This document shows positions 1 through 64,000 of a stretch of DNA of 64,000 nucleotides, in pieces. Origin of the DNA: Burkholderiaceae bacterium (GTDB lineage: Bacteria; Pseudomonadota; Gammaproteobacteria; Burkholderiales; Burkholderiaceae_C); NCBI GenBank assembly GCA_004323695.1, contig SCRU01000173.1, positions 1 through 64,000 of the forward strand, in the 5' to 3' direction. Position 1 is the first letter of the stretch. Each line of letters begins with the position of its first letter. The notes below the pieces were generated by a model that ran no database searches, was not told the origin of the DNA, and saw nothing but the letters and a program-made list of their open reading frames with translations. The translations under genes and the position numbers were made by a program.

Positions 1-290
1 TGGCTGTTGGTCCACGGGAAGTCTTGCCGCGTCGACGACACCACGTACTTCGGCTTGGCCTCCAGCCTGACCGCCCACTCGCGCATCGCCGGCGGCGCCT
101 CCGTGTCGCCGCGCGCGACCGCCGGCCAGGAGCTCTCCATCATCTCGTAGGTGACCCGGCCCCACAGCATCGCCCCACTCTTGTCCATGAGGCGGGTGAA
201 GAAGGCGTGTGTTTCGTCGTCGGCAATGCCCTCCCGGTGGTCGAGGCAACCGTCGAGGGTGACGTTGATGCTGAAGGTCAAGAGCCCCAT
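1..290 (-). CDS. DHFR/RibD C-terminal-fold family protein (partial, 3' end outside window)
   Basis: Not in the ORF track because it runs off the left edge. Reverse translation from the ATG at 290 gives MGLLTFSINVTLDGCLDH and then LWGRVTYEMM, the typical opening of the small dihydrofolate-reductase-like (RibD C-terminal fold, YyaP-type) proteins, which bind NAD(P)H. 96 residues are visible; family members are about 180-210 residues long, so roughly half is missing. The true substrate of this family is generally unknown, and it should not be read as trimethoprim-resistance DHFR. It lies on the strand and side expected of an integron cassette relative to the intI relic at 1383. A GGAG about 12 nt upstream is a weak ribosome-binding site. 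Confidence 0.8.
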   Translation of the reverse strand, partial: MGLLTFSINVTLDGCLDHREGIADDETHAFFTRLMDKSGAMLWGRVTYEMMESSWPAVARGDTEAPPAMREWAVRLEAKPKYVVSSTRQDFPWTNS

Positions 291-402
291 GGTGCGAATC
301 TACTCCGAGTTGGGCAGACCGCTGGGCGGGCAGTTGTCGGCGAACACCCATCCACGTTGGTGACGATGGACGCGCCGGTGACGCAGATTCCATTTCGGCA
401 CG

Positions 403-521
403 GCTCCAACCGAGCCCACGATCGACGCCGGATATACGACTGCAGGCGCTTCCCAAAAAGCCAAAACTATCGATCAGTTTTTTGCCGTTGGGAGGAGTCC
501 ATATACGACCTGTTAGGGCGC
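403..521 (-). other. Candidate attC-like cassette junction
   Basis: Read on the minus strand, the gap after the 543-1217 gene starts with GCGCCCTAAC (521-512), which resembles an R'' core (RYYYAAC). It ends at GTTGGAGC (410-403), the only plausible R' core (GTTRRRY-like, with one extra base). Between them lies a hairpin-forming stretch with CAAAAAACT and AGTTTTGG around GATCGAT. The 10-mer GTTAGGGCGC here is repeated inverted at 1258-1267 on the other side of the gene, as cassette ends require. Against it, I could not pair the L boxes convincingly, so this is a candidate only. Confidence 0.35.
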
Positions 522-542
522 ATTGGCGCACGATCTTCGCAT

Positions 543-1217
543 CTAGCTTGGCGACTGGGGCACCACAGGTTCAGAGAGATCTCGGAACTCAGGCACATAC
601 AGATGAATGGTGCTAAGTAGCTCGTGGGCAATCTGCCGCATACAGGCGAGCTCAGGACGGCCGGCGAGCGCGGACTCCACTCTCCCATCGCTGAATATCC
701 ACCCGAGTGAGTTCTCCCGCGAGAGTGCCATATAGCCTTCTTCAAGACCTGGGTCAACGTGCGCCCCTCCGTCGGTGTCAGCGACATTCAGAACCAACTC
801 GCGTCGACAAAAGGTTCGCTTCTTGTTGTCCTTCAGAACCGGTTCATTCCACCAGTCTACAAACGGCGTGGGACGCAACGGCAGCGGCCCTCCACCGGCC
901 GCTATCAGCGGGAGGTAACTGGCTCCTGTGGATGACACACGCATCATGACCAGATTGCACTCGGTCATCAGATTCCGTGGATTCAGAGGTCCCGCAGAAT
1001 CAAGAAACTTTCCGGTCCTGTATCCGAGCTGATCCAGCAAAGATCGAGAGTCGCCGTGCTGGTGCAAAAGGACCCGAAGGCTCAGGGATATGTGCTTCCC
1101 AACCGCTTCTAATCCATTGTCGTATGACTGGCACGAATGTCTTAAGAGCTGGAGCTGTTCCCGAAGCTCCTTCTTCAAATCGTCCTTGGAGCGTTGCACC
1201 CTTTGTGTCTTTGCCAT
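543..1217 (-). CDS. Conserved hypothetical protein, probable integron cassette gene
   Basis: 224 residues from ATG 1217 (MAKTQRVQRSKDDLKKE); the track's longer start at 1247 adds ten residues that look like leader. The N-terminus is basic and helical (KDDLKKELREQLQLLRHSC); the middle is rich in Trp, Gly and Pro (TPFVDWWNEPV), followed by LVLNVADTDGGAHVDP. I recall similar proteins annotated only as hypothetical and know no function. There is no signal peptide, membrane segment or recognisable catalytic motif. GC content is visibly lower than in the neighbouring housekeeping genes, which fits a transferred cassette. It reads away from the intI relic and is flanked by inverted GTTAGGGCGC copies at 512 and 1258. 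Confidence 0.75.
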   Translation of the reverse strand: MAKTQRVQRSKDDLKKELREQLQLLRHSCQSYDNGLEAVGKHISLSLRVLLHQHGDSRSLLDQLGYRTGKFLDSAGPLNPRNLMTECNLVMMRVSSTGASYLPLIAAGGGPLPLRPTPFVDWWNEPVLKDNKKRTFCRRELVLNVADTDGGAHVDPGLEEGYMALSRENSLGWIFSDGRVESALAGRPELACMRQIAHELLSTIHLYVPEFRDLSEPVVPQSPS

Positions 1218-1256
1218 TTTGTTTTCGCTTTCAGCGTGACACTGCACTAGATACCG

Positions 1257-1382
1257 TGCGCCCTAACTAGAAACAGACGCCGGCCATCTTACCGGGACCA
1301 GTCGGGTAAGACAATCCGTGCTCGGCGCAACCACAGGAAACCCCGATCCCGGCATCGATTAGCCAAACCTAAAATCCGGCGG
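1257..1382. other. Possible attI region and first cassette boundary
   Basis: The gap between the intI relic and the first leftward gene. GCGCCCTAAC at 1258-1267 is GTTAGGGCGC on the minus strand, a GTTRRR-type core where a first cassette would join attI. The 115 bases from there to the intI start have no reading frame of note and are where attI would lie in a normal integron. No second simple site was recognisable, so the attI assignment is positional only. Confidence 0.35.
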
Positions 1383-1844
1383 ATGGAGCCGCACGCCACG
1401 CCGTCGCCCGCCGACCCTGCACCCCCGCCGCCGAAGCTGTTGGAGCGCATGCGCACGCACCTGCGTACGCGGCATTACAGCCTCCGCACCGAGACGGCTT
1501 GCCTCGACTGGGCGCGGCGCTTCATTCAGTTTCACGGCAAGCGGCACCCGCAGGACATGGGCGCGGCGCAAGTGGAGGCGTTCCTGAGCCATCTGGCGGT
1601 GGACCGGCAGGTGGCCGCTTCGACGCAGAACCAGGCCAAGGCGGCGCACGTGGCGCAGATCGACAAGCCGGTCACGCCACACGTGCTGAGCCATTCGTTT
1701 GCCACGCATCTGCTCCGATCGGGTTATGACATCCGAACCGTGCAGGAGCTGCTGGGGCATGCCGACATGAAAACGACGATGATCTACACCCATGTCATGA
1801 ACAAGGGCGGGCGCGGGGTGCTCAGTCCGCTGGACGCGCTGTGA
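1383..1844 (+). pseudogene. intI: Integron integrase (IntI) relic with internal deletion
   Basis: 153 residues against about 320-340 for IntI proteins. Residues 18-86 match the SAM-like N-terminal DNA-binding domain ([21 protein letters not shown]). The sequence then jumps directly to [10 protein letters not shown] and runs to the normal C-terminal end ([16 protein letters not shown]). The missing part, about 170-190 residues, would carry the first catalytic Arg, the beta-hairpin Lys and the IntI-specific insertion. His100, His126 and the nucleophile Tyr135 remain. The box II Arg (HVLRHSF in relatives) is Ser103, explained by CGC to AGC. The frame is intact, but the protein cannot be an active recombinase. 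Its TGA overlaps the GTG start of rarA. Confidence 0.85.
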
Positions 1845-3163
1845 ACGCCACGACTGCCAATACGCCAACGCCAACGCCAACTCAGGGCCACGCGCCGCTG
1901 GCCGAGCGGTTGCGCCCGCGCGGCCTGGGCGAAGTCGTGGGCCAGCAGCATCTGCTGGGCGAGGGCATGGCGCTGCGCATCGCGTTCGAGTCGGGCCAGC
2001 CGCACAGCTGCATCCTGTGGGGGCCGCCGGGCACGGGCAAGACGACCATTGCGCGGCTGATGGCCGATGCGTTCGACGCCCAGTTCATCACCATCAGCGC
2101 CGTGCTGGGCGGCGTGAAGGACATCCGCGAGGCGGTGGAGCAGGCGGTCGCCGCACGCGACGGCCTGATGCGCCAGCGCACCATCGTGTTCGTCGACGAG
2201 GTGCACCGCTTCAACAAGAGCCAGCAGGACGCGTTCCTGCCGCATGTGGAAAGCGGCCTGTTCACCTTCATCGGCGCGACCACCGAGAACCCGTCGTTCG
2301 AGGTGAACTCGGCACTGCTGTCGCGCGCGACGGTGTACGTGCTGCAGCCGCTGTCGGAACAGGATCTCAAGCAAATAGTGGCCAAAGCCCTTGCCCTTGA
2401 AGAGATTTCAGCTATTGAAGATGTAGCAATTGAGCACCTGGTGGCTTATGCCGACGGCGACGCACGGCGCCTGCTCAACACGCTGGAAACGCTGGCGGTG
2501 GCGGCCGCGCGGGAGCAGTCCGGCGAGATCACCGACGCCTGGATGATGAAGGTGCTGGGGCAGCAGCTGCGCCGCTACGACAAGGGCGGCGAGCAGTTCT
2601 ACGACACCATCAGCGCGCTGCACAAGTCGGTGCGCGGCTCGGACCCCGATGCGGCGCTGTACTGGTTCGTGCGCATGCTCGACGGCGGCGCCGACCCGCG
2701 CTACCTGGCGCGCCGGCTGCTGCGCATGGCCAGCGAAGACATTGGCCTGGCGGACCCGCGCGCGCTGCGCCTGGCGCTCGATGCGGCCGAGGTGTACGAG
2801 CGGCTCGGCAGCCCCGAGGGCGAGCTGGCGCTGGCCGAGTGCGTGGTTTATCTGGCGATGGCGCCGAAGTCGAATGCGGTCTATAAGGCTTTCAACGAGG
2901 CGAAGGCGTTTGTCGCAGGCGGCGGCACGCGCGCGGTGCCGCTGCACCTGCGCAATGCGCCGACCCGGCTGATGAAGGATCTCGACTACGGCCGCGGCTA
3001 CCGCTACGCGCACGACGAGGAGGGCGCGTTTGCGGCCGGCGCGCGCTACTGGCCCGACGATATCGAGGCGCCGACGTTCTACCGGCCGGTCGAGCGCGGG
3101 CTGGAAATCCGGATCGCGCAGCGGCTGCGCGAGCTCAGGGAGCTCAACAATAAGTCGGACTGA
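1841..3163 (+). CDS. rarA: Replication-associated recombination protein A (RarA/MgsA AAA+ ATPase)
   Basis: Homologue of bacterial RarA/MgsA and eukaryotic Mgs1/WRNIP1, an AAA+ ATPase of the clamp-loader clade acting at stalled replication forks. Walker A GPPGTGKT lies at 61-68, Walker [11 protein letters not shown] at about 115-124, and sensor [10 protein letters not shown] at 145-154; the C-terminal part contains the usual MgsA tetramerisation region. At 440 residues it is of normal length. The start is GTG at 1841, overlapping the intI relic stop. The first residues are a TPTPTPTQ tract made by repeated ACGCCA units. Residues about 176-200 ([18 protein letters not shown]) are encoded by an A+T-rich patch unlike the rest of the gene, treated separately as a repeat. 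Confidence 0.93.
2366..2437. repeat. A+T-rich dispersed repeat patch inside rarA
   Basis: About 70 bases with codon use foreign to the gene (CAAATAGTGGCC, TTTCAGCTATTG, GATGTAGCAATT), read through in frame. It shares GGCYAAAGCCCT with the waaA patch and a CAGCTATTGA core with the other islands listed in this window. Confidence 0.5.
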
Positions 3164-3226
3164 TCGCAGCCCAAACCCGCTGATGGCCCGCGATCTTTCG
3201 AGGGTAAACCCGAGGAAATCGGCCTC

Positions 3227-3253
3227 TTGGCGCGTGGCGGCCTTGGCTACAAT
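3227..3253 (+). promoter_or_regulatory. Candidate sigma70 promoter ahead of livH
   Basis: TTGGCG (3227-3232) and TACAAT (3248-3253) are separated by 15 bp. The -10 match is good; the -35 match and spacing are modest. It lies about 150 bp before livH and just ahead of the strong hairpin at 3266. Confidence 0.4.
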
Positions 3254-3265
3254 CTCGCCACCCCG

Positions 3266-3298
3266 AACCCGCCACAGGTTGCACAGTGGCGGGTTTTT
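3266..3298 (+). terminator. Rho-independent terminator or leader attenuator
   Basis: AACCCGCCAC (3266-3275), a ten-base loop, GTGGCGGGTT (3286-3295), then TTT: a perfect 10-bp stem running into a T tract. It could end rarA transcripts. Because the candidate promoter lies directly upstream of it, it may instead attenuate livHMGF transcription. Confidence 0.7.
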
Positions 3299-3406
3299 GC
3301 TAGGTGATCAAAAAGGCTTACAAGGTCACACTGTTGGACGGCCCGCGCCGTGGGTTCCAGCGGCGGTCAGCTAGCACATCAGCCGGTTACAAAACGGAGA
3401 ATTTTT

Positions 3407-4339
3407 ATGGATATCCTGCTTCAGCAGATCATCAACGGTCTGGTGCTGGGCAGCATGTATGCCCTGATCGCCCTGGGCTATACCATGGTGTATGGCATCG
3501 TCAACCTGATCAACTTCGCCCATGGCGACGTGCTGATGGTGGGGGCGCTGACCAGCTGGTCCATCATCATTCTCATGCAGAAATCGATGGCCGGCACGCC
3601 GGGCTGGCTGATCCTGCTGATCGCGACCGTCATCGCCTGCGTCGTGTGCGGCGTGCTCAATTACGTGATCGAGAAGCTGGCGTACCGGCCGCTGCGCAAC
3701 GCCCCGAAGCTGGCGCCGCTGATCACCGCGGTCGGCATGTCGCTGCTGCTGGAGGTGCTGGCCCAGATCATCTGGAAGCCCGACTACAAGCCGTATCCCA
3801 CGCTGTTGCCGTCCCAGCCGTTCAACCTCCCCGGCGGCGCGGTGATCACGCCGACCCAGGTCATGGTGCTGGGCGTGACCGTGATTTCGCTGGCCGCCCT
3901 GATGTGGCTCGTGAATTACACCCGCCTTGGCCGGGCCATGCGCGCCACGGCCGAGAATCCGGCGGTGGCGGCGCTGATGGGTGTGAAGCCGGACAACGTG
4001 ATTTCGGCCACCTTCATCATCGGCGCGGTGCTCGCCGCCATTGCCGGCGTGATGTATGCGTCGAACTACGGCACGGCACAGAACATGATGGGTTTCCTGC
4101 CGGGTCTCAAGGCCTTCACGGCGGCGGTTTTCGGCGGCATCGGCAATCTGGCGGGCGCCGTGGTCGGCGGCATTCTGCTGGGACTGATCGAATCCCTCGG
4201 CGCGGGTTACCTCAGTCCCCTGACGGGCGGCTTTCTGGGCAGCAACTATGTCGACATCCTCGCCTTCATCGTGCTCATCTGCATCCTGACGCTGCGTCCG
4301 TCGGGTCTGCTGGGTGAACGGGTGGCGGATCGGGCCTGA
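3407..4339 (+). CDS. livH: Branched-chain amino acid ABC transporter permease LivH
   Basis: 310-residue inner-membrane permease of the HAAT family. It opens with MDILLQQIINGLVLGSMYAL and continues with GYTMVYGIVNLINFAHGD, the hallmark of LivH, with about eight hydrophobic segments. The track begins at 3350, but ATG 3407 with ACGGAGA six bases upstream is the natural start. It forms the transmembrane heterodimer with LivM, driven by LivG and LivF. It is first in a tight four-gene run, 21 bp ahead of livM. No periplasmic binding protein is encoded here, so the substrate (Leu/Ile/Val or another amide) is inferred from family only. Confidence 0.93.
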   Translation: MDILLQQIINGLVLGSMYALIALGYTMVYGIVNLINFAHGDVLMVGALTSWSIIILMQKSMAGTPGWLILLIATVIACVVCGVLNYVIEKLAYRPLRNAPKLAPLITAVGMSLLLEVLAQIIWKPDYKPYPTLLPSQPFNLPGGAVITPTQVMVLGVTVISLAALMWLVNYTRLGRAMRATAENPAVAALMGVKPDNVISATFIIGAVLAAIAGVMYASNYGTAQNMMGFLPGLKAFTAAVFGGIGNLAGAVVGGILLGLIESLGAGYLSPLTGGFLGSNYVDILAFIVLICILTLRPSGLLGERVADRA

Positions 4340-4360
4340 TCGCGGGAACGGAGTCTGGAA

Positions 4361-5443
<1,083 letters not shown>

Positions 5444-5452
5444 GGGGGCGCC

Positions 5453-6238
5453 ATGACAGACACGAATACGGATTTCGTCCTGAACGTTGCGGGGGTCTCC
5501 AAGCGTTTCGGCGGCTTGCAGGCCTTGAGTGATGTGGGCATCCAGATCCGGCGCGGCCAGGTGTACGGCCTGATCGGCCCGAACGGCGCCGGCAAGACGA
5601 CGTTTTTCAATGTGCTGACGGGCCTGTATGCGCCCGACAGCGGAACCTTCGAGCTGGCCGGGAAGCCCTACAAGCCGACCGCCGTGCACCTGGTCGCGAA
5701 GGCCGGCATCGCGCGCACCTTCCAGAACATCCGCCTGTTCGCCGACATGACCGCGCTCGAGAACGTGATGGTCGGACGCCACGTGCGCACCGGCTCGGGC
5801 GTGATCGGCGCGATTTTCCGCGGCCCCGGCTTCAGGGCCGAGGAGGCCGCGATTGCGAAACGCGCGCAGGAACTGCTCGAGTACGTGGGCATCGGCAAAT
5901 TCGCCGACTACAAGGCCCGCACGCTCAGCTATGGCGACCAGCGCCGGCTGGAGATTGCACGCGCCCTGGCGACGGACCCGCAGCTGATCGCGCTGGACGA
6001 ACCCGCCGCCGGCATGAACGCCACCGAAAAAGTCCTGCTGCGCGAGTTGATCGACCGGATCCGCAAGGACGATCGCACCATCCTGCTGATCGAACACGAC
6101 GTCAAGCTGGTCATGGGGCTGTGCGATCGCGTCACCGTGCTGGACTATGGCAAGCAGATTGCCGAAGGGACACCTGCCACCGTGCAGAAGAACGAAAAAG
6201 TGATCGAGGCCTACCTGGGCACCGGGGGAGGGCACTGA
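5453..6238 (+). CDS. livG: Branched-chain amino acid ABC transporter ATP-binding protein LivG
   Basis: 261-residue ATPase subunit. Walker A GPNGAGKT is at 42-49; the family-typical variant signature LSYGDQRRLEIARAL replaces the canonical LSGGQ; Walker B is LIALDEPAAGMN; the H-loop is ILLIEHDV. The AGMN after Walker B and the long insertion between Walker A and the signature (residues ~95-135) are characteristic of LivG rather than LivF. It is encoded 9 bp after livM with AAGGGGGC as the likely ribosome-binding site, and one base before livF. Confidence 0.94.
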   Translation: MTDTNTDFVLNVAGVSKRFGGLQALSDVGIQIRRGQVYGLIGPNGAGKTTFFNVLTGLYAPDSGTFELAGKPYKPTAVHLVAKAGIARTFQNIRLFADMTALENVMVGRHVRTGSGVIGAIFRGPGFRAEEAAIAKRAQELLEYVGIGKFADYKARTLSYGDQRRLEIARALATDPQLIALDEPAAGMNATEKVLLRELIDRIRKDDRTILLIEHDVKLVMGLCDRVTVLDYGKQIAEGTPATVQKNEKVIEAYLGTGGGH

Positions 6239-6239
6239 C

Positions 6240-6968
6240 ATGGCCAGCAGCAACGCACAGATATTACTCAAGGTCAGCGGCCTGAAGGTCGCGTATGGCG
6301 GCATCCAGGCCGTCAAGGGCGTGGATTTCGAGGTCCGTGAAGGAGAACTGGTCTCGCTGATCGGCTCCAATGGCGCGGGCAAGACCACCACCATGAAGGC
6401 CATCACCGGCAGCCTGGCCCTCGCCGATGGCGACATCGAGTACATGGGCCGCAGCATCAGGGGCCAGGGCCCCTGGGACCTGGTGCAGCAGGGCCTGGCC
6501 ATGGTGCCCGAGGGCCGCGGCGTGTTCGCGCGCATGACGATCACGGAAAACCTGCTGATGGGCGCCTACGTGCGCAGCGACAAGGCGGAGATCGCGGCGG
6601 ACATCGAGAAGATGTTCACCATCTTCCCGCGGCTGCGGGAACGCAAGGACCAGCTGGCCGGCACCATGTCGGGCGGCGAACAGCAGATGCTGGCCATGGG
6701 CCGTGCGCTGATGAGCCGACCGAAGGTGCTGCTGATGGACGAACCGTCCATGGGCCTCTCGCCCATCATGGTGGACAAGATCTTCGAGGTGGTCAGTGAT
6801 GTGTACGCGCAGGGCGTGACCATCCTGCTGGTCGAGCAAAATGCCAGCCGGGCTCTGGCCATCGCGAACCGCGGCTACGTCATGGAGTCCGGCATCATCA
6901 CGATCACGGGCGACGCCAAGGAGATGTTGAGCGACCCGAAGGTTCGCGCCGCCTATCTGGGCGAGTGA
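6240..6968 (+). CDS. livF: Branched-chain amino acid ABC transporter ATP-binding protein LivF
   Basis: 242-residue second ATPase of the transporter. Walker A GSNGAGKT is at 42-49, signature MSGGEQQMLAMGRAL, Walker B VLLMDEPSMGLSP and H-loop ILLVEQNA; the Gln in place of the usual His-containing D/H loop sequence is normal for LivF. It is the last gene of livHMGF, starting one base after the livG stop. The convergent reductase gene ends 22 bp downstream, leaving very little room for a terminator. Confidence 0.94.
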   Translation: MASSNAQILLKVSGLKVAYGGIQAVKGVDFEVREGELVSLIGSNGAGKTTTMKAITGSLALADGDIEYMGRSIRGQGPWDLVQQGLAMVPEGRGVFARMTITENLLMGAYVRSDKAEIAADIEKMFTIFPRLRERKDQLAGTMSGGEQQMLAMGRALMSRPKVLLMDEPSMGLSPIMVDKIFEVVSDVYAQGVTILLVEQNASRALAIANRGYVMESGIITITGDAKEMLSDPKVRAAYLGE

Positions 6969-6989
6969 CGATGAAGCCGGGGCGCGGCG

Positions 6990-8030
6990 TCAGGCCGGGG
7001 CGTCGGCCGGCGCCTTGTCGGCCTCGGTCGTGAACGCGTCGGCGTAGAACTCATCGGCCGACAGGCCGGCCAGCCGCGCGTAGTCGGCGCGTGCCGAATC
7101 CACCACCACGGGCGCCCCGCAGGCATACACCTGGTGACCCGAGAGGTCGGGGAAATCTTCCAGCACGGCGCGGTGCACGAAGCCGGTGCGCCCGCTCCAT
7201 GCATCCTCGGGCAACGCGTCGGAAACCACCGGCACATAGGTCAGGGCGGGCATTTCGGCCAGGCGCGCCCGGACCCATTCGTCCATGTACAAATCCGCCG
7301 GGCGGCGACCGCCCCAGTAGAGTGTCGCGGGGCGCGTGCTGCCCTTGAATTGCAGTTGCTCGATGACGGCCTTGATCGGCGCGAATCCCGTGCCCGAGGC
7401 CAGCAGGATGACCGGCTTGTCCGAGTCCTCGCGCAGGAAGAAGCTGCCGTACGGTCCCTCGATGCGCAGGATTTCCCTTTCCTTCATGGCATGGAAGACG
7501 TGGTCGGTGAACCTGCCGCCCGGCATGTGACGGATGTGCAGTTCGATGCCGGGTCCGTTGTGCGGCGCGTTGCCCATCGAGTAGCTGCGCCGCACCCCGC
7601 CCTGCAGGATGAATTCGATGTACTGGCCCGCGTGGTAGCGGAACGTGTCGTTCGCCGGCAGCTGCAGCCTGACCAGCATGACGTCGTGCGATTTTTTTTC
7701 GAGCGCCAGCACGCGCGTCGGCATTTTCCGGATCGGAAAGGCGCTCTCGTCGGTGACCTGGCGCGACTCCAGCACGACATCGCTGTGCGGCACGCCGCAG
7801 CAGGTCAGGATGAAGCCGTTGGCCTCTTCCTCCGCGGACAGCGCCTTGCCCTGGTGCGGGCCGTGCACCACCGTGCCTTCCAGCTTGCGGCACTTGCAGG
7901 AACCGCAGGCCCCGTCCTTGCAGCCGTACGGCAATCCGACCCCGGCGCGAATGCCGGCCGCCAGGATGGCTTCGCCGGGTTCCGCCGGAAAACCGCGGCC
8001 GCTCGGCAGCACGGAAATATGCAGGCTCAT
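6990..8030 (-). CDS. Ferredoxin-NAD(P)H-type reductase (CDP-6-deoxy-glucoseen reductase-like)
   Basis: 346 residues with three modules. A plant-type [2Fe-2S] domain has Cys37, Cys42, Cys45 and Cys77 (GCKDGACGSC, LTCC). An FAD-binding domain carries RSYSMGN at about 147-153. An NAD-binding domain carries LLASGTGFAPIKAV. Such proteins pass electrons from NAD(P)H via FAD to the iron-sulfur cluster and a partner oxygenase or dehydratase. The common database name after AscD/E3 is a homology label, and no ascarylose genes are nearby. ATG 8030 with GAGGA upstream is preferred over the track's 888-residue frame, whose first two thirds are antisense to other genes. It is divergent from the epimerase-like gene, about 100 bp apart. 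Confidence 0.85.
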   Translation of the reverse strand: MSLHISVLPSGRGFPAEPGEAILAAGIRAGVGLPYGCKDGACGSCKCRKLEGTVVHGPHQGKALSAEEEANGFILTCCGVPHSDVVLESRQVTDESAFPIRKMPTRVLALEKKSHDVMLVRLQLPANDTFRYHAGQYIEFILQGGVRRSYSMGNAPHNGPGIELHIRHMPGGRFTDHVFHAMKEREILRIEGPYGSFFLREDSDKPVILLASGTGFAPIKAVIEQLQFKGSTRPATLYWGGRRPADLYMDEWVRARLAEMPALTYVPVVSDALPEDAWSGRTGFVHRAVLEDFPDLSGHQVYACGAPVVVDSARADYARLAGLSADEFYADAFTTEADKAPADAPA

Positions 8031-8132
8031 CTTTCGGTATCCTCGGGGGCAACTTTTCTCTGTGAAGCGCTGATTTTGCCCGCAAACCAATCCCCCCTCG
8101 GCGCGTTGCCCGCGCGCTTTCGCCGCGAGCGC

Positions 8133-9002
8133 ATGCTGATCGTGGGCTGTGGCGATATCGGCCTGCGCGTGGCCCGCGCCACGGCGGGCCGGCTGCGGCT
8201 GCTGGCGCTGACCTCTTCGCCCCAGCGCGTCCGTGCACTGCGCGCTGCGGGCGTGACGCCCCTGCTGGGCAACCTGGACGTGCCGGCCAGTCTGCGCCGG
8301 CTCGCCGGCATCGCCACGCGCGTCGTGTATCTGGCGCCGCCGCCGGGCGAGGGTTGGGGCGACCCGAGAATCCGCGCGCTGACCCGGGCGCTGCGTTTGC
8401 GCCGTGCGCCGGTCTCGTTCGTGTACGGCTCGACGAGCGGCGTGTACGGCGACTGCCACGGGGCGCTGGTGGCCGAGAGCCGGCCGGCCAGTCCGCGCAC
8501 GCCCCGCGCCAGCAAACGTGTGTCGGCCGAACAGGCGGTGCGGTTCCTGGGACGCGGCGGCGGGCCTGCGGGTCCGGTGCGCGCCAGCATCCTGCGCATT
8601 CCGGGCATTTACGCACCGGATCGCGAGGGCGGCACGCCGCGCGCGCGCCTGGAGCGGCGCACGCCGGTACTGCGGGCGCAGGACGACGTCTATACCAACC
8701 ACATTCATGCGGACGACCTGGCGCGCGCCTGCCTGCTGGCCCTGTGGCGCGGCAAACCGCAGCGGGTGTACAACGTGAATGACGACACGCGGCTCAAGAT
8801 GGGCGAGTATTTCGATCTCGCGGCGCAGTTGTACGGACTGCCCCCGCCGCCGCGGGTGGCGCGCGACACCGCGCAGGACCAGCTGCCGCTGATGCTGCTC
8901 AGCTTCATGAGTGAATCGCGGCTGCTGGACAACGCCCGCATGAAGCGCGAACTCGGGCTGGCGCTGCGGTATCCGACCGTCCACGCCGGCTTGCGGGCAT
9001 AA
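8133..9002 (+). CDS. NAD-dependent epimerase/dehydratase-like SDR protein
   Basis: 289 residues from ATG 8133 (MLIVGCGDIGLRVARA). The glycine-rich VGCGDIG dinucleotide site is at the very N-terminus, then FVYGSTSGVYGD, SILRIPGIYAPDR, and a C-terminal part fitting atypical extended SDRs (YeeZ-like). The classical YxxxK pair is not clear, so catalytic activity is uncertain. In-frame TTG codons at 8106 and 8076 could add an N-terminal stretch (LPARFRRER) that some relatives have. There is no good ribosome-binding site at the ATG, so the start is unsure. It is divergent from the ferredoxin-type reductase, a neighbourhood I recall from other Burkholderiales. Confidence 0.75.
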   Translation: MLIVGCGDIGLRVARATAGRLRLLALTSSPQRVRALRAAGVTPLLGNLDVPASLRRLAGIATRVVYLAPPPGEGWGDPRIRALTRALRLRRAPVSFVYGSTSGVYGDCHGALVAESRPASPRTPRASKRVSAEQAVRFLGRGGGPAGPVRASILRIPGIYAPDREGGTPRARLERRTPVLRAQDDVYTNHIHADDLARACLLALWRGKPQRVYNVNDDTRLKMGEYFDLAAQLYGLPPPPRVARDTAQDQLPLMLLSFMSESRLLDNARMKRELGLALRYPTVHAGLRA

Positions 9003-9065
9003 ACGGGATCGGAACAATTCCGGATCGGCGGGCGGCGTGCCGGTTTCCCCGCCACAATGGCCGCC

Positions 9066-9731
9066 ATGCGCAAACATTTTTCCGAAACGACGAGCCACCA
9101 GCGATTGATCTACGCCGTGGCGGTGGGCGTGGCCACGGCCCTGGTCTCGCTGCCGCTGCCATTGATGTCGCAGGCGCGTGGCCTGCTGGCCTGGTGTCTG
9201 GGCGCGGGCTGCTACCTGGTGCTGGCCTGGTGGCTGGCCGTGGAATTCAACGCCGGCCGCACCCGGGCGCGCGCGCAGGCGCAGGACCAGTCCGGCATGG
9301 TCCTGTTTCTGCTGATGTTGCTGGTGGTTCTGACCAGCGTGGCGGCCATCGTGCTGATGCTGCAGAGCGTGAAGGGCTTGTCCACCGCGCAGCGTACCGG
9401 GCATCTGATTCTGGCCATGACGGCATTGGCGTTCTCGTGGCTGCTGATGCACACCATTTTTGCGTTCCGCTACGCGCACCGTTATTACCAGCAACTGCTG
9501 GAGCCGGGCCCGAACGGGGGCGGGCTGGACTTTCCCGGCAAGCTGGAGCCGGACTATTTCGATTTCATGTATTACGCGTACGTGATCGGCATGACCTCGC
9601 AGGTGTCCGACGTGCAGGTGACCTCGCGCGCCATGCGGCGCCTGACGCTGGTGCACGGGGTGATCTCGTTTGCCTTCAACATGGTGGTGCTGGCACTGAG
9701 CATCAATGTGATCGCGGGTGCCATTCAGTAG
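9066..9731 (+). CDS. DUF1345 family integral membrane protein
   Basis: 221 residues from the second ATG (MRKHFSETTSHQRL); the track's ATG at 9057 adds three residues and is equally possible. Hydrophobic stretches number about five or six: near 15-60, 85-110, 120-140 and a last one at the C-terminus. The conserved HTIFAFRYAHRYY and FPGKLEPDYFDFMYYAYVIG motifs are those of DUF1345, whose role is unknown. The gene stands alone, 63 bp after the epimerase-like gene and convergent with the EamA transporter gene. Confidence 0.85.
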   Translation: MRKHFSETTSHQRLIYAVAVGVATALVSLPLPLMSQARGLLAWCLGAGCYLVLAWWLAVEFNAGRTRARAQAQDQSGMVLFLLMLLVVLTSVAAIVLMLQSVKGLSTAQRTGHLILAMTALAFSWLLMHTIFAFRYAHRYYQQLLEPGPNGGGLDFPGKLEPDYFDFMYYAYVIGMTSQVSDVQVTSRAMRRLTLVHGVISFAFNMVVLALSINVIAGAIQ

Positions 9732-9755
9732 CGGGTTGCGCCGGCGGCATCGGTT

Positions 9756-10700
9756 TCAGCGGGACGTTGCATCTCGGATTCGGCGCCCGGGCCTGAGCAG
9801 CCCCGTCGACAGGGCCGTGCCGCACACGATCACGGCGGCGCACAGCACCATCCAGGGCGTGATGTGCTCGCCCAGGAACGCCACGCCGTACAGCACCGCG
9901 AACACGGGCACGACAAAGGTCACCGCCAGCGCACGCGCCGGCCCGGCGTGCTCGATCAGCCGGAAGTACAGGATGTAAGCCAGGCCCGTGCACAGCACCC
10001 CCAGCGCCAGCAGCGACAGCCAGGATCGGGCGCCGGGCATGTGCGCGGGCCACAGCCACAGGGCAGGCAATGCCAGCCCGAGGGCGGCGCCGAGCTGGCT
10101 GCCAGCCGCCGTGAGCAGCGGCGGCAACCCGACCAGGTAGCGCTTGGTGAAGCTGGCCGCGGTGCCATAGCAAAGGCAGGCCAGCAGACAGGCGCCGATC
10201 GCGAGCAGGTTGGCGCCCGCGGAGGCACCACCGGACGCGCTCAGGCTCGTCTTGCTCCAGACCAGCAGCGCCACGCCGATCAGCCCGATAACCAGACCCA
10301 GCACGCGCGAGGCGTTCAGCCGGTCTTTCAGCCACAGCCATGCCACGGCCGCGCCAAACAGCGGCGCCGTGGCATTGAGGACGGCCGACAGCCCGGTGGG
10401 AATGGTCAGCAGGGCGAAGCAGTACAGCGCGAACGGAATGCCCGAATTGAGCAGACCGACGACGAACACCGGCTTCCAGTGCCGCAGTAGTTGCGGACCC
10501 AGGCCGCGCTTGAGCAGCAGCGGCATGAGGAACAGCGCGGCGATCGTCACGCGCACGGCGGCCGTGGGCACGGCGCCGAATTCCACCGTGGCCAGGTCCA
10601 TGAACAGGAACGACGCCCCCCAGATGGCGGACAGCAACACGAAGTCGCCTGCCCAGCGCGGCCTCGCGGTGGCGGCAGCCGGCGTGGCGGCGGCCGTCAA
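9756..10700 (-). CDS. EamA/DMT-superfamily transporter
   Basis: 314-residue inner-membrane protein of the drug/metabolite transporter superfamily, with ten predicted hydrophobic segments in two EamA repeats (WAGDFVLLSAIWGASFLFM; LACLCYGTAASFTKRYL). The substrate cannot be deduced. The start is most likely TTG at 10700, which overlaps the ogt stop as TTGA; no ATG or GTG fits the first transmembrane segment. It is translationally coupled to ogt and the third gene of an alkA-ogt-eamA run. Confidence 0.85.
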   Translation of the reverse strand: MTAAATPAAATARPRWAGDFVLLSAIWGASFLFMDLATVEFGAVPTAAVRVTIAALFLMPLLLKRGLGPQLLRHWKPVFVVGLLNSGIPFALYCFALLTIPTGLSAVLNATAPLFGAAVAWLWLKDRLNASRVLGLVIGLIGVALLVWSKTSLSASGGASAGANLLAIGACLLACLCYGTAASFTKRYLVGLPPLLTAAGSQLGAALGLALPALWLWPAHMPGARSWLSLLALGVLCTGLAYILYFRLIEHAGPARALAVTFVVPVFAVLYGVAFLGEHITPWMVLCAAVIVCGTALSTGLLRPGRRIRDATSR

Positions 10701-11206
10701 GCGGGATTCCCCGGCAGGGCGGCTTCGAGTTCGAGCAGCGCGGCCTTGCGATCGAGCCCGCCCGCATAACCCGTGAGCGAGCCGTCCGAGCCGATCACGC
10801 GGTGGCACGGCACGATCACGCCGATCGGGTTGCGCCCGACGGCGGCGCCGACGGCGCGCACGGCCGCCGGCTTGCCGATGCCCGAGCTCAAGGCGCCGTA
10901 GCTCGTGGTGGTCCCGCGCGGGATCCTGAGCAGCGCCTGCCACACCGACTGCTGGAACGCGGTACCGCCGTGCAGGTCCAGCGGCAGGTCGAACGCCGTG
11001 CGCCGGCCTGCGAAATATTCGCCAAGCTGCCGCACGGCGCGCACCAGCACCGGATGCCGGTCGTCGACGCGCCAGGCGGAGCGGTCGGGCAGGTGGCGCT
11101 GGCCTTCGAACCAGACGCCAGCCACGCCCCGGTCGGTCGCGGCCACGATGACCGGGCCGAGCGGGCTGTTGAAGGTGGTTTGCACGGTTTGCGTATCGAA
11201 TTTCAT
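10697..11206 (-). CDS. ogt: Methylated-DNA-protein-cysteine S-methyltransferase (Ogt/AGT)
   Basis: 169-residue suicide repair protein that transfers the methyl group of O6-methylguanine to its own Cys. The active site VIVPCHRVIG, the preceding NPIG loop and the recognition-helix region AVRAVGAAVGRNP are present. I take ATG 11206 (MKFDTQTVQ), with CAGGTGA five bases upstream, over the track's 11227. It follows the ada/alkA fusion gene on the same strand, so both main routes of alkylation repair are co-transcribed or at least clustered. An A+T-rich repeat patch lies between the two genes. Confidence 0.93.
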   Translation of the reverse strand: MKFDTQTVQTTFNSPLGPVIVAATDRGVAGVWFEGQRHLPDRSAWRVDDRHPVLVRAVRQLGEYFAGRRTAFDLPLDLHGGTAFQQSVWQALLRIPRGTTTSYGALSSGIGKPAAVRAVGAAVGRNPIGVIVPCHRVIGSDGSLTGYAGGLDRKAALLELEAALPGNPA

Positions 11207-11227
11207 CGGGTTCACCTGTTGATTCAT

Positions 11228-11295
11228 GATGATTTAGGCTTGTAGCCCTTTAAAAATCGATAGTGTTAGCTATATTTTTTGTAGTCTTCGGTTTT
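11228..11295. repeat. A+T-rich repeat patch between ogt and alkA, entering the alkA 3' end
   Basis: Contains AATCGATAGTGTTAGCTATATTTTTTG, with imperfectly inverted GATAG and GCTAT arms, and AGCCCTTTAAA. It encodes roughly the last fifteen residues of the alkA product (PKTTKNIANTIDF). Confidence 0.5.
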
Positions 11296-12797
11296 TTCAC
11301 GGGCTCGGGCAGCGTGGCCCAGGCGCGGATCACGGCATAGCTGCGCCAGGGCTTCCAGCCCGTGGAGGCGGTCTTGGCTTCGCGCGCCGCGCGCAGCGGA
11401 CTTTTGTCGGTCACGCCCAGCGCCCTTTGCAGCGCCACATCGCCGGCCGGGAACGCGTCGGGCCAGCGCAGCGCCCGCATGGCGATGTATTGCGCCGTCC
11501 AGTCGCCGATGCCGGGCAGTTCCCGGAGCGCCGCCACGGTGGCATGCACATCGGCGACACCGTGCAGCGCGAGACGCTTGTCCGCCACGGCCTGCGCGAT
11601 CGCGACGATGGCGGCCTGGCGCTGACGCACGATGCCGAGTTGGCCCAGCGCGTTGCCGCCGGCCCCCGCCAGTACTGCCGGCGCGGGGAACAGGCGCGTC
11701 AACTCGGGGAAAGGCGTGTCGATCGGCTCGCCGAAGCGGTCCACCATGCGCTGCGCCAGCGTGCGCGCGGCTGCCACCGTGATCTGCTGGCCGAGCACTG
11801 CCCGCACGGCCAACTCGTAGCCGTCCATCGCGCCCGGAACGCGCAGGCCGTCGCCCTCTGGAAAGCTCGCGTGCAACACGGCATTGATGGCTTTCGGGTC
11901 GGCATCGAGGTCGAGCATGGCGCGCAGCCGGCGGATCACCAGCGGCAGCACCTCGCGCAGCGAATCGCTCACGCGCAGCAACACCCGGCAGCGCGCTTCG
12001 TCGAACTCGGCACTCAGCCAGCCGGCATGCGTGCGGCCGCCCGCCTCGGTACACAAGGTACGCCGGATCGCGGGGTTGCCGGGGCCGCCCCCAATGGACT
12101 CCACGGCCTGCAGCGTGCGCTTGCCGAAGAAGCCGAGCAGGGCCTGCACGTCGTAGGGCGGCCGGTAGCCGAGCCGGATAGCCTGAGCCAGGCCGGACGT
12201 TGCCGCGCCGTCGCGCCGCAGCTGCGTCGGGTTCAGCCCGTAGTGCTGGACAAAGGCGGCGTTGAAGCGGCGCACGCTGGCAAAGCCGCTGGCCAGGGCG
12301 ATCCGGGTCACGGGCAGGTCCGTGTCCGCCAGCAGTTGCTTGGCCGTGAGAAGGCGGCGCGTTTGCAGGTATTGCAGCGGGGAGACGCCAAACTGCGCCT
12401 CGAAGATACGGCGCAGATGGCGGTCGCTCACGCCCAGCTTGTGTGCCAGTTGCTCCACGGAAGGCGCTTCAATGCCCCACGCCTCCGTCTCGTCCAGCAG
12501 CCGCGCGGCCTGGTGCGCCAGGATGTAGGAGGCGTCCTGGACTGACCAGACGACCGAATGCGGCGCCAGCTCCGGCCGGCAGCGCAGGCAGGGCCGGAAG
12601 CCCGCGCGCTCGGCCTGCGCGGCATGGCCGAAGAACCGGCAGTTCTCCCGCTTGGGCGTCTTCACGCGGCATACCGGGCGGCAGTAGATGCCGGTCGACG
12701 TGACGCCGGTGAAGAAGCAGCCGTCGAAGCGCGCATCCCGCGCCTTGAGGGCGAGGTAGCAGGCGTCGGGCGCAATGGTGACGGTATCGGGGAGCAT
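11250..12797 (-). CDS. alkA: Ada N-domain/AraC/AlkA fusion: DNA-3-methyladenine glycosylase II
   Basis: 515 residues in three blocks. The Ada-type methylphosphotriester domain has zinc ligands Cys39, Cys43, Cys70 and Cys73 (YCRPVC, CLRC). An AraC-type helix-turn-helix region follows at about 90-205 (LGVSDRHLRRIF). From about 215 comes an AlkA domain, with the helix-hairpin-helix LPGIGDWTAQYIAMRAL and the catalytic Asp in AGDVALQ. The protein likely senses phosphate methylation, activates its own operon and excises alkylated bases. This fusion is common in actinobacteria and proteobacteria. The C-terminal EPVKKPKTTKNIANTIDF is atypical and comes from an A+T-rich repeat. First gene of the run to ogt and eamA. 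Confidence 0.9.
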   Translation of the reverse strand: MLPDTVTIAPDACYLALKARDARFDGCFFTGVTSTGIYCRPVCRVKTPKRENCRFFGHAAQAERAGFRPCLRCRPELAPHSVVWSVQDASYILAHQAARLLDETEAWGIEAPSVEQLAHKLGVSDRHLRRIFEAQFGVSPLQYLQTRRLLTAKQLLADTDLPVTRIALASGFASVRRFNAAFVQHYGLNPTQLRRDGAATSGLAQAIRLGYRPPYDVQALLGFFGKRTLQAVESIGGGPGNPAIRRTLCTEAGGRTHAGWLSAEFDEARCRVLLRVSDSLREVLPLVIRRLRAMLDLDADPKAINAVLHASFPEGDGLRVPGAMDGYELAVRAVLGQQITVAAARTLAQRMVDRFGEPIDTPFPELTRLFPAPAVLAGAGGNALGQLGIVRQRQAAIVAIAQAVADKRLALHGVADVHATVAALRELPGIGDWTAQYIAMRALRWPDAFPAGDVALQRALGVTDKSPLRAAREAKTASTGWKPWRSYAVIRAWATLPEPVKKPKTTKNIANTIDF

Positions 12798-12903
12798 GGT
12801 GTGGATGATAGGCCCGCCGCGGGTTTTGACTCGCCGTTTCCGGACATGTCCACCCGCCTACAATCCCGGCAACTCTCCAGAAACCATGCAAGGGACACGC
12901 TTC

Positions 12904-14286
12904 GTGCAGCTCGCCGCCTCCATTTTCAAGGCCTATGACATTCGCGGCGTGGTGCCGTCCACGTTGAACCCCGAAGTCGCCGAGGCGCTGGGACGCGCGT
13001 TTGGCACGATCGCCCGCGCGCACGGCGAGCGGGTCGTTGCCGTGGGACGCGACGGGCGCCTGAGCGGCCCCGCGCTGGCCGCCGCCCTCGTGCGCGGCCT
13101 CGTCGCCGCCGGCATCGATGTGATCGACATCGGCATGGCGACGACGCCCATGCTTTATTTTGCCGCCAGCACACTTTGCGCCAGCGGCATCCAGGTGACC
13201 GGCAGCCACAACCCGAAGGACGATAACGGTTTCAAGATGGTGCTGTGCGGCCGCGCCATTTACGGTGACGACATCCAGGCGCTGCGCCGCATGATGGAAG
13301 ACGAGAGTTGGGTGCTGCAGCCGCGCGGCCACATCCGCAACATCAGCGTGCTGGCCCCGTACCAGGCCCGCATCGTCTCCGACGTGAAGCTGGCACGCCC
13401 CATGCATATCGTGGTCGATTGCGGCAACGGCGTGGCCGGCGCGTCCGCCCCCGCCATTTTTCGCGCGCTCGGCTGCCGCGTCACCGAGCTGTTCTGCCAG
13501 GTGGACGGCAGCTTTCCGAACCACCATCCCGATCCGAACAAACCCGAGAACCTGCGCGACCTCATCGGGGCACTGCGCGACACCGGTGCCGAACTCGGCC
13601 TGGCCTTCGACGGCGACGGCGACCGGCTCGGCATCGTCACGCGGGACGGCAGCATCATCTACGCGGACCGCCAGCTGATCCTGTTCGCGCGCGACGTGCT
13701 CGGCCGCGTGCCGGGCGGCCAGGTCGTGTTCGACTCGAAGTGCTCGCAGCGCCTGGCGCCTGCGATCGAGGCGGCCGGCGGCAGGGCGCTGATGTACCGG
13801 ACCGGGCATTCGCTGATCAAGGCGAAGATGGCCGAGATCGGCTCGCCGCTCGGCGGCGAGATGAGCGGCCACATCTTCTTCGAGGAGCGCTGGTTCGGTT
13901 TCGACGACGGCACCTATGCGGGCTGCCGGCTGCTCGAAATCGTGGCCCGGTCGCCTGACGCCAATGCCGTGCTGAACGCCTTGCCGACCAGCTTTTCCAC
14001 GCCCGAACTGAATATCGGCTGTGCCGAGGGCGAGCCGCCCGGCATCGTGGCGCGCGTGGTGGCGCGGGCCCGTTTTGCGCCGCCGGCGCGCATCAGCACC
14101 GTCGATGGGCTGCGGGTGGACTGGCCGGACGGTTTCGGTCTGATCCGCGCGAGCAATACCACGCCGATGCTGGCGCTGCGCTTCGAAGGCCATACGCCCG
14201 AAGCCCTGCAGCGCATCCAGACGGAGATGCTCGCGCTGTTGCGCCAGGTCCGGCCCGAAGCAAAAATCGAGGAAGCCGCGCATTGA
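12904..14286 (+). CDS. algC: Phosphomannomutase/phosphoglucomutase (AlgC/ManB family)
   Basis: 460 residues of the alpha-D-phosphohexomutase family, converting mannose or glucose 6-phosphate to the 1-phosphate for envelope polysaccharide synthesis. The phosphoserine loop VTGSHNPKDDNGFK, the metal loop FDGDGDRLG, the sugar-binding GGEMSGH and the C-terminal RASNTTPM are all present. I choose GTG 12904, giving MQLAASIFKAYDIRG, because it matches the family N-terminus and has AAGGGA upstream. The track's ATG at 12775 reads antisense into alkA. It is divergent from alkA and overlaps waaA by TTGA. Confidence 0.9.
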   Translation: MQLAASIFKAYDIRGVVPSTLNPEVAEALGRAFGTIARAHGERVVAVGRDGRLSGPALAAALVRGLVAAGIDVIDIGMATTPMLYFAASTLCASGIQVTGSHNPKDDNGFKMVLCGRAIYGDDIQALRRMMEDESWVLQPRGHIRNISVLAPYQARIVSDVKLARPMHIVVDCGNGVAGASAPAIFRALGCRVTELFCQVDGSFPNHHPDPNKPENLRDLIGALRDTGAELGLAFDGDGDRLGIVTRDGSIIYADRQLILFARDVLGRVPGGQVVFDSKCSQRLAPAIEAAGGRALMYRTGHSLIKAKMAEIGSPLGGEMSGHIFFEERWFGFDDGTYAGCRLLEIVARSPDANAVLNALPTSFSTPELNIGCAEGEPPGIVARVVARARFAPPARISTVDGLRVDWPDGFGLIRASNTTPMLALRFEGHTPEALQRIQTEMLALLRQVRPEAKIEEAAH

Positions 14287-15584
14287 GCGCAAGCCGCAGC
14301 CTGTACTCGCTGGCCATGTGGCTGGCGCAACCCCTGCTGCATCGCAAGCTGGCGCGGCGCGGGGCGGCGGAGCCGCGCTACCTGCAGGACGTGCCGGAAC
14401 GCTTCGGCCGCTACGATGGGCCGCCTGATGCGGGCTTCATCTGGCTGCATGCGGTGTCGCTGGGCGAGACGCGCGCCGCCGCGATTCTGATTGGCCAATT
14501 GCGCCAGCGCCTGCCCGGCATGCGCCTGCTGCTGACCAACGGCACCGCGACGGGGCGCGCCGAGGGCGTCACCCTCTTGCAGCCGGGCGATGTGCAGGTC
14601 TGGCAGCCCTGGGACACGCCCGGCGCCGTGAAGCGCTTCCTCGCGCATTTCAGGCCGCGCATCGGCGTGCTGCTGGAGACCGAAATCTGGCCGAACCTGA
14701 CGGCGGCCTGCCGGCAAGCCGGCGTGCCCCTGGTGCTGGCGAATGCGCGCCTGAGCGAGAAGTCGCTGCGCCGGGCGCTGCGTCTGGCCTGGATTGCCAA
14801 ACCGGCCTACCAGTCGCTCGCCGCCGTCTGGGCCCAGACCGAGATCGGCGCGCAGCGCTTCCGGCAACTGGGTGCGCCGGTGCAGGCGGTGTTCGGCAAT
14901 CTCAAGTTCGACGCGATGCCCGACGCGGCGCAAATCGCTCAGGGCAAGGCCTGGCGCGCGGCGTGTGGTCGGCCCGTGATTTTGCTGGCCAGCTCGCGCG
15001 AAGGCGAGGAGGTGCAATTTCTCCAGAACCTTCAATCATTTCGGGCTAAAGCCCTCGAAAAATCTGCGAATGACGCTGCAAAATCAATAGCTGACGAAGT
15101 TCAATGGCTGATCGTGCCGCGGCACCCGCAGCGCTTTGACGAAGTGGCCGCATTGGCGGCGCAACAGGGTTTCGCGGTGTCGCGGCGCAGCGCCTGGGCG
15201 GCGCAGCCGCAAACCGCCGACATCTGGCTCGGCGACTCGCTGGGCGAGATGGCGCTGTACTACGGCCTGGCCGACGTGGCGCTACTGGGCGGCAGTTTCG
15301 AGCCGCTCGGCGGCCAGAACCTGATCGAGGCGGCGGCCTGCGGCTGTCCCGTCGTGATGGGGCCTTCGACTTTCAATTTCGCGCAGGCCGCGCGGCTCGC
15401 CGAGTCTGCCGGCGCGGCCCTGCGGGCCGATTCCATGCCCGCGGCGCTGCAGGCGGCGCTGGCGCTCGCGCGCGACGCGCGCGGCAGGGCGGCCATGGCC
15501 GCTTGTGGTACGGAGTTTGCGTCGGCGCACCGGGGCGCCGCCGGCAAGACGGCGGACGCCGTGGTGGCGCTGCTGACGCAGTAA
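14283..15584 (+). CDS. waaA: 3-deoxy-D-manno-octulosonic acid transferase (WaaA/KdtA)
   Basis: 433-residue inner-membrane glycosyltransferase adding Kdo to lipid A. An N-terminal hydrophobic anchor (YSLAMWLAQPLL) is followed by the N-domain FIWLHAVSLGETRAA, ETEIWPNL and LANARLSEKS, and the C-domain ends with GGSFEPLGGQNLIEAAACGCPVVMG. The start is TTG 14283, overlapping the mutase stop (TTGA), implying coupling. Residues about 244-275 (NLQSFRAKALEKSANDAAKS) are coded by an A+T-rich patch and look like an in-frame insertion between the two Rossmann halves; relatives are about ten residues shorter. Confidence 0.92.
   Translation: MSASRSLYSLAMWLAQPLLHRKLARRGAAEPRYLQDVPERFGRYDGPPDAGFIWLHAVSLGETRAAAILIGQLRQRLPGMRLLLTNGTATGRAEGVTLLQPGDVQVWQPWDTPGAVKRFLAHFRPRIGVLLETEIWPNLTAACRQAGVPLVLANARLSEKSLRRALRLAWIAKPAYQSLAAVWAQTEIGAQRFRQLGAPVQAVFGNLKFDAMPDAAQIAQGKAWRAACGRPVILLASSREGEEVQFLQNLQSFRAKALEKSANDAAKSIADEVQWLIVPRHPQRFDEVAALAAQQGFAVSRRSAWAAQPQTADIWLGDSLGEMALYYGLADVALLGGSFEPLGGQNLIEAAACGCPVVMGPSTFNFAQAARLAESAGAALRADSMPAALQAALALARDARGRAAMAACGTEFASAHRGAAGKTADAVVALLTQ
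15014..15106. repeat. A+T-rich repeat patch inside waaA
   Basis: Stretch with TTCAATCATTTCGGGCTAAAG and AAAATCAATAGCTGACG, far lower in GC than its flanks and translated in frame. It shares GGSYAAAGCCCT and an AATAGCT core with the patches in rarA and elsewhere. Confidence 0.5.
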
Positions 15585-15613
15585 GCGTTGAAGGCGGGCC
15601 GGTCGTGCGGCGC

Positions 15614-15955
15614 TCAGTAGCGCGGCACCGCCTGGTCGAGTTGCTGCGACCAGGCGTCGATGCCGCCCGTGATGTTCACCACGTGGTCGAACCCGTTCTG
15701 CGCCAGAAATGTCGCCACGCGCAGGCTGCGGGCCCCGTGGTGGCACAGGCAGGCCACGGGCTGCGCCGGGTCCAGCTCGGCCAGGCGCGCCGGTATCTCG
15801 CCCATCGGGATGGTCACCAGTGCAAAGTCGGCCGGCCGCACGCTGGCGGTCTCCAATTCCAGCGGTTCACGCACGTCGAGCAGCACGGGCTCGCCGTGTG
15901 CTCGCGCCGCCTGCAGCCAGTCGGACCATTGGGCAGGGCTGACTTCGGGAATCAT
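15614..15955 (-). CDS. Rhodanese-like sulfurtransferase (single domain)
   Basis: 113-residue single rhodanese domain, GlpE-like in size. The active-site loop CHHGARS carries the sulfur-accepting Cys; LLDVREPLELE and NITGGIDAW are the CH2A and C-terminal marks of the fold. There is no signal peptide, so it is cytoplasmic. It probably carries out thiosulfate or persulfide sulfur transfer; the acceptor is unknown. It follows pcm on the same strand, 39 bp later, and converges on waaA with under 30 bp between stops. Confidence 0.87.
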   Translation of the reverse strand: MIPEVSPAQWSDWLQAARAHGEPVLLDVREPLELETASVRPADFALVTIPMGEIPARLAELDPAQPVACLCHHGARSLRVATFLAQNGFDHVVNITGGIDAWSQQLDQAVPRY

Positions 15956-15994
15956 GGGACGAGCTCCAGAAAAAAATGGACGACAGTGGACGGC

Positions 15995-16672
15995 TCAGAA
16001 CACAAAGGCGGCCGTTTCGGGAAAGTTCATCAGGTGCGGCGCCAGCGTATCCCACGGCTGCAGCGTGCGCCAGTCGTTCTCGCCCACGCGCGTCACGATG
16101 GTGGCGCGCATCACGGGGTCGTCGCCGACGATGGCTGCCAGCCGGCCACCCACCTTGAGCTGCGCGAGCAGCGCCTGCGGCACCCTGGCGACCGAGCCGC
16201 TGAGCAAGATCACGTCGAACGGCGCCTCGGCCAGGATGCCGTGGGCGCCGTCCGCCTCGCGCACCTCGGCGTTGTAGATGCCGGCACGTTGCAGGTTGCT
16301 GCGCGCGGTCTGCGCCAGTTCCGGGTTGATTTCCAGCGACACCACGCGCTGCGCGCGATGCGCCAGCAGCGCCGCCATGTAGCCGGAACCGGCGCCGATT
16401 TCCAGCACCGTCTCGTGTGGCTGCACGGCCATCTCCTGCAGCAGGCGCGCCTCGACGCGGGGCTCCAGCATGCACTGGCTGGCATGCGTCTGCGGCGGCA
16501 GCGGGATCTGCATGTCGACAAAAGCCAGCGCCTTGTGCGCCAGCGGCACGAAGTCCTCGCGCTTGACCACCGACAGCAGTTGCAGCACCTGGCTGTCCAG
16601 AACCTCCCAGGGGCGGATCTGCTGCTCGATCATGTTGAATCGGGCCTGCTCAAAATTCAGGGGGGCGGTCAT
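15995..16672 (-). CDS. pcm: Protein-L-isoaspartate O-methyltransferase family protein
   Basis: 225 residues, class I SAM-dependent methyltransferase of the PCMT family, which starts repair of isoaspartyl residues. It shows ARFNMIEQQIRPW, the SAM loop VLEIGAGSGYMAALLA and motif EADGAHG. In many short Burkholderiales members the classical PCMT substrate loop is changed (here VDMQIPLPP), so the real substrate may differ. ATG 16672 is followed directly by MTAPLNFEQ, with GGAGAAGAATTG upstream. It is likely co-transcribed with the rhodanese gene. Confidence 0.82.
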   Translation of the reverse strand: MTAPLNFEQARFNMIEQQIRPWEVLDSQVLQLLSVVKREDFVPLAHKALAFVDMQIPLPPQTHASQCMLEPRVEARLLQEMAVQPHETVLEIGAGSGYMAALLAHRAQRVVSLEINPELAQTARSNLQRAGIYNAEVREADGAHGILAEAPFDVILLSGSVARVPQALLAQLKVGGRLAAIVGDDPVMRATIVTRVGENDWRTLQPWDTLAPHLMNFPETAAFVF

Positions 16673-16747
16673 GACAATTCTTCTCCGGGGGATCAGCGGG
16701 GCAGCCGCCCATTTTACGGGATCGACCCACCCCGGGGCGCCGCCGGA

Positions 16748-17944
16748 TCAGTAAAACGCCTGCAGCCCCGTCTGGGCCCGCCCCAGGATCAGCGCATGCA
16801 CGTCGTGCGTGCCCTCGTAGGTGTTCACGGTCTCCAGGTTGATCATGTGCCGGATCACGTGATATTCGTCGTGGATGCCGTTGCCGCCGTGCATGTCGCG
16901 CGCCATGCGCGCGATGTCGAGCGACTTGCCGCATGAGTTGCGCTTGATCAGGCTGACCATCTCGGGCGCGGCCTTGCCTTCGTCCATCAGGCGGCCCACG
17001 CGCAGGCAGCCCTGCAGGCCCAGCGCGATCTCGGTCTGCATGTCGGCGAGCTTTTTCTGGATCAGCTGGTTTTGCGCGAGCGGGCGGCCGAACTGCACGC
17101 GGTCCATGGTGTACTGGCGCGCGCGGTGCCAGCAGTCCTCGGCCGCGCCCAGCGCGCCCCACGCGATGCCGTAGCGTGCCTTGTTCAGGCAACCGAACGG
17201 GCCTTTCAAACCGCTCACGTTGGGCAGCAGGTTGGCTTCGGGCACGAACACGTCGTCCATCACGATCTCGCCCGTGACGGAGGCGCGCAGGCTCATCTTG
17301 CCCTCGATCTTGGGCGCGCTCAAACCCTTCATGCCTTTCTCCAGCACGAAGCCGTGGATGCTCTCCTGTCCGCCGACCTTGCCGTCCGGATCGGCCAGCT
17401 TGGCCCAGACCACGAACACGTCGGCAATCGGCGCGTTCGTGATCCACATCTTGGCGCCCTTGACGATGTAGCCGCCGTCCACCGGCTTGGCGCGCGTGAT
17501 CATGCTGGCCGGGTCGGAGCCGTGGTTCGGCTCGGTCAGGCCGAAGCAGCCGACCCATTCGCCGGTAGCGAGTTTCGGCAGATATTTCTGGCGCTGCGCC
17601 TCGGAACCGTACTCGTTGATCGGGTGCATCACGAGCGAACTCTGCACGCTGATCGCGCTGCGATAGCCGCTGTCCACGCGCTCGACCTCACGCGCCACCA
17701 GGCCGTAGCTCACGTAGTTGAGGCCGGCGCAGCCGTAGCCTTCAATAGTGGAGCCCAGGAAACCCATGGCGCCGGCTTCGTTCATGATCTCGCGGTCGAA
17801 CTTCTCATTGCGGGCGGCCATCAGCACGCGCGGCTGGAGTTTTTCCTGGCAGAAGGCGTGCGCGGCCTCCTGGATGGCGCGCTCGTCGTCGCTGAGCTGC
17901 TCCGACAGCAAAAACGGGTCTTCCCAGTTGAATTTGGCTTTCAT
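16748..17944 (-). CDS. gcdH: Glutaryl-CoA dehydrogenase
   Basis: 398-residue FAD enzyme of the acyl-CoA dehydrogenase family, converting glutaryl-CoA to crotonyl-CoA plus CO2 in lysine, tryptophan or benzoate-type degradation. It shows [32 protein letters not shown] and the catalytic-base region [10 protein letters not shown], where Glu is the base in this family; the Arg of [14 protein letters not shown] fits substrate binding in GCDH. ATG 17944 has AAGGACACGAG upstream. The divergent LysR gene starts 158 bp away and is a probable regulator. No CoA-transferase or ligase for glutarate is adjacent. Confidence 0.9.
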
Positions 17945-18052
17945 GTCTCGTGTCCTTCAGGTTGACGGAAAAAGTAGAGGAACCGTGGTGCCGATGGCCT
18001 TGGCAAGTCGCGTGGTCCGCCCCGGCCGCGCACTGATTGTTCAACGGTCATT

Positions 18053-18092
18053 AATATCTGTCCAATACCTGATATTGATTCAACGATATATT
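18053..18092. promoter_or_regulatory. Candidate LysR operator between gcdH and its divergent regulator
   Basis: AATATC (18053-18058), N12, GATATT (18071-18076): a dyad of LysR-box geometry, followed by a second GATAT at 18085. It lies just before the LysR start and within 150 bp of gcdH. The A+T content is high compared with the flanks. Confidence 0.45.
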
Positions 18093-18102
18093 ATTCATAT
18101 TC

Positions 18103-19005
18103 ATGGAATTCCGGCACCTGCGCTATTTCCTGGTTCTGGCCGAAGAACTGCACTTCGGCCGCGCGGCGCGGCGCCTGTCGATTTCACAGCCGCCGCTGTC
18201 GCTGAACATCCAGCAGCTGGAAGCCTCTGTCGGCGCCCGGCTCTTCACCCGCAACAGCAAGCAGGTCGCACTCACCGCTGCGGGCCAGGCTTTTTTACCG
18301 GCGGCGCGTGCGCTGCTCGAGCAGGCGGCGCAGGCGGCCGGCCACGCCCGCGATGTCGGCCAGGGCATGGCCGGCAGCCTCGCGATCGGCTTTACCGGCA
18401 CCATGCTGTACAGCGGCCTGCCGAAGATCCTGGAGCGCTTTCAGGCCCGCCATCCCTTGCTGCGGCTGATGCTCAAGGAGCTCAGCTCGAACGAGCAGCT
18501 GCTTGAACTGGCACAGGACCGGCTGGACCTGGGCTTTGTGCACACCACGCGCGTGCCGCCCGAATTGAGCGAAATCCTGGTGGCCAGCCAGGCCTTTGTC
18601 TGCTGCCTGCCTGCCGGCCATGCACTGGCGCGCAAGCGCACGCTGTCGCTTTCTCAATTGCAGGGCCAGCCCTTTGCCGTCGTGTCGCGCACAGTGTCGC
18701 CCGACTACCATGAGCAGATCATGGCCATCTGCACCGGAGCCGGCTTTTACCCGGAGATACGCTATGAATTGCGGCATTGGCTCAGCGTGGTATCGCTGGT
18801 GTCGCAAGGCATGGGTGTGGCCCTGGTGCCGGCGGCCTTGCAGCAATCGGCGCTGGCCGGCACGGCGTTCGTGCCGCTGGACATGGCCACCGCAGCTTAC
18901 GATACCCATTGCCTGTGGAAAGCCAGTCGCGACAATCCGGCGCTGGCGGCATTTGTCAGTGCAGTGCGCGCGGCATCCCACCCGTCGCGCGGGAACGTGC
19001 GCTGA
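18103..19005 (+). CDS. LysR-family transcriptional regulator
   Basis: 300 residues. The winged helix at 1-60 (MEFRHLRYFLVLAEELHFGRAARRLSISQ) is typical LTTR; an effector-binding domain follows from about 90 (GSLAIGFTGTMLY, GMGVALVPAAL). It is similar in layout to the BenM/CatM/CbnR subgroup, which often respond to aromatic or acyl-CoA intermediates. It is transcribed away from gcdH with a dyad in between, so control of gcdH is likely but inferred. msrA follows 40 bp later on the same strand. Confidence 0.88.
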   Translation: MEFRHLRYFLVLAEELHFGRAARRLSISQPPLSLNIQQLEASVGARLFTRNSKQVALTAAGQAFLPAARALLEQAAQAAGHARDVGQGMAGSLAIGFTGTMLYSGLPKILERFQARHPLLRLMLKELSSNEQLLELAQDRLDLGFVHTTRVPPELSEILVASQAFVCCLPAGHALARKRTLSLSQLQGQPFAVVSRTVSPDYHEQIMAICTGAGFYPEIRYELRHWLSVVSLVSQGMGVALVPAALQQSALAGTAFVPLDMATAAYDTHCLWKASRDNPALAAFVSAVRAASHPSRGNVR

Positions 19006-19045
19006 GGCCACGAGTGAGACGAGTCAACCCCCAAGGAGTATCGAC

Positions 19046-19585
19046 ATGAGCGATTTGCAAACCATCACCCTGGCCGGCGGCTGCTTCTGGTGCACCGAAG
19101 CCGTGTACGTCAAGGTGCGCGGCGTCACTGACGTTGAATCCGGCTACAGCAACGGCCACACGAAAAATCCGAGTTACGAGCAGGTCTGCGGCGGCGACAC
19201 CGGGCACGCCGAGGTGGTCAAGCTGACCTACGATCCGTCCCAGATCAGCGTGCGCGAGATTCTGGAGATCTTCTTCGTGGTGCACGACGCGACCACGCTG
19301 AACCGCCAGGGCAACGACACCGGCACGCAATACCGCAGCGGCATCTACTGGTCGACGCCCGAACAAAAGCAGGTGGCCGACGACATGATCCACCAGATGA
19401 CCCGGGACAAGGTGCTTGGCGCGCCCATCGTGACCGAGGTGCTGCCGCTGTCCAACTACTGGCCGGCCGAGGACTACCACCAGGACTTCTACGAGAAGAA
19501 TCCGAACCAGGGTTACTGCGTGGCCGTGGCCGGCCCGAAGGTGGCGAGGTTCCGCAAGACGTTTGCGGATCGCGTGAAGACCTGA
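19046..19585 (+). CDS. msrA: Peptide methionine sulfoxide reductase MsrA
   Basis: 179 residues. It reduces methionine-S-sulfoxide in proteins. Active-site motif GGCFWCTE carries the nucleophilic Cys; the substrate-pocket GYSNGHTKNPSYEQVCGGDTGH and FFVVHDATTLNRQGNDTGTQYRS are fully conserved. The C-terminus contains NQGYCVAV with a possible recycling Cys. ATG 19046 sits eight bases after AAGGAG, and the track's 329-residue frame before it is antisense/overlap with lysR. It is probably read with its own start 40 bp after lysR. Confidence 0.95.
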   Translation: MSDLQTITLAGGCFWCTEAVYVKVRGVTDVESGYSNGHTKNPSYEQVCGGDTGHAEVVKLTYDPSQISVREILEIFFVVHDATTLNRQGNDTGTQYRSGIYWSTPEQKQVADDMIHQMTRDKVLGAPIVTEVLPLSNYWPAEDYHQDFYEKNPNQGYCVAVAGPKVARFRKTFADRVKT

Positions 19586-19594
19586 GCCACGCGC

Positions 19595-20245
19595 CTAGGG
19601 CGCCAGCCGCTCGCGCAACCAGCCACCACCGCTCTCTGTCGTATAGCGCAGGCGGTCATGGAGCCGGCTCTTGCGGCCCTGCCAGAACTCCCAGGTGTCA
19701 GGCACGAGGCGAAAGCCGCCCCAGTGCGGCGGGCGCGGCGGCTTGAGCAGAAACTTCGCGCCGTAGCGGGCGGCGTTGGCGACCAGTACGCTGCGCCCCG
19801 CGATCACCTGGCTTTGCGGACTGGCCCAGGCGCCGATGCGCGAATCGAGCGGGCGGCTGTCGAAGTAGGTGTCGCTTTCTTCGTCGCTGACCTTCTCGAC
19901 CAGACCTTCGATGCGCACCACGCGTTCCAGTAGGGTCCAGTGGAACTGCAGCGCCGCGTACGGATTGCCCGCCAGCTCCTGGCCCTTGCGGCTGTCGTAG
20001 TTGGTGAACCAGACGATGCCGCGCTCGTCATAGCCCTTGATCAGCACCACGCGCGTGCTGGGGCGCAGGTTGCTCGCGACCGTGGCGAGCGTCATCGCAT
20101 TGGGCTCGGGCACTTCGGCGGCGATGGCTTCGGTCAGCCACTGGTCGAACTGCCTGAGCGGGTCGGCGTGCGAGGCGTCTTCACCGAGCTCGGCGCGCTC
20201 GTAGCTTTTGCGCAGGTCGGCAATGTGGGCGGCGGTGTTTGTCAT
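19595..20245 (-). CDS. pdxH: Pyridoxamine 5'-phosphate oxidase
   Basis: 216 residues, FMN enzyme making pyridoxal phosphate from PNP or PMP. It shows [10 protein letters not shown] at the N-terminus, [23 protein letters not shown] in the FMN site, and the C-terminal [25 protein letters not shown], diagnostic for PdxH. I use ATG 20245 rather than the track's 20311. A TATACT hexamer (20252-20257 on the opposite strand) ends seven bases before this ATG, so the transcript could be nearly leaderless; no close Shine-Dalgarno is seen. It is divergent from the MobA-like gene. Confidence 0.93.
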
Positions 20246-20316
20246 ACTGGCAGTATAGAAACTCCGCCTTCCATTCGGGCGCGCGTGCGGCGCGGCCGCG
20301 CGGGCCGGCAACTCAG

Positions 20317-20850
20317 ATGCAACAACCCACCATCCTGGTGCTCGCCTCCGGCCGCGGCGAGCGCTTCAAAGCCTCGGGCGGCACCGTGCACAAGCTGCAG
20401 GCGCTGCTGGCCGGCAAGACCGTGCTGGAGCGCACGCTCGAAGCGGTGCGGGCGAGCGGCCTGCCCTGGCATCTGGAGAACGCGGGGCATCCGGGCATGG
20501 GCGATTCGATTGCCGCTGCGGTCGGCGCGACACGGAGTGCGGCCGGCTGGCTGATTCTGCCGGCGGATTTGCCACTGATTCGGGCGACGACGCTGCAACA
20601 GGTGGCGATGGCGCTGCAGGCCCATGAGGTGGCCGTGCCGGTGTTTCAAGGCCGCCGCGGCCATCCGGTGGGGTTTGGTGCCGCGTGCGGCCCCGCGCTG
20701 CTGGATTTGAAGGGAAACAACGGCGCGGCCCAAGTTGTTCGTTTACATGAAGCTATCGAATTGATAGTTGACGATATCGGCTGCGTGGCCGACATCGATA
20801 CCGTTGACGATCTGACGCGGGCCGAGGCGCTGCTGGACAGAGCCGGCTGA
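20317..20850 (+). CDS. MobA/MocA-like nucleotidyltransferase
   Basis: 177 residues of the NTP_transf_3 family. The N-terminal [16 protein letters not shown] is the nucleotide loop, followed by [28 protein letters not shown] holds the metal-binding Asp; [10 protein letters not shown] and the C-terminal DIDTVDDL complete the pattern seen in MocA/MobA/YgfJ proteins that attach CMP or GMP to molybdopterin. No xanthine dehydrogenase or Mo-cofactor genes are adjacent, so molybdenum use is inferred from family only. Residues about 139-155 ([15 protein letters not shown]) lie in an A+T-rich patch. ATG 20317; the track's 20239 is upstream of it. Confidence 0.8.
20731..20780. repeat. A+T-rich repeat patch inside the MobA-like gene
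   Basis: GAAGCTATCGAATTGATAGTTGACG includes an inverted GCTATC/GATAGT pair and is read in frame. It is shorter than the rarA and waaA patches and possibly eroded. Confidence 0.4.
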
Positions 20851-20868
20851 CGCGCGCAAATCGCCGAC

Positions 20869-21480
20869 TCAGCGCGCGGGCGGCGGCGCGTCGGGCTCGC
20901 CTGCCAACGCCAGCAGCCGCGCCAGCGTACGGTCATGGATGCCCTGCGCGCGCAGGCTATGCAGCGTCTGGCGCGCGTAGTCCTGCGTGCTGCCGTAGCG
21001 CCCGTGCGAGCGCCCAAAGATGTCCCGGTACTGTGCCGGCGTCAGTTCCCCGGTAAAGCTCGGGCTGCGGCGCGATAGCGTGAACGCGAGCGCGCGAATC
21101 GGTCCTTGCGGCGTGCGGCAGTGCAGCCAGCGCGGGTCGTACACACCGGTCACCATCTCGCGCAGCCACAGGGTCGCCAGCACATCGGCGGCCTCCTGGC
21201 GGCGCACCCGGAATGCCATGCCCTGGCAACTGCCCCCGGAGAGCAGCGCGAACACCAGGCCCGGACATTCGGGCGTGCCGCGGTTGATGCGGCTCCACAT
21301 CTTGAGCGCGCGGTGCCAGCCCTGCACCCGCGCGATGCGCTGCTCGGCAAAATCGAAGTCCGGTCGCCAGATCAGCGAGGCATAGCCAAAAATCCAGAGG
21401 TCCGACCGGCCGCCCCAGGCGGCCAGCGCCTGCGCCAGCATGGGAGCGGGGTCGCGCACGGGTATCAGCGGTCCAGCCAT
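20869..21480 (-). CDS. ChaC-like gamma-glutamylcyclotransferase family protein
   Basis: 203 residues. LWIFGYASLIWRPDFDF is the conserved YGSLIW-type loop of ChaC/GGCT enzymes, which split glutathione to 5-oxoproline and Cys-Gly; here GYASLIW. WHRALKMWSRINRGTPECPGLVFALLSGG and the catalytic-Glu region around YDPRWL follow the ChaC pattern. It is cytoplasmic. ATG 21480 (MAGPLIPVRDP) is preferred over 21561, which would overlap the edd control region. It is divergent from edd. Confidence 0.83.
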   Translation of the reverse strand: MAGPLIPVRDPAPMLAQALAAWGGRSDLWIFGYASLIWRPDFDFAEQRIARVQGWHRALKMWSRINRGTPECPGLVFALLSGGSCQGMAFRVRRQEAADVLATLWLREMVTGVYDPRWLHCRTPQGPIRALAFTLSRRSPSFTGELTPAQYRDIFGRSHGRYGSTQDYARQTLHSLRAQGIHDRTLARLLALAGEPDAPPPAR

Positions 21481-21528
21481 GCCCCGCACTTTACACAGCG
21501 CACGGCGATGTCGCTGCCCCGGGCTGAT

Positions 21529-21551
21529 TTGGTAACCCATTGGTAACCCAT
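21529..21551. repeat. Tandem TTGGTAACCCAT repeats upstream of edd
   Basis: TTTGGTAACCCATTGGTAACCCA carries two head-to-tail copies of TGGTAACCCAT with an 11-bp period, about one helical turn, so both copies face the same side of the DNA. A partial inverted GTTACCAAT follows at 21601. Likely regulator-binding half-sites. Confidence 0.5.
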
Positions 21552-21590
21552 TTCCGGCCACGGATCGCCAGTTCGGGAGTACGATGGCGG

Positions 21591-21608
21591 TTGTAATTTA
21601 GTTACCAA
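21591..21608. promoter_or_regulatory. HexR-like operator of edd-eda
   Basis: TTGTAATTTAGTTACCAA is an imperfect palindrome close to the proteobacterial HexR pattern (TGTARTWWWYTACA). HexR is the KDPG-responsive repressor of Entner-Doudoroff genes. It lies 16 bp before the edd ATG. No hexR gene is in this window. Confidence 0.55.
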
Positions 21609-21623
21609 TATGCGGGTGAACAG

Positions 21624-23521
<1,898 letters not shown>

Positions 23522-23531
<10 letters not shown>

Positions 23532-24163
23532 TACAGACGTTGACGGCGCTGCAGGTGATGCAGGACGCCCCGGTGATTCCGGTGATCGTGCTGACCGACA
23601 CCCGGCACGCCGTGCCGATGGCGCGCGCGCTGGTGGCCGGCGGCATCCGCATGCTGGAGATCACGCTGCGCACGCGCGAGGCACTGGCCTGCATGGAGCT
23701 GATTGCGCGCGAGGTGCCGGAGGCCGTGGTGGGCGCGGGCACCGTGCGCAGCGCCGCCGACGCGCAGGCTGCGGCGATGGCCGGCGCGCGCTTTGCGGTG
23801 AGCCCCGGCTACACCCATGCGGTCGGCCACGCCTGCCGCGACCTGCACCTGCCGCTGCTGCCGGGGGTCGCGACCGGCAGCGAGATCCTGATGGCGCAGG
23901 AAGACGGGCTCACCGAACTCAAGTTCTTCCCCGCCATGCAGGCCGGCGGCGCCGCCATGCTCAAGGCCTGGAGCGGCCCATTCGGCGACGTGCGGTTCTG
24001 CCCGACGGGCGGCGTCACGCTCGGTAATGCGCCCGATCTGCTAGCGCTACCCAATGTGGCCTGCGTGGGCGGCTCGTGGCTGGTGCCGGGCGATGCGCTG
24101 GCCCAAGGCGACTGGGCGCGCATTGAGACGCTGGCGCGTGAAGCGGCGCAACTTGCGCGTTGA
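23522..24163 (+). CDS. eda: KDPG/KHG aldolase
   Basis: 213 residues, class I aldolase cleaving 2-keto-3-deoxy-6-phosphogluconate to pyruvate and glyceraldehyde 3-phosphate. It shows the catalytic Glu in RMLEITLRT, the Schiff-base Lys in LTELKFFPA, and the phosphate-binding CPTGGV and GGSWLVP. ATG 23522 lies inside the end of edd (ATGGCTGTAA), with GAAGGAGCC as ribosome-binding site; the track start 23396 is an upstream shadow. Second and last gene of edd-eda; the MFS gene converges on it with six bases between stops. Confidence 0.95.
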
Positions 24164-24169
24164 GGAAGT

Positions 24170-25597
24170 TCAGGATGAATCGGTCAGACCCAGCGGCGGC
24201 GCGATGTCTTCGAGTGACCGGCGCTCGGCATCGACCGCAAAGCGCAGTGCGATCAGCCCGGCGCCGATGACCAGCACGGCGCCGATCGCGTAGCCGGCCG
24301 CGACGGCGCCGCGCTGGCCGGTTTCGATCAGCAGGCCGAATAGCACCGGCGCCGCGAAGCCGCCCATACCGGTTCCCACCGCGTAGAAAAGCGCAATTGC
24401 AAGTGCGCGCATCTCGAGCGGAAAAACCTCGCTGACCGTCAGATAGGCCGAGCTGGCCGCCGCCGACGCCAGAAAGAAAACCACCGACCAGCACAAGGTC
24501 TGGCTGGCTGCGTTCAGCCAGTCCAGCATGAAGGCCCCGCCCGTGAGCGCAAGCCCGACGCCCGACAGTCCGTAAGTCAACGCGATCATCCGGCGCCGTC
24601 CGATGCGATCGAATAGCGGGCCCAACAGCACGGGGCCCAGGACGTTGCCGAGCGCGAAGGGAAAGATGTACAGCGCCACACGTCCGTCAGGCACGCCGTA
24701 AAAGCGCGTGAGAACCAGCGCATAGGTAAAGAAAATGGCGTTATAGAAGAAGGCCTGTGAAATCATCAACGCGAGCGCGACCCCGCTGCGTTGCCGATAC
24801 TGCCGCAGCAGCACCCGTGCCACTTGCCGCATCGAGGGTGCCGCCTGCTGCACAAAGCGAAGCTGCGTGGTTACGGGCGGCAGGGGACCCCGCTGCGCGG
24901 TCACGCTGGCCTCGATGCCTTCGATGATGCGGTTGGCCTCTTGCGCGCGTCCGTGCGCCACGAGCCAGCGAGGGCTTTCGGGCAGGTCGCGGCGTACCCG
25001 GAGGATAGCGATAGCCAGTAGTGCCCCGAGCGCAAAACCGGCGCGCCAGCCAAGCACCGGACCCAGCACGCGGGGATCGAGCAGCAGCAGGCTGAAACCT
25101 GCCCCAAGCGCCGCGCCGATCCAGAAGCTGCCGTTGATCGCCAGGTTGACCCGGCCGCGCACCCGGGCCGGGATCAGTTCGTCGATGGCGGAGTTGATGG
25201 CCGCGTATTCGCCGCCGATGCCCAGCCCCGTGAGGACGCGGCACACCGCAAAGACGAAAAAGTCGGGCGAGAGGGCGGTTGCCAGCGTCGCGGCCGCATA
25301 CACCGCGAGGGTCGCCAGAAACAGCTTCTTGCGCCCGAGCCGGTCGGCCAGCCGGCCGAACAATAGTGCACCGGCCACGGCGCCGCCCACGTAGAGCGAG
25401 CCCGCGCCGCCCACCTGCGCCGCCGTTAGGGCCAGGGTGTCGGGTCGTTCCAGTACCGAACCCATGGAGCCGACCAGCGTGACCTCGAGTCCGTCGAGTA
25501 TCCAGGCCACGCCGAGCGCGACTACCACCCGCCAGTGCCAGCGCGACCACGGCAGGCGGTCGAGGCGGGCCGGAATGTCGGTGTGGGTCACGGTCAT
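24170..25597 (-). CDS. MFS transporter, sugar/organic-acid porter type
   Basis: 475-residue inner-membrane carrier with twelve hydrophobic segments. It shows GRLADRLGRKKLF between TM2 and TM3, PESPRWLVAHGRAQEANRI after TM6 and GPLFDRIGRRRMI in the second half, the marks of the sugar porter/metabolite-proton symporter type. Asp in WILDGLEVTLVG of TM1 is typical of aromatic-acid and related symporters (AAHS/MHS-like), so substrate remains open. It is convergent with eda and divergent from the DUF2501 gene. Confidence 0.87.
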   Translation of the reverse strand: MTVTHTDIPARLDRLPWSRWHWRVVVALGVAWILDGLEVTLVGSMGSVLERPDTLALTAAQVGGAGSLYVGGAVAGALLFGRLADRLGRKKLFLATLAVYAAATLATALSPDFFVFAVCRVLTGLGIGGEYAAINSAIDELIPARVRGRVNLAINGSFWIGAALGAGFSLLLLDPRVLGPVLGWRAGFALGALLAIAILRVRRDLPESPRWLVAHGRAQEANRIIEGIEASVTAQRGPLPPVTTQLRFVQQAAPSMRQVARVLLRQYRQRSGVALALMISQAFFYNAIFFTYALVLTRFYGVPDGRVALYIFPFALGNVLGPVLLGPLFDRIGRRRMIALTYGLSGVGLALTGGAFMLDWLNAASQTLCWSVVFFLASAAASSAYLTVSEVFPLEMRALAIALFYAVGTGMGGFAAPVLFGLLIETGQRGAVAAGYAIGAVLVIGAGLIALRFAVDAERRSLEDIAPPLGLTDSS

Positions 25598-25675
25598 GTT
25601 GCGTGTCTCCGCGTTGGCTCCATGTCGTGGAGTCGCTATAGTGGACTACTGTCGGTCAACCCAAGGAGTTCGAAA

Positions 25676-26164
25676 ATGAAAGCACGCCTCAATCCCGCCA
25701 CGATCGGTGCCATCCTGCTCGTCGCCTCCTTGCCATTCTCGGCCGCCCACGCGCAATTGAGCGGGCTGCTCAAGCAGGGGGAGGGTGGCGGATTGTCCGG
25801 CGCCCTCGGGAACCTGGGGGGTGGCAGTAACGGAACCAGTGGCGCGGGCGGCATCGCAGGCGCATTGTCAGGCGGCTCGATGCTCTCCGGCAGTTCCAGC
25901 AACGTCGCCGGCCTGCTGGAGTTCTGCATCAAGAACAACTACCTCAGCGGCAACAGCGTGGCTTCGGTGAAGAACTCGCTGATGAGCAAACTGCCCGGCG
26001 GCTCCGCGTCGGCCTCTTCGGACAGCGGCTACACCAATGGTGCCAAGGGCATCCTGAGCGGCAGCAACGGCAGCCAGCTCGACCTGAGCGGAGGCGGCCT
26101 GAAGGAGAAGATCACGAAGCAGGTCTGCGACAAGGTCCTCGCCCAGGGCAAATCCATGTTGTGA
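25676..26164 (+). CDS. DUF2501 family secreted protein (YjjA-like)
   Basis: 162 residues with an N-terminal signal peptide (IGAILLVASLPFSAAHAQ), so exported to the periplasm. The middle is a Gly/Ser-rich low-complexity tract, followed by NVAGLLEFCIKNNYLSG and a C-terminal helical part ITKQVCDKVLAQGKSML with one more Cys; the two Cys could pair. This matches DUF2501, of unknown role. ATG 25676 with AAGGAG eight bases upstream; a TATAGT hexamer at about 25637 may be its -10. Confidence 0.85.
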   Translation: MKARLNPATIGAILLVASLPFSAAHAQLSGLLKQGEGGGLSGALGNLGGGSNGTSGAGGIAGALSGGSMLSGSSSNVAGLLEFCIKNNYLSGNSVASVKNSLMSKLPGGSASASSDSGYTNGAKGILSGSNGSQLDLSGGGLKEKITKQVCDKVLAQGKSML

Positions 26165-26189
26165 GCCGGTTGGGCTCGATGCAATACCC

Positions 26190-26255
26190 GGTTTCAGATA
26201 CAAAATAGGGTGTCGACCCTTATTCAGAATAGATAGTTTGCTATTGAATATGGGG
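26190..26255. repeat. A+T-rich repeat patch between DUF2501 gene and gloA
   Basis: AATAGATAGTTTGCTATTGAATA holds inverted ATAG/CTAT arms like the other islands. Noncoding here. It lies in the gap between convergent genes and could also aid termination. Confidence 0.45.
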
Positions 26256-26271
26256 AACGCCGCTCTGCGAT

Positions 26272-26682
26272 TCAGCGCAATCCGCCGCCGCCCGCGTTCT
26301 CCGGGCGCTGGATCAGCTCGATCTTGTAGCCGTCCGGGTCGGTGACGAAGGCGATCACGGTGCTGCCGCCCTTGACCGGGCCGGCTTCGCGCGTGACGTT
26401 GCCGCCAGCGGCCTTGATCTTCTCGCAGGCCGCGTAGGCATCGGGCACCCCGAGCGCGATGTGGCCGTAGGCGCTACCCAGGTCATAGTGGTCCACGCCG
26501 TGGTTGTAGGTCAGTTCGATCTCGGCGTGCTCGGGGTTGTTGCCGTAGCCCACGAACGCGAGTGAGTATTTGTACTCGGGGTTCTCGGAGGTGCGCAGCA
26601 GCTTCATGCCGAGCACCTGCGTGTAGAAGTCGATGGCGCGCTGCAGGTTGCCGACGCGCAGCATGGTGTGAAGGAGTCTCAT
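26272..26682 (-). CDS. gloA: Lactoylglutathione lyase (glyoxalase I)
   Basis: 136-residue metalloenzyme isomerising the hemithioacetal of methylglyoxal and glutathione. Metal ligands fit: His in [10 protein letters not shown], Glu in [11 protein letters not shown], His in AYGHIALGV and Glu in [32 protein letters not shown] is the usual first motif. Start ATG 26682; the track's 26820 reads into the tRNA. GACTCCTT on the plus strand gives AAGGAGTC as a ribosome-binding region downstream only, so the initiation signal is weak. tRNA-Leu lies 34 bp upstream on the same strand. Confidence 0.94.
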
Positions 26683-26716
26683 GGCGGAAGTGGGAACGTC
26701 CAATGGCGGGAGCACC

Positions 26717-26801
26717 TGGTGCCCGGGGCCGGAATCGAACCGGCACGCCTTGCGGCGGGGGATTTTGAGTCCCCTGCGTCTACCAATTTCACCACCCGGG
26801 C
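26717..26801 (-). tRNA. tRNA-Leu (anticodon CAA)
   Basis: 85 bases. The reverse strand begins GCCCGGGTGGTGAAATTGG and ends CCCGGGCACCA, so the acceptor stem pairs exactly and CCA is encoded. The anticodon arm GGGGA-CTCAAAA-TCCCC shows CAA at 34-36, decoding UUG. A long variable arm (CGCCGCAAGGCG) marks a class II tRNA as expected for Leu, and the T loop is GGTTCGATTCC. No attachment-site duplication is visible nearby. Confidence 0.95.
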
Positions 26802-26840
26802 GGCAGGAAGGAAGTCTCAAATTATGGCACAGTGCTATCC

Positions 26841-27743
26841 ATGAACTACCTCACGATTGAAGACGCCATCGGCAAAACGCCGTTGGTGGCACTGCAGCGC
26901 ATCAACGCCTCCGGCAACGCCCAGCGCGGCAATGTCGTCCTCGGCAAGCTCGAGGGCAACAACCCGGCCGGTTCGGTGAAGGACCGGCCCGCCCTGTCCA
27001 TGATCCGGCGCGCGGAGGAGCGCGGCGAGATTAAGCCCGGCGACACGCTGATCGAGGCCACCTCGGGCAACACCGGCATTGCGCTGGCCATGGCGGCCGC
27101 CGTGCGCGGCTACCGCATGGTGCTGATCATGCCGGAGGACCTGTCGGTCGAGCGCGCCCAGACCATGAAGGCGTTCGGCGCCGAGCTGATCCTGACGCCC
27201 AAGAGCGGCGGCATCGAATACTCGCGCGATCTGGCGGAAAACATGCAAAAGGACGGCAAGGGCCATGTGCTCGACCAGTTCGCGAACCTGGACAACCCGC
27301 GCATCCACTACGAGACCACGGGTCCGGAAATCTGGGCAGACACGCATGGCAAGGTGACCCATTTCGTGAGTGCCATGGGCACCACCGGCACCATCACCGG
27401 CGTGTCGCGCTTTCTGAAAGAAAAGAACCCCGGCGTCAAGGTGATCGGCGCGCAGCCGTCGGAGGGCTCCCGCATCCCCGGCATCCGCAAGTGGCCGCAG
27501 GAGTATTTGCCGAAGATTTATGACTCGACCTGTGTGGACGAGCTGATGTACGTGAGCCAGGACGAAGCCGAGGAGATGGCGCGACGCATGGCGCGCGAGG
27601 AGGGCATCTTCGCGGGCATCTCGGCGGGCGGCGCGGGCTGGGTCGCGCAGGAGATCGCCCAGCGCGAGGCGAATGCGGTCATCGTGTTCATCGTGTGCGA
27701 CCGCGGCGACCGGTATCTCTCGACCGGCGTGTTTCCCGCCTGA
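26841..27743 (+). CDS. cysM: Cysteine synthase B (O-acetylserine sulfhydrylase CysM)
   Basis: 300-residue PLP enzyme of fold type II, joining O-acetylserine with sulfide or thiosulfate. It shows [10 protein letters not shown], the PLP Lys in [10 protein letters not shown], the Asn/Ser substrate loop [11 protein letters not shown] and the phosphate loop [22 protein letters not shown] is typical of CysM rather than CysK. ATG 26841 ([11 protein letters not shown]) is chosen over the track's GTG at 26832. It is divergent from tRNA-Leu and followed by a double hairpin. Confidence 0.94.
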
Positions 27744-27747
27744 GGCC

Positions 27748-27802
27748 GTCATGCCGGACCCGATCCGGCATGCATGGATTGCGGGCCAAGCCCGCAATGA
27801 CG
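27748..27802. repeat. REP-like double hairpin
   Basis: CGTCATGCCGGACCCGATCCGGCATG and ATTGCGGGCCAAGCCCGCAAT form two adjacent stems, and the whole unit is bounded by CGTCAT and ATGACG. This two-stem pattern with GTCATTGCGGGC is a widespread intergenic repeat type in proteobacteria. It sits between cysM and the NUDIX gene and may stabilise or end the cysM mRNA. Confidence 0.7.
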
Positions 27803-27809
27803 AAGAAAA

Positions 27810-28340
27810 ATGACGCATCAATTTAAATTTTGTCCCAACTGCGCGACCCCGCTGGAGTGGATTGCCCAACTGGAGGACGGCGGCGAAAAGCAGCGGCTGC
27901 GCTGTGTGGCCTGCGGCTATACGCACTGGAACAACCCCACCCCCGTGCTGGCCGCGGTGATTGAATACCACGGTCGCATTCTGCTGGCCCGCAACGCGGC
28001 GTGGGCCGGCAAGATGTACGCGCTGATCACGGGCTTCATGGAGGCGGGCGAGACGCCCGAGGGCGGCATCGCGCGCGAGATCAAGGAAGAAACCAATCTG
28101 GATGCCGGCGCGCTTGACCTGATCGGGGTATATGACTTTCAGCGCATGAACCAGGTCATCATCGCCTATCACGCGGTGGCTGAGGGCGAGGTGCGGCTGT
28201 CACCCGAACTCGCGGATTACCGGCTGTACACCCCCGAAGAGGTGAAGTGCTGGCCGTCGAGCACCGGCTATGCGCTGGCCCGGTGGCTCAAGTCGCGCGG
28301 GCACGAGCCGCAATTCATCGAATGGCCAAAAAGTTCATGA
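27810..28340 (+). CDS. NUDIX hydrolase with N-terminal zinc ribbon
   Basis: 176 residues. An N-terminal zinc ribbon (FCPNCATP at 8-15 and LRCVACGYTHW at about 30-40) is followed by a NUDIX fold. The NUDIX box reads GFMEAGETPEGGIAREIKEETNL; the REUxEE core is intact, with Asn at the usual second Gly. This ribbon-plus-NUDIX layout is that of NADH pyrophosphatase-like proteins without their N-terminal domain, so a dinucleotide or nucleoside diphosphate substrate is likely but unproved. ATG 27810 lies eight bases after the REP-like element; AAGAAAAA serves as a weak ribosome-binding site. Confidence 0.88.
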   Translation: MTHQFKFCPNCATPLEWIAQLEDGGEKQRLRCVACGYTHWNNPTPVLAAVIEYHGRILLARNAAWAGKMYALITGFMEAGETPEGGIAREIKEETNLDAGALDLIGVYDFQRMNQVIIAYHAVAEGEVRLSPELADYRLYTPEEVKCWPSSTGYALARWLKSRGHEPQFIEWPKSS

Positions 28341-28396
28341 AAATCCGTGTTTGTCCAGCATTGACGAGAGCTTGTAGCTAGCTAAGAGATAGCAAC
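28335..28396. repeat. A+T-rich repeat patch after the NUDIX gene
   Basis: TTGTAGCTAGCTAAGAGATAGC contains an imperfect GCTA/TAGC dyad. Same family look as the other islands; noncoding and located between convergent genes. Confidence 0.45.
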
Positions 28397-28439
28397 CGGC
28401 GGCGGCCCCGTCCATCCGGGCGGGGACCGCCCCGGCCAG

Positions 28440-29432
28440 TCAGTCGACCCGGATATGGCGCGCCTTGATCACGCCACCCAGCAGCGCGGTATCGGACTTG
28501 ATGCGGTTCTCGAGCCCCTCGGGCGACGAGCCCACGGCATCCCAGCCCTGGATGAACAGCTTCTGCCGCATCTCGGGGGTGCGCACGATGTCGCTGATCA
28601 GCGTGGACAGGCGTGCCACGATGGCTTTGGGCATGTGGGCCGGGGCGGCGGCGGCGGTCCAGATTTCCAGCTGATAGTCCTTCACGCCGGCATCGGCCAG
28701 GCTGGGGATCTCGGGCACCAGCGGGCTGCGCGTGGCGGAGGTGACGCCTATGGCCTTGAGTTTGCCGGCGCGGATTTGCGTGGTCGCCAGTCCCGGCGGC
28801 AGCAATGCGAGATTCACCTGGCCGCTGATCATGGCCGAGATCACCTGTGGATTGCCCTGGTAGGGCACATGCACCGGGTCGATCCCGGCCTTGCCCTTGA
28901 GCAGTTCCATGCCGATCTGGCCCACGGTGCCCACGCCGGGACTGCCGTAGCTCCACTTGTCGCCGGCCTGGCGTGCCGCCGCGAGGAATTCGCGGGCATT
29001 GTGACCGGGGGCCGACACCGGCGCGGTCAGTACCAGCGGCGCCGTGCCGATCAGGCTGATCGGGGCCAGATCGGTCGCCGGGTCGTAGGGCGTGGACGGG
29101 TTCAGCAGTTTGGCAATCGTCAGGTTGCCGTTGATCATGACCCCAATGGTGTAGTCGTCGGTGGCCTTGGCGACCAGATTCGCGGCAATGTTGCCGCCGG
29201 CGCCCGGACGGTTTTCCACGATCACGGGCTGGCCCAGCGCCTTGGACAGGGGGGCCTGCAGCGCGCGCGCCACCAGATCGGGCGTGGAACCGCCCGGAAA
29301 GCCGACCAGGATGCGCAGCGGGCGGTCCGGCCAGTGATCCGGAAGCTTGGAGGTATTCTGGGCCAAGGCCCCGACAGATACGGCAGCGGACGCTACCAAA
29401 ACCAGAGCGTTTTTGAGGAGGTGGCGGAACAT
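28440..29432 (-). CDS. Bug-type (tripartite tricarboxylate transporter) substrate-binding protein
   Basis: 330 residues with a signal peptide (LVLVASAAVSVGALAQN), so periplasmic. PLRILVGFPGGSTPDLVARAL, ENRPGAGGNIAANLVAKA and VHVPYQGNPQVISAMISGQV are the fingerprints of Bug/TctC proteins, a family strongly expanded in Burkholderiales, which bind carboxylates and other small molecules. No TctA/TctB permease genes are adjacent, making it an orphan receptor, which is common. ATG 29432 has AGGA nine bases upstream. It stands alone behind rpoH on the same strand, 87 bp downstream. Confidence 0.9.
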   Translation of the reverse strand: MFRHLLKNALVLVASAAVSVGALAQNTSKLPDHWPDRPLRILVGFPGGSTPDLVARALQAPLSKALGQPVIVENRPGAGGNIAANLVAKATDDYTIGVMINGNLTIAKLLNPSTPYDPATDLAPISLIGTAPLVLTAPVSAPGHNAREFLAAARQAGDKWSYGSPGVGTVGQIGMELLKGKAGIDPVHVPYQGNPQVISAMISGQVNLALLPPGLATTQIRAGKLKAIGVTSATRSPLVPEIPSLADAGVKDYQLEIWTAAAAPAHMPKAIVARLSTLISDIVRTPEMRQKLFIQGWDAVGSSPEGLENRIKSDTALLGGVIKARHIRVD

Positions 29433-29519
29433 GCGTGCAATCCTGAAAAAGCACGATGTTACCGCCGGGGGGCACAGGCCGGCGGATTAGCCCCGCCCCA
29501 GGGGCCGGCGCGGGCCCGC

Positions 29520-30461
29520 TCAGGCGTACTCGACCAGCGCCTTTTTCATCTTCTTCATGGCGGCCGCCTCGATCTGGCGAATGCGCTCGGCGCTGACGCC
29601 ATACACGGCAGCCAGGTCGTGCAGCGTCATGCCGCCCGAACCGTCATCGTTCACCTTGAGCCAGCGCTCCTCGACGATGCGCCGGCTGCGTTCGTCCAGC
29701 GTGGCCAGCGCCTGCGTCACGCCGTCACTGGCCAGCACGTCGCGCTGGTGCGCCTCGATCATCGCGGTCGGCTCGTGGCTGGCGTCGGACAGGTAGGCGA
29801 TCGGGCCGAAAACCTCCTCGCCATCGCTGGAGGCGCCCGGGTCGAGCATCACGTCGCCGCCCGACAGCCGGGTTTCCATTTCCGTTACGTCCGTGCGCTT
29901 CACGTTGAGCTCGCGCGCCATCACGTCGATTTCGGCCTCGCTCAGCGTCTCGCGGCGCGTGTCGGCATCGGTGGCGCCGGCATCGGACTTGAAGCCCTGT
30001 TTCATCGAGCGCAGGTTGAAAAACAGCTTGCGCTGCGCCTTGGTGGTCGCCACCTTGACCATGCGCCAGTTTTTCAGGATGTACTCGTGAATCTCGGCGC
30101 GGATCCAGTGCAGCGCATAGCTCACCAGCCGCACGCCTTGGTCCGGGTCGAAGCGCTTCACGGCCTTCATGAGGCCGATGTTGCCTTCCTGGATCAGGTC
30201 GCCGTGCGGCAGGCCGTAGCCCAGGTATTTGCGCGAGACCGCGACCACCAGCCGCAGGTGTGACAGCACGAGCTTGCCGGCGGCTTCCAGATCGTTGTTT
30301 TTCCTGAACTTTCTGGCGAAATCCTGCTCTTCTTCCAGCGTCAGCATGGGCAGGCGGTTGACCGCCGAAATATAGGCGTCGAGATTTCCGAGCGACGGAA
30401 TGACCGCCCACGGATTGACCACCGCCAGGGCGGTTCTGGAGGCTCCAGTTTCAGTCGACAT
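29520..30461 (-). CDS. rpoH: RNA polymerase heat-shock sigma factor RpoH (sigma32)
   Basis: 313 residues, group 3 sigma70-family factor for heat-shock promoters. Region 2 shows NLRLVV-type SHLRLVVAVSRKYLGYGLPHGDLIQEGNIGLMKAV; the RpoH box is QRKLFFNLRSMKQGF; region 4 ends SAERIRQIEAAAMKKMKKAL. ATG 30461 has AAGGA eight bases upstream. A perfect CIRCE inverted repeat sits 30-56 bases before the ATG, so HrcA repression is predicted, placing the sigma factor under a second heat-shock regulator. Confidence 0.96.
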   Translation of the reverse strand: MSTETGASRTALAVVNPWAVIPSLGNLDAYISAVNRLPMLTLEEEQDFARKFRKNNDLEAAGKLVLSHLRLVVAVSRKYLGYGLPHGDLIQEGNIGLMKAVKRFDPDQGVRLVSYALHWIRAEIHEYILKNWRMVKVATTKAQRKLFFNLRSMKQGFKSDAGATDADTRRETLSEAEIDVMARELNVKRTDVTEMETRLSGGDVMLDPGASSDGEEVFGPIAYLSDASHEPTAMIEAHQRDVLASDGVTQALATLDERSRRIVEERWLKVNDDGSGGMTLHDLAAVYGVSAERIRQIEAAAMKKMKKALVEYA

Positions 30462-30490
30462 GCCAGAATCCTTTCGTCAATATCGAAATA

Positions 30491-30517
30491 TTAGCACTCT
30501 ATTGGAGAGAGTGCTAA
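30491..30517 (-). promoter_or_regulatory. CIRCE element (HrcA operator) of rpoH
   Basis: TTAGCACTC-N9-GAGTGCTAA, identical to the CIRCE consensus with the exact nine-base spacer. It lies between the APC permease stop and the rpoH start. On the minus strand TTGAAC just upstream (about 30525-30530) may be a -35 element of the overlapping promoter. Confidence 0.93.
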
Positions 30518-30549
30518 ACAATAAGTTCAATGCGCCTGGTAGTTTCTGT

Positions 30550-31914
30550 TTATGCAGCCAGGGCGCGGATCCGGCGCCGGTTCAGCAGCAGCGGCGCGAC
30601 GCCGATCGCGATGCCGCCCAGGCCCACCACGTTGGTCACCCAGTCGAAGGTCGGGATGCTGTAGAGCGCGATGAAGAACAGGAACACCCCGCTGGCTGCC
30701 GGCCACCACACGTGGGTGACGGCCGCCCAGCCGGCGGTGGCTCGCGCGCGGAAGTACCACGCGCAGGCCAGGCCCGTGAGGCCCAGGTAGAAGCAGATCT
30801 GGAAGCCGATCGCGGTGATCGAGTCCTGCAGGATCACGTTGATCGTTGGCAGGTACGACGAGATCAGCAGCAGGACCAGGCCCACCGCCCAGATGAAGAA
30901 GATCGCCACATGCGGCGTCTGCCAGCGCGCATGCAGCCGGGCATAGCGCGGGTGCAACATGCCGTCGCGCGCCTTGGCGAACAGCATGCGCGTGAACTGC
31001 AGCATCTGCGTTTCCACCGTGCCGATCGTGCTCAGCAGCACTGCGATGATGGCCACGTAGCCCCAGGTTTTGCCCAGCAGTTTCTCCGCGATCGCGAAGA
31101 TGATGTTCGTGTTGTAGTGCTGGATCTCGGCGTCGGACAGGCCGATCAGCGTGATCGTGATGAACACGAGGAAGAAAATCATCAGCAGGACCATGGCCCA
31201 GAACGTCGCGCGGCCTGGCGTGTGATTCGGGTCGCGCGTTTCTTCGCTCAAGTTGAGCGTGACGTCCCAGCCGTAGTAGAAGAAGATCGCCACCAGCGCC
31301 CCGTTGGCGAAGGTCTTGGGCGAAAAATCGAAAGGCGAGAACCAGTGCCAGGAAAACGGGTGCGCTGGCGCCTTCGGGAACACGATGAACGCCATCACGA
31401 TGATCACCAGCAGGATCACCGCCTCCACGACGGTGAGCAGCACCTGCACGTAGCTGGTCAGCTTGATGCCCTTGACCACCACCGCGCTCACCACAGTGAG
31501 CCACAGCGCCGCCAGCAGCGTGACCCAGTGCACGTTATTCATCAGCCTGGGCGCGAACACGAGCAACGTCGCGTTGGCCGCGGGGATCATCGCCGACACC
31601 ATGAATACGCAGCACAGCACGAGGAGCGACCAGCCCGCGAAGAAGCCCAGCGTGCGCCCGAACACCATGGCGACCCACGTATAGGAGGTGCCGGCGCTGG
31701 CCAGCGCCCGGTTCAGGTGGATGAATGCGAACGCGATGCCGAACATGATCAGTCCGCAGGCCAGCACGCTGGCTGGCGACAACACGCCCGCGGTCGCGAC
31801 GATCGTGGAGGTGGTGATCTCGATGCTGTACGCCGGCGCGGTGCCGGCCACCCCCATGACTACCGATTCGGTCAGGCCAAGAGCGCCCGCTTCCAGCTTG
31901 CCTTGATGTTCCAC
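30550..31914 (-). CDS. APC-superfamily amino acid/amine permease
   Basis: 454 residues with about twelve hydrophobic segments. It shows GALGLTESVVMGVAGTAPAYSI in TM1, the APC signature region, and GWDVTLNLSEETRDPNHTPGRA in the middle, typical of APC permeases for amino acids or amines (YjeH/PuuP-like). The track's 802-residue frame is mostly antisense to gnd; GTG 31914 (MEHQGKLEAGALG), with AAGGAACG upstream, is the reasonable start. The substrate is unknown. It is divergent from gnd; rpoH follows but has its own promoter. Confidence 0.85.
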   Translation of the reverse strand: MEHQGKLEAGALGLTESVVMGVAGTAPAYSIEITTSTIVATAGVLSPASVLACGLIMFGIAFAFIHLNRALASAGTSYTWVAMVFGRTLGFFAGWSLLVLCCVFMVSAMIPAANATLLVFAPRLMNNVHWVTLLAALWLTVVSAVVVKGIKLTSYVQVLLTVVEAVILLVIIVMAFIVFPKAPAHPFSWHWFSPFDFSPKTFANGALVAIFFYYGWDVTLNLSEETRDPNHTPGRATFWAMVLLMIFFLVFITITLIGLSDAEIQHYNTNIIFAIAEKLLGKTWGYVAIIAVLLSTIGTVETQMLQFTRMLFAKARDGMLHPRYARLHARWQTPHVAIFFIWAVGLVLLLISSYLPTINVILQDSITAIGFQICFYLGLTGLACAWYFRARATAGWAAVTHVWWPAASGVFLFFIALYSIPTFDWVTNVVGLGGIAIGVAPLLLNRRRIRALAA

Positions 31915-32139
31915 CGTCGTTCCTTCGTGCCGCTTTCCGCGGTCATTGATGATTGAGGGCCAGTGATACCGCCCGTGATTATCCGAGATGTAGTGGGGTT
32001 TTTTCAGGGAAATCCGGCCCCGGCGCATTTTCCGTTGCCGCGCCGCCGCGCGCTGGCGGGAAAATACCGGCCTATAGTGGTGGCGGCAGCAATCCGCGCC
32101 GGCACCCGGCGCACTGCACCCAATGGACAGGGGATGAGT

Positions 32140-33168
32140 ATGCAAATCGGAATGATTGGATTGGGACGCATGGGCGCCAACATGGTGCGTCGTCTGGTGC
32201 AGGGGAACCACGAATGCATCGTGTATGACCGAGATGCCCGGGCGGCCAGCAGCTTGCAGGCGCAGGGCGCGACAGCGGCGTCTTCGATCGAGGCGATGAT
32301 TTCGCAGTTGAGCGCCCCGCGCGTTCTGTGGCTGATGCTGCCGGCTGCGGTGGTGGACGACATGCTGGGCACGTTGCTGCCGCTGCTCCAGCCGGGGGAC
32401 ATCGTCGTCGATGGGGGCAACTCGTATTACCGCGACGACATCCGGCGCGGCGCCGAGGCGCGATCGAAGGGGTTGCACTACGTGGATGTTGGCACCAGCG
32501 GCGGCGTTGCGGGACTCGACCGTGGCTACTGTCTGATGATTGGGGGCGAAAAGGAGGTCGTCCAGCATCTGGCCCCGATTTTTGCAACGCTCGCGCCCGG
32601 TGTCGGCGCGGCACCGGCCACCCCCGGCCGGAACAAGCCTGGCAGCACCGCCGAGCAGGGCTTCCTGCACTGCGGCCCGCAAGGCGCTGGCCATTTCGTC
32701 AAGATGGTTCACAACGGCATCGAATACGGCATCATGGGTGCCTACGCGGAAGGGCTGAACGTGCTGCGCCACGCGAATGTGGGCAAGCGCCAGGCCGATG
32801 CGGATGCCGAGACGACACCGCTGCGCAACCCGGAGCTGTATCAATATGAACTGGACCTGCCCGAGATCACGGAGCTGTGGCGGCGCGGCAGCGTGATCGG
32901 TTCCTGGCTGCTCGACCTCACCGCGGGCGCGTTGCTCGGGGATCCGGGGCTGGACCATTATGTGGGGCGCGTGTCGGATTCCGGGGAGGGACGCTGGACG
33001 ATCGCGGCGGCGATCGACGAGGCCGTGCCGGTACCGATCCTGAGCGCCGCGCTGTTCGAGCGCTTCAGTTCACGTGGGGACGCCGATTTTGCGGACAAGG
33101 TGCTGTCGGCCATGCGCCACGGGTTTGGCGGGCATCTGGAAAAGGCCGCTCCGAAGCTGGAGGAATGA
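32140..33168 (+). CDS. gnd: 6-phosphogluconate dehydrogenase (decarboxylating), short YqeC-type
   Basis: 342 residues. It oxidises 6-phosphogluconate to ribulose 5-phosphate. IGMIGLGRMGANMVRRL is the dinucleotide site, VDVGTSGGVAGLDRGYCLMIGG the substrate loop and FVKMVHNGIEYGIMGAYAEG holds the catalytic Lys. The length fits the short NAD-preferring class rather than the 470-residue NADP class. ATG 32140 with AGGGG six bases before is chosen; ATG 32134 adds two residues. With edd-eda in the same window, 6-phosphogluconate can enter either the Entner-Doudoroff or the pentose route. Confidence 0.92.
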   Translation: MQIGMIGLGRMGANMVRRLVQGNHECIVYDRDARAASSLQAQGATAASSIEAMISQLSAPRVLWLMLPAAVVDDMLGTLLPLLQPGDIVVDGGNSYYRDDIRRGAEARSKGLHYVDVGTSGGVAGLDRGYCLMIGGEKEVVQHLAPIFATLAPGVGAAPATPGRNKPGSTAEQGFLHCGPQGAGHFVKMVHNGIEYGIMGAYAEGLNVLRHANVGKRQADADAETTPLRNPELYQYELDLPEITELWRRGSVIGSWLLDLTAGALLGDPGLDHYVGRVSDSGEGRWTIAAAIDEAVPVPILSAALFERFSSRGDADFADKVLSAMRHGFGGHLEKAAPKLEE

Positions 33169-33204
33169 TGCGCTTGGCGCGTTGCGCCGCGCGCCTGCGC
33201 TCGT

Positions 33205-33837
33205 CTAGCCCCCATACGCTGAAGACACGAGTTCCAGCCCCAACGCCATCATCACGCTGCCCGCAACGCGGTCCAGCCACGCCTTGTAGCGCAGGTAGGC
33301 GTTGCGTGGGCGTTCCGAAGCCAGCGCCAGCGCCACCAGGGTGTACCAGCTTGTTTCGATGACAAAGACGACCGCCACCAGAATCAGGTTGAATGCCACG
33401 GATGGCTGCGTCGGCAGAAAGGCGGCGAACACGCTGGCGTAGACGATGGCGGTCTTCGGGTTGCTGATCTGGGTGGAAAAGCCCAGCAGCAGCGACTTGC
33501 GCGTATTCTTGCCGGCACCGGCCGGCATGCCCATGAAGGCCAGCGGCCGGCGGGCCGACTTCCAGATGCGCAACCCCAGGTAGGCCAGGTACAGGCCACC
33601 GGCCACTTTCAGAACTACGTACACCACCGGCACAGCCAGCAGCAGCGCATTCAACCCAAGCACGGTCGCGATGGCAAACAGCATGCCGCCACAGCCCATG
33701 CCCAGCGCGGCCGCCACGCCGTTTTCGCGCGAGGTGGCCACGGCCGTGCGCGCCACCATGACGAAGCTCGGGCCCGGGCTGACGACCCCCGCCGACAGGG
33801 CTGCCACGAGCCCCACCAGTGCTGGAATGTTCTGCAT
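33205..33837 (-). CDS. LysE/RhtB-family amino acid exporter
   Basis: 210 residues, with six hydrophobic segments. It shows the N-terminal SAGVVSPGPSFVMVARTAVATSRENGVAAALGMGCG, the LysE/RhtB signature, and STQISNPKTAIVYASVFAAFLP later. Exports amino acids or homoserine-lactone-like compounds in the family; substrate unknown here. The start is ATG 33837, though no good ribosome-binding site precedes it. It lies 40 bp after the DSD1-like gene on the same strand, so an export role linked to the neighbouring amino acid enzymes is plausible. Confidence 0.87.
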   Translation of the reverse strand: MQNIPALVGLVAALSAGVVSPGPSFVMVARTAVATSRENGVAAALGMGCGGMLFAIATVLGLNALLLAVPVVYVVLKVAGGLYLAYLGLRIWKSARRPLAFMGMPAGAGKNTRKSLLLGFSTQISNPKTAIVYASVFAAFLPTQPSVAFNLILVAVVFVIETSWYTLVALALASERPRNAYLRYKAWLDRVAGSVMMALGLELVSSAYGG

Positions 33838-33877
33838 GAGGATGTCGATTATGAAGTCGTTTTGCCGGTGATCCCCT

Positions 33878-35023
33878 TCACCAGCCGCCAAAGCGTTCCC
33901 ATCGCTCCAGTTCGCCGCCAGCCTGCGGCAGAACGTGGTAGGCCTGATGCTGGGCGCTGGTCGCGCACGCATGGTTCGGCATGATCCGGAGCAGGGCGCC
34001 GACCGGAAACCGCCGGGTGATGTCGGTGGCCGGGTCGCCGGTCCATTGCAACACACCGTGCTCCTGATTTGCCTCGCCAAACTGAAGCTGCGCAATGGCA
34101 CGACCGCTCGCGTCGCACACCATGCCGTATCCCCAGTCGTGCGCCTGACTCTGCGTGCCCCGGTCGCGGCTCATCGCCATCCACCCGGCATCGGTGATGA
34201 TCCAGCCGGCCTGCGGCTGGTGCCCGATCACCGAACAAAGCACCGTCAACGCGATGTCGTCCTGCGTGCAAACGCCGACGCCCGCCATCACCAGGTCGAA
34301 GAAGACGTACACCCCGGCCCGTACCTCCGTCACCCCCGCGAGGGTCTTTGCGCTCAGGGCCGTCGGCGTGGATCCCACGCTGACCACCTCGCAGGCATGG
34401 CCGGCGGCGCGCAGGCGGTTGGCGGCTTCGACGCAGCGCGCCCGCTCCTGCTCGGCCATCGCTGCGAGCGCTTCGGGGGTGTTCAGGCTGTAGGAGCCCC
34501 CCGCGTGCGTCATGACGCCTTTCAGGCGAGCGCCGCGTCCCCCATCGGTTCGAAGCGCGCCGGCAACCTGCGCCAACAGCGGGTCATCCGGTGCGATGCC
34601 CGAGCGATGGTGGTCCGTGTCGACCTCGATGAATACCTCGTGGCACAGGCCGTTTTCCATGCCGTGGCGTGAAAGCTGCTGTGCCGCGGCCACCGATTCG
34701 ACCAGCAGGGTGAGTTGCACGCCCGCGCGGGACAGCCGCATCGCATGATCGAACTTGGCCGGCGCGATGGCCACGGCGTACAGGATGTCGTTGATGCCGG
34801 CGGCGAGGAATTCGTCGGCCTCCTTGAGCGTGGAGACCGTGATCCCGTGGGCCCCGGCGGCCAGCTGCCGGCGCACGACCTCGGGGCACTTGCTGGTCTT
34901 GACATGCGGGCGGAACGAAACGCCCAACCCGTTCATGCGCCGCTGCATGCGGTCGATGTTGTGCTGCATGCGCTGCTCGTCGAGCAACAGCAGCGGGGTT
35001 TCGAGGCCAGTGAGCTGTGTCAT
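33878..35023 (-). CDS. DSD1-family PLP enzyme (D-threonine aldolase / D-serine or 3-hydroxyaspartate lyase type)
   Basis: 381 residues of fold type III (alanine-racemase-like barrel). The PLP Lys is in FRPHVKTSKCPEV near residue 42; the C-terminal metal pair H-x-C occurs in MPNHACATSAQH around 351-353, as in metal-dependent D-serine dehydratases, D-threonine aldolases, D-threo-3-hydroxyaspartate dehydratase and BhcC. The length is close to that of the Delftia hydroxyaspartate enzyme as I recall it. Which beta-hydroxy amino acid is used cannot be told from sequence alone. ATG 35023 with AAGGATG upstream. It follows a fold II ammonia-lyase gene on the same strand, 71 bp away. Confidence 0.85.
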   Translation of the reverse strand: MTQLTGLETPLLLLDEQRMQHNIDRMQRRMNGLGVSFRPHVKTSKCPEVVRRQLAAGAHGITVSTLKEADEFLAAGINDILYAVAIAPAKFDHAMRLSRAGVQLTLLVESVAAAQQLSRHGMENGLCHEVFIEVDTDHHRSGIAPDDPLLAQVAGALRTDGGRGARLKGVMTHAGGSYSLNTPEALAAMAEQERARCVEAANRLRAAGHACEVVSVGSTPTALSAKTLAGVTEVRAGVYVFFDLVMAGVGVCTQDDIALTVLCSVIGHQPQAGWIITDAGWMAMSRDRGTQSQAHDWGYGMVCDASGRAIAQLQFGEANQEHGVLQWTGDPATDITRRFPVGALLRIMPNHACATSAQHQAYHVLPQAGGELERWERFGGW

Positions 35024-35094
35024 GCGGCATCCTTCAAAAATCGGGTGGGTGTGGCGCTTCGCATCAAGCCGGGCGGTTGAATGCAGGCAGGGTC

Positions 35095-36063
35095 TCAAGC
35101 GGCGAGCAGGCTGCAAAAACGGGGCATGTCGACATTGCCCCCGCTGATCAGAATCCCGATGCGTTGGCCCTTCAATTGATCCTTCATCTGCCGCGCCGCG
35201 GCGAAGCCGAGGCAGCCCGTGGGTTCGATCACCAGTTTCATGCGGGAGGCGGCAAAACGCATGCACTCCACCAGCTGCGCATCGGTCGCGGTGAGCACGT
35301 CGTCCACATCGCGGCGGATGATCGGGAAGGTGTAGTTGCCCAGATGCTGGGTCTGCGCGCCGTCGGCAATCGTCTGGGGCGTATCGATGTGCACGATCGT
35401 GCCCGAGCGAAACGATTGCTGGCCGTCGTTGCCGGCCTCCGGCTCCACCCCGTAGAGCCTGCAGCCGGGCGCCAGCGCGCGGGTCGATAGCGCCGAGCCG
35501 GCCAGCAAGCCCCCGCCGCCCAGGCAAACGAACAGGGCGTCGAGCGCGCCGACCTCCTCGAACAACTCCTTCGCCGCGGTGCCCTGACCGGCGATCACAT
35601 CGGGGTGGTCGTATGGCGGAATCAGGGTCATGCCCTGGCGGCTGGCCAGGTCGCTGCCGATCTGCTCGCGGTCTTCCTTGTAACGGTCGTAGACCACGAC
35701 CTGGCCGCCGTATCCTCGGGTGGCGGCGAGCTTGGCGGCGGGGGCGTCGTGCGGCATCACGATGGTGGCTGGAATGCCCAGCAGCCTGGCGGACAGGGCG
35801 ACGGCCTGTGCGTGGTTGCCGGACGAGAACGCGACTACACCGGTGCGGCGCTGCCGCTCGTCGAACCGGGACAGGGCGTTGAACGCCCCGCGGAACTTGA
35901 ACGCGCCCATGCGCTGCAGGTTCTCGCACTTGAAGAACACCTCGGCGCCGAACGCCTCGTTGACGGTCCGCGAGGTGAGGATCGGCGTCTTGTGGGCGTG
36001 CCCCTGGAGGCGCGCGGCGGCAGCCGTCACATCGGCATACGTGGGAAGGGTGAGTGTGTTCAT
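35095..36063 (-). CDS. Threonine/serine/3-hydroxyaspartate ammonia-lyase (PLP fold type II)
   Basis: 322 residues. It shows the N-terminal TPILTSRTVNEAFGAEVFFKCENLQRMGAFKFRGA with the PLP Lys in AFKFRG, SSGNHAQAVALSA for the cofactor ring, and GGGGLLAGSALS for its phosphate. No C-terminal ACT regulatory domain, so it is a catabolic rather than biosynthetic type. Serine racemase, catabolic threonine dehydratase, L-threo-3-hydroxyaspartate dehydratase and BhcB all share this design. ATG 36063. It forms a pair with the DSD1-like gene downstream, suggesting both act on stereoisomers of one hydroxy amino acid. Confidence 0.85.
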   Translation of the reverse strand: MNTLTLPTYADVTAAAARLQGHAHKTPILTSRTVNEAFGAEVFFKCENLQRMGAFKFRGAFNALSRFDERQRRTGVVAFSSGNHAQAVALSARLLGIPATIVMPHDAPAAKLAATRGYGGQVVVYDRYKEDREQIGSDLASRQGMTLIPPYDHPDVIAGQGTAAKELFEEVGALDALFVCLGGGGLLAGSALSTRALAPGCRLYGVEPEAGNDGQQSFRSGTIVHIDTPQTIADGAQTQHLGNYTFPIIRRDVDDVLTATDAQLVECMRFAASRMKLVIEPTGCLGFAAARQMKDQLKGQRIGILISGGNVDMPRFCSLLAA

Positions 36064-36189
36064 GGGGGTGGCGGCGAAGGGGCGCGAAGACGCACCGATA
36101 TTTGCGATATGGTAAACCGGGGTCAATGGGGGCAGGGGCGCTGCTCCACCAGCGGCTACACTGGAATTCTTCAAGCAGGAGCAGTCACG

Positions 36190-37644
<1,455 letters not shown>

Positions 37645-37663
37645 GACTGAGCGCGGCCAGGAA

Positions 37664-38605
37664 TCAGGCCTGGAAGGCGCGCTTCAACTCCACGGCGCAC
37701 ATTGCCACGGCCGAGTTCGCCTCCTCCAGCACCTTGCCCATGAGGATGAAGCCGTGGATCTGGCGCTCGAAACACACGTAGGTGACGCGGTTGCCGGCCT
37801 CGCTCAAACGCTGCGCGTACTGCAACCCTTCGTCGCGCAGCGGGTCGTAGCCCGCCGTCAGGACCAGCGCGGGTGGCAGGCGGCCGACATCCTGGTGGAG
37901 AAGGGGCGAGGCGCGCTCGTTCAGCTTGTCCTGCGCGTTCGGCAGATAGTGGCCCATGTAGTACGCCATCGATTCGGTCGTGAGCAAATAGCCCTGACCG
38001 TTCGTCTGGTGCGATGGCGCGCCGCAGCGCGCGTCGGTGGCCGGATAGATCAGCAACTGAAACGCGATGGGCAGATCGCCCGCGTCGCGTGCCTGCAGCG
38101 ACACGACGGCCGCCAGGTTGCCGCCCGCGCTGTCGCCGCCGACCGCCAGCCGCGTGGCATCGAGTTGCAGTTGCGCTGCATTGCGTGCCACCCAGCGCGT
38201 CGCGGCCAGGCAGTCGTCCACCGCGCCGGGAAATGGATGCTCGGGCGCCAGCCGGTAGTCCACCGAGACCACCGCGCAACCGGCGCCGTTGGCGAGTTCC
38301 CGGCACAGCACGTCGTGCGTGTCCAGATCGCCGATGACGAAACCACCGCCGTGAAAGTAAACAAGGACAGGCAGCAGGGCAGCCTCCGGCATGCCGGCGG
38401 GGCGGTACAGACGCAGCGGAATCGCCCCGTGCGGGCCCTGCGCCTGCAGGTTGCTCAGCATCGAGACCGCCGGGGGCGCCGGCTGGGTGAGGCTGCGACG
38501 GTCGCGGTACGACGCACGTGCCTGTGCTGGCGACAGGGTGTGGACCGGGGGCAGGCCCGACTTTTCCATGAGATCGAGCAAGGCGCGAACCTGGGGGTGC
38601 AGCAT
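37664..38605 (-). CDS. Alpha/beta hydrolase of the hormone-sensitive lipase (family IV) type
   Basis: 313 residues. It shows the oxyanion motif VYFHGGGFVIGD, nucleophile elbow GGDSAGGNLAA, the acid region GYDPLRDEG and the His in RQIHGFILMG, giving a complete Ser-Asp-His triad. No signal peptide, so cytoplasmic. The family hydrolyses short- to medium-chain esters. Start ATG 38605 (MLHPQVRALLDLM); the track start 38740 overlaps the DUF3297 gene. The neighbouring monooxygenase would make esters from ketones, so a joint ketone-degradation role is a fair guess. The DUF3297 gene ends 26 bp upstream on the same strand. Confidence 0.9.
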   Translation of the reverse strand: MLHPQVRALLDLMEKSGLPPVHTLSPAQARASYRDRRSLTQPAPPAVSMLSNLQAQGPHGAIPLRLYRPAGMPEAALLPVLVYFHGGGFVIGDLDTHDVLCRELANGAGCAVVSVDYRLAPEHPFPGAVDDCLAATRWVARNAAQLQLDATRLAVGGDSAGGNLAAVVSLQARDAGDLPIAFQLLIYPATDARCGAPSHQTNGQGYLLTTESMAYYMGHYLPNAQDKLNERASPLLHQDVGRLPPALVLTAGYDPLRDEGLQYAQRLSEAGNRVTYVCFERQIHGFILMGKVLEEANSAVAMCAVELKRAFQA

Positions 38606-38631
38606 CCTGCTGTCCTGGCAAGTGGTGGGGC

Positions 38632-38880
38632 TCAGCGGTAAAACGCTTCGACCCTGCCCTTGAGCTTGATCAACAGCGGCTGGCCCTTGCGATCCAGCGT
38701 CTTGCCGGCGGGCACCTTGATCCAGCCCTCGCTGATGCAATACTCCTCGACGTCCGTGCGTTCCTTGTCATTGAGCCGTATGCCGACGTCATGCTCGAAC
38801 ACGGCGGCGACGTGATGCGGGCTGCGCGGGTCGATGGACAGATGGTCCGGCAGAGGGGGCGGTTGAGTGGATTCGTTCAT
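38632..38880 (-). CDS. DUF3297 family small protein
   Basis: 82 residues from ATG 38880 (MNESTQPPPLPDHL); the track's ATG at 38886 adds two. LSIDPRSPHHVAAVFEHDVGIRLN, KERTDVEEYCISEGWIKVPAGKTLDRKGQPLLIKLKG is DUF3297 throughout, a strongly conserved small protein without known function. Rich in charged residues and soluble. It lies between the esterase and SDR genes, all on the minus strand, and might be in the same transcript by spacing alone. Confidence 0.88.
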   Translation of the reverse strand: MNESTQPPPLPDHLSIDPRSPHHVAAVFEHDVGIRLNDKERTDVEEYCISEGWIKVPAGKTLDRKGQPLLIKLKGRVEAFYR

Positions 38881-38926
38881 GGGCATCGTTTTTCAATTTT
38901 CACCTACTTTACACGCATGTCCGCCC

Positions 38927-39631
38927 TCACCACGGAACCGTCCGGCCCAGGTAATCCAGATACTGAAGACCCGCGCGTCCGGCCTGCGCGTCCATCGTGT
39001 TCACGAGATTCGGAATGCTCTCCTCGACGCTCAGGCGTGCTTTGGGGCCGCCTAAATCGGTTCGCACCCAGCCCGGCGCCATCAGCAGCAGCGTGCGCGG
39101 ATCATCGGCGTGGCGGGCGGCGAAGCTGCGCATGAGCATGTTGAGCGCGGCCTTGCTGCCGCGATAGACCTCATGGTTTCCGTTCACGTTGTTCGCGATG
39201 CTGCCCTGCCCGGAGGACATGATCCCGATTGTGCCGCTCGGGCAGACCAGGTCCTGCAAGGCTTCGACGGCGCGCATGGGACTGAGGGCGTTGGTGACCA
39301 TCACGCGTATGAATTCGTCGGTCGAAACGTCGGCGATCGTTTCACGCTCGTTGTTTGTGACGCCGGCGTTGACGAACAGCAGATCGAATTCTCGAGGCGC
39401 CAGACGCGCTCGCAGCGCGGCAACCTGATCGGGATGGGTGATGTCAACAGTCTCGATTTCGAGCCGGCCGCCGCAGGCTTCCAAAAGATCGTGCAGTTGG
39501 GACGTGGCTCTGACCCGTTCGGTGGCCACGACATGCCAGCCGCGCCGGAGGTACTCCTTTGCCAGGGCAAAACCGAGGCCACGCGACGCGCCAATGAGAA
39601 GTAGCTGTTTATTGGACGATGGAGGTGACAT
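38927..39631 (-). CDS. Short-chain dehydrogenase/reductase
   Basis: 234 residues of the classical SDR fold. Cofactor loop LLIGASRGLGFALAKEYL, NAG in LLFVNAGVTNN, active site YRGSKAAL with Tyr and Lys, and Ser in GIMSSGQGS. The arginine-type turn after beta 2 (ATERVRA) suggests NADP(H). Substrate unknown. ATG 39631 has GAGGA about ten bases upstream. Located behind a gene-poor stretch and ahead of DUF3297 and the esterase; a role in oxidising or reducing ketone or alcohol in that set is possible. Confidence 0.87.
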   Translation of the reverse strand: MSPPSSNKQLLLIGASRGLGFALAKEYLRRGWHVVATERVRATSQLHDLLEACGGRLEIETVDITHPDQVAALRARLAPREFDLLFVNAGVTNNERETIADVSTDEFIRVMVTNALSPMRAVEALQDLVCPSGTIGIMSSGQGSIANNVNGNHEVYRGSKAALNMLMRSFAARHADDPRTLLLMAPGWVRTDLGGPKARLSVEESIPNLVNTMDAQAGRAGLQYLDYLGRTVPW

Positions 39632-39965
39632 TTACATTTTTCCTCGGAAAGCCATCAATGAAAGGCAGAACGGCATGATCCGTCCGCAACAGGACGTCGT
39701 ATGGCTGATACCGATCCGCTTCGGGCATTGTGAAGTAAGTTTAAGAAAATAGTGCTTCCAGCCATTATGGGTTATCGGTAGTTAGCTATAAATTATGTAG
39801 TAATTTGATTTTCTCCTCGAAACCCTCAAGCCAATGTCCCACGGCACCTGCGCTGTTCAACACCGGCACTCGCTGCATCGATGCAAGTGGTTGGCTTGAC
39901 CCGACCTGCACCAGTCGCCACCCGCTGGTAGAGTGGGACGCTGTGTAGGGTCACGCAAGGCGCGC
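39632..39965. other. Gene-poor gap between SDR and MBL-fold genes, with an A+T-rich repeat patch
   Basis: 334 bases between divergent genes. It includes an A+T-rich island at 39736-39815 (GTTAGCTATAAATTATGTAG) of the same look as the other dispersed patches. A 39-codon minus-strand frame from 39727 overlaps the SDR start; it has no recognisable relative and is not called. Nothing else was found. Confidence 0.5.
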
Positions 39966-41099
39966 ATGAAATCACTTGGCAAAAGAGCGGACGGCCTGCG
40001 GCTGGAGCGCATGAAAGCGTCCCCGCTCTGGGCGGGCGACGGGTTCCGCAACAGGTATCCGATACCGCCGGGACTGCGCAATCTGGAGGTGCCGCGCCCG
40101 ACCCTGAGCGACTTCCTGTGCGGCGGGGGCCGGCGCGTGCCGCGCGCTCCGCTGCCGTCGGTCGATCCGCGGGACGGCTGGCGGCGCCCACCCGGCACCG
40201 GACTGCGCGCCACCTGGCTCGGCCATTCCACGGTGTTGATCGAGATCGACGGCCTGCGCGTGCTGACCGATCCGGTCTGGGGCCTGCGTGCCTCTCCATC
40301 GCAACTGGCCGGACCGAAGCGCTTCCAACCCGTGCCGATCGCGCTGCGCGAGTTGCCGCCTGTCGACCTGGTGCTGGTGTCGCACGACCACTACGACCAC
40401 CTGGACTACCCGACCATCCGCGAACTGGCGCGGCGCGAGGTGCCATTCGTCACCTCGCTGGGCGTCGGCGCGCATCTGGAAGCCTGGGGCGTCCCGGCGC
40501 AGCGCATCACCGAGCTCGACTGGTGGGAGTCGTACACATTGCCGAAGGCCGACCTGACCATCACGGCCGCGCCGTCCCAGCATTTCTCCGGCCGCGGTCT
40601 CAAGGACCGCAACGCGACGCTGTGGTCGTCGCTGGTCATCCGCTCGCCACGCCACGCGGTGTTCTTCAGCGGCGACACGGGGCTGACGGCCGAGTACGCC
40701 AGCATTCGCGAGCGGCTCGGCCCGTTCGATCTCGTGATGCTGGAGGTCGGCGCCTTCCATCCGTCGTGGGGCGATATCCACCTCGGTCCGGTGAACGCAC
40801 TCAAGGCCCACGCCCTGCTGGGCGGCGGCGCCTTTTTGCCGGTGCACTGGGGCACGTTCAGCCTGGCGCTGCACGCGTGGGACGAGCCGGCCGAGACCCT
40901 GCTGGAACTCGGCGCCAAACAAGGTGTGCAATTGGTTATGCCGTGTCTGGGCGAGCCGGTGGAGCCGGCGCAGGTCGACGGCGTCATGCCCTGGTGGCGT
41001 GCCGCCCAGGAGCCGCAGGGCCCCGCGACGCCGGTCGAACCCTCCGGCGAGCCGCCTGCCATGACGCTGCCCAAGGCCATGTCCTGGCCGATCGACTGA
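39966..41099 (+). CDS. Metallo-beta-lactamase-fold hydrolase (UlaG/NAPE-PLD-like)
   Basis: 377 residues. ATWLGHSTVLIEIDGLRVLTDPVW starts the fold at about residue 83; zinc motif SHDHYDHLD near 139-147; further ligands in APSQHFSGRG, SGDTGLT and LPVHWGTF. This is the COG2220 branch that includes NAPE-hydrolysing phospholipase D and UlaG lactonase. About 80 N-terminal residues and a Pro-rich C-terminal tail flank the domain. No signal peptide. The substrate cannot be assigned. ATG 39966 with AAGG six bases before; the track's 39933 is an alternative. Confidence 0.87.
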   Translation: MKSLGKRADGLRLERMKASPLWAGDGFRNRYPIPPGLRNLEVPRPTLSDFLCGGGRRVPRAPLPSVDPRDGWRRPPGTGLRATWLGHSTVLIEIDGLRVLTDPVWGLRASPSQLAGPKRFQPVPIALRELPPVDLVLVSHDHYDHLDYPTIRELARREVPFVTSLGVGAHLEAWGVPAQRITELDWWESYTLPKADLTITAAPSQHFSGRGLKDRNATLWSSLVIRSPRHAVFFSGDTGLTAEYASIRERLGPFDLVMLEVGAFHPSWGDIHLGPVNALKAHALLGGGAFLPVHWGTFSLALHAWDEPAETLLELGAKQGVQLVMPCLGEPVEPAQVDGVMPWWRAAQEPQGPATPVEPSGEPPAMTLPKAMSWPID

Positions 41100-41434
41100 G
41101 CGTGGCGTTGCTCAGCGCGTTTCGGAAAAGCGCAATGATGCGGTCATCATGAGAGCATCGAACGACCGTATTGGGGATTCACACCAGGTGGTCTGTCCGC
41201 TTTTGTCAGATCGCTGCACGCCGATATGCTGATTGGCGATGATCATTCGATTGCGCCGCTGACCGAGCCTGGACTCAGCTGTGCCGGGCACCGCGCCCCA
41301 TCCGCTGTCGTGCTCGTGTTGGCTGTTCTGCCCTCGCAGCGTCCCGGCATGGCAACCCATCGTGGCCGCGTTCGACACAATCGCCGGGCGTCACGACTCA
41401 TGCCTGCGCTTGGCTTACCGGGTTCCGGCGGCGC
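41100..41434. other. Intergenic gap without a supported gene
   Basis: 335 bases between the convergent MBL-fold and TRAP permease genes. The short frames listed on both strands (41112-41378 and 41226-41438) lack start signals and family resemblance. GC is slightly lower than the flanks. I see no clear terminator hairpin. Confidence 0.5.
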
Positions 41435-42769
41435 TTAATGATTGAAGAACAGGTTTGGAAGCCACAGCGCGATCTGAGGCGCGAGCGAGATTGCAACGAT
41501 GAACAGCATCATGATGACGATAAACGGCGTCACGCCCCAGACCAGTTGCTTCAGTGTGATGTCGGGCGCGATCCCCTGGATCACGAACAGGTTGAGCCCG
41601 ACCGGCGGATGGATCATTCCCATTTCCATGATGATGGTCATGTTGACGCCGAACCAGATCGGATCGAAGCCGTGCGCGAGCAGCCCCGGCATGATGACCG
41701 GTGTCACCATCAGGATGATCGCCACCGGTGGCAGGAAGAAGCCGAGAGCGACGACAAGGATGTCGGTCCAGAACAGATAGGCCCACTTCGACAGGCCGAG
41801 CCCGACCATCCACTCGGTGGCGCTTTGGCTGATGTGCAGGTAGCTCATCACGTAGGTGAAGAGAAACGCCATCGCGATGATCATCATGAGCATGCACGAC
41901 TCTTTCGCGGTGCCGAGCAGGATCGCCTGCAGTTCGCGCCAGCGCCAGCACTGGTAGATCAGGATCACCATGACGATCGTCGAGAAGGCGCCGACCCCGG
42001 CAACCTCCGACGGCGTCGCGAAGCCGCCGTAGAGTGTGATCATCACCAGCGTGACGATCACCGCGAACGGCAGGATGCGCGGCAGCGACTCCAGGCGTTC
42101 GCCCCAGGTGAAGGTCTCGCGCGGGACGCTGGCGGCGGGCGAGGCGTGCCGGCGCGTCTCGCCCGCTTCGCGGTGCGACTTGTAGATGACCCACAGCGCG
42201 AACAGCAGCGTCAGGAGGATGCCGGGCACGATGCCCGCCATGAACAGCCGGCCGATCGACTGCTCGACGACGATGCCGTAAAGGATGAAGGTGAGCGACG
42301 GCGGAATCAGGATGCCGAGCGTGCCGCCGGCCGCGACCAGTCCGCCCGCCAGCCCCGGCGAATAGCCGCGCTTGCGCATCTCGGGCACGCCCATCGCACC
42401 GATTGCCGCCGCGGTGGCGGTACTGGAGCCGCACATCGCGGCGAAGATCGAACAGCCGATGACATTGGCCACGCCGAGACCGCCGGGCAGCTTGTGCAGC
42501 CAGCGGTAGGCCGACTCGTAGAGATCGCTGGCGGCGCGGGTGCGCCCGACCGCCTCGCCCATCAGGATGAACAGCGGAATGGCCAGCAGCGTGAAGTTGT
42601 CCATGCCCTGGTAGAGCGTGTCGGCCAGCCCCTGGATATTGGCTGGCGGCATGAAGCCGAGCATGAAGGACACCGAGACGGTGCCAAGCGCGAACGCAAC
42701 CGGCATGCCCGAAAACAGCAGCACGAGTGTCGTGCCCACGAAGAGGATCCCGAGTTCATGCTCGCCCAC
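41435..42769 (-). CDS. dctM: TRAP transporter large permease (DctM type)
   Basis: 444-residue inner-membrane subunit with about twelve hydrophobic segments, the sodium-coupled core of TRAP carriers. It shows GMPVAFALGTVSVSFML, NFTLLAIPLFILMGE, GCSIFAAMCGSSTATAAAIGAMGVPEM and GMIHPPVGLNLFVIQG, all DctM marks. The start is GTG 42769, which lies within the end of dctQ (14-base overlap), so translation is coupled. Last gene of dctP-dctQ-dctM. Confidence 0.94.
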   Translation of the reverse strand: MGEHELGILFVGTTLVLLFSGMPVAFALGTVSVSFMLGFMPPANIQGLADTLYQGMDNFTLLAIPLFILMGEAVGRTRAASDLYESAYRWLHKLPGGLGVANVIGCSIFAAMCGSSTATAAAIGAMGVPEMRKRGYSPGLAGGLVAAGGTLGILIPPSLTFILYGIVVEQSIGRLFMAGIVPGILLTLLFALWVIYKSHREAGETRRHASPAASVPRETFTWGERLESLPRILPFAVIVTLVMITLYGGFATPSEVAGVGAFSTIVMVILIYQCWRWRELQAILLGTAKESCMLMMIIAMAFLFTYVMSYLHISQSATEWMVGLGLSKWAYLFWTDILVVALGFFLPPVAIILMVTPVIMPGLLAHGFDPIWFGVNMTIIMEMGMIHPPVGLNLFVIQGIAPDITLKQLVWGVTPFIVIMMLFIVAISLAPQIALWLPNLFFNH

Positions 42770-43280
42770 GCTGCGCTCCGGTGATTTCGGGGTAGGCCAC
42801 CTCGTCGACGATCTGCACGATGTATTCGAGCGAGATCAGGGTCAGGCCGAGCGCGATCAGCGCGAACGGGATCCACAGGTGCGGAGCCCAGACCGAATCG
42901 GTGGTCCATCCCTCGCGCCAGGCCTGCGCGGTGTATTCCCACACCTTCACGCTCAGGAAGCCGCACAGCAACAGCGACAGCGCGTCGCCTGCAAGCATGC
43001 GCCAGCGATTCCAGCGCGGCGACATCAGCGTCTCCAGCACCTCGGTGCCGACGTGGCTGCGTTTCATCTGCGTGTAGTTGGCGGCGAGGAACGTCGCTGC
43101 AACCAGCAGGAACACGTTGAACTCGAGGTTCCAGGTGTGCGGCTGGTGCAGGAAATAGCGCCAGACGACCTCGTTGGTAATTGCGATGCAGGATACGAGG
43201 ATCAGCACGCCGCTCAGGTTGCCGGTGACGACGCTGATGGCTCTGACCGTGCGACGGAAGGCCCGCCAGGCTGGATGCAT
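42756..43280 (-). CDS. dctQ: TRAP transporter small permease (DctQ type)
   Basis: 174 residues with four hydrophobic segments; a basic N-terminus, then VVTGNLSGVLILVSCIAITNEVVWRYFLHQPHTWNLEF, the DctQ fingerprint. Helps the large subunit receive substrate from DctP. I prefer ATG 43280 with GGGAG five bases upstream over the track's GTG 43286, whose ribosome-binding site would overlap. It lies 71 bp after dctP. Confidence 0.92.
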   Translation of the reverse strand: MHPAWRAFRRTVRAISVVTGNLSGVLILVSCIAITNEVVWRYFLHQPHTWNLEFNVFLLVAATFLAANYTQMKRSHVGTEVLETLMSPRWNRWRMLAGDALSLLLCGFLSVKVWEYTAQAWREGWTTDSVWAPHLWIPFALIALGLTLISLEYIVQIVDEVAYPEITGAQRGRA

Positions 43281-43351
43281 GTCCACTCCCGAAACGAAAA
43301 TGCGCCGGCGTGCGGCCGGCGCATGGGATCGTGCGTGCTAGCGCGCCGTTG

Positions 43352-44365
43352 TCATTTAACTGCCTCGGCCATGTCGAGCAGCTTCTGGCCGTCCTTCACC
43401 TGCGCGGCGAAGTCCTTGTAGGCACTTTGCTGCGCGACCTTCTTCCATTCAAGGAATTGCTGCTCGTTCATCTGCAGGACCTTGGCGCCGGCCTTGCCGT
43501 AGACCTCGGCGACCTTCTCGTCGTCGGCCTTGCAGGCGTCGAGCGCGTACTTCTGCAGCGAATGGCCTACGTCCATGACGATCTTCTGCTGCTCGGGCGT
43601 CAGCTTGTCGTAGGTGGCCTTGGACATCAGCAGCGGCTCGAACATGTACCAGAAGCTGTGGTCCTGCGCGGTTGTCACGTACTTGGCCACCTCTTGCAGG
43701 CGGAAGCTCATCAGGGATGCGCTAGAGGTCCACAGCGCGTCAACCACGCCCGACTGCATCGCGCTGTAGGTTTCGTTCGACGGGAACGTCGCGATCGAGG
43801 CGCCGGCGGCCTGCAGCATCAGCTCGATCATCTTGCCGGCGCCGCGCACCTTCAGACCCTTGACGTCGGGCGGCACCAAGATCGGGTGGTCACGCGACGC
43901 CACGCCGCCGCCCTGCCAGACCCAGGTGACGAGGATGACGCCGTGGTCGCTGAGGTACTTCTCGAGCCATTTGCCGATGTCGGCGTTCTCCCAGTCATAG
44001 GCCTGCTTGTAATTCTTGATCAGCGCCGGCATCAGTGTCAGGTTGACCGCGGGCAGCTTGCCGCCCGAATAGGCCAGCGGATAGACCGTCATGTCGAGTG
44101 CACCACTCTGCAGCGCATCGAACTGCTGCGTCGCCTTGTAGAGCGACGCGCCCGGGTAGATCTGGAACTTCAGCTGGCCGTTGGTGCGCTTCTCGACCTC
44201 CTGCGCGAAGCGCCGCGCGATAGTGTCGCGGAAGTCAGTGTTGGCCGGAAACTGATGCGAGATCTTCAGCACCATCGGACCGGCCGCCAGCGCGGGCGGA
44301 ACCGCAAATGCAGCACAGGCGGCAATCAAGCCGGCCGCCGCCGCGACGCAAAAACCTCGCTTCAT
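43352..44365 (-). CDS. dctP: TRAP transporter substrate-binding protein (DctP type)
   Basis: 337 residues with a signal peptide (AAAAGLIAACAAFAVPPALAA), so periplasmic. LKISHQFPANTDFRDTIARRFAQEVEKRTNGQLKFQIYPGASLY and the ligand-contacting Arg region GLKVRGAGKMIELML are DctP features; that Arg usually pairs with a substrate carboxylate. ATG 44365 with AAGGAGA seven bases before; the 565-residue frame in the track extends into noncoding DNA. Substrate not predictable. A GntR-type palindrome lies about 100 bp upstream. Confidence 0.94.
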   Translation of the reverse strand: MKRGFCVAAAAGLIAACAAFAVPPALAAGPMVLKISHQFPANTDFRDTIARRFAQEVEKRTNGQLKFQIYPGASLYKATQQFDALQSGALDMTVYPLAYSGGKLPAVNLTLMPALIKNYKQAYDWENADIGKWLEKYLSDHGVILVTWVWQGGGVASRDHPILVPPDVKGLKVRGAGKMIELMLQAAGASIATFPSNETYSAMQSGVVDALWTSSASLMSFRLQEVAKYVTTAQDHSFWYMFEPLLMSKATYDKLTPEQQKIVMDVGHSLQKYALDACKADDEKVAEVYGKAGAKVLQMNEQQFLEWKKVAQQSAYKDFAAQVKDGQKLLDMAEAVK

Positions 44366-44803
44366 GATGCTGTCTCCTTGATCGGGTGGTCCTGGGCGCT
44401 CAGTGCGGGCTGTGGCGTTACAGCGCATGCGGCTATGGGCTATCGCAGCACGCCCTCTTACGTTATGTATACATACAATATGACAGTTTTGCATGGCCAC
44501 GACCTCAGGAGATACCCGTATTCCCGAACAAGCATGCCCAGACCCGCATGCAGCCGTGGCGGGTGAGGCAGAGCCGGCCTCGTGTCTCAAAGTCTCACGG
44601 ACCCTGATCCGCGAGGCGTTGAGCCTTCCCCTGGCTGGGAGCTTGATTGAAGCGGGCCCGCCGCTGGCTGCAATCGCGGCGCCTTCCCGGGTGCGTCCAG
44701 GCGATCCGGGTTGACCGTCTGAAACAAAATGGAGCCGTGCTGCCGAGCAAGTGCGGGGGCGGATTGTCAGGGTGTAGTCGCCCTTGGTGGTTTGTCTGGC
44801 TGA
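44366..44803. other. Intergenic region upstream of dctP, no gene seen
   Basis: About 440 bases hold the dctP leader, the palindrome at 44464 and then sequence of ordinary GC with only short frames on both strands. None has start signals and family resemblance. Confidence 0.45.
44464..44475. promoter_or_regulatory. TATGTATACATA palindrome, candidate GntR-type operator of the TRAP genes
   Basis: Perfect 12-bp palindrome about 100 bp upstream of dctP. The TGTATACA core is of the kind bound by FadR/FCD-type GntR regulators. Similar cores occur upstream of the NCS1 permease at 46651 and 46672. Confidence 0.5.
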
Positions 44804-45100
44804 CCCGCGAACACCAGTTGCCCGCAACTGTTCAAGGCGATCAGGACCCCGTGTGTTCTTGGTGATCAGGTCGCACTGACGCAGACCCTGGATTGGGTCG
44901 GTGCCCGGACATCGCAGTCCAGCACCTTCGCGTTGGCGGCCGGCGGCGCAGCAGACGTGGTAGCTGCGAGCGACGTTGCGCGCAAGAGCAATTTGCGTTT
45001 GACCATCGAGAGGCAGTACGACTCCGATGACCTGTTCTTTGTGCGCCACAGAGTGGGCAGCGAAGAATGGAGCGCCGACGGTTTCACCAAGCTGGCCTGA
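44804..45100 (+). pseudogene. Possible remnant of a small protein gene (start missing)
   Basis: An open stretch without ATG, GTG or TTG in a sensible place ends with TFALAAGGAADVVAASDVAR, RLTIERQYDSDDLFFVR and GSEEWSADGFTKLA before the TGA at 45098. The composition (hydrophobic strands, many Ala/Asp) resembles a real C-terminus of a small beta-rich protein, which I loosely associate with phage-type or orphan hypotheticals. It is probably a 5'-truncated fragment. It is not in the ORF track because no start codon exists. Confidence 0.35.
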
Positions 45101-45112
45101 AGTGGCTCAAGG

Positions 45113-46573
45113 TCAGGCCCGCACCGAGATAGCCGGCACGGTTCTGGGCCGGACGGTGGCCATCGCGTAATAGACCACGCCGCCAATCGCCACCCCGAAG
45201 AACCAGCCGTAAGTGACCCACCACGAAGGCAGCAGATCGGTCAGGTTCGGCAGGATGCTGGAAAACAGGGCGCCGATGGCGGTGGCGATCAGCGCGTTGA
45301 TGTTCCAGCCGCCCTCGTAGCGGTATTCGCCGTTCTCGTCGTACAGCGCCGCGACGTTGAGGGCCCCCTTCGCGACGAGGTAATAGTCCACCAGGATGAT
45401 GCCCAGCAGGGGGCCCATCGTCGCGCCGATGGCATTCACGAAATGCGACGCGTTGCCGTCCCATGGCGCGAACGGGTAGAGCACCAGCGCGATGAGCGCG
45501 GCGATGTAGCCACCCTTCTTGAAGCTGATCTGGCGCGGGAAGACGTTGGAGAAGTCGAACGCCGGCGAGACGAAGTTGGCGACCACGTTGATGCCCAGCG
45601 TCGCCACGGCAAAAGTCAGCGCGGCCAGCGCGGCGAGAAACCAGCTGTCGAACTTGGCCGAGATCTGCTCGGGGTGCAGCAGTACCTCGCCGTAGACCTG
45701 AAACGCCGCGATGGTGGTGATGCCGGCGACCAGCGAGAACAGCAGCAGATTCACCGGCAGACCCCACAGGTTGCCTTTGGTGATTGCGTCCTTGTTCCTG
45801 GCGTAGCGCGAGAAGTCGCAGAAGTTCAGGTACAGCGCCGCGAAGTAGGTGACCCAGGTCGCGCCCACGGCCATCAGCGCCCAGAACGAGCCGGGCTTGC
45901 CGGTTACGCCCACGTCGCTGGTTTTCTCCAGCAGTACCGCCTGGGGAATGTTGTGGGCGAATGAAAAGCCACCCGCCTTGACGCACAGGCCAATGGCCAG
46001 AATCAGCATCGCGACCCACACGGCGGGGCCGGCCCAGTCCTGGAACTTGCGCACGGTCTCCATGCCGTTCTGGATGATCAGCAGCTGCAGCGCCCAGACC
46101 ACGACGTAGCAGATCACCTCGAGGCCCGAATGCCCAAGCCAGTGGGTGTTCTGCTGGAAGTGCATCATGGCATCGGAGCGCGTCAGCAGCGCCACGATGG
46201 CGCCGGACGCCGCAGCCGTCTGCGCGCCGTACCAGAAGCAGGCCACGATGGCGCGCACCAGCGCCGGCAGGTTCGCGCCCCAGACGCCAAACGAGGCGCG
46301 CGCCAGCACCGGGTACGGCACGCCGGTCTTCTCGCCCGCGTAGCCGACCAGGCTCATGAGCGCGAAGATGATGAGTGAACCGAGTCCGATGGCGACGATG
46401 AAGTTGAGGAAGGTGCCGCACAGCAGGAACAAGCTGGCCGCGAGGTAGTAGCCCCACAGGCTGTGCACGTCCGAGGTCCAGACGTTGAAAATGCTGAAGG
46501 CGCCCCAGCGGCGATCCCGGGCGGGCGCCAGGTCTTCGTTGTACAGGCCGGGCGACGGATTGTGAATGTCCAC
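45113..46573 (-). CDS. NCS1-family nucleobase/hydantoin/allantoin permease
   Basis: 486 residues with about twelve hydrophobic segments. The N-terminus SPGLYNEDLAPARDRRW and FSIFNVWTSDVHSLWGYYLA are NCS1 signatures; NWGLPVN-like GNLWGLPVNLL and FVSPAFDFSNVFP follow in the core. The family imports uracil, cytosine, allantoin or hydantoins with H+ or Na+. GTG 46573 (MDIHNPSPGL), with GGAGAG six bases before, is chosen; the track's TTG 46633 lacks a ribosome-binding site. Two TGTATAC sites lie 80-110 bp upstream. No catabolic hydantoinase or allantoinase gene is adjacent. Confidence 0.88.
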   Translation of the reverse strand: MDIHNPSPGLYNEDLAPARDRRWGAFSIFNVWTSDVHSLWGYYLAASLFLLCGTFLNFIVAIGLGSLIIFALMSLVGYAGEKTGVPYPVLARASFGVWGANLPALVRAIVACFWYGAQTAAASGAIVALLTRSDAMMHFQQNTHWLGHSGLEVICYVVVWALQLLIIQNGMETVRKFQDWAGPAVWVAMLILAIGLCVKAGGFSFAHNIPQAVLLEKTSDVGVTGKPGSFWALMAVGATWVTYFAALYLNFCDFSRYARNKDAITKGNLWGLPVNLLLFSLVAGITTIAAFQVYGEVLLHPEQISAKFDSWFLAALAALTFAVATLGINVVANFVSPAFDFSNVFPRQISFKKGGYIAALIALVLYPFAPWDGNASHFVNAIGATMGPLLGIILVDYYLVAKGALNVAALYDENGEYRYEGGWNINALIATAIGALFSSILPNLTDLLPSWWVTYGWFFGVAIGGVVYYAMATVRPRTVPAISVRA

Positions 46574-46650
46574 GAATTCTCTCCAATCGGTTGAAAATAC
46601 AGACGGCGCAAGATGCGTCGTGGGCATCCGCAACGCTGCCAGCGGAATTT

Positions 46651-46685
46651 CTGTATACGGAATAACTTATGAACTGTATACAGTT
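46651..46685. promoter_or_regulatory. Paired TGTATAC operator-like sites upstream of the NCS1 permease
   Basis: CTGTATACGG (46651-46660) and the perfect 14-bp palindrome AACTGTATACAGTT (46672-46685), with centres about 23 bp apart. The spacing of two helical turns suits two dimers on one face. GntR-type by appearance. Confidence 0.5.
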
Positions 46686-46754
46686 TGGTTTATCCCAATT
46701 GCGTATTTACCCTTAGAGAGGGCCTATTCCTCGCAAAACTCTTTGAACCAGAAG

Positions 46755-48239
46755 TCATGTATCGGGCGCCGGAGCGCCCATGAAATGTGGCTCCAGCGCC
46801 GGGTAGAGTGAGCGAAAGCGCCGGTGGCGCAGTTGCAGCATGGCGGCCGCGATGGGATCGGGCTCGAATAGCTGTCCGCCCTGTGGCGGGTGGCACACCT
46901 GGGCCTCGTGGCCACCCGCCGCCAGCCATCCCAGCCGGGCTGCTCCCACCGCAGCCGCCGCATGCGCACCCTCGTGCCGGCGCAATCCGCAGCCCAGGCC
47001 GGACGCCAGCAACTGCGCCCACAGGTCGCTGCGGGCACCTCCGCCCACCAGGGCCAGTTCATGCACCTGGGGGCCATCGCCGCGCATGGCGGCGAAGCCA
47101 TCCATGAGTCCAAAACTCACGCCTTCGATCACGGCATAACCCATGTCGCCCGCGTCATGCTCCTGCCGCAGTCCCGTGAACGAGGCGCTGGCCTGCGCGT
47201 TGTTGTGCGGTGTGCGTTCGCCCGACAGATAGGGCAGAAACAGCGGCGCCTGCGCGCGCCGTGCCGCCGACAGTTGCGCCGCCTGGGCCAGCAGCACCGC
47301 TTCGCTGGTCTGCCCGGCCAGCCGCGTGGCCCAGGACAATGCGCTCGCGGCGCTCAGCATGACGGACATCTGGTGCCACCGACCCGGCAGTGCATGCGCA
47401 AAGGCATGCACGGCCTGCGCGGGTGCCGGGCGAAAGACATCGGTCGCCAGAAAGATCACGCCCGAGGTGCCCAGCGAGACAAAGCCTCCGCCCGCACGCA
47501 CCACGCCCATGCCCACGGCACTGGCGGCGTTGTCGCCCGCGCCGCCGGCCACGATCACCCCCGCGGGCAGTCCCCACCGCTGTGCAACTTCGGCGCGCAC
47601 CACGCCGCAGGCCGCACTGCCCTCCACCAGGCGAGGCATATGCGCCAGCGTCAGGCCGCAAGCCTGCAACATCGTCTCGCTCCAGCACCGCGCCTCGACA
47701 TCCAGCCAGAGCGTGCCGGAAGCATCGGACATGTCGCTCACCGCCTCGCCGGTCAGGCGCAGCCGCAGCCAGTCCTTGGGCAGCAGCACGGTGCGGATTT
47801 GTGCGAACACGTCCGGCTCGTGTTGACGCACCCACAGCAGTTTGGGGGCCGTGAAGCCGGGCATCGCCAGGTTCCCGGTGATGGTGCGGGACTGCGGCAC
47901 GGCGGCCTCCAGGTGCGCGCACTGTGCGAAAGCGCGGCCATCGTTCCACAGTATCGCCGGCCGCAACACGCGCCGGTGCGCGTCGAGCAGCACGGCACCG
48001 TGCATCTGGCCCGACAGGCCAAGTGCGCGCACCCGCGCCAATGCAGAGGGCGCGGCGTGACGCAACCCCTGCATGGCATGGTCCAGCGCCTGCCACCAGG
48101 CCCACGGATCCTGTTCGCTCCAAAGGGGATGCGGACGCGAGACCTGCAGCGGCGCATCGGCCACCGCGACGATCCGGTGGGCCTCGTCCAGCAGCACCGC
48201 CTTGACGCCCGAGGTGCCCAGATCGATGCCGAGGTACAT
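46755..48239 (-). CDS. xylB: Xylulokinase
   Basis: 494 residues of the FGGY carbohydrate kinase family, phosphorylating D-xylulose to feed the pentose phosphate path. N-terminal YLGIDLGTSGVKAVLLDE is the ATP loop, GLSGQMHGAVLLD holds the xylulose-binding Met-His pair typical for XylB, then SDMSDASGTLWLDV, GGAGDNAASAVGMG and the C-terminal LALVGGGARSDLWAQLLA. ATG 48239, four bases after the araC stop, so it is tightly coupled. Last gene of the polyol operon; it uses xylulose made from arabinitol or xylitol. Confidence 0.93.
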   Translation of the reverse strand: MYLGIDLGTSGVKAVLLDEAHRIVAVADAPLQVSRPHPLWSEQDPWAWWQALDHAMQGLRHAAPSALARVRALGLSGQMHGAVLLDAHRRVLRPAILWNDGRAFAQCAHLEAAVPQSRTITGNLAMPGFTAPKLLWVRQHEPDVFAQIRTVLLPKDWLRLRLTGEAVSDMSDASGTLWLDVEARCWSETMLQACGLTLAHMPRLVEGSAACGVVRAEVAQRWGLPAGVIVAGGAGDNAASAVGMGVVRAGGGFVSLGTSGVIFLATDVFRPAPAQAVHAFAHALPGRWHQMSVMLSAASALSWATRLAGQTSEAVLLAQAAQLSAARRAQAPLFLPYLSGERTPHNNAQASASFTGLRQEHDAGDMGYAVIEGVSFGLMDGFAAMRGDGPQVHELALVGGGARSDLWAQLLASGLGCGLRRHEGAHAAAAVGAARLGWLAAGGHEAQVCHPPQGGQLFEPDPIAAAMLQLRHRRFRSLYPALEPHFMGAPAPDT

Positions 48240-48243
48240 GGCA

Positions 48244-49179
48244 TCAGTGCCTGGTGCCAAAGCGGCCGTCCACCTGGCGCCGGAATTCCCCGGGTGTCAT
48301 GCCCTTGAAGTCGAGAAAGCGGCGGTTGAAATTGGCCACGTTGTTGAAGCCGACCTCGTAGCAGATGTGGGTGATGTACCGATCCGTCTCCATCAGCAGC
48401 TGGCACGCCCGGTTGATGCGCACCTGGTTCACGAAGTCGGTGAAGGTGTTGCCCGTGGCACGGCGAAAAAAGCGGGAGAAGCGGCTCTCGCTCATGCCCA
48501 GTTCCGCCGCGAGCTGGGCGGCCGGCAGCGGCTGCGCCGGATCGTTCGTGAGGCGCCGCAGGATCGCATCGATCTGGCGCAGTTCGGTGTCGTTGTCTTC
48601 GCTTTGCAACTGCGCGTGCGACAGCAACCGGTAATCGGTGCAGCGGGCCAGCTCGCCGAGAAACTCGCAGAACGCGCCGAGGCGCCCCAGCCCGCGCGCG
48701 GCCTTCACTTTGTGCCAATGCTCCACCGCGCGGTCGGACAGTCCAAAGAACTCGATGCCGTTGCGCGCGCGCTCCAGCAACGGCATCAATTCGGCGAGTT
48801 CCGGCAAATGTTCGGCGGCCTGCGCGATGGGCGCGTGCGGGAACTGGATCACCAGGTCGCGCTGTTCAATGCCGCCCTCGGGCAGGTCCAGCGAAATCCA
48901 GTTGTGCGGCAAGCGCGGGCCGGTCAGCACCAGATGCCCCGGCTGGAAATAACCGATGTAGTCGCCCACGAAAGTCTTGCCCGACGATGCCACGATCAGG
49001 TGCAGTTCGTATTCGTCATGGTAGTGCCAGCGCGCCAGCGGCGTGGGGAAGCCGTGCGCCAGGCAGCGGATGGACCCCACCGTCTCGGGCGGTTCATAAC
49101 CGAGTTCGGGGCTGCGCGCGCGGTCGTGCTCCAGCTCGGGCTGGCGCTGGCGCGGCAGGGTGTGATGGCGTGCGGGCAT
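48244..49179 (-). CDS. AraC-family regulator of the polyol operon
   Basis: 311 residues. An N-terminal cupin-like sensing domain (ARWHYHDEYELHLIVASSGKTFVGD, FQPGHLVLTGPRLPHNW) precedes two C-terminal helix-turn-helix units (AAELGMSESRFSRFFRRATG and ICYEVGFNNVANFNRRFLDFKGMTP). The layout matches activators of mannitol/arabitol genes such as MtlR. It is encoded inside the operon, between the SDR and xylB, so it likely activates its own transcription in response to a polyol. Confidence 0.9.
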   Translation of the reverse strand: MPARHHTLPRQRQPELEHDRARSPELGYEPPETVGSIRCLAHGFPTPLARWHYHDEYELHLIVASSGKTFVGDYIGYFQPGHLVLTGPRLPHNWISLDLPEGGIEQRDLVIQFPHAPIAQAAEHLPELAELMPLLERARNGIEFFGLSDRAVEHWHKVKAARGLGRLGAFCEFLGELARCTDYRLLSHAQLQSEDNDTELRQIDAILRRLTNDPAQPLPAAQLAAELGMSESRFSRFFRRATGNTFTDFVNQVRINRACQLLMETDRYITHICYEVGFNNVANFNRRFLDFKGMTPGEFRRQVDGRFGTRH

Positions 49180-49214
49180 GGCGGTGAGAAAGCGCTGAGG
49201 TGCTCGGCAATAGC

Positions 49215-50000
49215 CTAGCTCATGACGGAGCCACCGTCCACATTGAGGGTTTGCGCCGTGATGTACGAGGATTCGTCGCTGGCCAGAAAGACGGCGGCGC
49301 CCGCAATGTCCGCCGGCGCGCCCATGTAGCCCAGCGGCACCGCGAGGCCGACCTGCCTTTTCTTTTCACCGAGGGGCAGGTTCTCGTAACGCGCGAAAAG
49401 CGCATCCACCTGCTGCCACATGGGCGTGTCGATGACGCCCGGCGAGATGGCATTCACGCGGATGCGGTGCGGCGCCATCGCGAGCGCGGCGCTCTGGGTG
49501 TAGCTGATTACCGCGGCCTTGCTCGCGCAGTAATGCGCCACCAGCGCCTCGCCGCGCCGTCCGGCCTGCGAGGCCATGTTGATAACGGCGCCATGCACAC
49601 CATGCTCGACCATGCGTGCCAGCACCTTCTGCATCACGAAGAACATGCCCTTGACGTTGACCGCGAACAGGCGGTCGTACATGGCTTCGTCGGACTCCAG
49701 CAGCGGCGCCAGGGCGAACACGGCGGCGTTGTTGAACAGCACGTCCGGCACGCCAAAGCGGCTCACCGCGGTTTCCAGTAGAGCCTCGATCTGGTCCGGC
49801 CGGGTGATGTCGGCGGTCACGTACTGCAGGCGAGCCGCATGTTCCTTCAGTAGCGACGCCAGCGCGGGGGGCGCGGTGGACCCGATATCGGCCACCGTGC
49901 AGCGTGCGCCCTGTGCCAGATAGGCTTCGGCGACGGCCAGGCCAATACCTCCACCGGCGCCGGTCAGCAGGGCGTGCCTATTCTGCAAACGTGCGCTCAT
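49215..50000 (-). CDS. Sorbitol/galactitol-type short-chain dehydrogenase
   Basis: 261 residues, classical SDR. ALLTGAGGGIGLAVAEAYL for NAD; Asp in CTVADIG favours NAD over NADP; NNAAVFALAPL; catalytic Ser in INMASQAGRRGEALVAHYCASKAA with Tyr and Lys. The region APHRIRVNAISPGVIDTPMW is near that of PolS/SmoS D-sorbitol (L-iditol) 2-dehydrogenases. It likely turns D-sorbitol into D-fructose. Its ATG overlaps the end of the mannitol dehydrogenase gene (ATGA), so they are coupled. Confidence 0.87.
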   Translation of the reverse strand: MSARLQNRHALLTGAGGGIGLAVAEAYLAQGARCTVADIGSTAPPALASLLKEHAARLQYVTADITRPDQIEALLETAVSRFGVPDVLFNNAAVFALAPLLESDEAMYDRLFAVNVKGMFFVMQKVLARMVEHGVHGAVINMASQAGRRGEALVAHYCASKAAVISYTQSAALAMAPHRIRVNAISPGVIDTPMWQQVDALFARYENLPLGEKKRQVGLAVPLGYMGAPADIAGAAVFLASDESSYITAQTLNVDGGSVMS

Positions 50001-51418
50001 GCATGCCCCTTTTCAAAATCCAGAACCCGTTGTGCGGCGTGGCGCAATGCGTTGCGCAGCATCTCGTTGCCGGCCAGCTCGCCCCACAGGCCGGTGTCGG
50101 CGCTGATGGCGGCGACCGGATCCGCGCTCGCGCAGATGGCGTGCGCGGTATCCGGGTTCATGCCCTGGTCCTCGTAGGTGTAGGCCAGCGCGCCGCGATG
50201 CCAGCGCTGCAGGAACGCAAGGAACAATGCCGGCAGCACGGCCACGCTGTCTATCGTCTGGCCCTGCGCCAGCCGCTCGCGCACGGTGGGTGCGATGAAG
50301 CCCGGAATTTTCGAGAAACCATCCATCGCGACACGCTGATTCGTGTCGCGCAGCGCCGCGTTGCCAAAACGCTCCAGCACCACATCGCGGTAGTCCGGCA
50401 AGTCGACGGGACTGCGCCTGCCGGATTGGGTCAGGCACGGAATGACATCGTGCGTGACGTAGTCCCAGGCCATCTGACGGATTTGCGGCACGCGCGTGCC
50501 CTCGTGGATGAATCGCAGTCCGATCAACGTGCCGGCCCAGGCGACGCAGCTGTGCGTTGCGTTCAGGACCCGGATCTTGGCCTCTTCGTAGGGCGCGACC
50601 GAATCGACCATCTGCACGCCCACGCGCTCCCATTCGGGCCGGCCTGCGAGGAAGTCGTCTTCAATCACCCACTGGATGAAGGTCTCCGCTGTGACGGGCG
50701 CAGCGTCGGTCCAGCCGGTGGCCTGACGTACGCGCTCGCGCAGCTCGGGCGGTGGACGCGGCGTGATGCGGTCCACCATCGCGTTTGGGCAGGTGGTGTT
50801 GGCGCGCACCCATTCAAGCAGCGCGGCGTCGCCGCAGCGGTCAATGAATTCCAGCAGGCCGCCGCGAAAGCGATGGCCGTTGTGGCGCAGGTTGTCGCAG
50901 CACAGCAGCGTGACCGGACCGGCGTTGCCGGCGCGACGCGCCCGCAGGATGGCGCAGACCGCGCCGTAGATGGTTTGCCCAGCCTCGCCGCGCCGCACGC
51001 GATCGATGTCGCTCGCGAGGTCGGCAAAACCCAGGTCGAGTTTGTCGTGCAGGTCCAGGTAGTAGCCAGCCTCGGTCACGGTAAAAGAAATCACGCGGGT
51101 GGCCGCATGGGCGCCGCGCGCGATCAGTGAGGCCAGCGTCGGCTCGAACGCCAGCACCTCGCGGATCGCCTCGATGCGCTGATAGCGGTACTCGCCAGCG
51201 GGTGATACGGTTTCCAGCGTGTAGCGTCCGCCCTGTGCCTGCAGCGCAGACAGCAGTTCCGTCGTATCGGGGCGCAGGTTACCCCCCGAGAACGACCAGC
51301 GTGCGTCACCGGCATCGATGAGTTGCTGCAGATAGACCGCCTGGTGAGCGCGGTGAAAGGAGCCAAGCCCAAGATGGAGCACCACGTAGGGAGTGGCTGG
51401 CGCTGCTGCAATTGACAC
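49997..51418 (-). CDS. Mannitol 2-dehydrogenase / D-arabinitol 4-dehydrogenase
   Basis: 473 residues of the long-chain polyol dehydrogenase family. VLHLGLGSFHRAHQAVYLQ is the NAD loop; the catalytic K-x4-N-x2-H pattern appears in KIRVLNATHSCVAWAG; DRITPRP and FIQWVIEDDF are typical. The start is GTG 51418 with GGAG eight bases upstream. Mannitol gives fructose and arabinitol gives xylulose; the presence of xylB favours arabinitol as one substrate, whereas no fructokinase gene is in the operon. It lies 21 bp after the ABC ATPase gene. Confidence 0.9.
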   Translation of the reverse strand: MSIAAAPATPYVVLHLGLGSFHRAHQAVYLQQLIDAGDARWSFSGGNLRPDTTELLSALQAQGGRYTLETVSPAGEYRYQRIEAIREVLAFEPTLASLIARGAHAATRVISFTVTEAGYYLDLHDKLDLGFADLASDIDRVRRGEAGQTIYGAVCAILRARRAGNAGPVTLLCCDNLRHNGHRFRGGLLEFIDRCGDAALLEWVRANTTCPNAMVDRITPRPPPELRERVRQATGWTDAAPVTAETFIQWVIEDDFLAGRPEWERVGVQMVDSVAPYEEAKIRVLNATHSCVAWAGTLIGLRFIHEGTRVPQIRQMAWDYVTHDVIPCLTQSGRRSPVDLPDYRDVVLERFGNAALRDTNQRVAMDGFSKIPGFIAPTVRERLAQGQTIDSVAVLPALFLAFLQRWHRGALAYTYEDQGMNPDTAHAICASADPVAAISADTGLWGELAGNEMLRNALRHAAQRVLDFEKGHA

Positions 51419-51439
51419 GTCAAATTCTCCGGAAAATTC

Positions 51440-52471
<1,032 letters not shown>

Positions 52472-52490
52472 GGAGGGTCTCCTTGTGGGG

Positions 52491-53315
52491 TTATTTCACG
52501 GCGCCGAAGGTCAGCCCCTGGACGAGTTGTTTCTGGCACAGCCAGCCAAACACGATGATGGGCGCGATCGCCATGGTCGAAGCCGCCGACAGCTTGGCCC
52601 AGAACAGGCCTTCGGGGCTGGAATAGGAGGCGATCATGACGGCCAGCGTGCCGGCTTTCGCCGAGGTCAGGTTCAGTGCCCAGAAAGCCTCGTTCCAGCT
52701 CAGCACCAGGCACAGCAGTCCGGTGGAGGCGAGCCCGCCAATGGTCAGTGGCAGCACGACGTGGCGGAATTCCTTCCAGAGGCTGGCGCCGTCCATGCGC
52801 GCCGCCTCGAGAATTTCGCCGGGGACTTCCTTGTAGTTCGTGAAGAGTATCCAGACCATGATGGGAAGGTTCGACAGCGTGTACACGATGATCAGCGCCG
52901 GCACCGAGTCCAGCATGCCGGCGGTCTGACACATCACGTAGACAGGTATCAGCGCGCCCACGGCCGGCATCATCTTGGTCGAGAGCATCCACAGCAGGAT
53001 GTCGCGGGTGTGCCGGGTCTTGAAAAACGCCATCGAATAGGCTGCCGGTACTGCAATCAGCAGGCCCAGAACCGTCGAGCCCAGGCTGGTGTAGAGAGAG
53101 TTGCGCGCAAACAGCAGGTAATCGCTGCGCTGCTGCACCAGACTGAAGTTCTCCAGGGTCGGATGGAACACGAACAGTGGCGGCACGTGGATCGCCTGCA
53201 GTTCGGTCTTGAACGACGTCAGGAACACCCAGCCGAGCGGAAAGAACAGCAGCAGAGTCACGACCCAGGCGACCAGGGTGCGCAGCGTCACGGGCAGAAG
53301 ATTGCGGGGTGGCAT
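52491..53315 (-). CDS. Polyol ABC transporter permease (SmoG/MalG type)
   Basis: 274 residues with six hydrophobic segments. The EAA loop at EILEAARMDGASLWKEFRHVVLPLT, which contacts the ATPase, is complete. FVFHPTLENFSLV before it is common to sorbitol/mannitol permeases of this family. Starts 12 bp after the partner permease stop and ends 19 bp before the ATPase start, as expected of one operon. Confidence 0.92.
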   Translation of the reverse strand: MPPRNLLPVTLRTLVAWVVTLLLFFPLGWVFLTSFKTELQAIHVPPLFVFHPTLENFSLVQQRSDYLLFARNSLYTSLGSTVLGLLIAVPAAYSMAFFKTRHTRDILLWMLSTKMMPAVGALIPVYVMCQTAGMLDSVPALIIVYTLSNLPIMVWILFTNYKEVPGEILEAARMDGASLWKEFRHVVLPLTIGGLASTGLLCLVLSWNEAFWALNLTSAKAGTLAVMIASYSSPEGLFWAKLSAASTMAIAPIIVFGWLCQKQLVQGLTFGAVK

Positions 53316-53327
53316 GGTGTGTCCCTT

Positions 53328-54185
53328 TCAGTCCAGGTTCTTGCCGATGATGCGGACCAGGAAGACCGCCACGATGTTCGCCAGGATGACCGCGAACACT
53401 GCGCCGGCCGATGCGACGCCCACATTGAAACCCAGCAGCGCCTGCTTGTAGATCATGTACGTAATGTTGGTGCTCGCATTGCCGGGCCCGCCGCTGGTGG
53501 TGATGGCGATCTCGGCATAGATGCTGAGCAGGAAGATCATCTCGATCATGATCACCACCGACATCGGCCGGCCCAGGTGCGGCAGCGTGAGGTACCAGAA
53601 GCGCTGGCGTGCGCTGGCGCCGTCCATGCGGGCCGCTTCCATCTGCTCACGGTCGAGCGACTGCAGGGAGGTGATGAAGATCAGGCAGGCGAACGGTAGC
53701 CACTGCCAGGCGACGATGATGATGACCGACAGCAAGGGCCAGTTGGTCATCCAGTCCACCGGCGTCGCGCCAAAGGCGCGCCAGACATCCGCCAGCACGC
53801 CGTAGATCGGGTTCATCATCATGTTCTTCCACAGCAGCGCGTTTACCGTGGGCATGACGAAAAACGGGGAGATCAGCAGCACACGCACGATGCCACGCCC
53901 CGGGAACGGTTCGTTGACTAGCAATGCCAGCAACACCCCGAACACGACCGTGATCGCGATTACGCTGCCGATCAGCAGCAAGGTGTTCCACACCGCAGGC
54001 CAGAAATCCGGATCCGTCACGAAGTACCGGAAATCATTGATTCCGGCAAACGTGTGCGCGCCCGGCTCCAGAAGGTTGTAGTTGACGAACGCGTAATACA
54101 GCGTCATCACCAGCGGCACGATCATCCACAGGAAGAGCGTGAGCACGGCGGGCGCCATCAGCGCCCTGGGCATCAGTCGTTTCAT
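53328..54185 (-). CDS. Polyol ABC transporter permease (SmoF/MalF type)
   Basis: 285 residues with six hydrophobic segments. It shows the EAA loop DREQMEAARMDGASARQRFWYLTLPHL and the periplasmic segment GAHTFAGINDFRYFVTDPDFW, usual for SmoF/MtlF-like subunits. Forms the channel with the following permease. It lies 72 bp after the binding protein gene, the longest gap within the operon; no strong terminator is seen there, only a short GC-rich stretch. Confidence 0.92.
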   Translation of the reverse strand: MKRLMPRALMAPAVLTLFLWMIVPLVMTLYYAFVNYNLLEPGAHTFAGINDFRYFVTDPDFWPAVWNTLLLIGSVIAITVVFGVLLALLVNEPFPGRGIVRVLLISPFFVMPTVNALLWKNMMMNPIYGVLADVWRAFGATPVDWMTNWPLLSVIIIVAWQWLPFACLIFITSLQSLDREQMEAARMDGASARQRFWYLTLPHLGRPMSVVIMIEMIFLLSIYAEIAITTSGGPGNASTNITYMIYKQALLGFNVGVASAGAVFAVILANIVAVFLVRIIGKNLD

Positions 54186-54257
54186 GGCGGTGGTCCCGTT
54201 GGGTGACAGGGGACGCCGGGCAGGCGCTCGCGCAGCCCGCCTGGCGTGTTTGCTTTA

Positions 54258-55568
54258 CTACTTGTAATAGCCGGCCTGGCGCATGTCGCGCTCGGCGAGC
54301 TCCTGCGAGGTCTTCAACGCCTGATCGACCGTTTCCGTGCCGGCCAGGGCCGCGCTCATTTGCTGACCCACTGCCGTGCCAATGGCCTGGAATTCCGGAA
54401 TGGCGGCGTACTGAATGCCGACATACGGCGACTTCGGCAGCGTGGCATCATGCGTATCGGCGGTTTCAATCGCCTTCAGCTCCGCCGGGGCGAAGGTGGC
54501 CGCCTTTTTGAAGTCGGGGTTGGCGTAGGTCGATTCACGCGTGCCGGTCGGTACATTGGCCCAGCCTTCCTGCGACGCCACCAGCTTGATGTAGTCCTTG
54601 GAGGTCGCCCAGGTCACGAACTTGTCTGCCGCCTCGGCCTTTTTTGTGCTCGCCGGGATGGCCAGCGACCAGGACCACAGCCAGTTCGCGCCCTTGGGGG
54701 TGACCGCCACCGGCGCCTGGGCAAATGCGACGTCGCTGGCCACCTTCGACTGCTTCGGATTGCTGATGAAGGAAGCCGCGATGGTGGCGTCCACCCATTG
54801 GGCGCACTTGCCCTGATTGAAGAGCGCCAGATTCTCATTGAAGCCGTTCGCGGAAGCGCCGGGGGGACCATATTTCTTCATCATGTCGACGTAGAAATTG
54901 ACCGCGTCGTGCCAGGGCTTGGTCTCCAGTTGCGGCTGCCACTTCATGTTGAACCATTGCCCGCCGAAGGTGTTGACCATGGTACTGAGCAGCGCCATGT
55001 TTTCGCCCCAGCCCGCCTTGCCGCGCAGGCAGATGCCATAGACGCCGGCCTTCGGATCGTTCATCTTGGCGGCCGCGTCGCGCACTTCGTCCCAGGTCGG
55101 GCGCGCGCTGTACTTCACGCCGGCCTTCTCCGCCAGGTCCTTGCGGTACATCAGCATCGAACTCTCACCGTAAAACGGTGCGGCGTACAGTGTGCCGTCG
55201 TAGCTGAGGGCAGAGCGGATCGGGGGCAACAGGTCATTGACGTCGTAGGCCGCGTCAGTCTTCAGGGGCAAAATCCACTTGCGCTTGGCCCAGATCGGCA
55301 CCTCGTAGGAGCCGATGGTCATCACGTCGAACTGGCCGCCATGGGTCGCGATGTCGGTCGTCACGCGCTGGCGCAGCGTGTTCTCTTCCAGGGTGACCCA
55401 CTTGAGCTTGATGTCGGGATACGCCTTCTCGAAAAACGGCGTGAGCTTTTCCATCTCGATCATGTGGCCGTTGTTCACGGTCGCAATCACGAGTTCGGTG
55501 GCGGCGTGCGCCGTTCCCGCCACGATCATCGCGGCGGCCAGTGTGGTGAGTGTCGCTGAAAGTTTCAT
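54258..55568 (-). CDS. Polyol ABC transporter substrate-binding protein (SmoE/MtlE type)
   Basis: 436 residues with a signal peptide (TTLAAAMIVAGTAHAAT), periplasmic, of the CUT1 binding-protein class. ELVIATVNNGHMIEMEKLTPFFEKAYP is close to the N-terminus of sorbitol/mannitol-binding proteins; KYGPPGASANGFNENLALFNQGKCAQWVDATIAASF forms part of the ligand cleft. First gene of the eight-gene operon. ATG 55568 with AGGAGA eight bases upstream. Specificity among mannitol, sorbitol and arabitol is not resolved. Confidence 0.92.
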   Translation of the reverse strand: MKLSATLTTLAAAMIVAGTAHAATELVIATVNNGHMIEMEKLTPFFEKAYPDIKLKWVTLEENTLRQRVTTDIATHGGQFDVMTIGSYEVPIWAKRKWILPLKTDAAYDVNDLLPPIRSALSYDGTLYAAPFYGESSMLMYRKDLAEKAGVKYSARPTWDEVRDAAAKMNDPKAGVYGICLRGKAGWGENMALLSTMVNTFGGQWFNMKWQPQLETKPWHDAVNFYVDMMKKYGPPGASANGFNENLALFNQGKCAQWVDATIAASFISNPKQSKVASDVAFAQAPVAVTPKGANWLWSWSLAIPASTKKAEAADKFVTWATSKDYIKLVASQEGWANVPTGTRESTYANPDFKKAATFAPAELKAIETADTHDATLPKSPYVGIQYAAIPEFQAIGTAVGQQMSAALAGTETVDQALKTSQELAERDMRQAGYYK

Positions 55569-55675
55569 GAACTAATCTCCTGATGGTTGTGATGGGAACG
55601 GTCTGCAAGGCGTCGACAACACCACGCTGACATGTCGCAGATTAGGTGTTCCGCGTTGACGAATGAATACTCGAA

Positions 55676-55703
55676 TGGAGAAAACCTATACTTTATTTCT
55701 CCA
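55676..55703. promoter_or_regulatory. Inverted repeat upstream of the polyol operon, candidate AraC-regulator site
   Basis: TGGAGAAA-N12-TTTCTCCA, perfect 8-bp arms, extended imperfectly by GAA/ATTC. It lies 108-135 bp before the binding-protein start. The operon's own AraC regulator is the obvious candidate to bind here, although AraC proteins more often use direct repeats. Confidence 0.45.
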
Positions 55704-55851
55704 ATTCATGAGGGGTTTCACTGATGTGGTGCCAGAGCGTACCTGTTTCCAGGCCTTGCCTGCCTCTACGGGACGCTGCGGGGCGTGCCGTCATCTGGCC
55801 CTCCCGTATCGGGAATGAACACCGGCCAGTGCGCTGATATCGTCTGCTTTA

Positions 55852-55874
55852 TATACTCAAGAATATAGCGATAC
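55852..55874. promoter_or_regulatory. ModE-like molybdate operator upstream of the nitroreductase gene
   Basis: TATATACTCAAGAATATAGCGAT fits the ModE layout (TATATA-N6-TATATANCGAT) with one mismatch in the right half. The left outer bases (TGCTT) are poor. It sits 41 bp before the start codon of the nitroreductase gene; a ModE-type regulator gene lies just beyond that gene. Confidence 0.45.
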
Positions 55875-55914
55875 CGCCGCTGCGATTCGTTGCCAAACCC
55901 CTGACGGAGACGAT

Positions 55915-56796
55915 ATGAGTGACCTTGAACAAGATACGGTAGTGCGGTCCATCTCCGGCGAGGCGGTGCGGCGCCGAACGGCGCAGGTGGCAGAGTGGCG
56001 GATCGAAAAGGAAATCGAATCGGATGGTGTGGTGATGTCAGTGGTGACCCCGGATGGCATGAGGCGGTCGCTGCGGATCGAGGCGATGGACGCGCAGGAT
56101 ATCGGCGAGGTACTGCGGCAGCAGGCCGGGCCGGTTGACCTGAATGCTGACGCCGCGTCGGAAGCGGTCGGTGTCGCGCGGGGTCTGGGGGGTCTGTTGG
56201 CGCGGCGTTCGGTCTCGCCCCGGCGCTTGCAGACCCCCGGGCCCGACGCCGCGGAGCTGGACCGGTTGATCCAGGCCGGCTTGCGCGCACCCGATCACGG
56301 CGGCTTGCACCCGTGGCGCATCATTGAGTTTCGCGCGCGCAGCCGGGCGACACTGGCACGTTGCTTCGAGCAGGAGAAGTTGCGGCGCGATCCACTGGCC
56401 AGCGCCATCGATCTCAAGCGCGCGCGAGAGCACGCCACCCTGGCGCCGGTGCTGCTTGGATTTGTTGTGGCGCCGCGCCAGCTCAGCAAGGTGCCGCTGC
56501 GCGAGCAGTGGCTGGGCGCCGGGGCCGCACTCGGCAACATCCTGAATGCGGCGCACCAACTGGGCTTTGGCGCGATCGTGCTGAGCGGTGAACGCTGCTT
56601 CGATGCGATCCTGGTGCGTCAGTTGGGCTTGTCCGAGACGGAATTCCTGGCCGGCTTCATCAGCCTGGGCACGATCGCCGAGACGCCACCGCCTGCCAGG
56701 CAGAAACTCTCGCAGGACGTCTGGTCCTGCTGGATGGGCCACGAACTGCCCGATCTGATCGAGGGCGACCCCTCGTTCCGGCAGACGCGCCCGTGA
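55915..56796 (+). CDS. Nitroreductase-family protein with unusual N-terminal extension
   Basis: 293 residues. From about 95 onward it is an FMN nitroreductase of the YdjA type: RRSVSPRRL, GLRAPDHGGLHPWRIIEF, EQWLGAGAALGNILNAAHQLGFGAIVLSG. The first ~90 residues (VVRSISGEAVRRRTAQVAEWR, VVTPDGMRRSLRIEAMDAQDIGEVL) are no part of that domain and resemble nothing I know; YdjA proteins are about 185 residues. ATG 55915 is right after ACGGAGACG, so the extension is probably translated. A ModE-like box upstream and a modE-like gene downstream suggest molybdate control. Confidence 0.8.
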   Translation: MSDLEQDTVVRSISGEAVRRRTAQVAEWRIEKEIESDGVVMSVVTPDGMRRSLRIEAMDAQDIGEVLRQQAGPVDLNADAASEAVGVARGLGGLLARRSVSPRRLQTPGPDAAELDRLIQAGLRAPDHGGLHPWRIIEFRARSRATLARCFEQEKLRRDPLASAIDLKRAREHATLAPVLLGFVVAPRQLSKVPLREQWLGAGAALGNILNAAHQLGFGAIVLSGERCFDAILVRQLGLSETEFLAGFISLGTIAETPPPARQKLSQDVWSCWMGHELPDLIEGDPSFRQTRP

Positions 56797-56856
56797 CTCG
56801 TATAAAGCGGCGCTGCATGACGCCGACGGGGTGACCGCACCGGGGTGTCGCCGGGC

Positions 56857-57204
56857 TCAACGTGCCAGCTGCCGGGTCAAGGCCCTGATGTCGGCCGCGG
56901 CGGCCATTCGGGCCGTGCGTTCCAGGGCACGGTAGCGCGTGACCAGGCCGGTGCCGAACCGCGTCAGTGCCGCGCCGCCGCCATGCGCGCCGCCCGTCGC
57001 GGTGTCGACCGCAGGCGAGTTGAACGAGCGGTTTACTTCATCGACCAGGATCCAGGCGCGCCGGTACGACATGCCCAGCTGGCGCGCCGCGGCCGAAATC
57101 GAACCCGTCTCGGCGATGGCTTCCAGCAAGGCGACCTTGCCCGGTCCAATGGCGATGCGCTCGTCGCTGTAGATGCGAAGGCGGAACTGCACTTGGGATT
57201 TCAT
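56857..57204 (-). CDS. ModE-type winged-helix molybdate regulator (single DNA-binding domain)
   Basis: 115 residues. LRIYSDERIAIGPGKVALLEAIAETGSISAAARQLGMSYRRAWILVDEVNRSF is the ModE N-terminal domain. It ends shortly after GGAHGGGAALTRFGTGLVTRYRALE, so the C-terminal molybdate-binding TOBE domains are absent. Such short forms are common, and how they sense molybdate is unclear. ATG 57204 has AGGAGC immediately before it, an unusually tight spacing; GTG 57231 is an alternative. It is convergent with the nitroreductase gene, and no modABC is nearby. Confidence 0.87.
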   Translation of the reverse strand: MKSQVQFRLRIYSDERIAIGPGKVALLEAIAETGSISAAARQLGMSYRRAWILVDEVNRSFNSPAVDTATGGAHGGGAALTRFGTGLVTRYRALERTARMAAAADIRALTRQLAR

Positions 57205-57257
57205 GCTCCTGATTGTTGCAGGCTTGCGCACGGCGGGAACCGTCCCAGGCCCCGGCT

Positions 57258-57935
57258 TTAGCGATTGGTGCCCAGCACCGAGCGCAGGAAGCGGCTGATG
57301 TCGGCAATCTCCTGCGGGTGCACGCTGTGCGGCATGGGGTAGGTGTGCAACTGCACCGGGTAGCCCAGCGCCAGCAGGGCCTCGCGCGAGGCTTCGGCGC
57401 GTGCGATCAGCACGACCGGATCGGCCAAGCCGTGCGCCATGAAGATCGGCGTGGCGGCGTTGGCCGTGCTGCGCTCGGCCGCCAGCGTGCCGGCCAGCGG
57501 CAGATAGCCCGATAGCGCCATGATGCCGGCCAGTCGTGCGCTATGGCGCAACCCGACCTGCAGCGCCATCGCGCAGCCCTGCGAAAAGCCGGCCAGCACG
57601 ATGGCGCCGGGGGCGATGCCGCGTTGCACCTCGTGCGCGATCAACGCCTCGATGGCCAGCGCCGAGTGGTGAATGCCGGCCGCGTCTTCGCGCTTGGCCA
57701 GGTCGGTTCCGAGGATGTCGTACCAGGCGGGCATCACGTAGCCGCCGTTGATCGTGACCGGGATGCTCGGTGCGTGCGGAAAGACGAAGCGGATCGGCGG
57801 GCAACCCTGCAGGTCCAGTTCGGGAACGATAGCGGCAAAGTCGTTGCCGTCGGCGCCCAGGCCGTGCAGCCAGATCACGGCGGCGGTCGGTTGCGGGGCG
57901 CTTTCAAGTTCGATGCGGGGCAGCAGGGCGGTCAT
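57258..57935 (-). CDS. Carboxylesterase of the phospholipase/carboxylesterase (YpfH/EstB-like) family
   Basis: 225 residues, alpha/beta hydrolase related to acyl-protein thioesterases. VIWLHGLGADGNDFAAIVPEL at the N-terminus, nucleophile elbow LAGFSQGCAMALQ, acid Asp in AHGLADPVV and His in YPMPHSVHPQEI. Cytoplasmic. Broad activity on short esters or thioesters is usual. ATG 57935; the track frame from 58091 overlaps ftsY. It lies 49 bp after ftsY on the same strand and 53 bp before the ModE-type gene. Confidence 0.92.
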   Translation of the reverse strand: MTALLPRIELESAPQPTAAVIWLHGLGADGNDFAAIVPELDLQGCPPIRFVFPHAPSIPVTINGGYVMPAWYDILGTDLAKREDAAGIHHSALAIEALIAHEVQRGIAPGAIVLAGFSQGCAMALQVGLRHSARLAGIMALSGYLPLAGTLAAERSTANAATPIFMAHGLADPVVLIARAEASREALLALGYPVQLHTYPMPHSVHPQEIADISRFLRSVLGTNR

Positions 57936-57984
57936 GGTGGTGGCTTGGTTCGGATTGTGGGCGGATGGGGTCGCGGTGAATCGA

Positions 57985-59076
57985 TCATGACAGCAGCGCC
58001 TGCGCGAACTCGCGCGCGTTGAAGGTCTCCAAGTCTTCGATTTTTTCACCAACGCCGATAAAGTAAACCGGCACCGGACGCTCCCGCGCAATCGCGGCCA
58101 GCACGCCGCCCTTGGCGGTGCCGTCGAGTTTGGTCACGATCAGGCCGGTGAGTTGCAGCGCGTCGTCGAATGCGCGCACCTGGGTCAGCGCGTTCTGACC
58201 GGTGTTGCCGTCGATCACCAGCAGCACTTCGTGCGGCGCGCCCGCGTCGGCTTTTTGCACCACGCGCTTGATCTTGCGCAGCTCTTCCATCAGGTGCAGT
58301 TGCGTCGGCAGGCGCCCCGCGGTGTCCACCAGCACCACGTCGCGCCCGCGCGCCTTGCCCGCGCTCACCGCGTCGAAGCTCACGGCGGCCGGGTCGCCAC
58401 CCTCCTGGCTGATGATCTCCACCGTATTGCGATCCGCCCACACGCCGAGCTGCTCGCGCGCGGCCGCGCGGAAGGTGTCGGCCGCGGCCAGCAACACCGA
58501 GGCCCCGGCGTCCGAGAGGTGCTTGGTCAGCTTGCCGATCGACGTGGTCTTGCCCGCGCCGTTGACGCCGGCCACCATGATCACGGTGGGTTTGTACTCG
58601 CCGATGACCAGCGGCTTTTCCAGCGGCCGCAGCAACTGGGTTAGCGCCTCGGTCAGGAGGTTCCTGACCGCCACCGGATGCGTGGCGCCGCCTTCCTTGA
58701 CGCGGCGCCTGACCTCGCCCAGCAGGTGCTGCGTGGCCTGTACACCCGTGTCGGCGGTCAACAGCGCGGCCTCCAGATCTTCGTACAGCGCCTCGTCGAT
58801 CTGCGCACCGGCGAACACCGTGGAGATGCTCGAGCCGGTCTTGCGCAGGCCGGCCTTGAGCTTGTCCAGCCATTTGGCTCGCTCGGGCGCCGCCGTTGTC
58901 ACCGCCTCAGGCAGTGGAATGCCGATCGGCGTGACCAGTGCGCTGGCGATCAGCGAGCCCGCCGCCGTGGGGCCGGCCGGTGCCGGAGTCGTCGCCGCAA
59001 GGTTGGTCGATTCCGGTTCGGACGGCGGCGTGACGGGGGTGGATGCGGGGTTCTTTTTCTTGAAAAAGCTGAACAT
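57985..59076 (-). CDS. ftsY: Signal recognition particle receptor FtsY
   Basis: 363 residues, the SRP receptor GTPase at the inner membrane. The N-terminus MFSFFKKK is a short basic amphipathic anchor, then a Thr/Pro/Ala-rich A region up to about 85, then the NG domain: GVNGAGKTTSIGKL (G1), AADTFRAAA, VDTAGRLPTQLHLMEEL, TKLDGTAKGGVL and the closing GVGEKIEDLETFNAREF. ATG 59076 is chosen; the track's 59208 is antisense to rsmD. Divergent from rsmD, 87 bp apart. Confidence 0.96.
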   Translation of the reverse strand: MFSFFKKKNPASTPVTPPSEPESTNLAATTPAPAGPTAAGSLIASALVTPIGIPLPEAVTTAAPERAKWLDKLKAGLRKTGSSISTVFAGAQIDEALYEDLEAALLTADTGVQATQHLLGEVRRRVKEGGATHPVAVRNLLTEALTQLLRPLEKPLVIGEYKPTVIMVAGVNGAGKTTSIGKLTKHLSDAGASVLLAAADTFRAAAREQLGVWADRNTVEIISQEGGDPAAVSFDAVSAGKARGRDVVLVDTAGRLPTQLHLMEELRKIKRVVQKADAGAPHEVLLVIDGNTGQNALTQVRAFDDALQLTGLIVTKLDGTAKGGVLAAIARERPVPVYFIGVGEKIEDLETFNAREFAQALLS

Positions 59077-59163
59077 GGGGCGGTTCGTAGAATGACTGCA
59101 TTCTATGAAACGCCTTATTCCCTTTCTGTTGACTGGCCGGCGACCGGCTTTACGGGGCGGAGT

Positions 59164-59739
59164 ATGAAAACGGCGCCCACCGGCGCGGTGCGCCTGATCG
59201 GCGGCCAATGGAAACGCACGCGCCTGCCGGTCGCCGACAAGCCGGGCCTGCGCCCCACGCCCGATCGGGTGCGCGAGACGCTGTTCAACTGGTTGGGGCA
59301 GGACCTGGCCGGCTGGCGTTGCATCGACGTCTTTGCCGGCACCGGCGCGCTGGGTTTCGAGGCGGCGTCACGCGGCGCGGCGCAGGTGCGCCTGGTGGAG
59401 CATGACGGTGAGCTGGTGGCGCAACTGCGGGCGATCCGGCTCAAACTGCAGGCCAGCACAGTCGAGGTAGAGCGCGGCGATGGCCTGCGCGCGCTTGGGC
59501 AACTGGCTCCCGCCAGCATGGACCTGGTGCTGCTCGACCCGCCATTCGATGCGGGTCTGTTCGAAGCTGCCGTGCAGGCCGCGGGCCGCGCGGTGGCGAG
59601 CGGGGGTTATGTGTACCTGGAAGCGCCCTCGGCATGGCGTGACGACATGCTGGCGGCGGCGGGCCTGATCGTGCACCGGCACCTGAAGGCGGGCGCCGTG
59701 TATGCGCACCTGCTGATACCCCGAACATCCGGTGAGTGA
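59164..59739 (+). CDS. rsmD: 16S rRNA (guanine966-N2)-methyltransferase RsmD
   Basis: 191 residues. RLIGGQWKRTRLPV and LRPTPDRVRETLFNWL open the RsmD family; the SAM loop is IDVFAGTGALGFEAASRGA and the catalytic motif DLVLLDPPFDA (DPPF). Methylates G966 of 16S rRNA in the 30S subunit. ATG 59164 (MKTAPTGAVRLIG) preferred over the longer track frame, which is antisense to ftsY. The ftsY/rsmD/coaD arrangement is widely conserved in proteobacteria. Confidence 0.95.
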   Translation: MKTAPTGAVRLIGGQWKRTRLPVADKPGLRPTPDRVRETLFNWLGQDLAGWRCIDVFAGTGALGFEAASRGAAQVRLVEHDGELVAQLRAIRLKLQASTVEVERGDGLRALGQLAPASMDLVLLDPPFDAGLFEAAVQAAGRAVASGGYVYLEAPSAWRDDMLAAAGLIVHRHLKAGAVYAHLLIPRTSGE

Positions 59740-59835
59740 TCGGCAGGGCGATTCGCGGCGCTGCGGCGACTGCATAATGGCGCGCAGAGATTCGGCCGCG
59801 CCACCGCGCGGGAGCAACGCGAGGAGAAGTTCACC

Positions 59836-60336
59836 ATGTCCCTGAACGTGACGGCCGTTTACCCCGGCACTTTTGATCCCATGACGCTGGGCCACGAAGA
59901 TGTGGTGCGCCGGGCCACCCAGTTGTTCGACCGCATCATCGTCGCGGTCGCGGCGGGGCATCACAAGAAGACCCTGTTCAGCCTGGACGAACGCATCATC
60001 ATGGTGCGCGAGGCGGTCAAACCCTATCCCCAGGTGAGTGTCGAGAGTTTTTCCGGGTTGCTGCGCGATTTCGTGGTGGCGCGGGGCGGCAAGGCGATGG
60101 TGCGGGGCCTGCGCGCCGTGACCGACTTCGACTACGAGTTCCAGCTGGCCGGCATGAACCGCAGCCTGATGCCGCATGTCGAGACGGTATTCCTGACGCC
60201 GGGCGACAAGTACCAGTTCATTTCGAGCACCTTTGTGCGCGAGATTGCCTCGCTCGGCGGCGAGGTGAACAAGTTCGTCTCGCCCGCGGTTCTGACACGC
60301 CTGCTGGGCAAGGTGCGTGCCGCGCCGGCCGAGTGA
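59836..60336 (+). CDS. coaD: Phosphopantetheine adenylyltransferase
   Basis: 166 residues, hexameric enzyme for the penultimate step of coenzyme A synthesis. It shows AVYPGTFDPMTLGHEDVVRRA with the T/HxGH nucleotide motif, KKTLFSLDERI, RGLRAVTDFDYEFQLAGMNRSL and QFISSTFVREIASLGG. ATG 59836 with CGAGGAGAAG upstream. It follows rsmD by 96 bp, in which CATAAT at about 59771 could be a -10 for a separate promoter. Confidence 0.97.
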   Translation: MSLNVTAVYPGTFDPMTLGHEDVVRRATQLFDRIIVAVAAGHHKKTLFSLDERIIMVREAVKPYPQVSVESFSGLLRDFVVARGGKAMVRGLRAVTDFDYEFQLAGMNRSLMPHVETVFLTPGDKYQFISSTFVREIASLGGEVNKFVSPAVLTRLLGKVRAAPAE

Positions 60337-60357
60337 TCGGCGTCGGCCCGCCGGCTT

Positions 60358-60379
60358 GTTGCACCCGGATCGGTGCAAC
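60358..60379. terminator. Perfect hairpin between coaD and the stress-protein gene
   Basis: GTTGCACC-CGGATC-GGTGCAAC, an 8-bp perfect stem with a six-base loop, 21 bp after coaD. No T tract follows, so it may be a weak terminator, an mRNA stabiliser or a protein-binding dyad for the gene downstream. Confidence 0.45.
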
Positions 60380-60435
60380 CGCGTGGGCCTACACTTGAAG
60401 GCGCCGAAACGAGGCTTGAAACCGGAGAACAACCC

Positions 60436-60882
60436 ATGAAAATTCTGCTGCCCGTGGACGGATCCGAAGTCGCGCTCAAGGCGGTCCGCACGGCGATCGC
60501 GCTGACGCGCAAGGGCTTGCAGGCCCAAATGGTGCTCGCCAACGTGCAGGACCCGGCTTCCCTTTACGAAATAGTGATGGCGCCCGATCCCAAGGTATTG
60601 GAGAACGTGCGCGAGGGGGCCGGCGCGTATCTGCTGGAGGGGGCCGAGGCGCTGCTCAAACAGGCCGGGGTGCCGTACGAATGCGAGGTGGCGTCAGGGG
60701 ATCCCGGACACACGATCATCGACATCGTGGAGCGGTTCGGCTGCGACATGGTGCTGATGGGCTCGCATGGCAAGGGTGGCCTGCGCAGCGCGCTGCTGGG
60801 TTCGGTGTCGCAGGCCGTGGTGCATGCCGCCCACGTTCCGGTCATGCTCGTCAAGCCCGATGACGAAGACGCCGGTGGGTGA
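60436..60882 (+). CDS. Universal stress protein (UspA family, ATP-binding type)
   Basis: 148 residues. MKILLPVDGSEVALKAVRTAIAL starts the fold; the C-terminal LMGSHGKGGLRSALLGSVSQAVVHAAHVPVMLVK carries the G-2x-G-9x-G(S) pattern of ATP-binding Usp proteins. Role in stress endurance is general and target unknown. ATG 60436 preceded by CGGAGAACAAC. The hairpin at 60358 separates it from coaD. Confidence 0.93.
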   Translation: MKILLPVDGSEVALKAVRTAIALTRKGLQAQMVLANVQDPASLYEIVMAPDPKVLENVREGAGAYLLEGAEALLKQAGVPYECEVASGDPGHTIIDIVERFGCDMVLMGSHGKGGLRSALLGSVSQAVVHAAHVPVMLVKPDDEDAGG

Positions 60883-60988
60883 GCGGGCGAGTTGACATAA
60901 CTTTACCTGCCCTTCGTCATCCGGCGCGTGGCCTGGGCGTTTACTGATGAAGTCGTCATTCCCGTTCAACCCCAGGAGCATCGTTCAG

Positions 60989-61243
60989 ATGAAACTCGTC
61001 GCCATCAGCGCCATCGTTATCGCCGCCGCCAGCCTCAGTGCCTGCGTCGTGGCGCCCGCCGGGTATGGTGCTCCCGGCTATGTTGCACCGGCGTATGTCG
61101 AGCCGGTGGCGCCGCCGGTGGGCGTGGTCGTCGTCGGGCCTACCTACCCGTCGCCGGGTCCCGGGTGGGCATGGCGCTATCACCCGCGCTACGGCTGGGG
61201 CTGGTTCAACCCCCATCGGGGCTGGCACCGCGGCTGGCGCTGA
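60989..61243 (+). CDS. Small Pro/Gly/Tyr-rich lipoprotein
   Basis: 84 residues from ATG 60989, with AGGAG ten bases upstream; the track's ATG 60947 would put fourteen residues before the signal peptide. MKLVAISAIVIAAASLSAC is a lipoprotein signal with lipobox SLSAC, so Cys19 should be lipidated. The mature part is rich in Pro, Gly, Tyr and Val, then Trp/Arg/His (GWAWRYHPRYGWGWFNPHRGWHRGWR). Similar short Tyr/Trp-rich envelope lipoproteins occur in many betaproteobacteria, function unknown. Upstream ATAACTTTACC and CGTC look like an envelope-stress sigma promoter, but this is speculative. Confidence 0.8.
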   Translation: MKLVAISAIVIAAASLSACVVAPAGYGAPGYVAPAYVEPVAPPVGVVVVGPTYPSPGPGWAWRYHPRYGWGWFNPHRGWHRGWR

Positions 61244-61249
61244 CGCGGA

Positions 61250-62611
61250 TCATGCGCGGGCACGCGGCTGCGGCGCGCATTCGCGCAATCCCAGCCCGGC
61301 ATAGACGTCGGTGGCCTGCCGCCGCAGGCGCAGCGACTCGGGCTGGGTGTTGAGCTGGCGCTGCAGCAGGCCTTGTGCTGTGGCCAGCGCGGCGTCGGTG
61401 CCGCTGCGTACCAGCGCGTCGAGATACAGCTGCTCGAACAGGTCGCGCTGGGCATGGCTGCCGCCAATCTCGACCAGGCGTGGCAGCGCCAGGCCCAGAT
61501 GATCGATCGCCCCGGCGAAATCGCCACGCGCATGGGCCAGCAGGCCGTGCGCGGTCGGCACGCAAACGCGCTCCCAGGCCGACCGGGTGGATGGCGGGGC
61601 CAGCGGCGCGAAGGCTTCCATGTGACGCAAGAGGGTGTCCGCCCCGGTGCTGCGGCCTGCACGCGCCAGGCCGTACAGGTATTGCAGGTCGAGAAAGGGC
61701 AGGACCTGGTCGTCCAGCCGGCTCATCAGGTAATCGGCTACGTCGTTCCAGCGTTCGCCAACGGCAATGCCGGCCAGCTCGAAACGCGCGAGCAGCGAGA
61801 CGGCACCGATCTGGTCCTGCGAATACGCCTTCTCGACACCCCATGCATGGCGGTCGTACACCTCGAGCGCCTCGGTATCGCGCCCGAGATCGATCAGGAA
61901 CAGCGCCACATGCCACCAGTCGTGCGTGACCATGAAGGAGTTGAGGCCGGTCCATGTGTCGCTGACGCCCTGCATGAACGCCAGCCCTTCGTGGAGCCGC
62001 CCCTCGGTCAGCATGACATGGGCGAGCGCATGATGCGCCCACGGCTCCTTGCGGCACATTGCGATGGCACGACGCGCGCTGTGCTCGGCCTCGCGCATCA
62101 GATGGCACTGCTCGTACCCGAACGCCGCCATCCCGTGCAGATAGGGAACATCCGCCGCGGCCGGCAGCGCCGCCAGCGCGAGCCGCAGCATGCCGGGGCA
62201 GTCGCCGATATTGAAGCAGTGGTACTGGCCCAGCTTGAGCGAGGCGAGGTCACGCGGAAATTCGCGCGCCTGTTCCTGGTGCAGCGCGATGGCGCGGCGG
62301 ATGTCCCCGTCGGCCCAGGCCGCGACCGCCTGGACAAAGCGCTGCTCGCGCGGCGTGGCCTCGTCGATATTTGCTAGTGCGCGCGCAATGAAAGGCCGTG
62401 CGTTGGGCACCGCTTCGCGCGATTCGGCGAACAGGTGCAGCGCGGCGCAGCAGGCCTGCACGATCGCGCCGGAGTCGTGCGCGGCAGCGAGCACGTTGAC
62501 GGCGCGCGCCTCGCACGAAATGAAGCCCATCACGAAGTCGTCGACCGCCGGCGCGCTGCCTGCGTCGTGCAGCGTCAGTCGGTTTCCCAGAGTGTCCGTG
62601 ATGCACGCCAT
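61250..62611 (-). CDS. TTC38-like tetratricopeptide repeat protein
   Basis: 453 residues, alpha-helical, no signal peptide. FVMGFISCEARAVNVL, PWAHHALAHVMLTEGRLHEGLAFM and WTGLNSFMVTHDWWHVALFLIDLGR match the tetratricopeptide repeat protein 38 (TTC38) family, found from bacteria to humans, whose function is unknown. The HHALAHV and HDWWH histidines are conserved there and might bind metal. ATG 62611 (MACITDTLGN) chosen; a TTG at 62623 gives four more residues. Next to an amidase gene on the same strand, a pairing that may be operonic (79 bp gap). Confidence 0.86.
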   Translation of the reverse strand: MACITDTLGNRLTLHDAGSAPAVDDFVMGFISCEARAVNVLAAAHDSGAIVQACCAALHLFAESREAVPNARPFIARALANIDEATPREQRFVQAVAAWADGDIRRAIALHQEQAREFPRDLASLKLGQYHCFNIGDCPGMLRLALAALPAAADVPYLHGMAAFGYEQCHLMREAEHSARRAIAMCRKEPWAHHALAHVMLTEGRLHEGLAFMQGVSDTWTGLNSFMVTHDWWHVALFLIDLGRDTEALEVYDRHAWGVEKAYSQDQIGAVSLLARFELAGIAVGERWNDVADYLMSRLDDQVLPFLDLQYLYGLARAGRSTGADTLLRHMEAFAPLAPPSTRSAWERVCVPTAHGLLAHARGDFAGAIDHLGLALPRLVEIGGSHAQRDLFEQLYLDALVRSGTDAALATAQGLLQRQLNTQPESLRLRRQATDVYAGLGLRECAPQPRARA

Positions 62612-62690
62612 GATCCTGGTCAAATCATGGTTTTGCCGTTATGCAGTATTTATTGCTTGCTATGAATAACATAATACTGTCGTACTGTCA

Positions 62691-64000
62691 TCAATCCGCA
62701 GGAGGGGCCGGCCAGGGCCGCTGGGCGTCGCGGATCAGTTCGAAGGCCCGCGCTACCTGGAGTACGCCCAGGTCGTCGAAACGCTGGCCGGCGATCTGCA
62801 GACCGATCGGCAGGCCGCCCGCGTCGTAGCCGCAGTTGATCGACGCGGCGGGCTGCTCCGACATGTTGTACGGTACCGTGAAGCCGATGTGCTCCAGCGG
62901 GCGCAGCGGGTCGTTCGTGGGCGAGGGGTCTTCGGCAGGCGCCGGCATGTTGGGCGACACAGGCGAGATCACGTAGTCGTATTTCGCGCAGGCGGCGACA
63001 CTCGCCACCCGGGTCGCGTGGAACTGGCTGAACGCGCGAAACACATGCTCGCCGCTGAAGGCGGCCGCGCTCTCGGCCCATTGCCGGATGTAGGGCAGCA
63101 CCCTGGCGCGCTGCGCAGGCGCCAGCGCGTTCAGGTCGGCCAGCGAGCGCATGCGCCACAGGTGGTCCATGCCGTCCAGCATGGCCTGCGACATGAAGGG
63201 CGGCATGGGTTCCACGCTGGCGCCGGCCTGTTCGAACAGATGTGCCGCATGTTCCACTGCCGCCCGGATTTCGGGCGTCACCGCGAGGCCGCAACCGGCC
63301 TCCAGCAGCAGGCCGATGCGCAGTCCACGCAGCCGTTCGACCGTCGCATCGGCCGACGACCACGCGATGTCTTGCGCCGGCAGGCTCATGCTGTCGCGTG
63401 CGTCGGGCCGGGCCAGCACCTGCATCATCAGCGCCGCGTCACGCACGGTCCGTGTCATCGGCCCGGCCGCGCGGCCCATGTAGGGTGGATCGATCGGGAC
63501 CCGACCCAGACTGGGCTTGAGCGTGAAGATGCCGCACCAGCTGGCCGGCAGGCGCAGCGATCCGCCGATGTCGGTGCCGATGTGCAGCGGCCCGTAGCCG
63601 GCCGCGGCCGCGGCGCCGGCGCCGGCACTCGACCCGCCAGGCGTCCTGCGCAGGTCCCAGGGGTTGCGCGCCAGCGTGTGAAAACTCGACAGGCCCGACG
63701 ACAGCATGCCGTAGTCGGGCATCGTGGTCTTGCACATGATCACCGCGCCGGCTTCGCGCAGGCGCGCGGCGGGCGGCGCATCGGCGCCGGCCGGCTGCAG
63801 CACGGTCGCGGCGGTGCCGGCCGGCATGGGGTCGCCGCGCGTGGCGATGTTTTCCTTGATGGTGACGGGCACGCCATCGAGCACGCCGCAAGGCTCGCCG
63901 CGCTGCCAGCGCGCTTCGGAAGCGCGCGCCTGCGCCAGTGCCAGGTCGGGCCGCAGCAGGTAGCTGGCCTGCAGGTGCGGCTCCCAGCGCGCCATGTGTC
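62691..64000 (-). CDS. Amidase-signature family protein (5' end outside window)
   Basis: Ser-Ser-Lys amidase. Lys in GVPVTIKENIATRGDP, cis-Ser in RRTPGGSSAGAGAA and nucleophile Ser in GTDIGGSLRLPASW are all present, so it should be catalytic. 436 residues are visible; relatives begin about 25-40 residues earlier, and the reading frame is still open at the right edge, so the ATG at 63995 is probably internal (MARWEPHLQASYLL). Hydrolyses an amide of unknown identity. Upstream neighbours are outside the window; the TPR protein gene follows downstream. Confidence 0.9.
   Translation of the reverse strand, partial: HMARWEPHLQASYLLRPDLALAQARASEARWQRGEPCGVLDGVPVTIKENIATRGDPMPAGTAATVLQPAGADAPPAARLREAGAVIMCKTTMPDYGMLSSGLSSFHTLARNPWDLRRTPGGSSAGAGAAAAAGYGPLHIGTDIGGSLRLPASWCGIFTLKPSLGRVPIDPPYMGRAAGPMTRTVRDAALMMQVLARPDARDSMSLPAQDIAWSSADATVERLRGLRIGLLLEAGCGLAVTPEIRAAVEHAAHLFEQAGASVEPMPPFMSQAMLDGMDHLWRMRSLADLNALAPAQRARVLPYIRQWAESAAAFSGEHVFRAFSQFHATRVASVAACAKYDYVISPVSPNMPAPAEDPSPTNDPLRPLEHIGFTVPYNMSEQPAASINCGYDAGGLPIGLQIAGQRFDDLGVLQVARAFELIRDAQRPWPAPPAD

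Follow-up and report, generated by a model that had tools for sequence, protein, structure and literature searches.

A conserved ModE-type box, a nitroreductase gene and a one-domain ModE gene suggest a molybdenum-regulated flavoprotein in a Polaromonas-like bacterium

A flavoprotein of the nitroreductase type is probably a molybdenum-regulated helper protein in a Polaromonas-like member of the Burkholderiaceae, since its gene follows an E. coli-type ModE box, a gene for a one-domain ModE adjoins it, and the genes of its relatives neighbor those of molybdate transporters and molybdenum enzymes. The locus lies in a window of 64,000 nucleotides, the whole stretch of DNA analyzed here. The box and its conservation, the linkage of the genes, the fusion of the flavoprotein to a small partner and the nitroreductase clade to which it belongs are established by sequence. 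With a probability of roughly 0.6, we read the locus as half of a molybdate island in which the one-domain ModE would bind the box and switch the flavoprotein gene with molybdenum supply, the product aiding molybdenum homeostasis or molybdoenzyme maturation. A first-pass annotation had grouped box, flavoprotein and one-domain ModE into a small locus. This observation is confirmed, the locus being real and conserved and the box retained before orthologues; the accompanying interpretation is supported in part.

Results

The host genome is 3.8 Mb in size and Polaromonas-like, with Polaromonas sp. C04 as the nearest named relative (80% protein identity). The nitroreductase gene (55915–56796, forward strand) encodes 293 amino acids. 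It converges, across a gap of 60 bp, with the one-domain ModE gene (56857–57204, reverse strand), whose 115-residue product consists of a DNA-binding domain only. No modABC genes lie near this pair; the genome carries a canonical modE–modABC set away from this locus, on contig C80. Upstream, an ABC transporter operon of the sugar/polyol type (51440–55568) encodes a binding protein, a pair of permeases and an ATPase, and counterparts of it adjoin the locus in L018, L056 and L099.

A 28-bp element, TGCTTTATATACTCAAGAATATAGCGAT (55845–55872), lies 43–70 bp before the start codon; it is a ModE box of the E. coli type and the presumed operator of the nitroreductase gene. Its core, TATATA-CTCAAG-AATATA-G-CGAT, spans 55850–55872; a scan of the window for the core motif gave one match against 0.02 expected from dinucleotide shuffles. 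The E. coli ModE consensus is ATCGNTATATA-N6-TATATANCGAT (PMC545781), and the box agrees with it at 18 of 22 specified positions. Shuffled upstream sequence scores 11.6 on average and 17 at most against the same consensus, with none of 300 dinucleotide shuffles reaching 18. In the 3.8 Mb genome, the box is the sole site with at most two mismatches to CGNTATATA-N6-TATATANCG. It is also the only site with 0–2 mismatches to a motif derived from the orthologues, for which matches with three mismatches stay at the level of a reversed-pattern control. The TATATA-N6 box that the first-pass annotation placed before this gene is therefore present, and unique in the genome. A search for a consensus sigma-70 promoter next to the box found none.

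Had the box been missing upstream of orthologues, the claim would have been undermined. Instead, it heads the orthologous gene or operon in all eight loci of the same lineage (the window, L018, L056, L099 and the Variovorax loci L019, L020, L021 and L057), where it is the single conserved block within otherwise diverged upstream DNA. The distance from box to start codon is 43–71 bp in L018, L056, L099, L020 and L021 and 14–52 bp in L019 and L057. Among distant orthologues, the box precedes the nitroreductase gene in L062, L063 and L068 and an Oxidored_molyb–nitroreductase operon in L065; it was not seen directly upstream in L059, L061, L066 and L067. In Variovorax, the box lies between modB and a pair formed by a small ORF and the nitroreductase gene. 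The association extends to loci in which a one-domain ModE gene adjoins modBAC: 18 of 19 such loci have a better box in the modE–modB gap than in a control stretch upstream of modE, with mean box scores of 14.4 versus 10.5 out of 22 (Wilcoxon p=0.0002).

The nitroreductase scores 60.9 bits against PF00881 (cut-off 23.5), which places it in this family. The FMN domain covers 56190–56796, contains the motif LSGERC and shows many invariant residues in the clade alignment. The cysteine of this motif was considered as a feature unique to the clade and dropped, as an outgroup has LSGRKC. The closest solved structures in the PDB are 3k6h (E=2.7e-24) and YdjA, 3bm1 (E=2.2e-17). The protein scores 81 bits against the YdjA equivalog NF008088, below its cut-off of 183.

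The first-pass annotation called the nitroreductase extended. About 92 extra N-terminal residues, matching no Pfam family, bear this out, but they are better described as a fusion with a small protein, which has an ORF to itself in Variovorax and occurs without the nitroreductase domain in a second genome of the window's genus. This N-terminal module (55915–56160, about 75–85 residues, predicted beta5-alpha) forms one protein with the nitroreductase in the window, L018 and L056, and a separate ORF of 77–86 residues in other relatives. In Variovorax, the small ORF has 77–79 residues and the nitroreductase gene comes directly after it. In L020 its stop codon and the nitroreductase start codon overlap (ATGA), leaving two separate reading frames, and the layout is the same in L021; in L019 and L057 the small ORF stops just before the nitroreductase gene. 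The Variovorax metagenome-assembled genome of L021 has an internal deletion near the N-terminal end of the nitroreductase (L021:6230–6300), either an assembly error or real. In genome G379 (L099), the box is followed by the small ORF alone; ModE is still present, and no nitroreductase domain remains.

The small module has no credible Pfam match even at E≤10. An AF2 model of the L020 copy (pLDDT 80, moderate confidence) shows a beta5-alpha arrangement and finds nothing significant among PDB folds, with a best E of 0.18 and MopII at E 0.72–1.1. We do not claim a Mop-like role for the module, because no fold match in the PDB is significant. AlphaFold modeled the full-length protein of the window poorly (mean pLDDT 54), and that model was not used. 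Across 399 genomes of the order, a profile of the module found nothing outside Polaromonas and Variovorax except a 33-residue remnant beside ModE in G123.

Sixteen nitroreductase sequences form a clade with 99% support, apart from YdjA-like relatives. Its members have three types of N terminus: the small module, fused or adjacent; none, in proteins adjoining formate dehydrogenase (L061), arsenite oxidase (L064 and L067, next to AioA) or modBAC (L058); and a LysR-type HTH, above the Pfam cut-off in L062 and L065 and weaker in L063, L066 and L068. The profile detected no HTH in L059. We found no description of the architecture seen in L062, L063, L065 and L068, where a LysR-type HTH is joined to the front of the nitroreductase domain and the LysR effector domain is absent. 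Outside the family, a clade profile found no further members in the sampled order and class, where other sequences score 141–169 bits versus 404–424, and a search of plasmids found no close relative of the clade.

The Variovorax island reads modC-modA-modB, leftward from the box; small ORF and nitroreductase, rightward from it; then trmO and modE, facing them; and an Oxidored_molyb gene. Oxidored_molyb genes neighbor the nitroreductase in L019–L021, L063 and L065, and trmO–modE in L019–L021 and L057. Compared with this layout, the window locus looks like the remaining half of a molybdate-uptake island from which modBAC and trmO have gone. In several genomes, the tRNA methyltransferase gene trmO immediately follows one-domain modE (L100:5072–5931, L101:5875–6731, L020:6848–7668); in L065 it comes after the HTH–nitroreductase gene. 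TrmO is thus repeatedly linked with molybdenum loci.

The 115-residue protein has a ModE-type winged HTH, with PDB matches to 2ijl (E=1.8e-25) and E. coli ModE, 1b9m (E=1.7e-15). It scores 88.3 bits against TIGR00637 (E=2.6e-25), just under the curated cut-off of 98.5. No TOBE or Mop molybdate-binding domain matched in it, and its description as a ModE DNA-binding domain without molybdate-binding domains holds. Orthologues are 70–79% identical and mostly adjoin modBAC, which they presumably regulate. Linkage to molybdate transport genes, usual for such proteins though not strictly defining, is seen in most relatives and is lacking here. The first-pass annotation called ModE an orphan; it is one only in this genus, as its relatives have modBAC as neighbor.

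Whether the pair co-occurs in other genomes had been proposed as a check, and it does so more often than chance. Among 401 genomes of the family, one-domain ModE is present in 11 of the 14 with the nitroreductase clade versus 82 of the 387 without it (Fisher p=1.2e-5, not corrected for relatedness, so that the value overstates the independence of these genomes). A nitroreductase is absent from the neighborhood of most one-domain ModE and modBAC loci retrieved in the family. In G255 (L056, about 10050–10290), a 112-bp frame-breaking deletion has disrupted the one-domain ModE gene, and the box and nitroreductase are intact.

The same box had also been expected before modA, and a modABC without it was to count against the proposal. 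Taken literally, it does count against it, since the genome's own modA lacks the 28-bp box, although relatives that combine one-domain ModE with modBAC have an E. coli-type box in front of modB. The comparison does not discriminate, because the genome's own modA carries a different palindrome, TCGCTATT-N9-AATAGCGA (L022:6340–6385), beside its own full-length ModE. This element is 25 bp long, with a spacing one base shorter than in the E. coli ModE box, and its arms are perfectly conserved in six of six genomes of the genus (this one and five others, L136–L140). The half-site TCGCTAT is common to both elements. The full-length ModE (contig C80, L022:5361–6188) has an HTH and a TOBE domain and orthologues in G071, G255 and G379.

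The use of a different palindrome by the genome's own modEABC indicates that two molybdenum regulators coexist. In 18 of 24 genomes tested, a full-length ModE query found the one-domain ModE as the only ModE-type protein, and the 28-bp type of box occurs with one-domain ModE in genomes where full-length ModE was not found. On the simplest reading of these patterns, the 28-bp box would belong to the one-domain ModE and the 25-bp palindrome to the full-length ModE, with the genus having both. A third ModE-like HTH, fused to PBP_like (PF12727), is encoded at L014:634–1761 (contig C105 of this genome) and at L061:346–1461 (G047) and adjoins NAD-dependent formate dehydrogenase genes in both genomes.

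Discussion

Our preferred mechanism starts with the one-domain ModE, the likely binder, occupying the 28-bp box a short way ahead of the nitroreductase start codon. The signal would be the supply of molybdenum or of molybdenum cofactor. Most likely, the gene would be repressed when molybdenum is ample and released when it is scarce. E. coli ModE represses at modA when molybdenum is sufficient, and the proposed sign is drawn by likeness to it. The product, an oxidoreductase predicted to have the FMN nitroreductase fold and fused to a small partner protein, would then be made under molybdenum scarcity. Its recurring molybdenum-gene neighbors point to a role in molybdenum homeostasis or molybdoenzyme maturation. 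Against this reading stand the four distant orthologues without a box directly upstream, the lack of a sigma-70 consensus by the box, the loss of parts of the locus in G255 and G379, and the full-length ModE, which could bind the box instead.

Control of the box by the full-length, molybdate-binding ModE, with its one-domain neighbor a relic or antagonist, is fairly unlikely in our estimate. Such a protein is present here and in three related genomes, both box types share a half-site, and G255 keeps box and gene with no working one-domain ModE. Yet the palindrome at its own modA is differently spaced and perfectly conserved in its arms, and the 28-bp type accompanies one-domain ModE where no full-length ModE was found. 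The nitroreductase domain could instead take part in sensing, reading a molybdenum-cofactor or redox signal and supplying the sensory half that the one-domain ModE lacks. The HTH fusions make such a role possible: four relatives (L062 and L065, and the weaker L063 and L068) join a LysR-type HTH to the nitroreductase, with the box upstream of the gene or operon. This ModE has no molybdate-binding domain, and molybdenum sensing by single-domain ModE has been called unclear (PMC545781). However, ModE must sense without a nitroreductase at the many modBAC loci that have none nearby, the domain keeps many invariant residues, as expected of an enzyme, and the fused HTHs resemble LysR rather than ModE. 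We consider this sensing role unlikely. More doubtful is a general form of the idea, in which the domain, HTH-fused in some relatives and in this lineage fused or adjacent to a small new protein, would serve as a flavin-based sensor of molybdenum-cofactor status, or as a maturation factor for it, and so provide the sensory half that one-domain ModE systems lack.

The locus might also be a relic in Polaromonas, its box, nitroreductase and ModE drifting without function after the loss of modBAC. Loss has indeed been piecemeal, with ModE broken in G255, the nitroreductase domain gone from G379 and absence in G177 and G321. As G255 keeps box and gene with a broken ModE and G379 keeps box and ModE without the nitroreductase domain, these genomes suggest a loosening or decaying system. 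Drift without function is nevertheless very unlikely, given the conserved place of the box and dN/dS values that indicate purifying selection on all three components: 0.09 for the nitroreductase and 0.22 for ModE (both versus L018, frames intact) and 0.13–0.53 for the small module. We give almost no credence to a chance resemblance between a ModE box and the AT-rich promoter of an ordinary detoxifying nitroreductase gene. Any AT-rich -10 region may look like TATATA when a single genome is viewed, but conservation of the box already contradicts this explanation: the whole 28-bp element is kept amid otherwise diverged upstream DNA, and it is unique in the genome.

Several known systems share parts of this locus. 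Other one-domain ModE proteins (Agrobacterium, 2ijl; Desulfovibrio, PMC545781) are likewise stand-alone HTHs without Mop domains, and in this family usually lie beside modBAC; here the protein faces a nitroreductase, in a genome with a second, full-length ModE. The 28-bp palindromic box is of the type found in the canonical ModE–modABC regulon of E. coli, but its presumed target here is a nitroreductase gene, not modABC, and the neighboring regulator has no molybdate-binding domains. YdjA-type nitroreductases (3bm1, 3k6h) share the fold and are the closest solved structures, whereas the window protein falls in a separate, well-supported clade, misses NF008088, and has an N-terminal module and a molybdenum context. 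In LysR-type regulators, likened here through the HTH_1 domain of the fused orthologues L062 and L065, an effector domain stands where these fusions have a nitroreductase domain, and no HTH is present in the protein from the window. The nitroreductases AoxC and NitR are known from arsenite oxidase operons of Herminiimonas and Acidovorax sp. NO1 (PMC2848651, PMC3834237), and disruption of nitR delayed arsenite oxidation, a result given as data not shown (PMC3834237). They resemble clade members L064 and L067 in lying next to a molybdenum enzyme, a likeness drawn from gene context. Unlike them, the window has no arsenite oxidase and no adjoining aio genes, and has a ModE box instead.

Our literature search found no paper joining ModE with a nitroreductase and none describing one-domain ModE in this family. 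Hoffmann's work of 2016 reportedly concerns molybdate uptake and cofactor status in Agrobacterium. One-domain ModE proteins and E. coli-type boxes are already known; the molybdenum-linked nitroreductase clade, the fused small protein and the HTH–nitroreductase fusions appear to be undescribed.

The means by which one-domain ModE proteins sense molybdenum are still in question (PMC545781), and the locus offers a compact testable unit of box, one-domain ModE and flavoprotein. Its genus also possesses a full-length ModE, whose box is visibly different. The fused orthologues show a nitroreductase domain in place of the effector domain of a LysR-type regulator. The analysis further defines a nitroreductase clade with links to molybdate uptake, formate dehydrogenase and arsenite oxidase; the chemistry of this clade may supply a step still missing from molybdenum homeostasis or from the maturation of molybdoenzymes.
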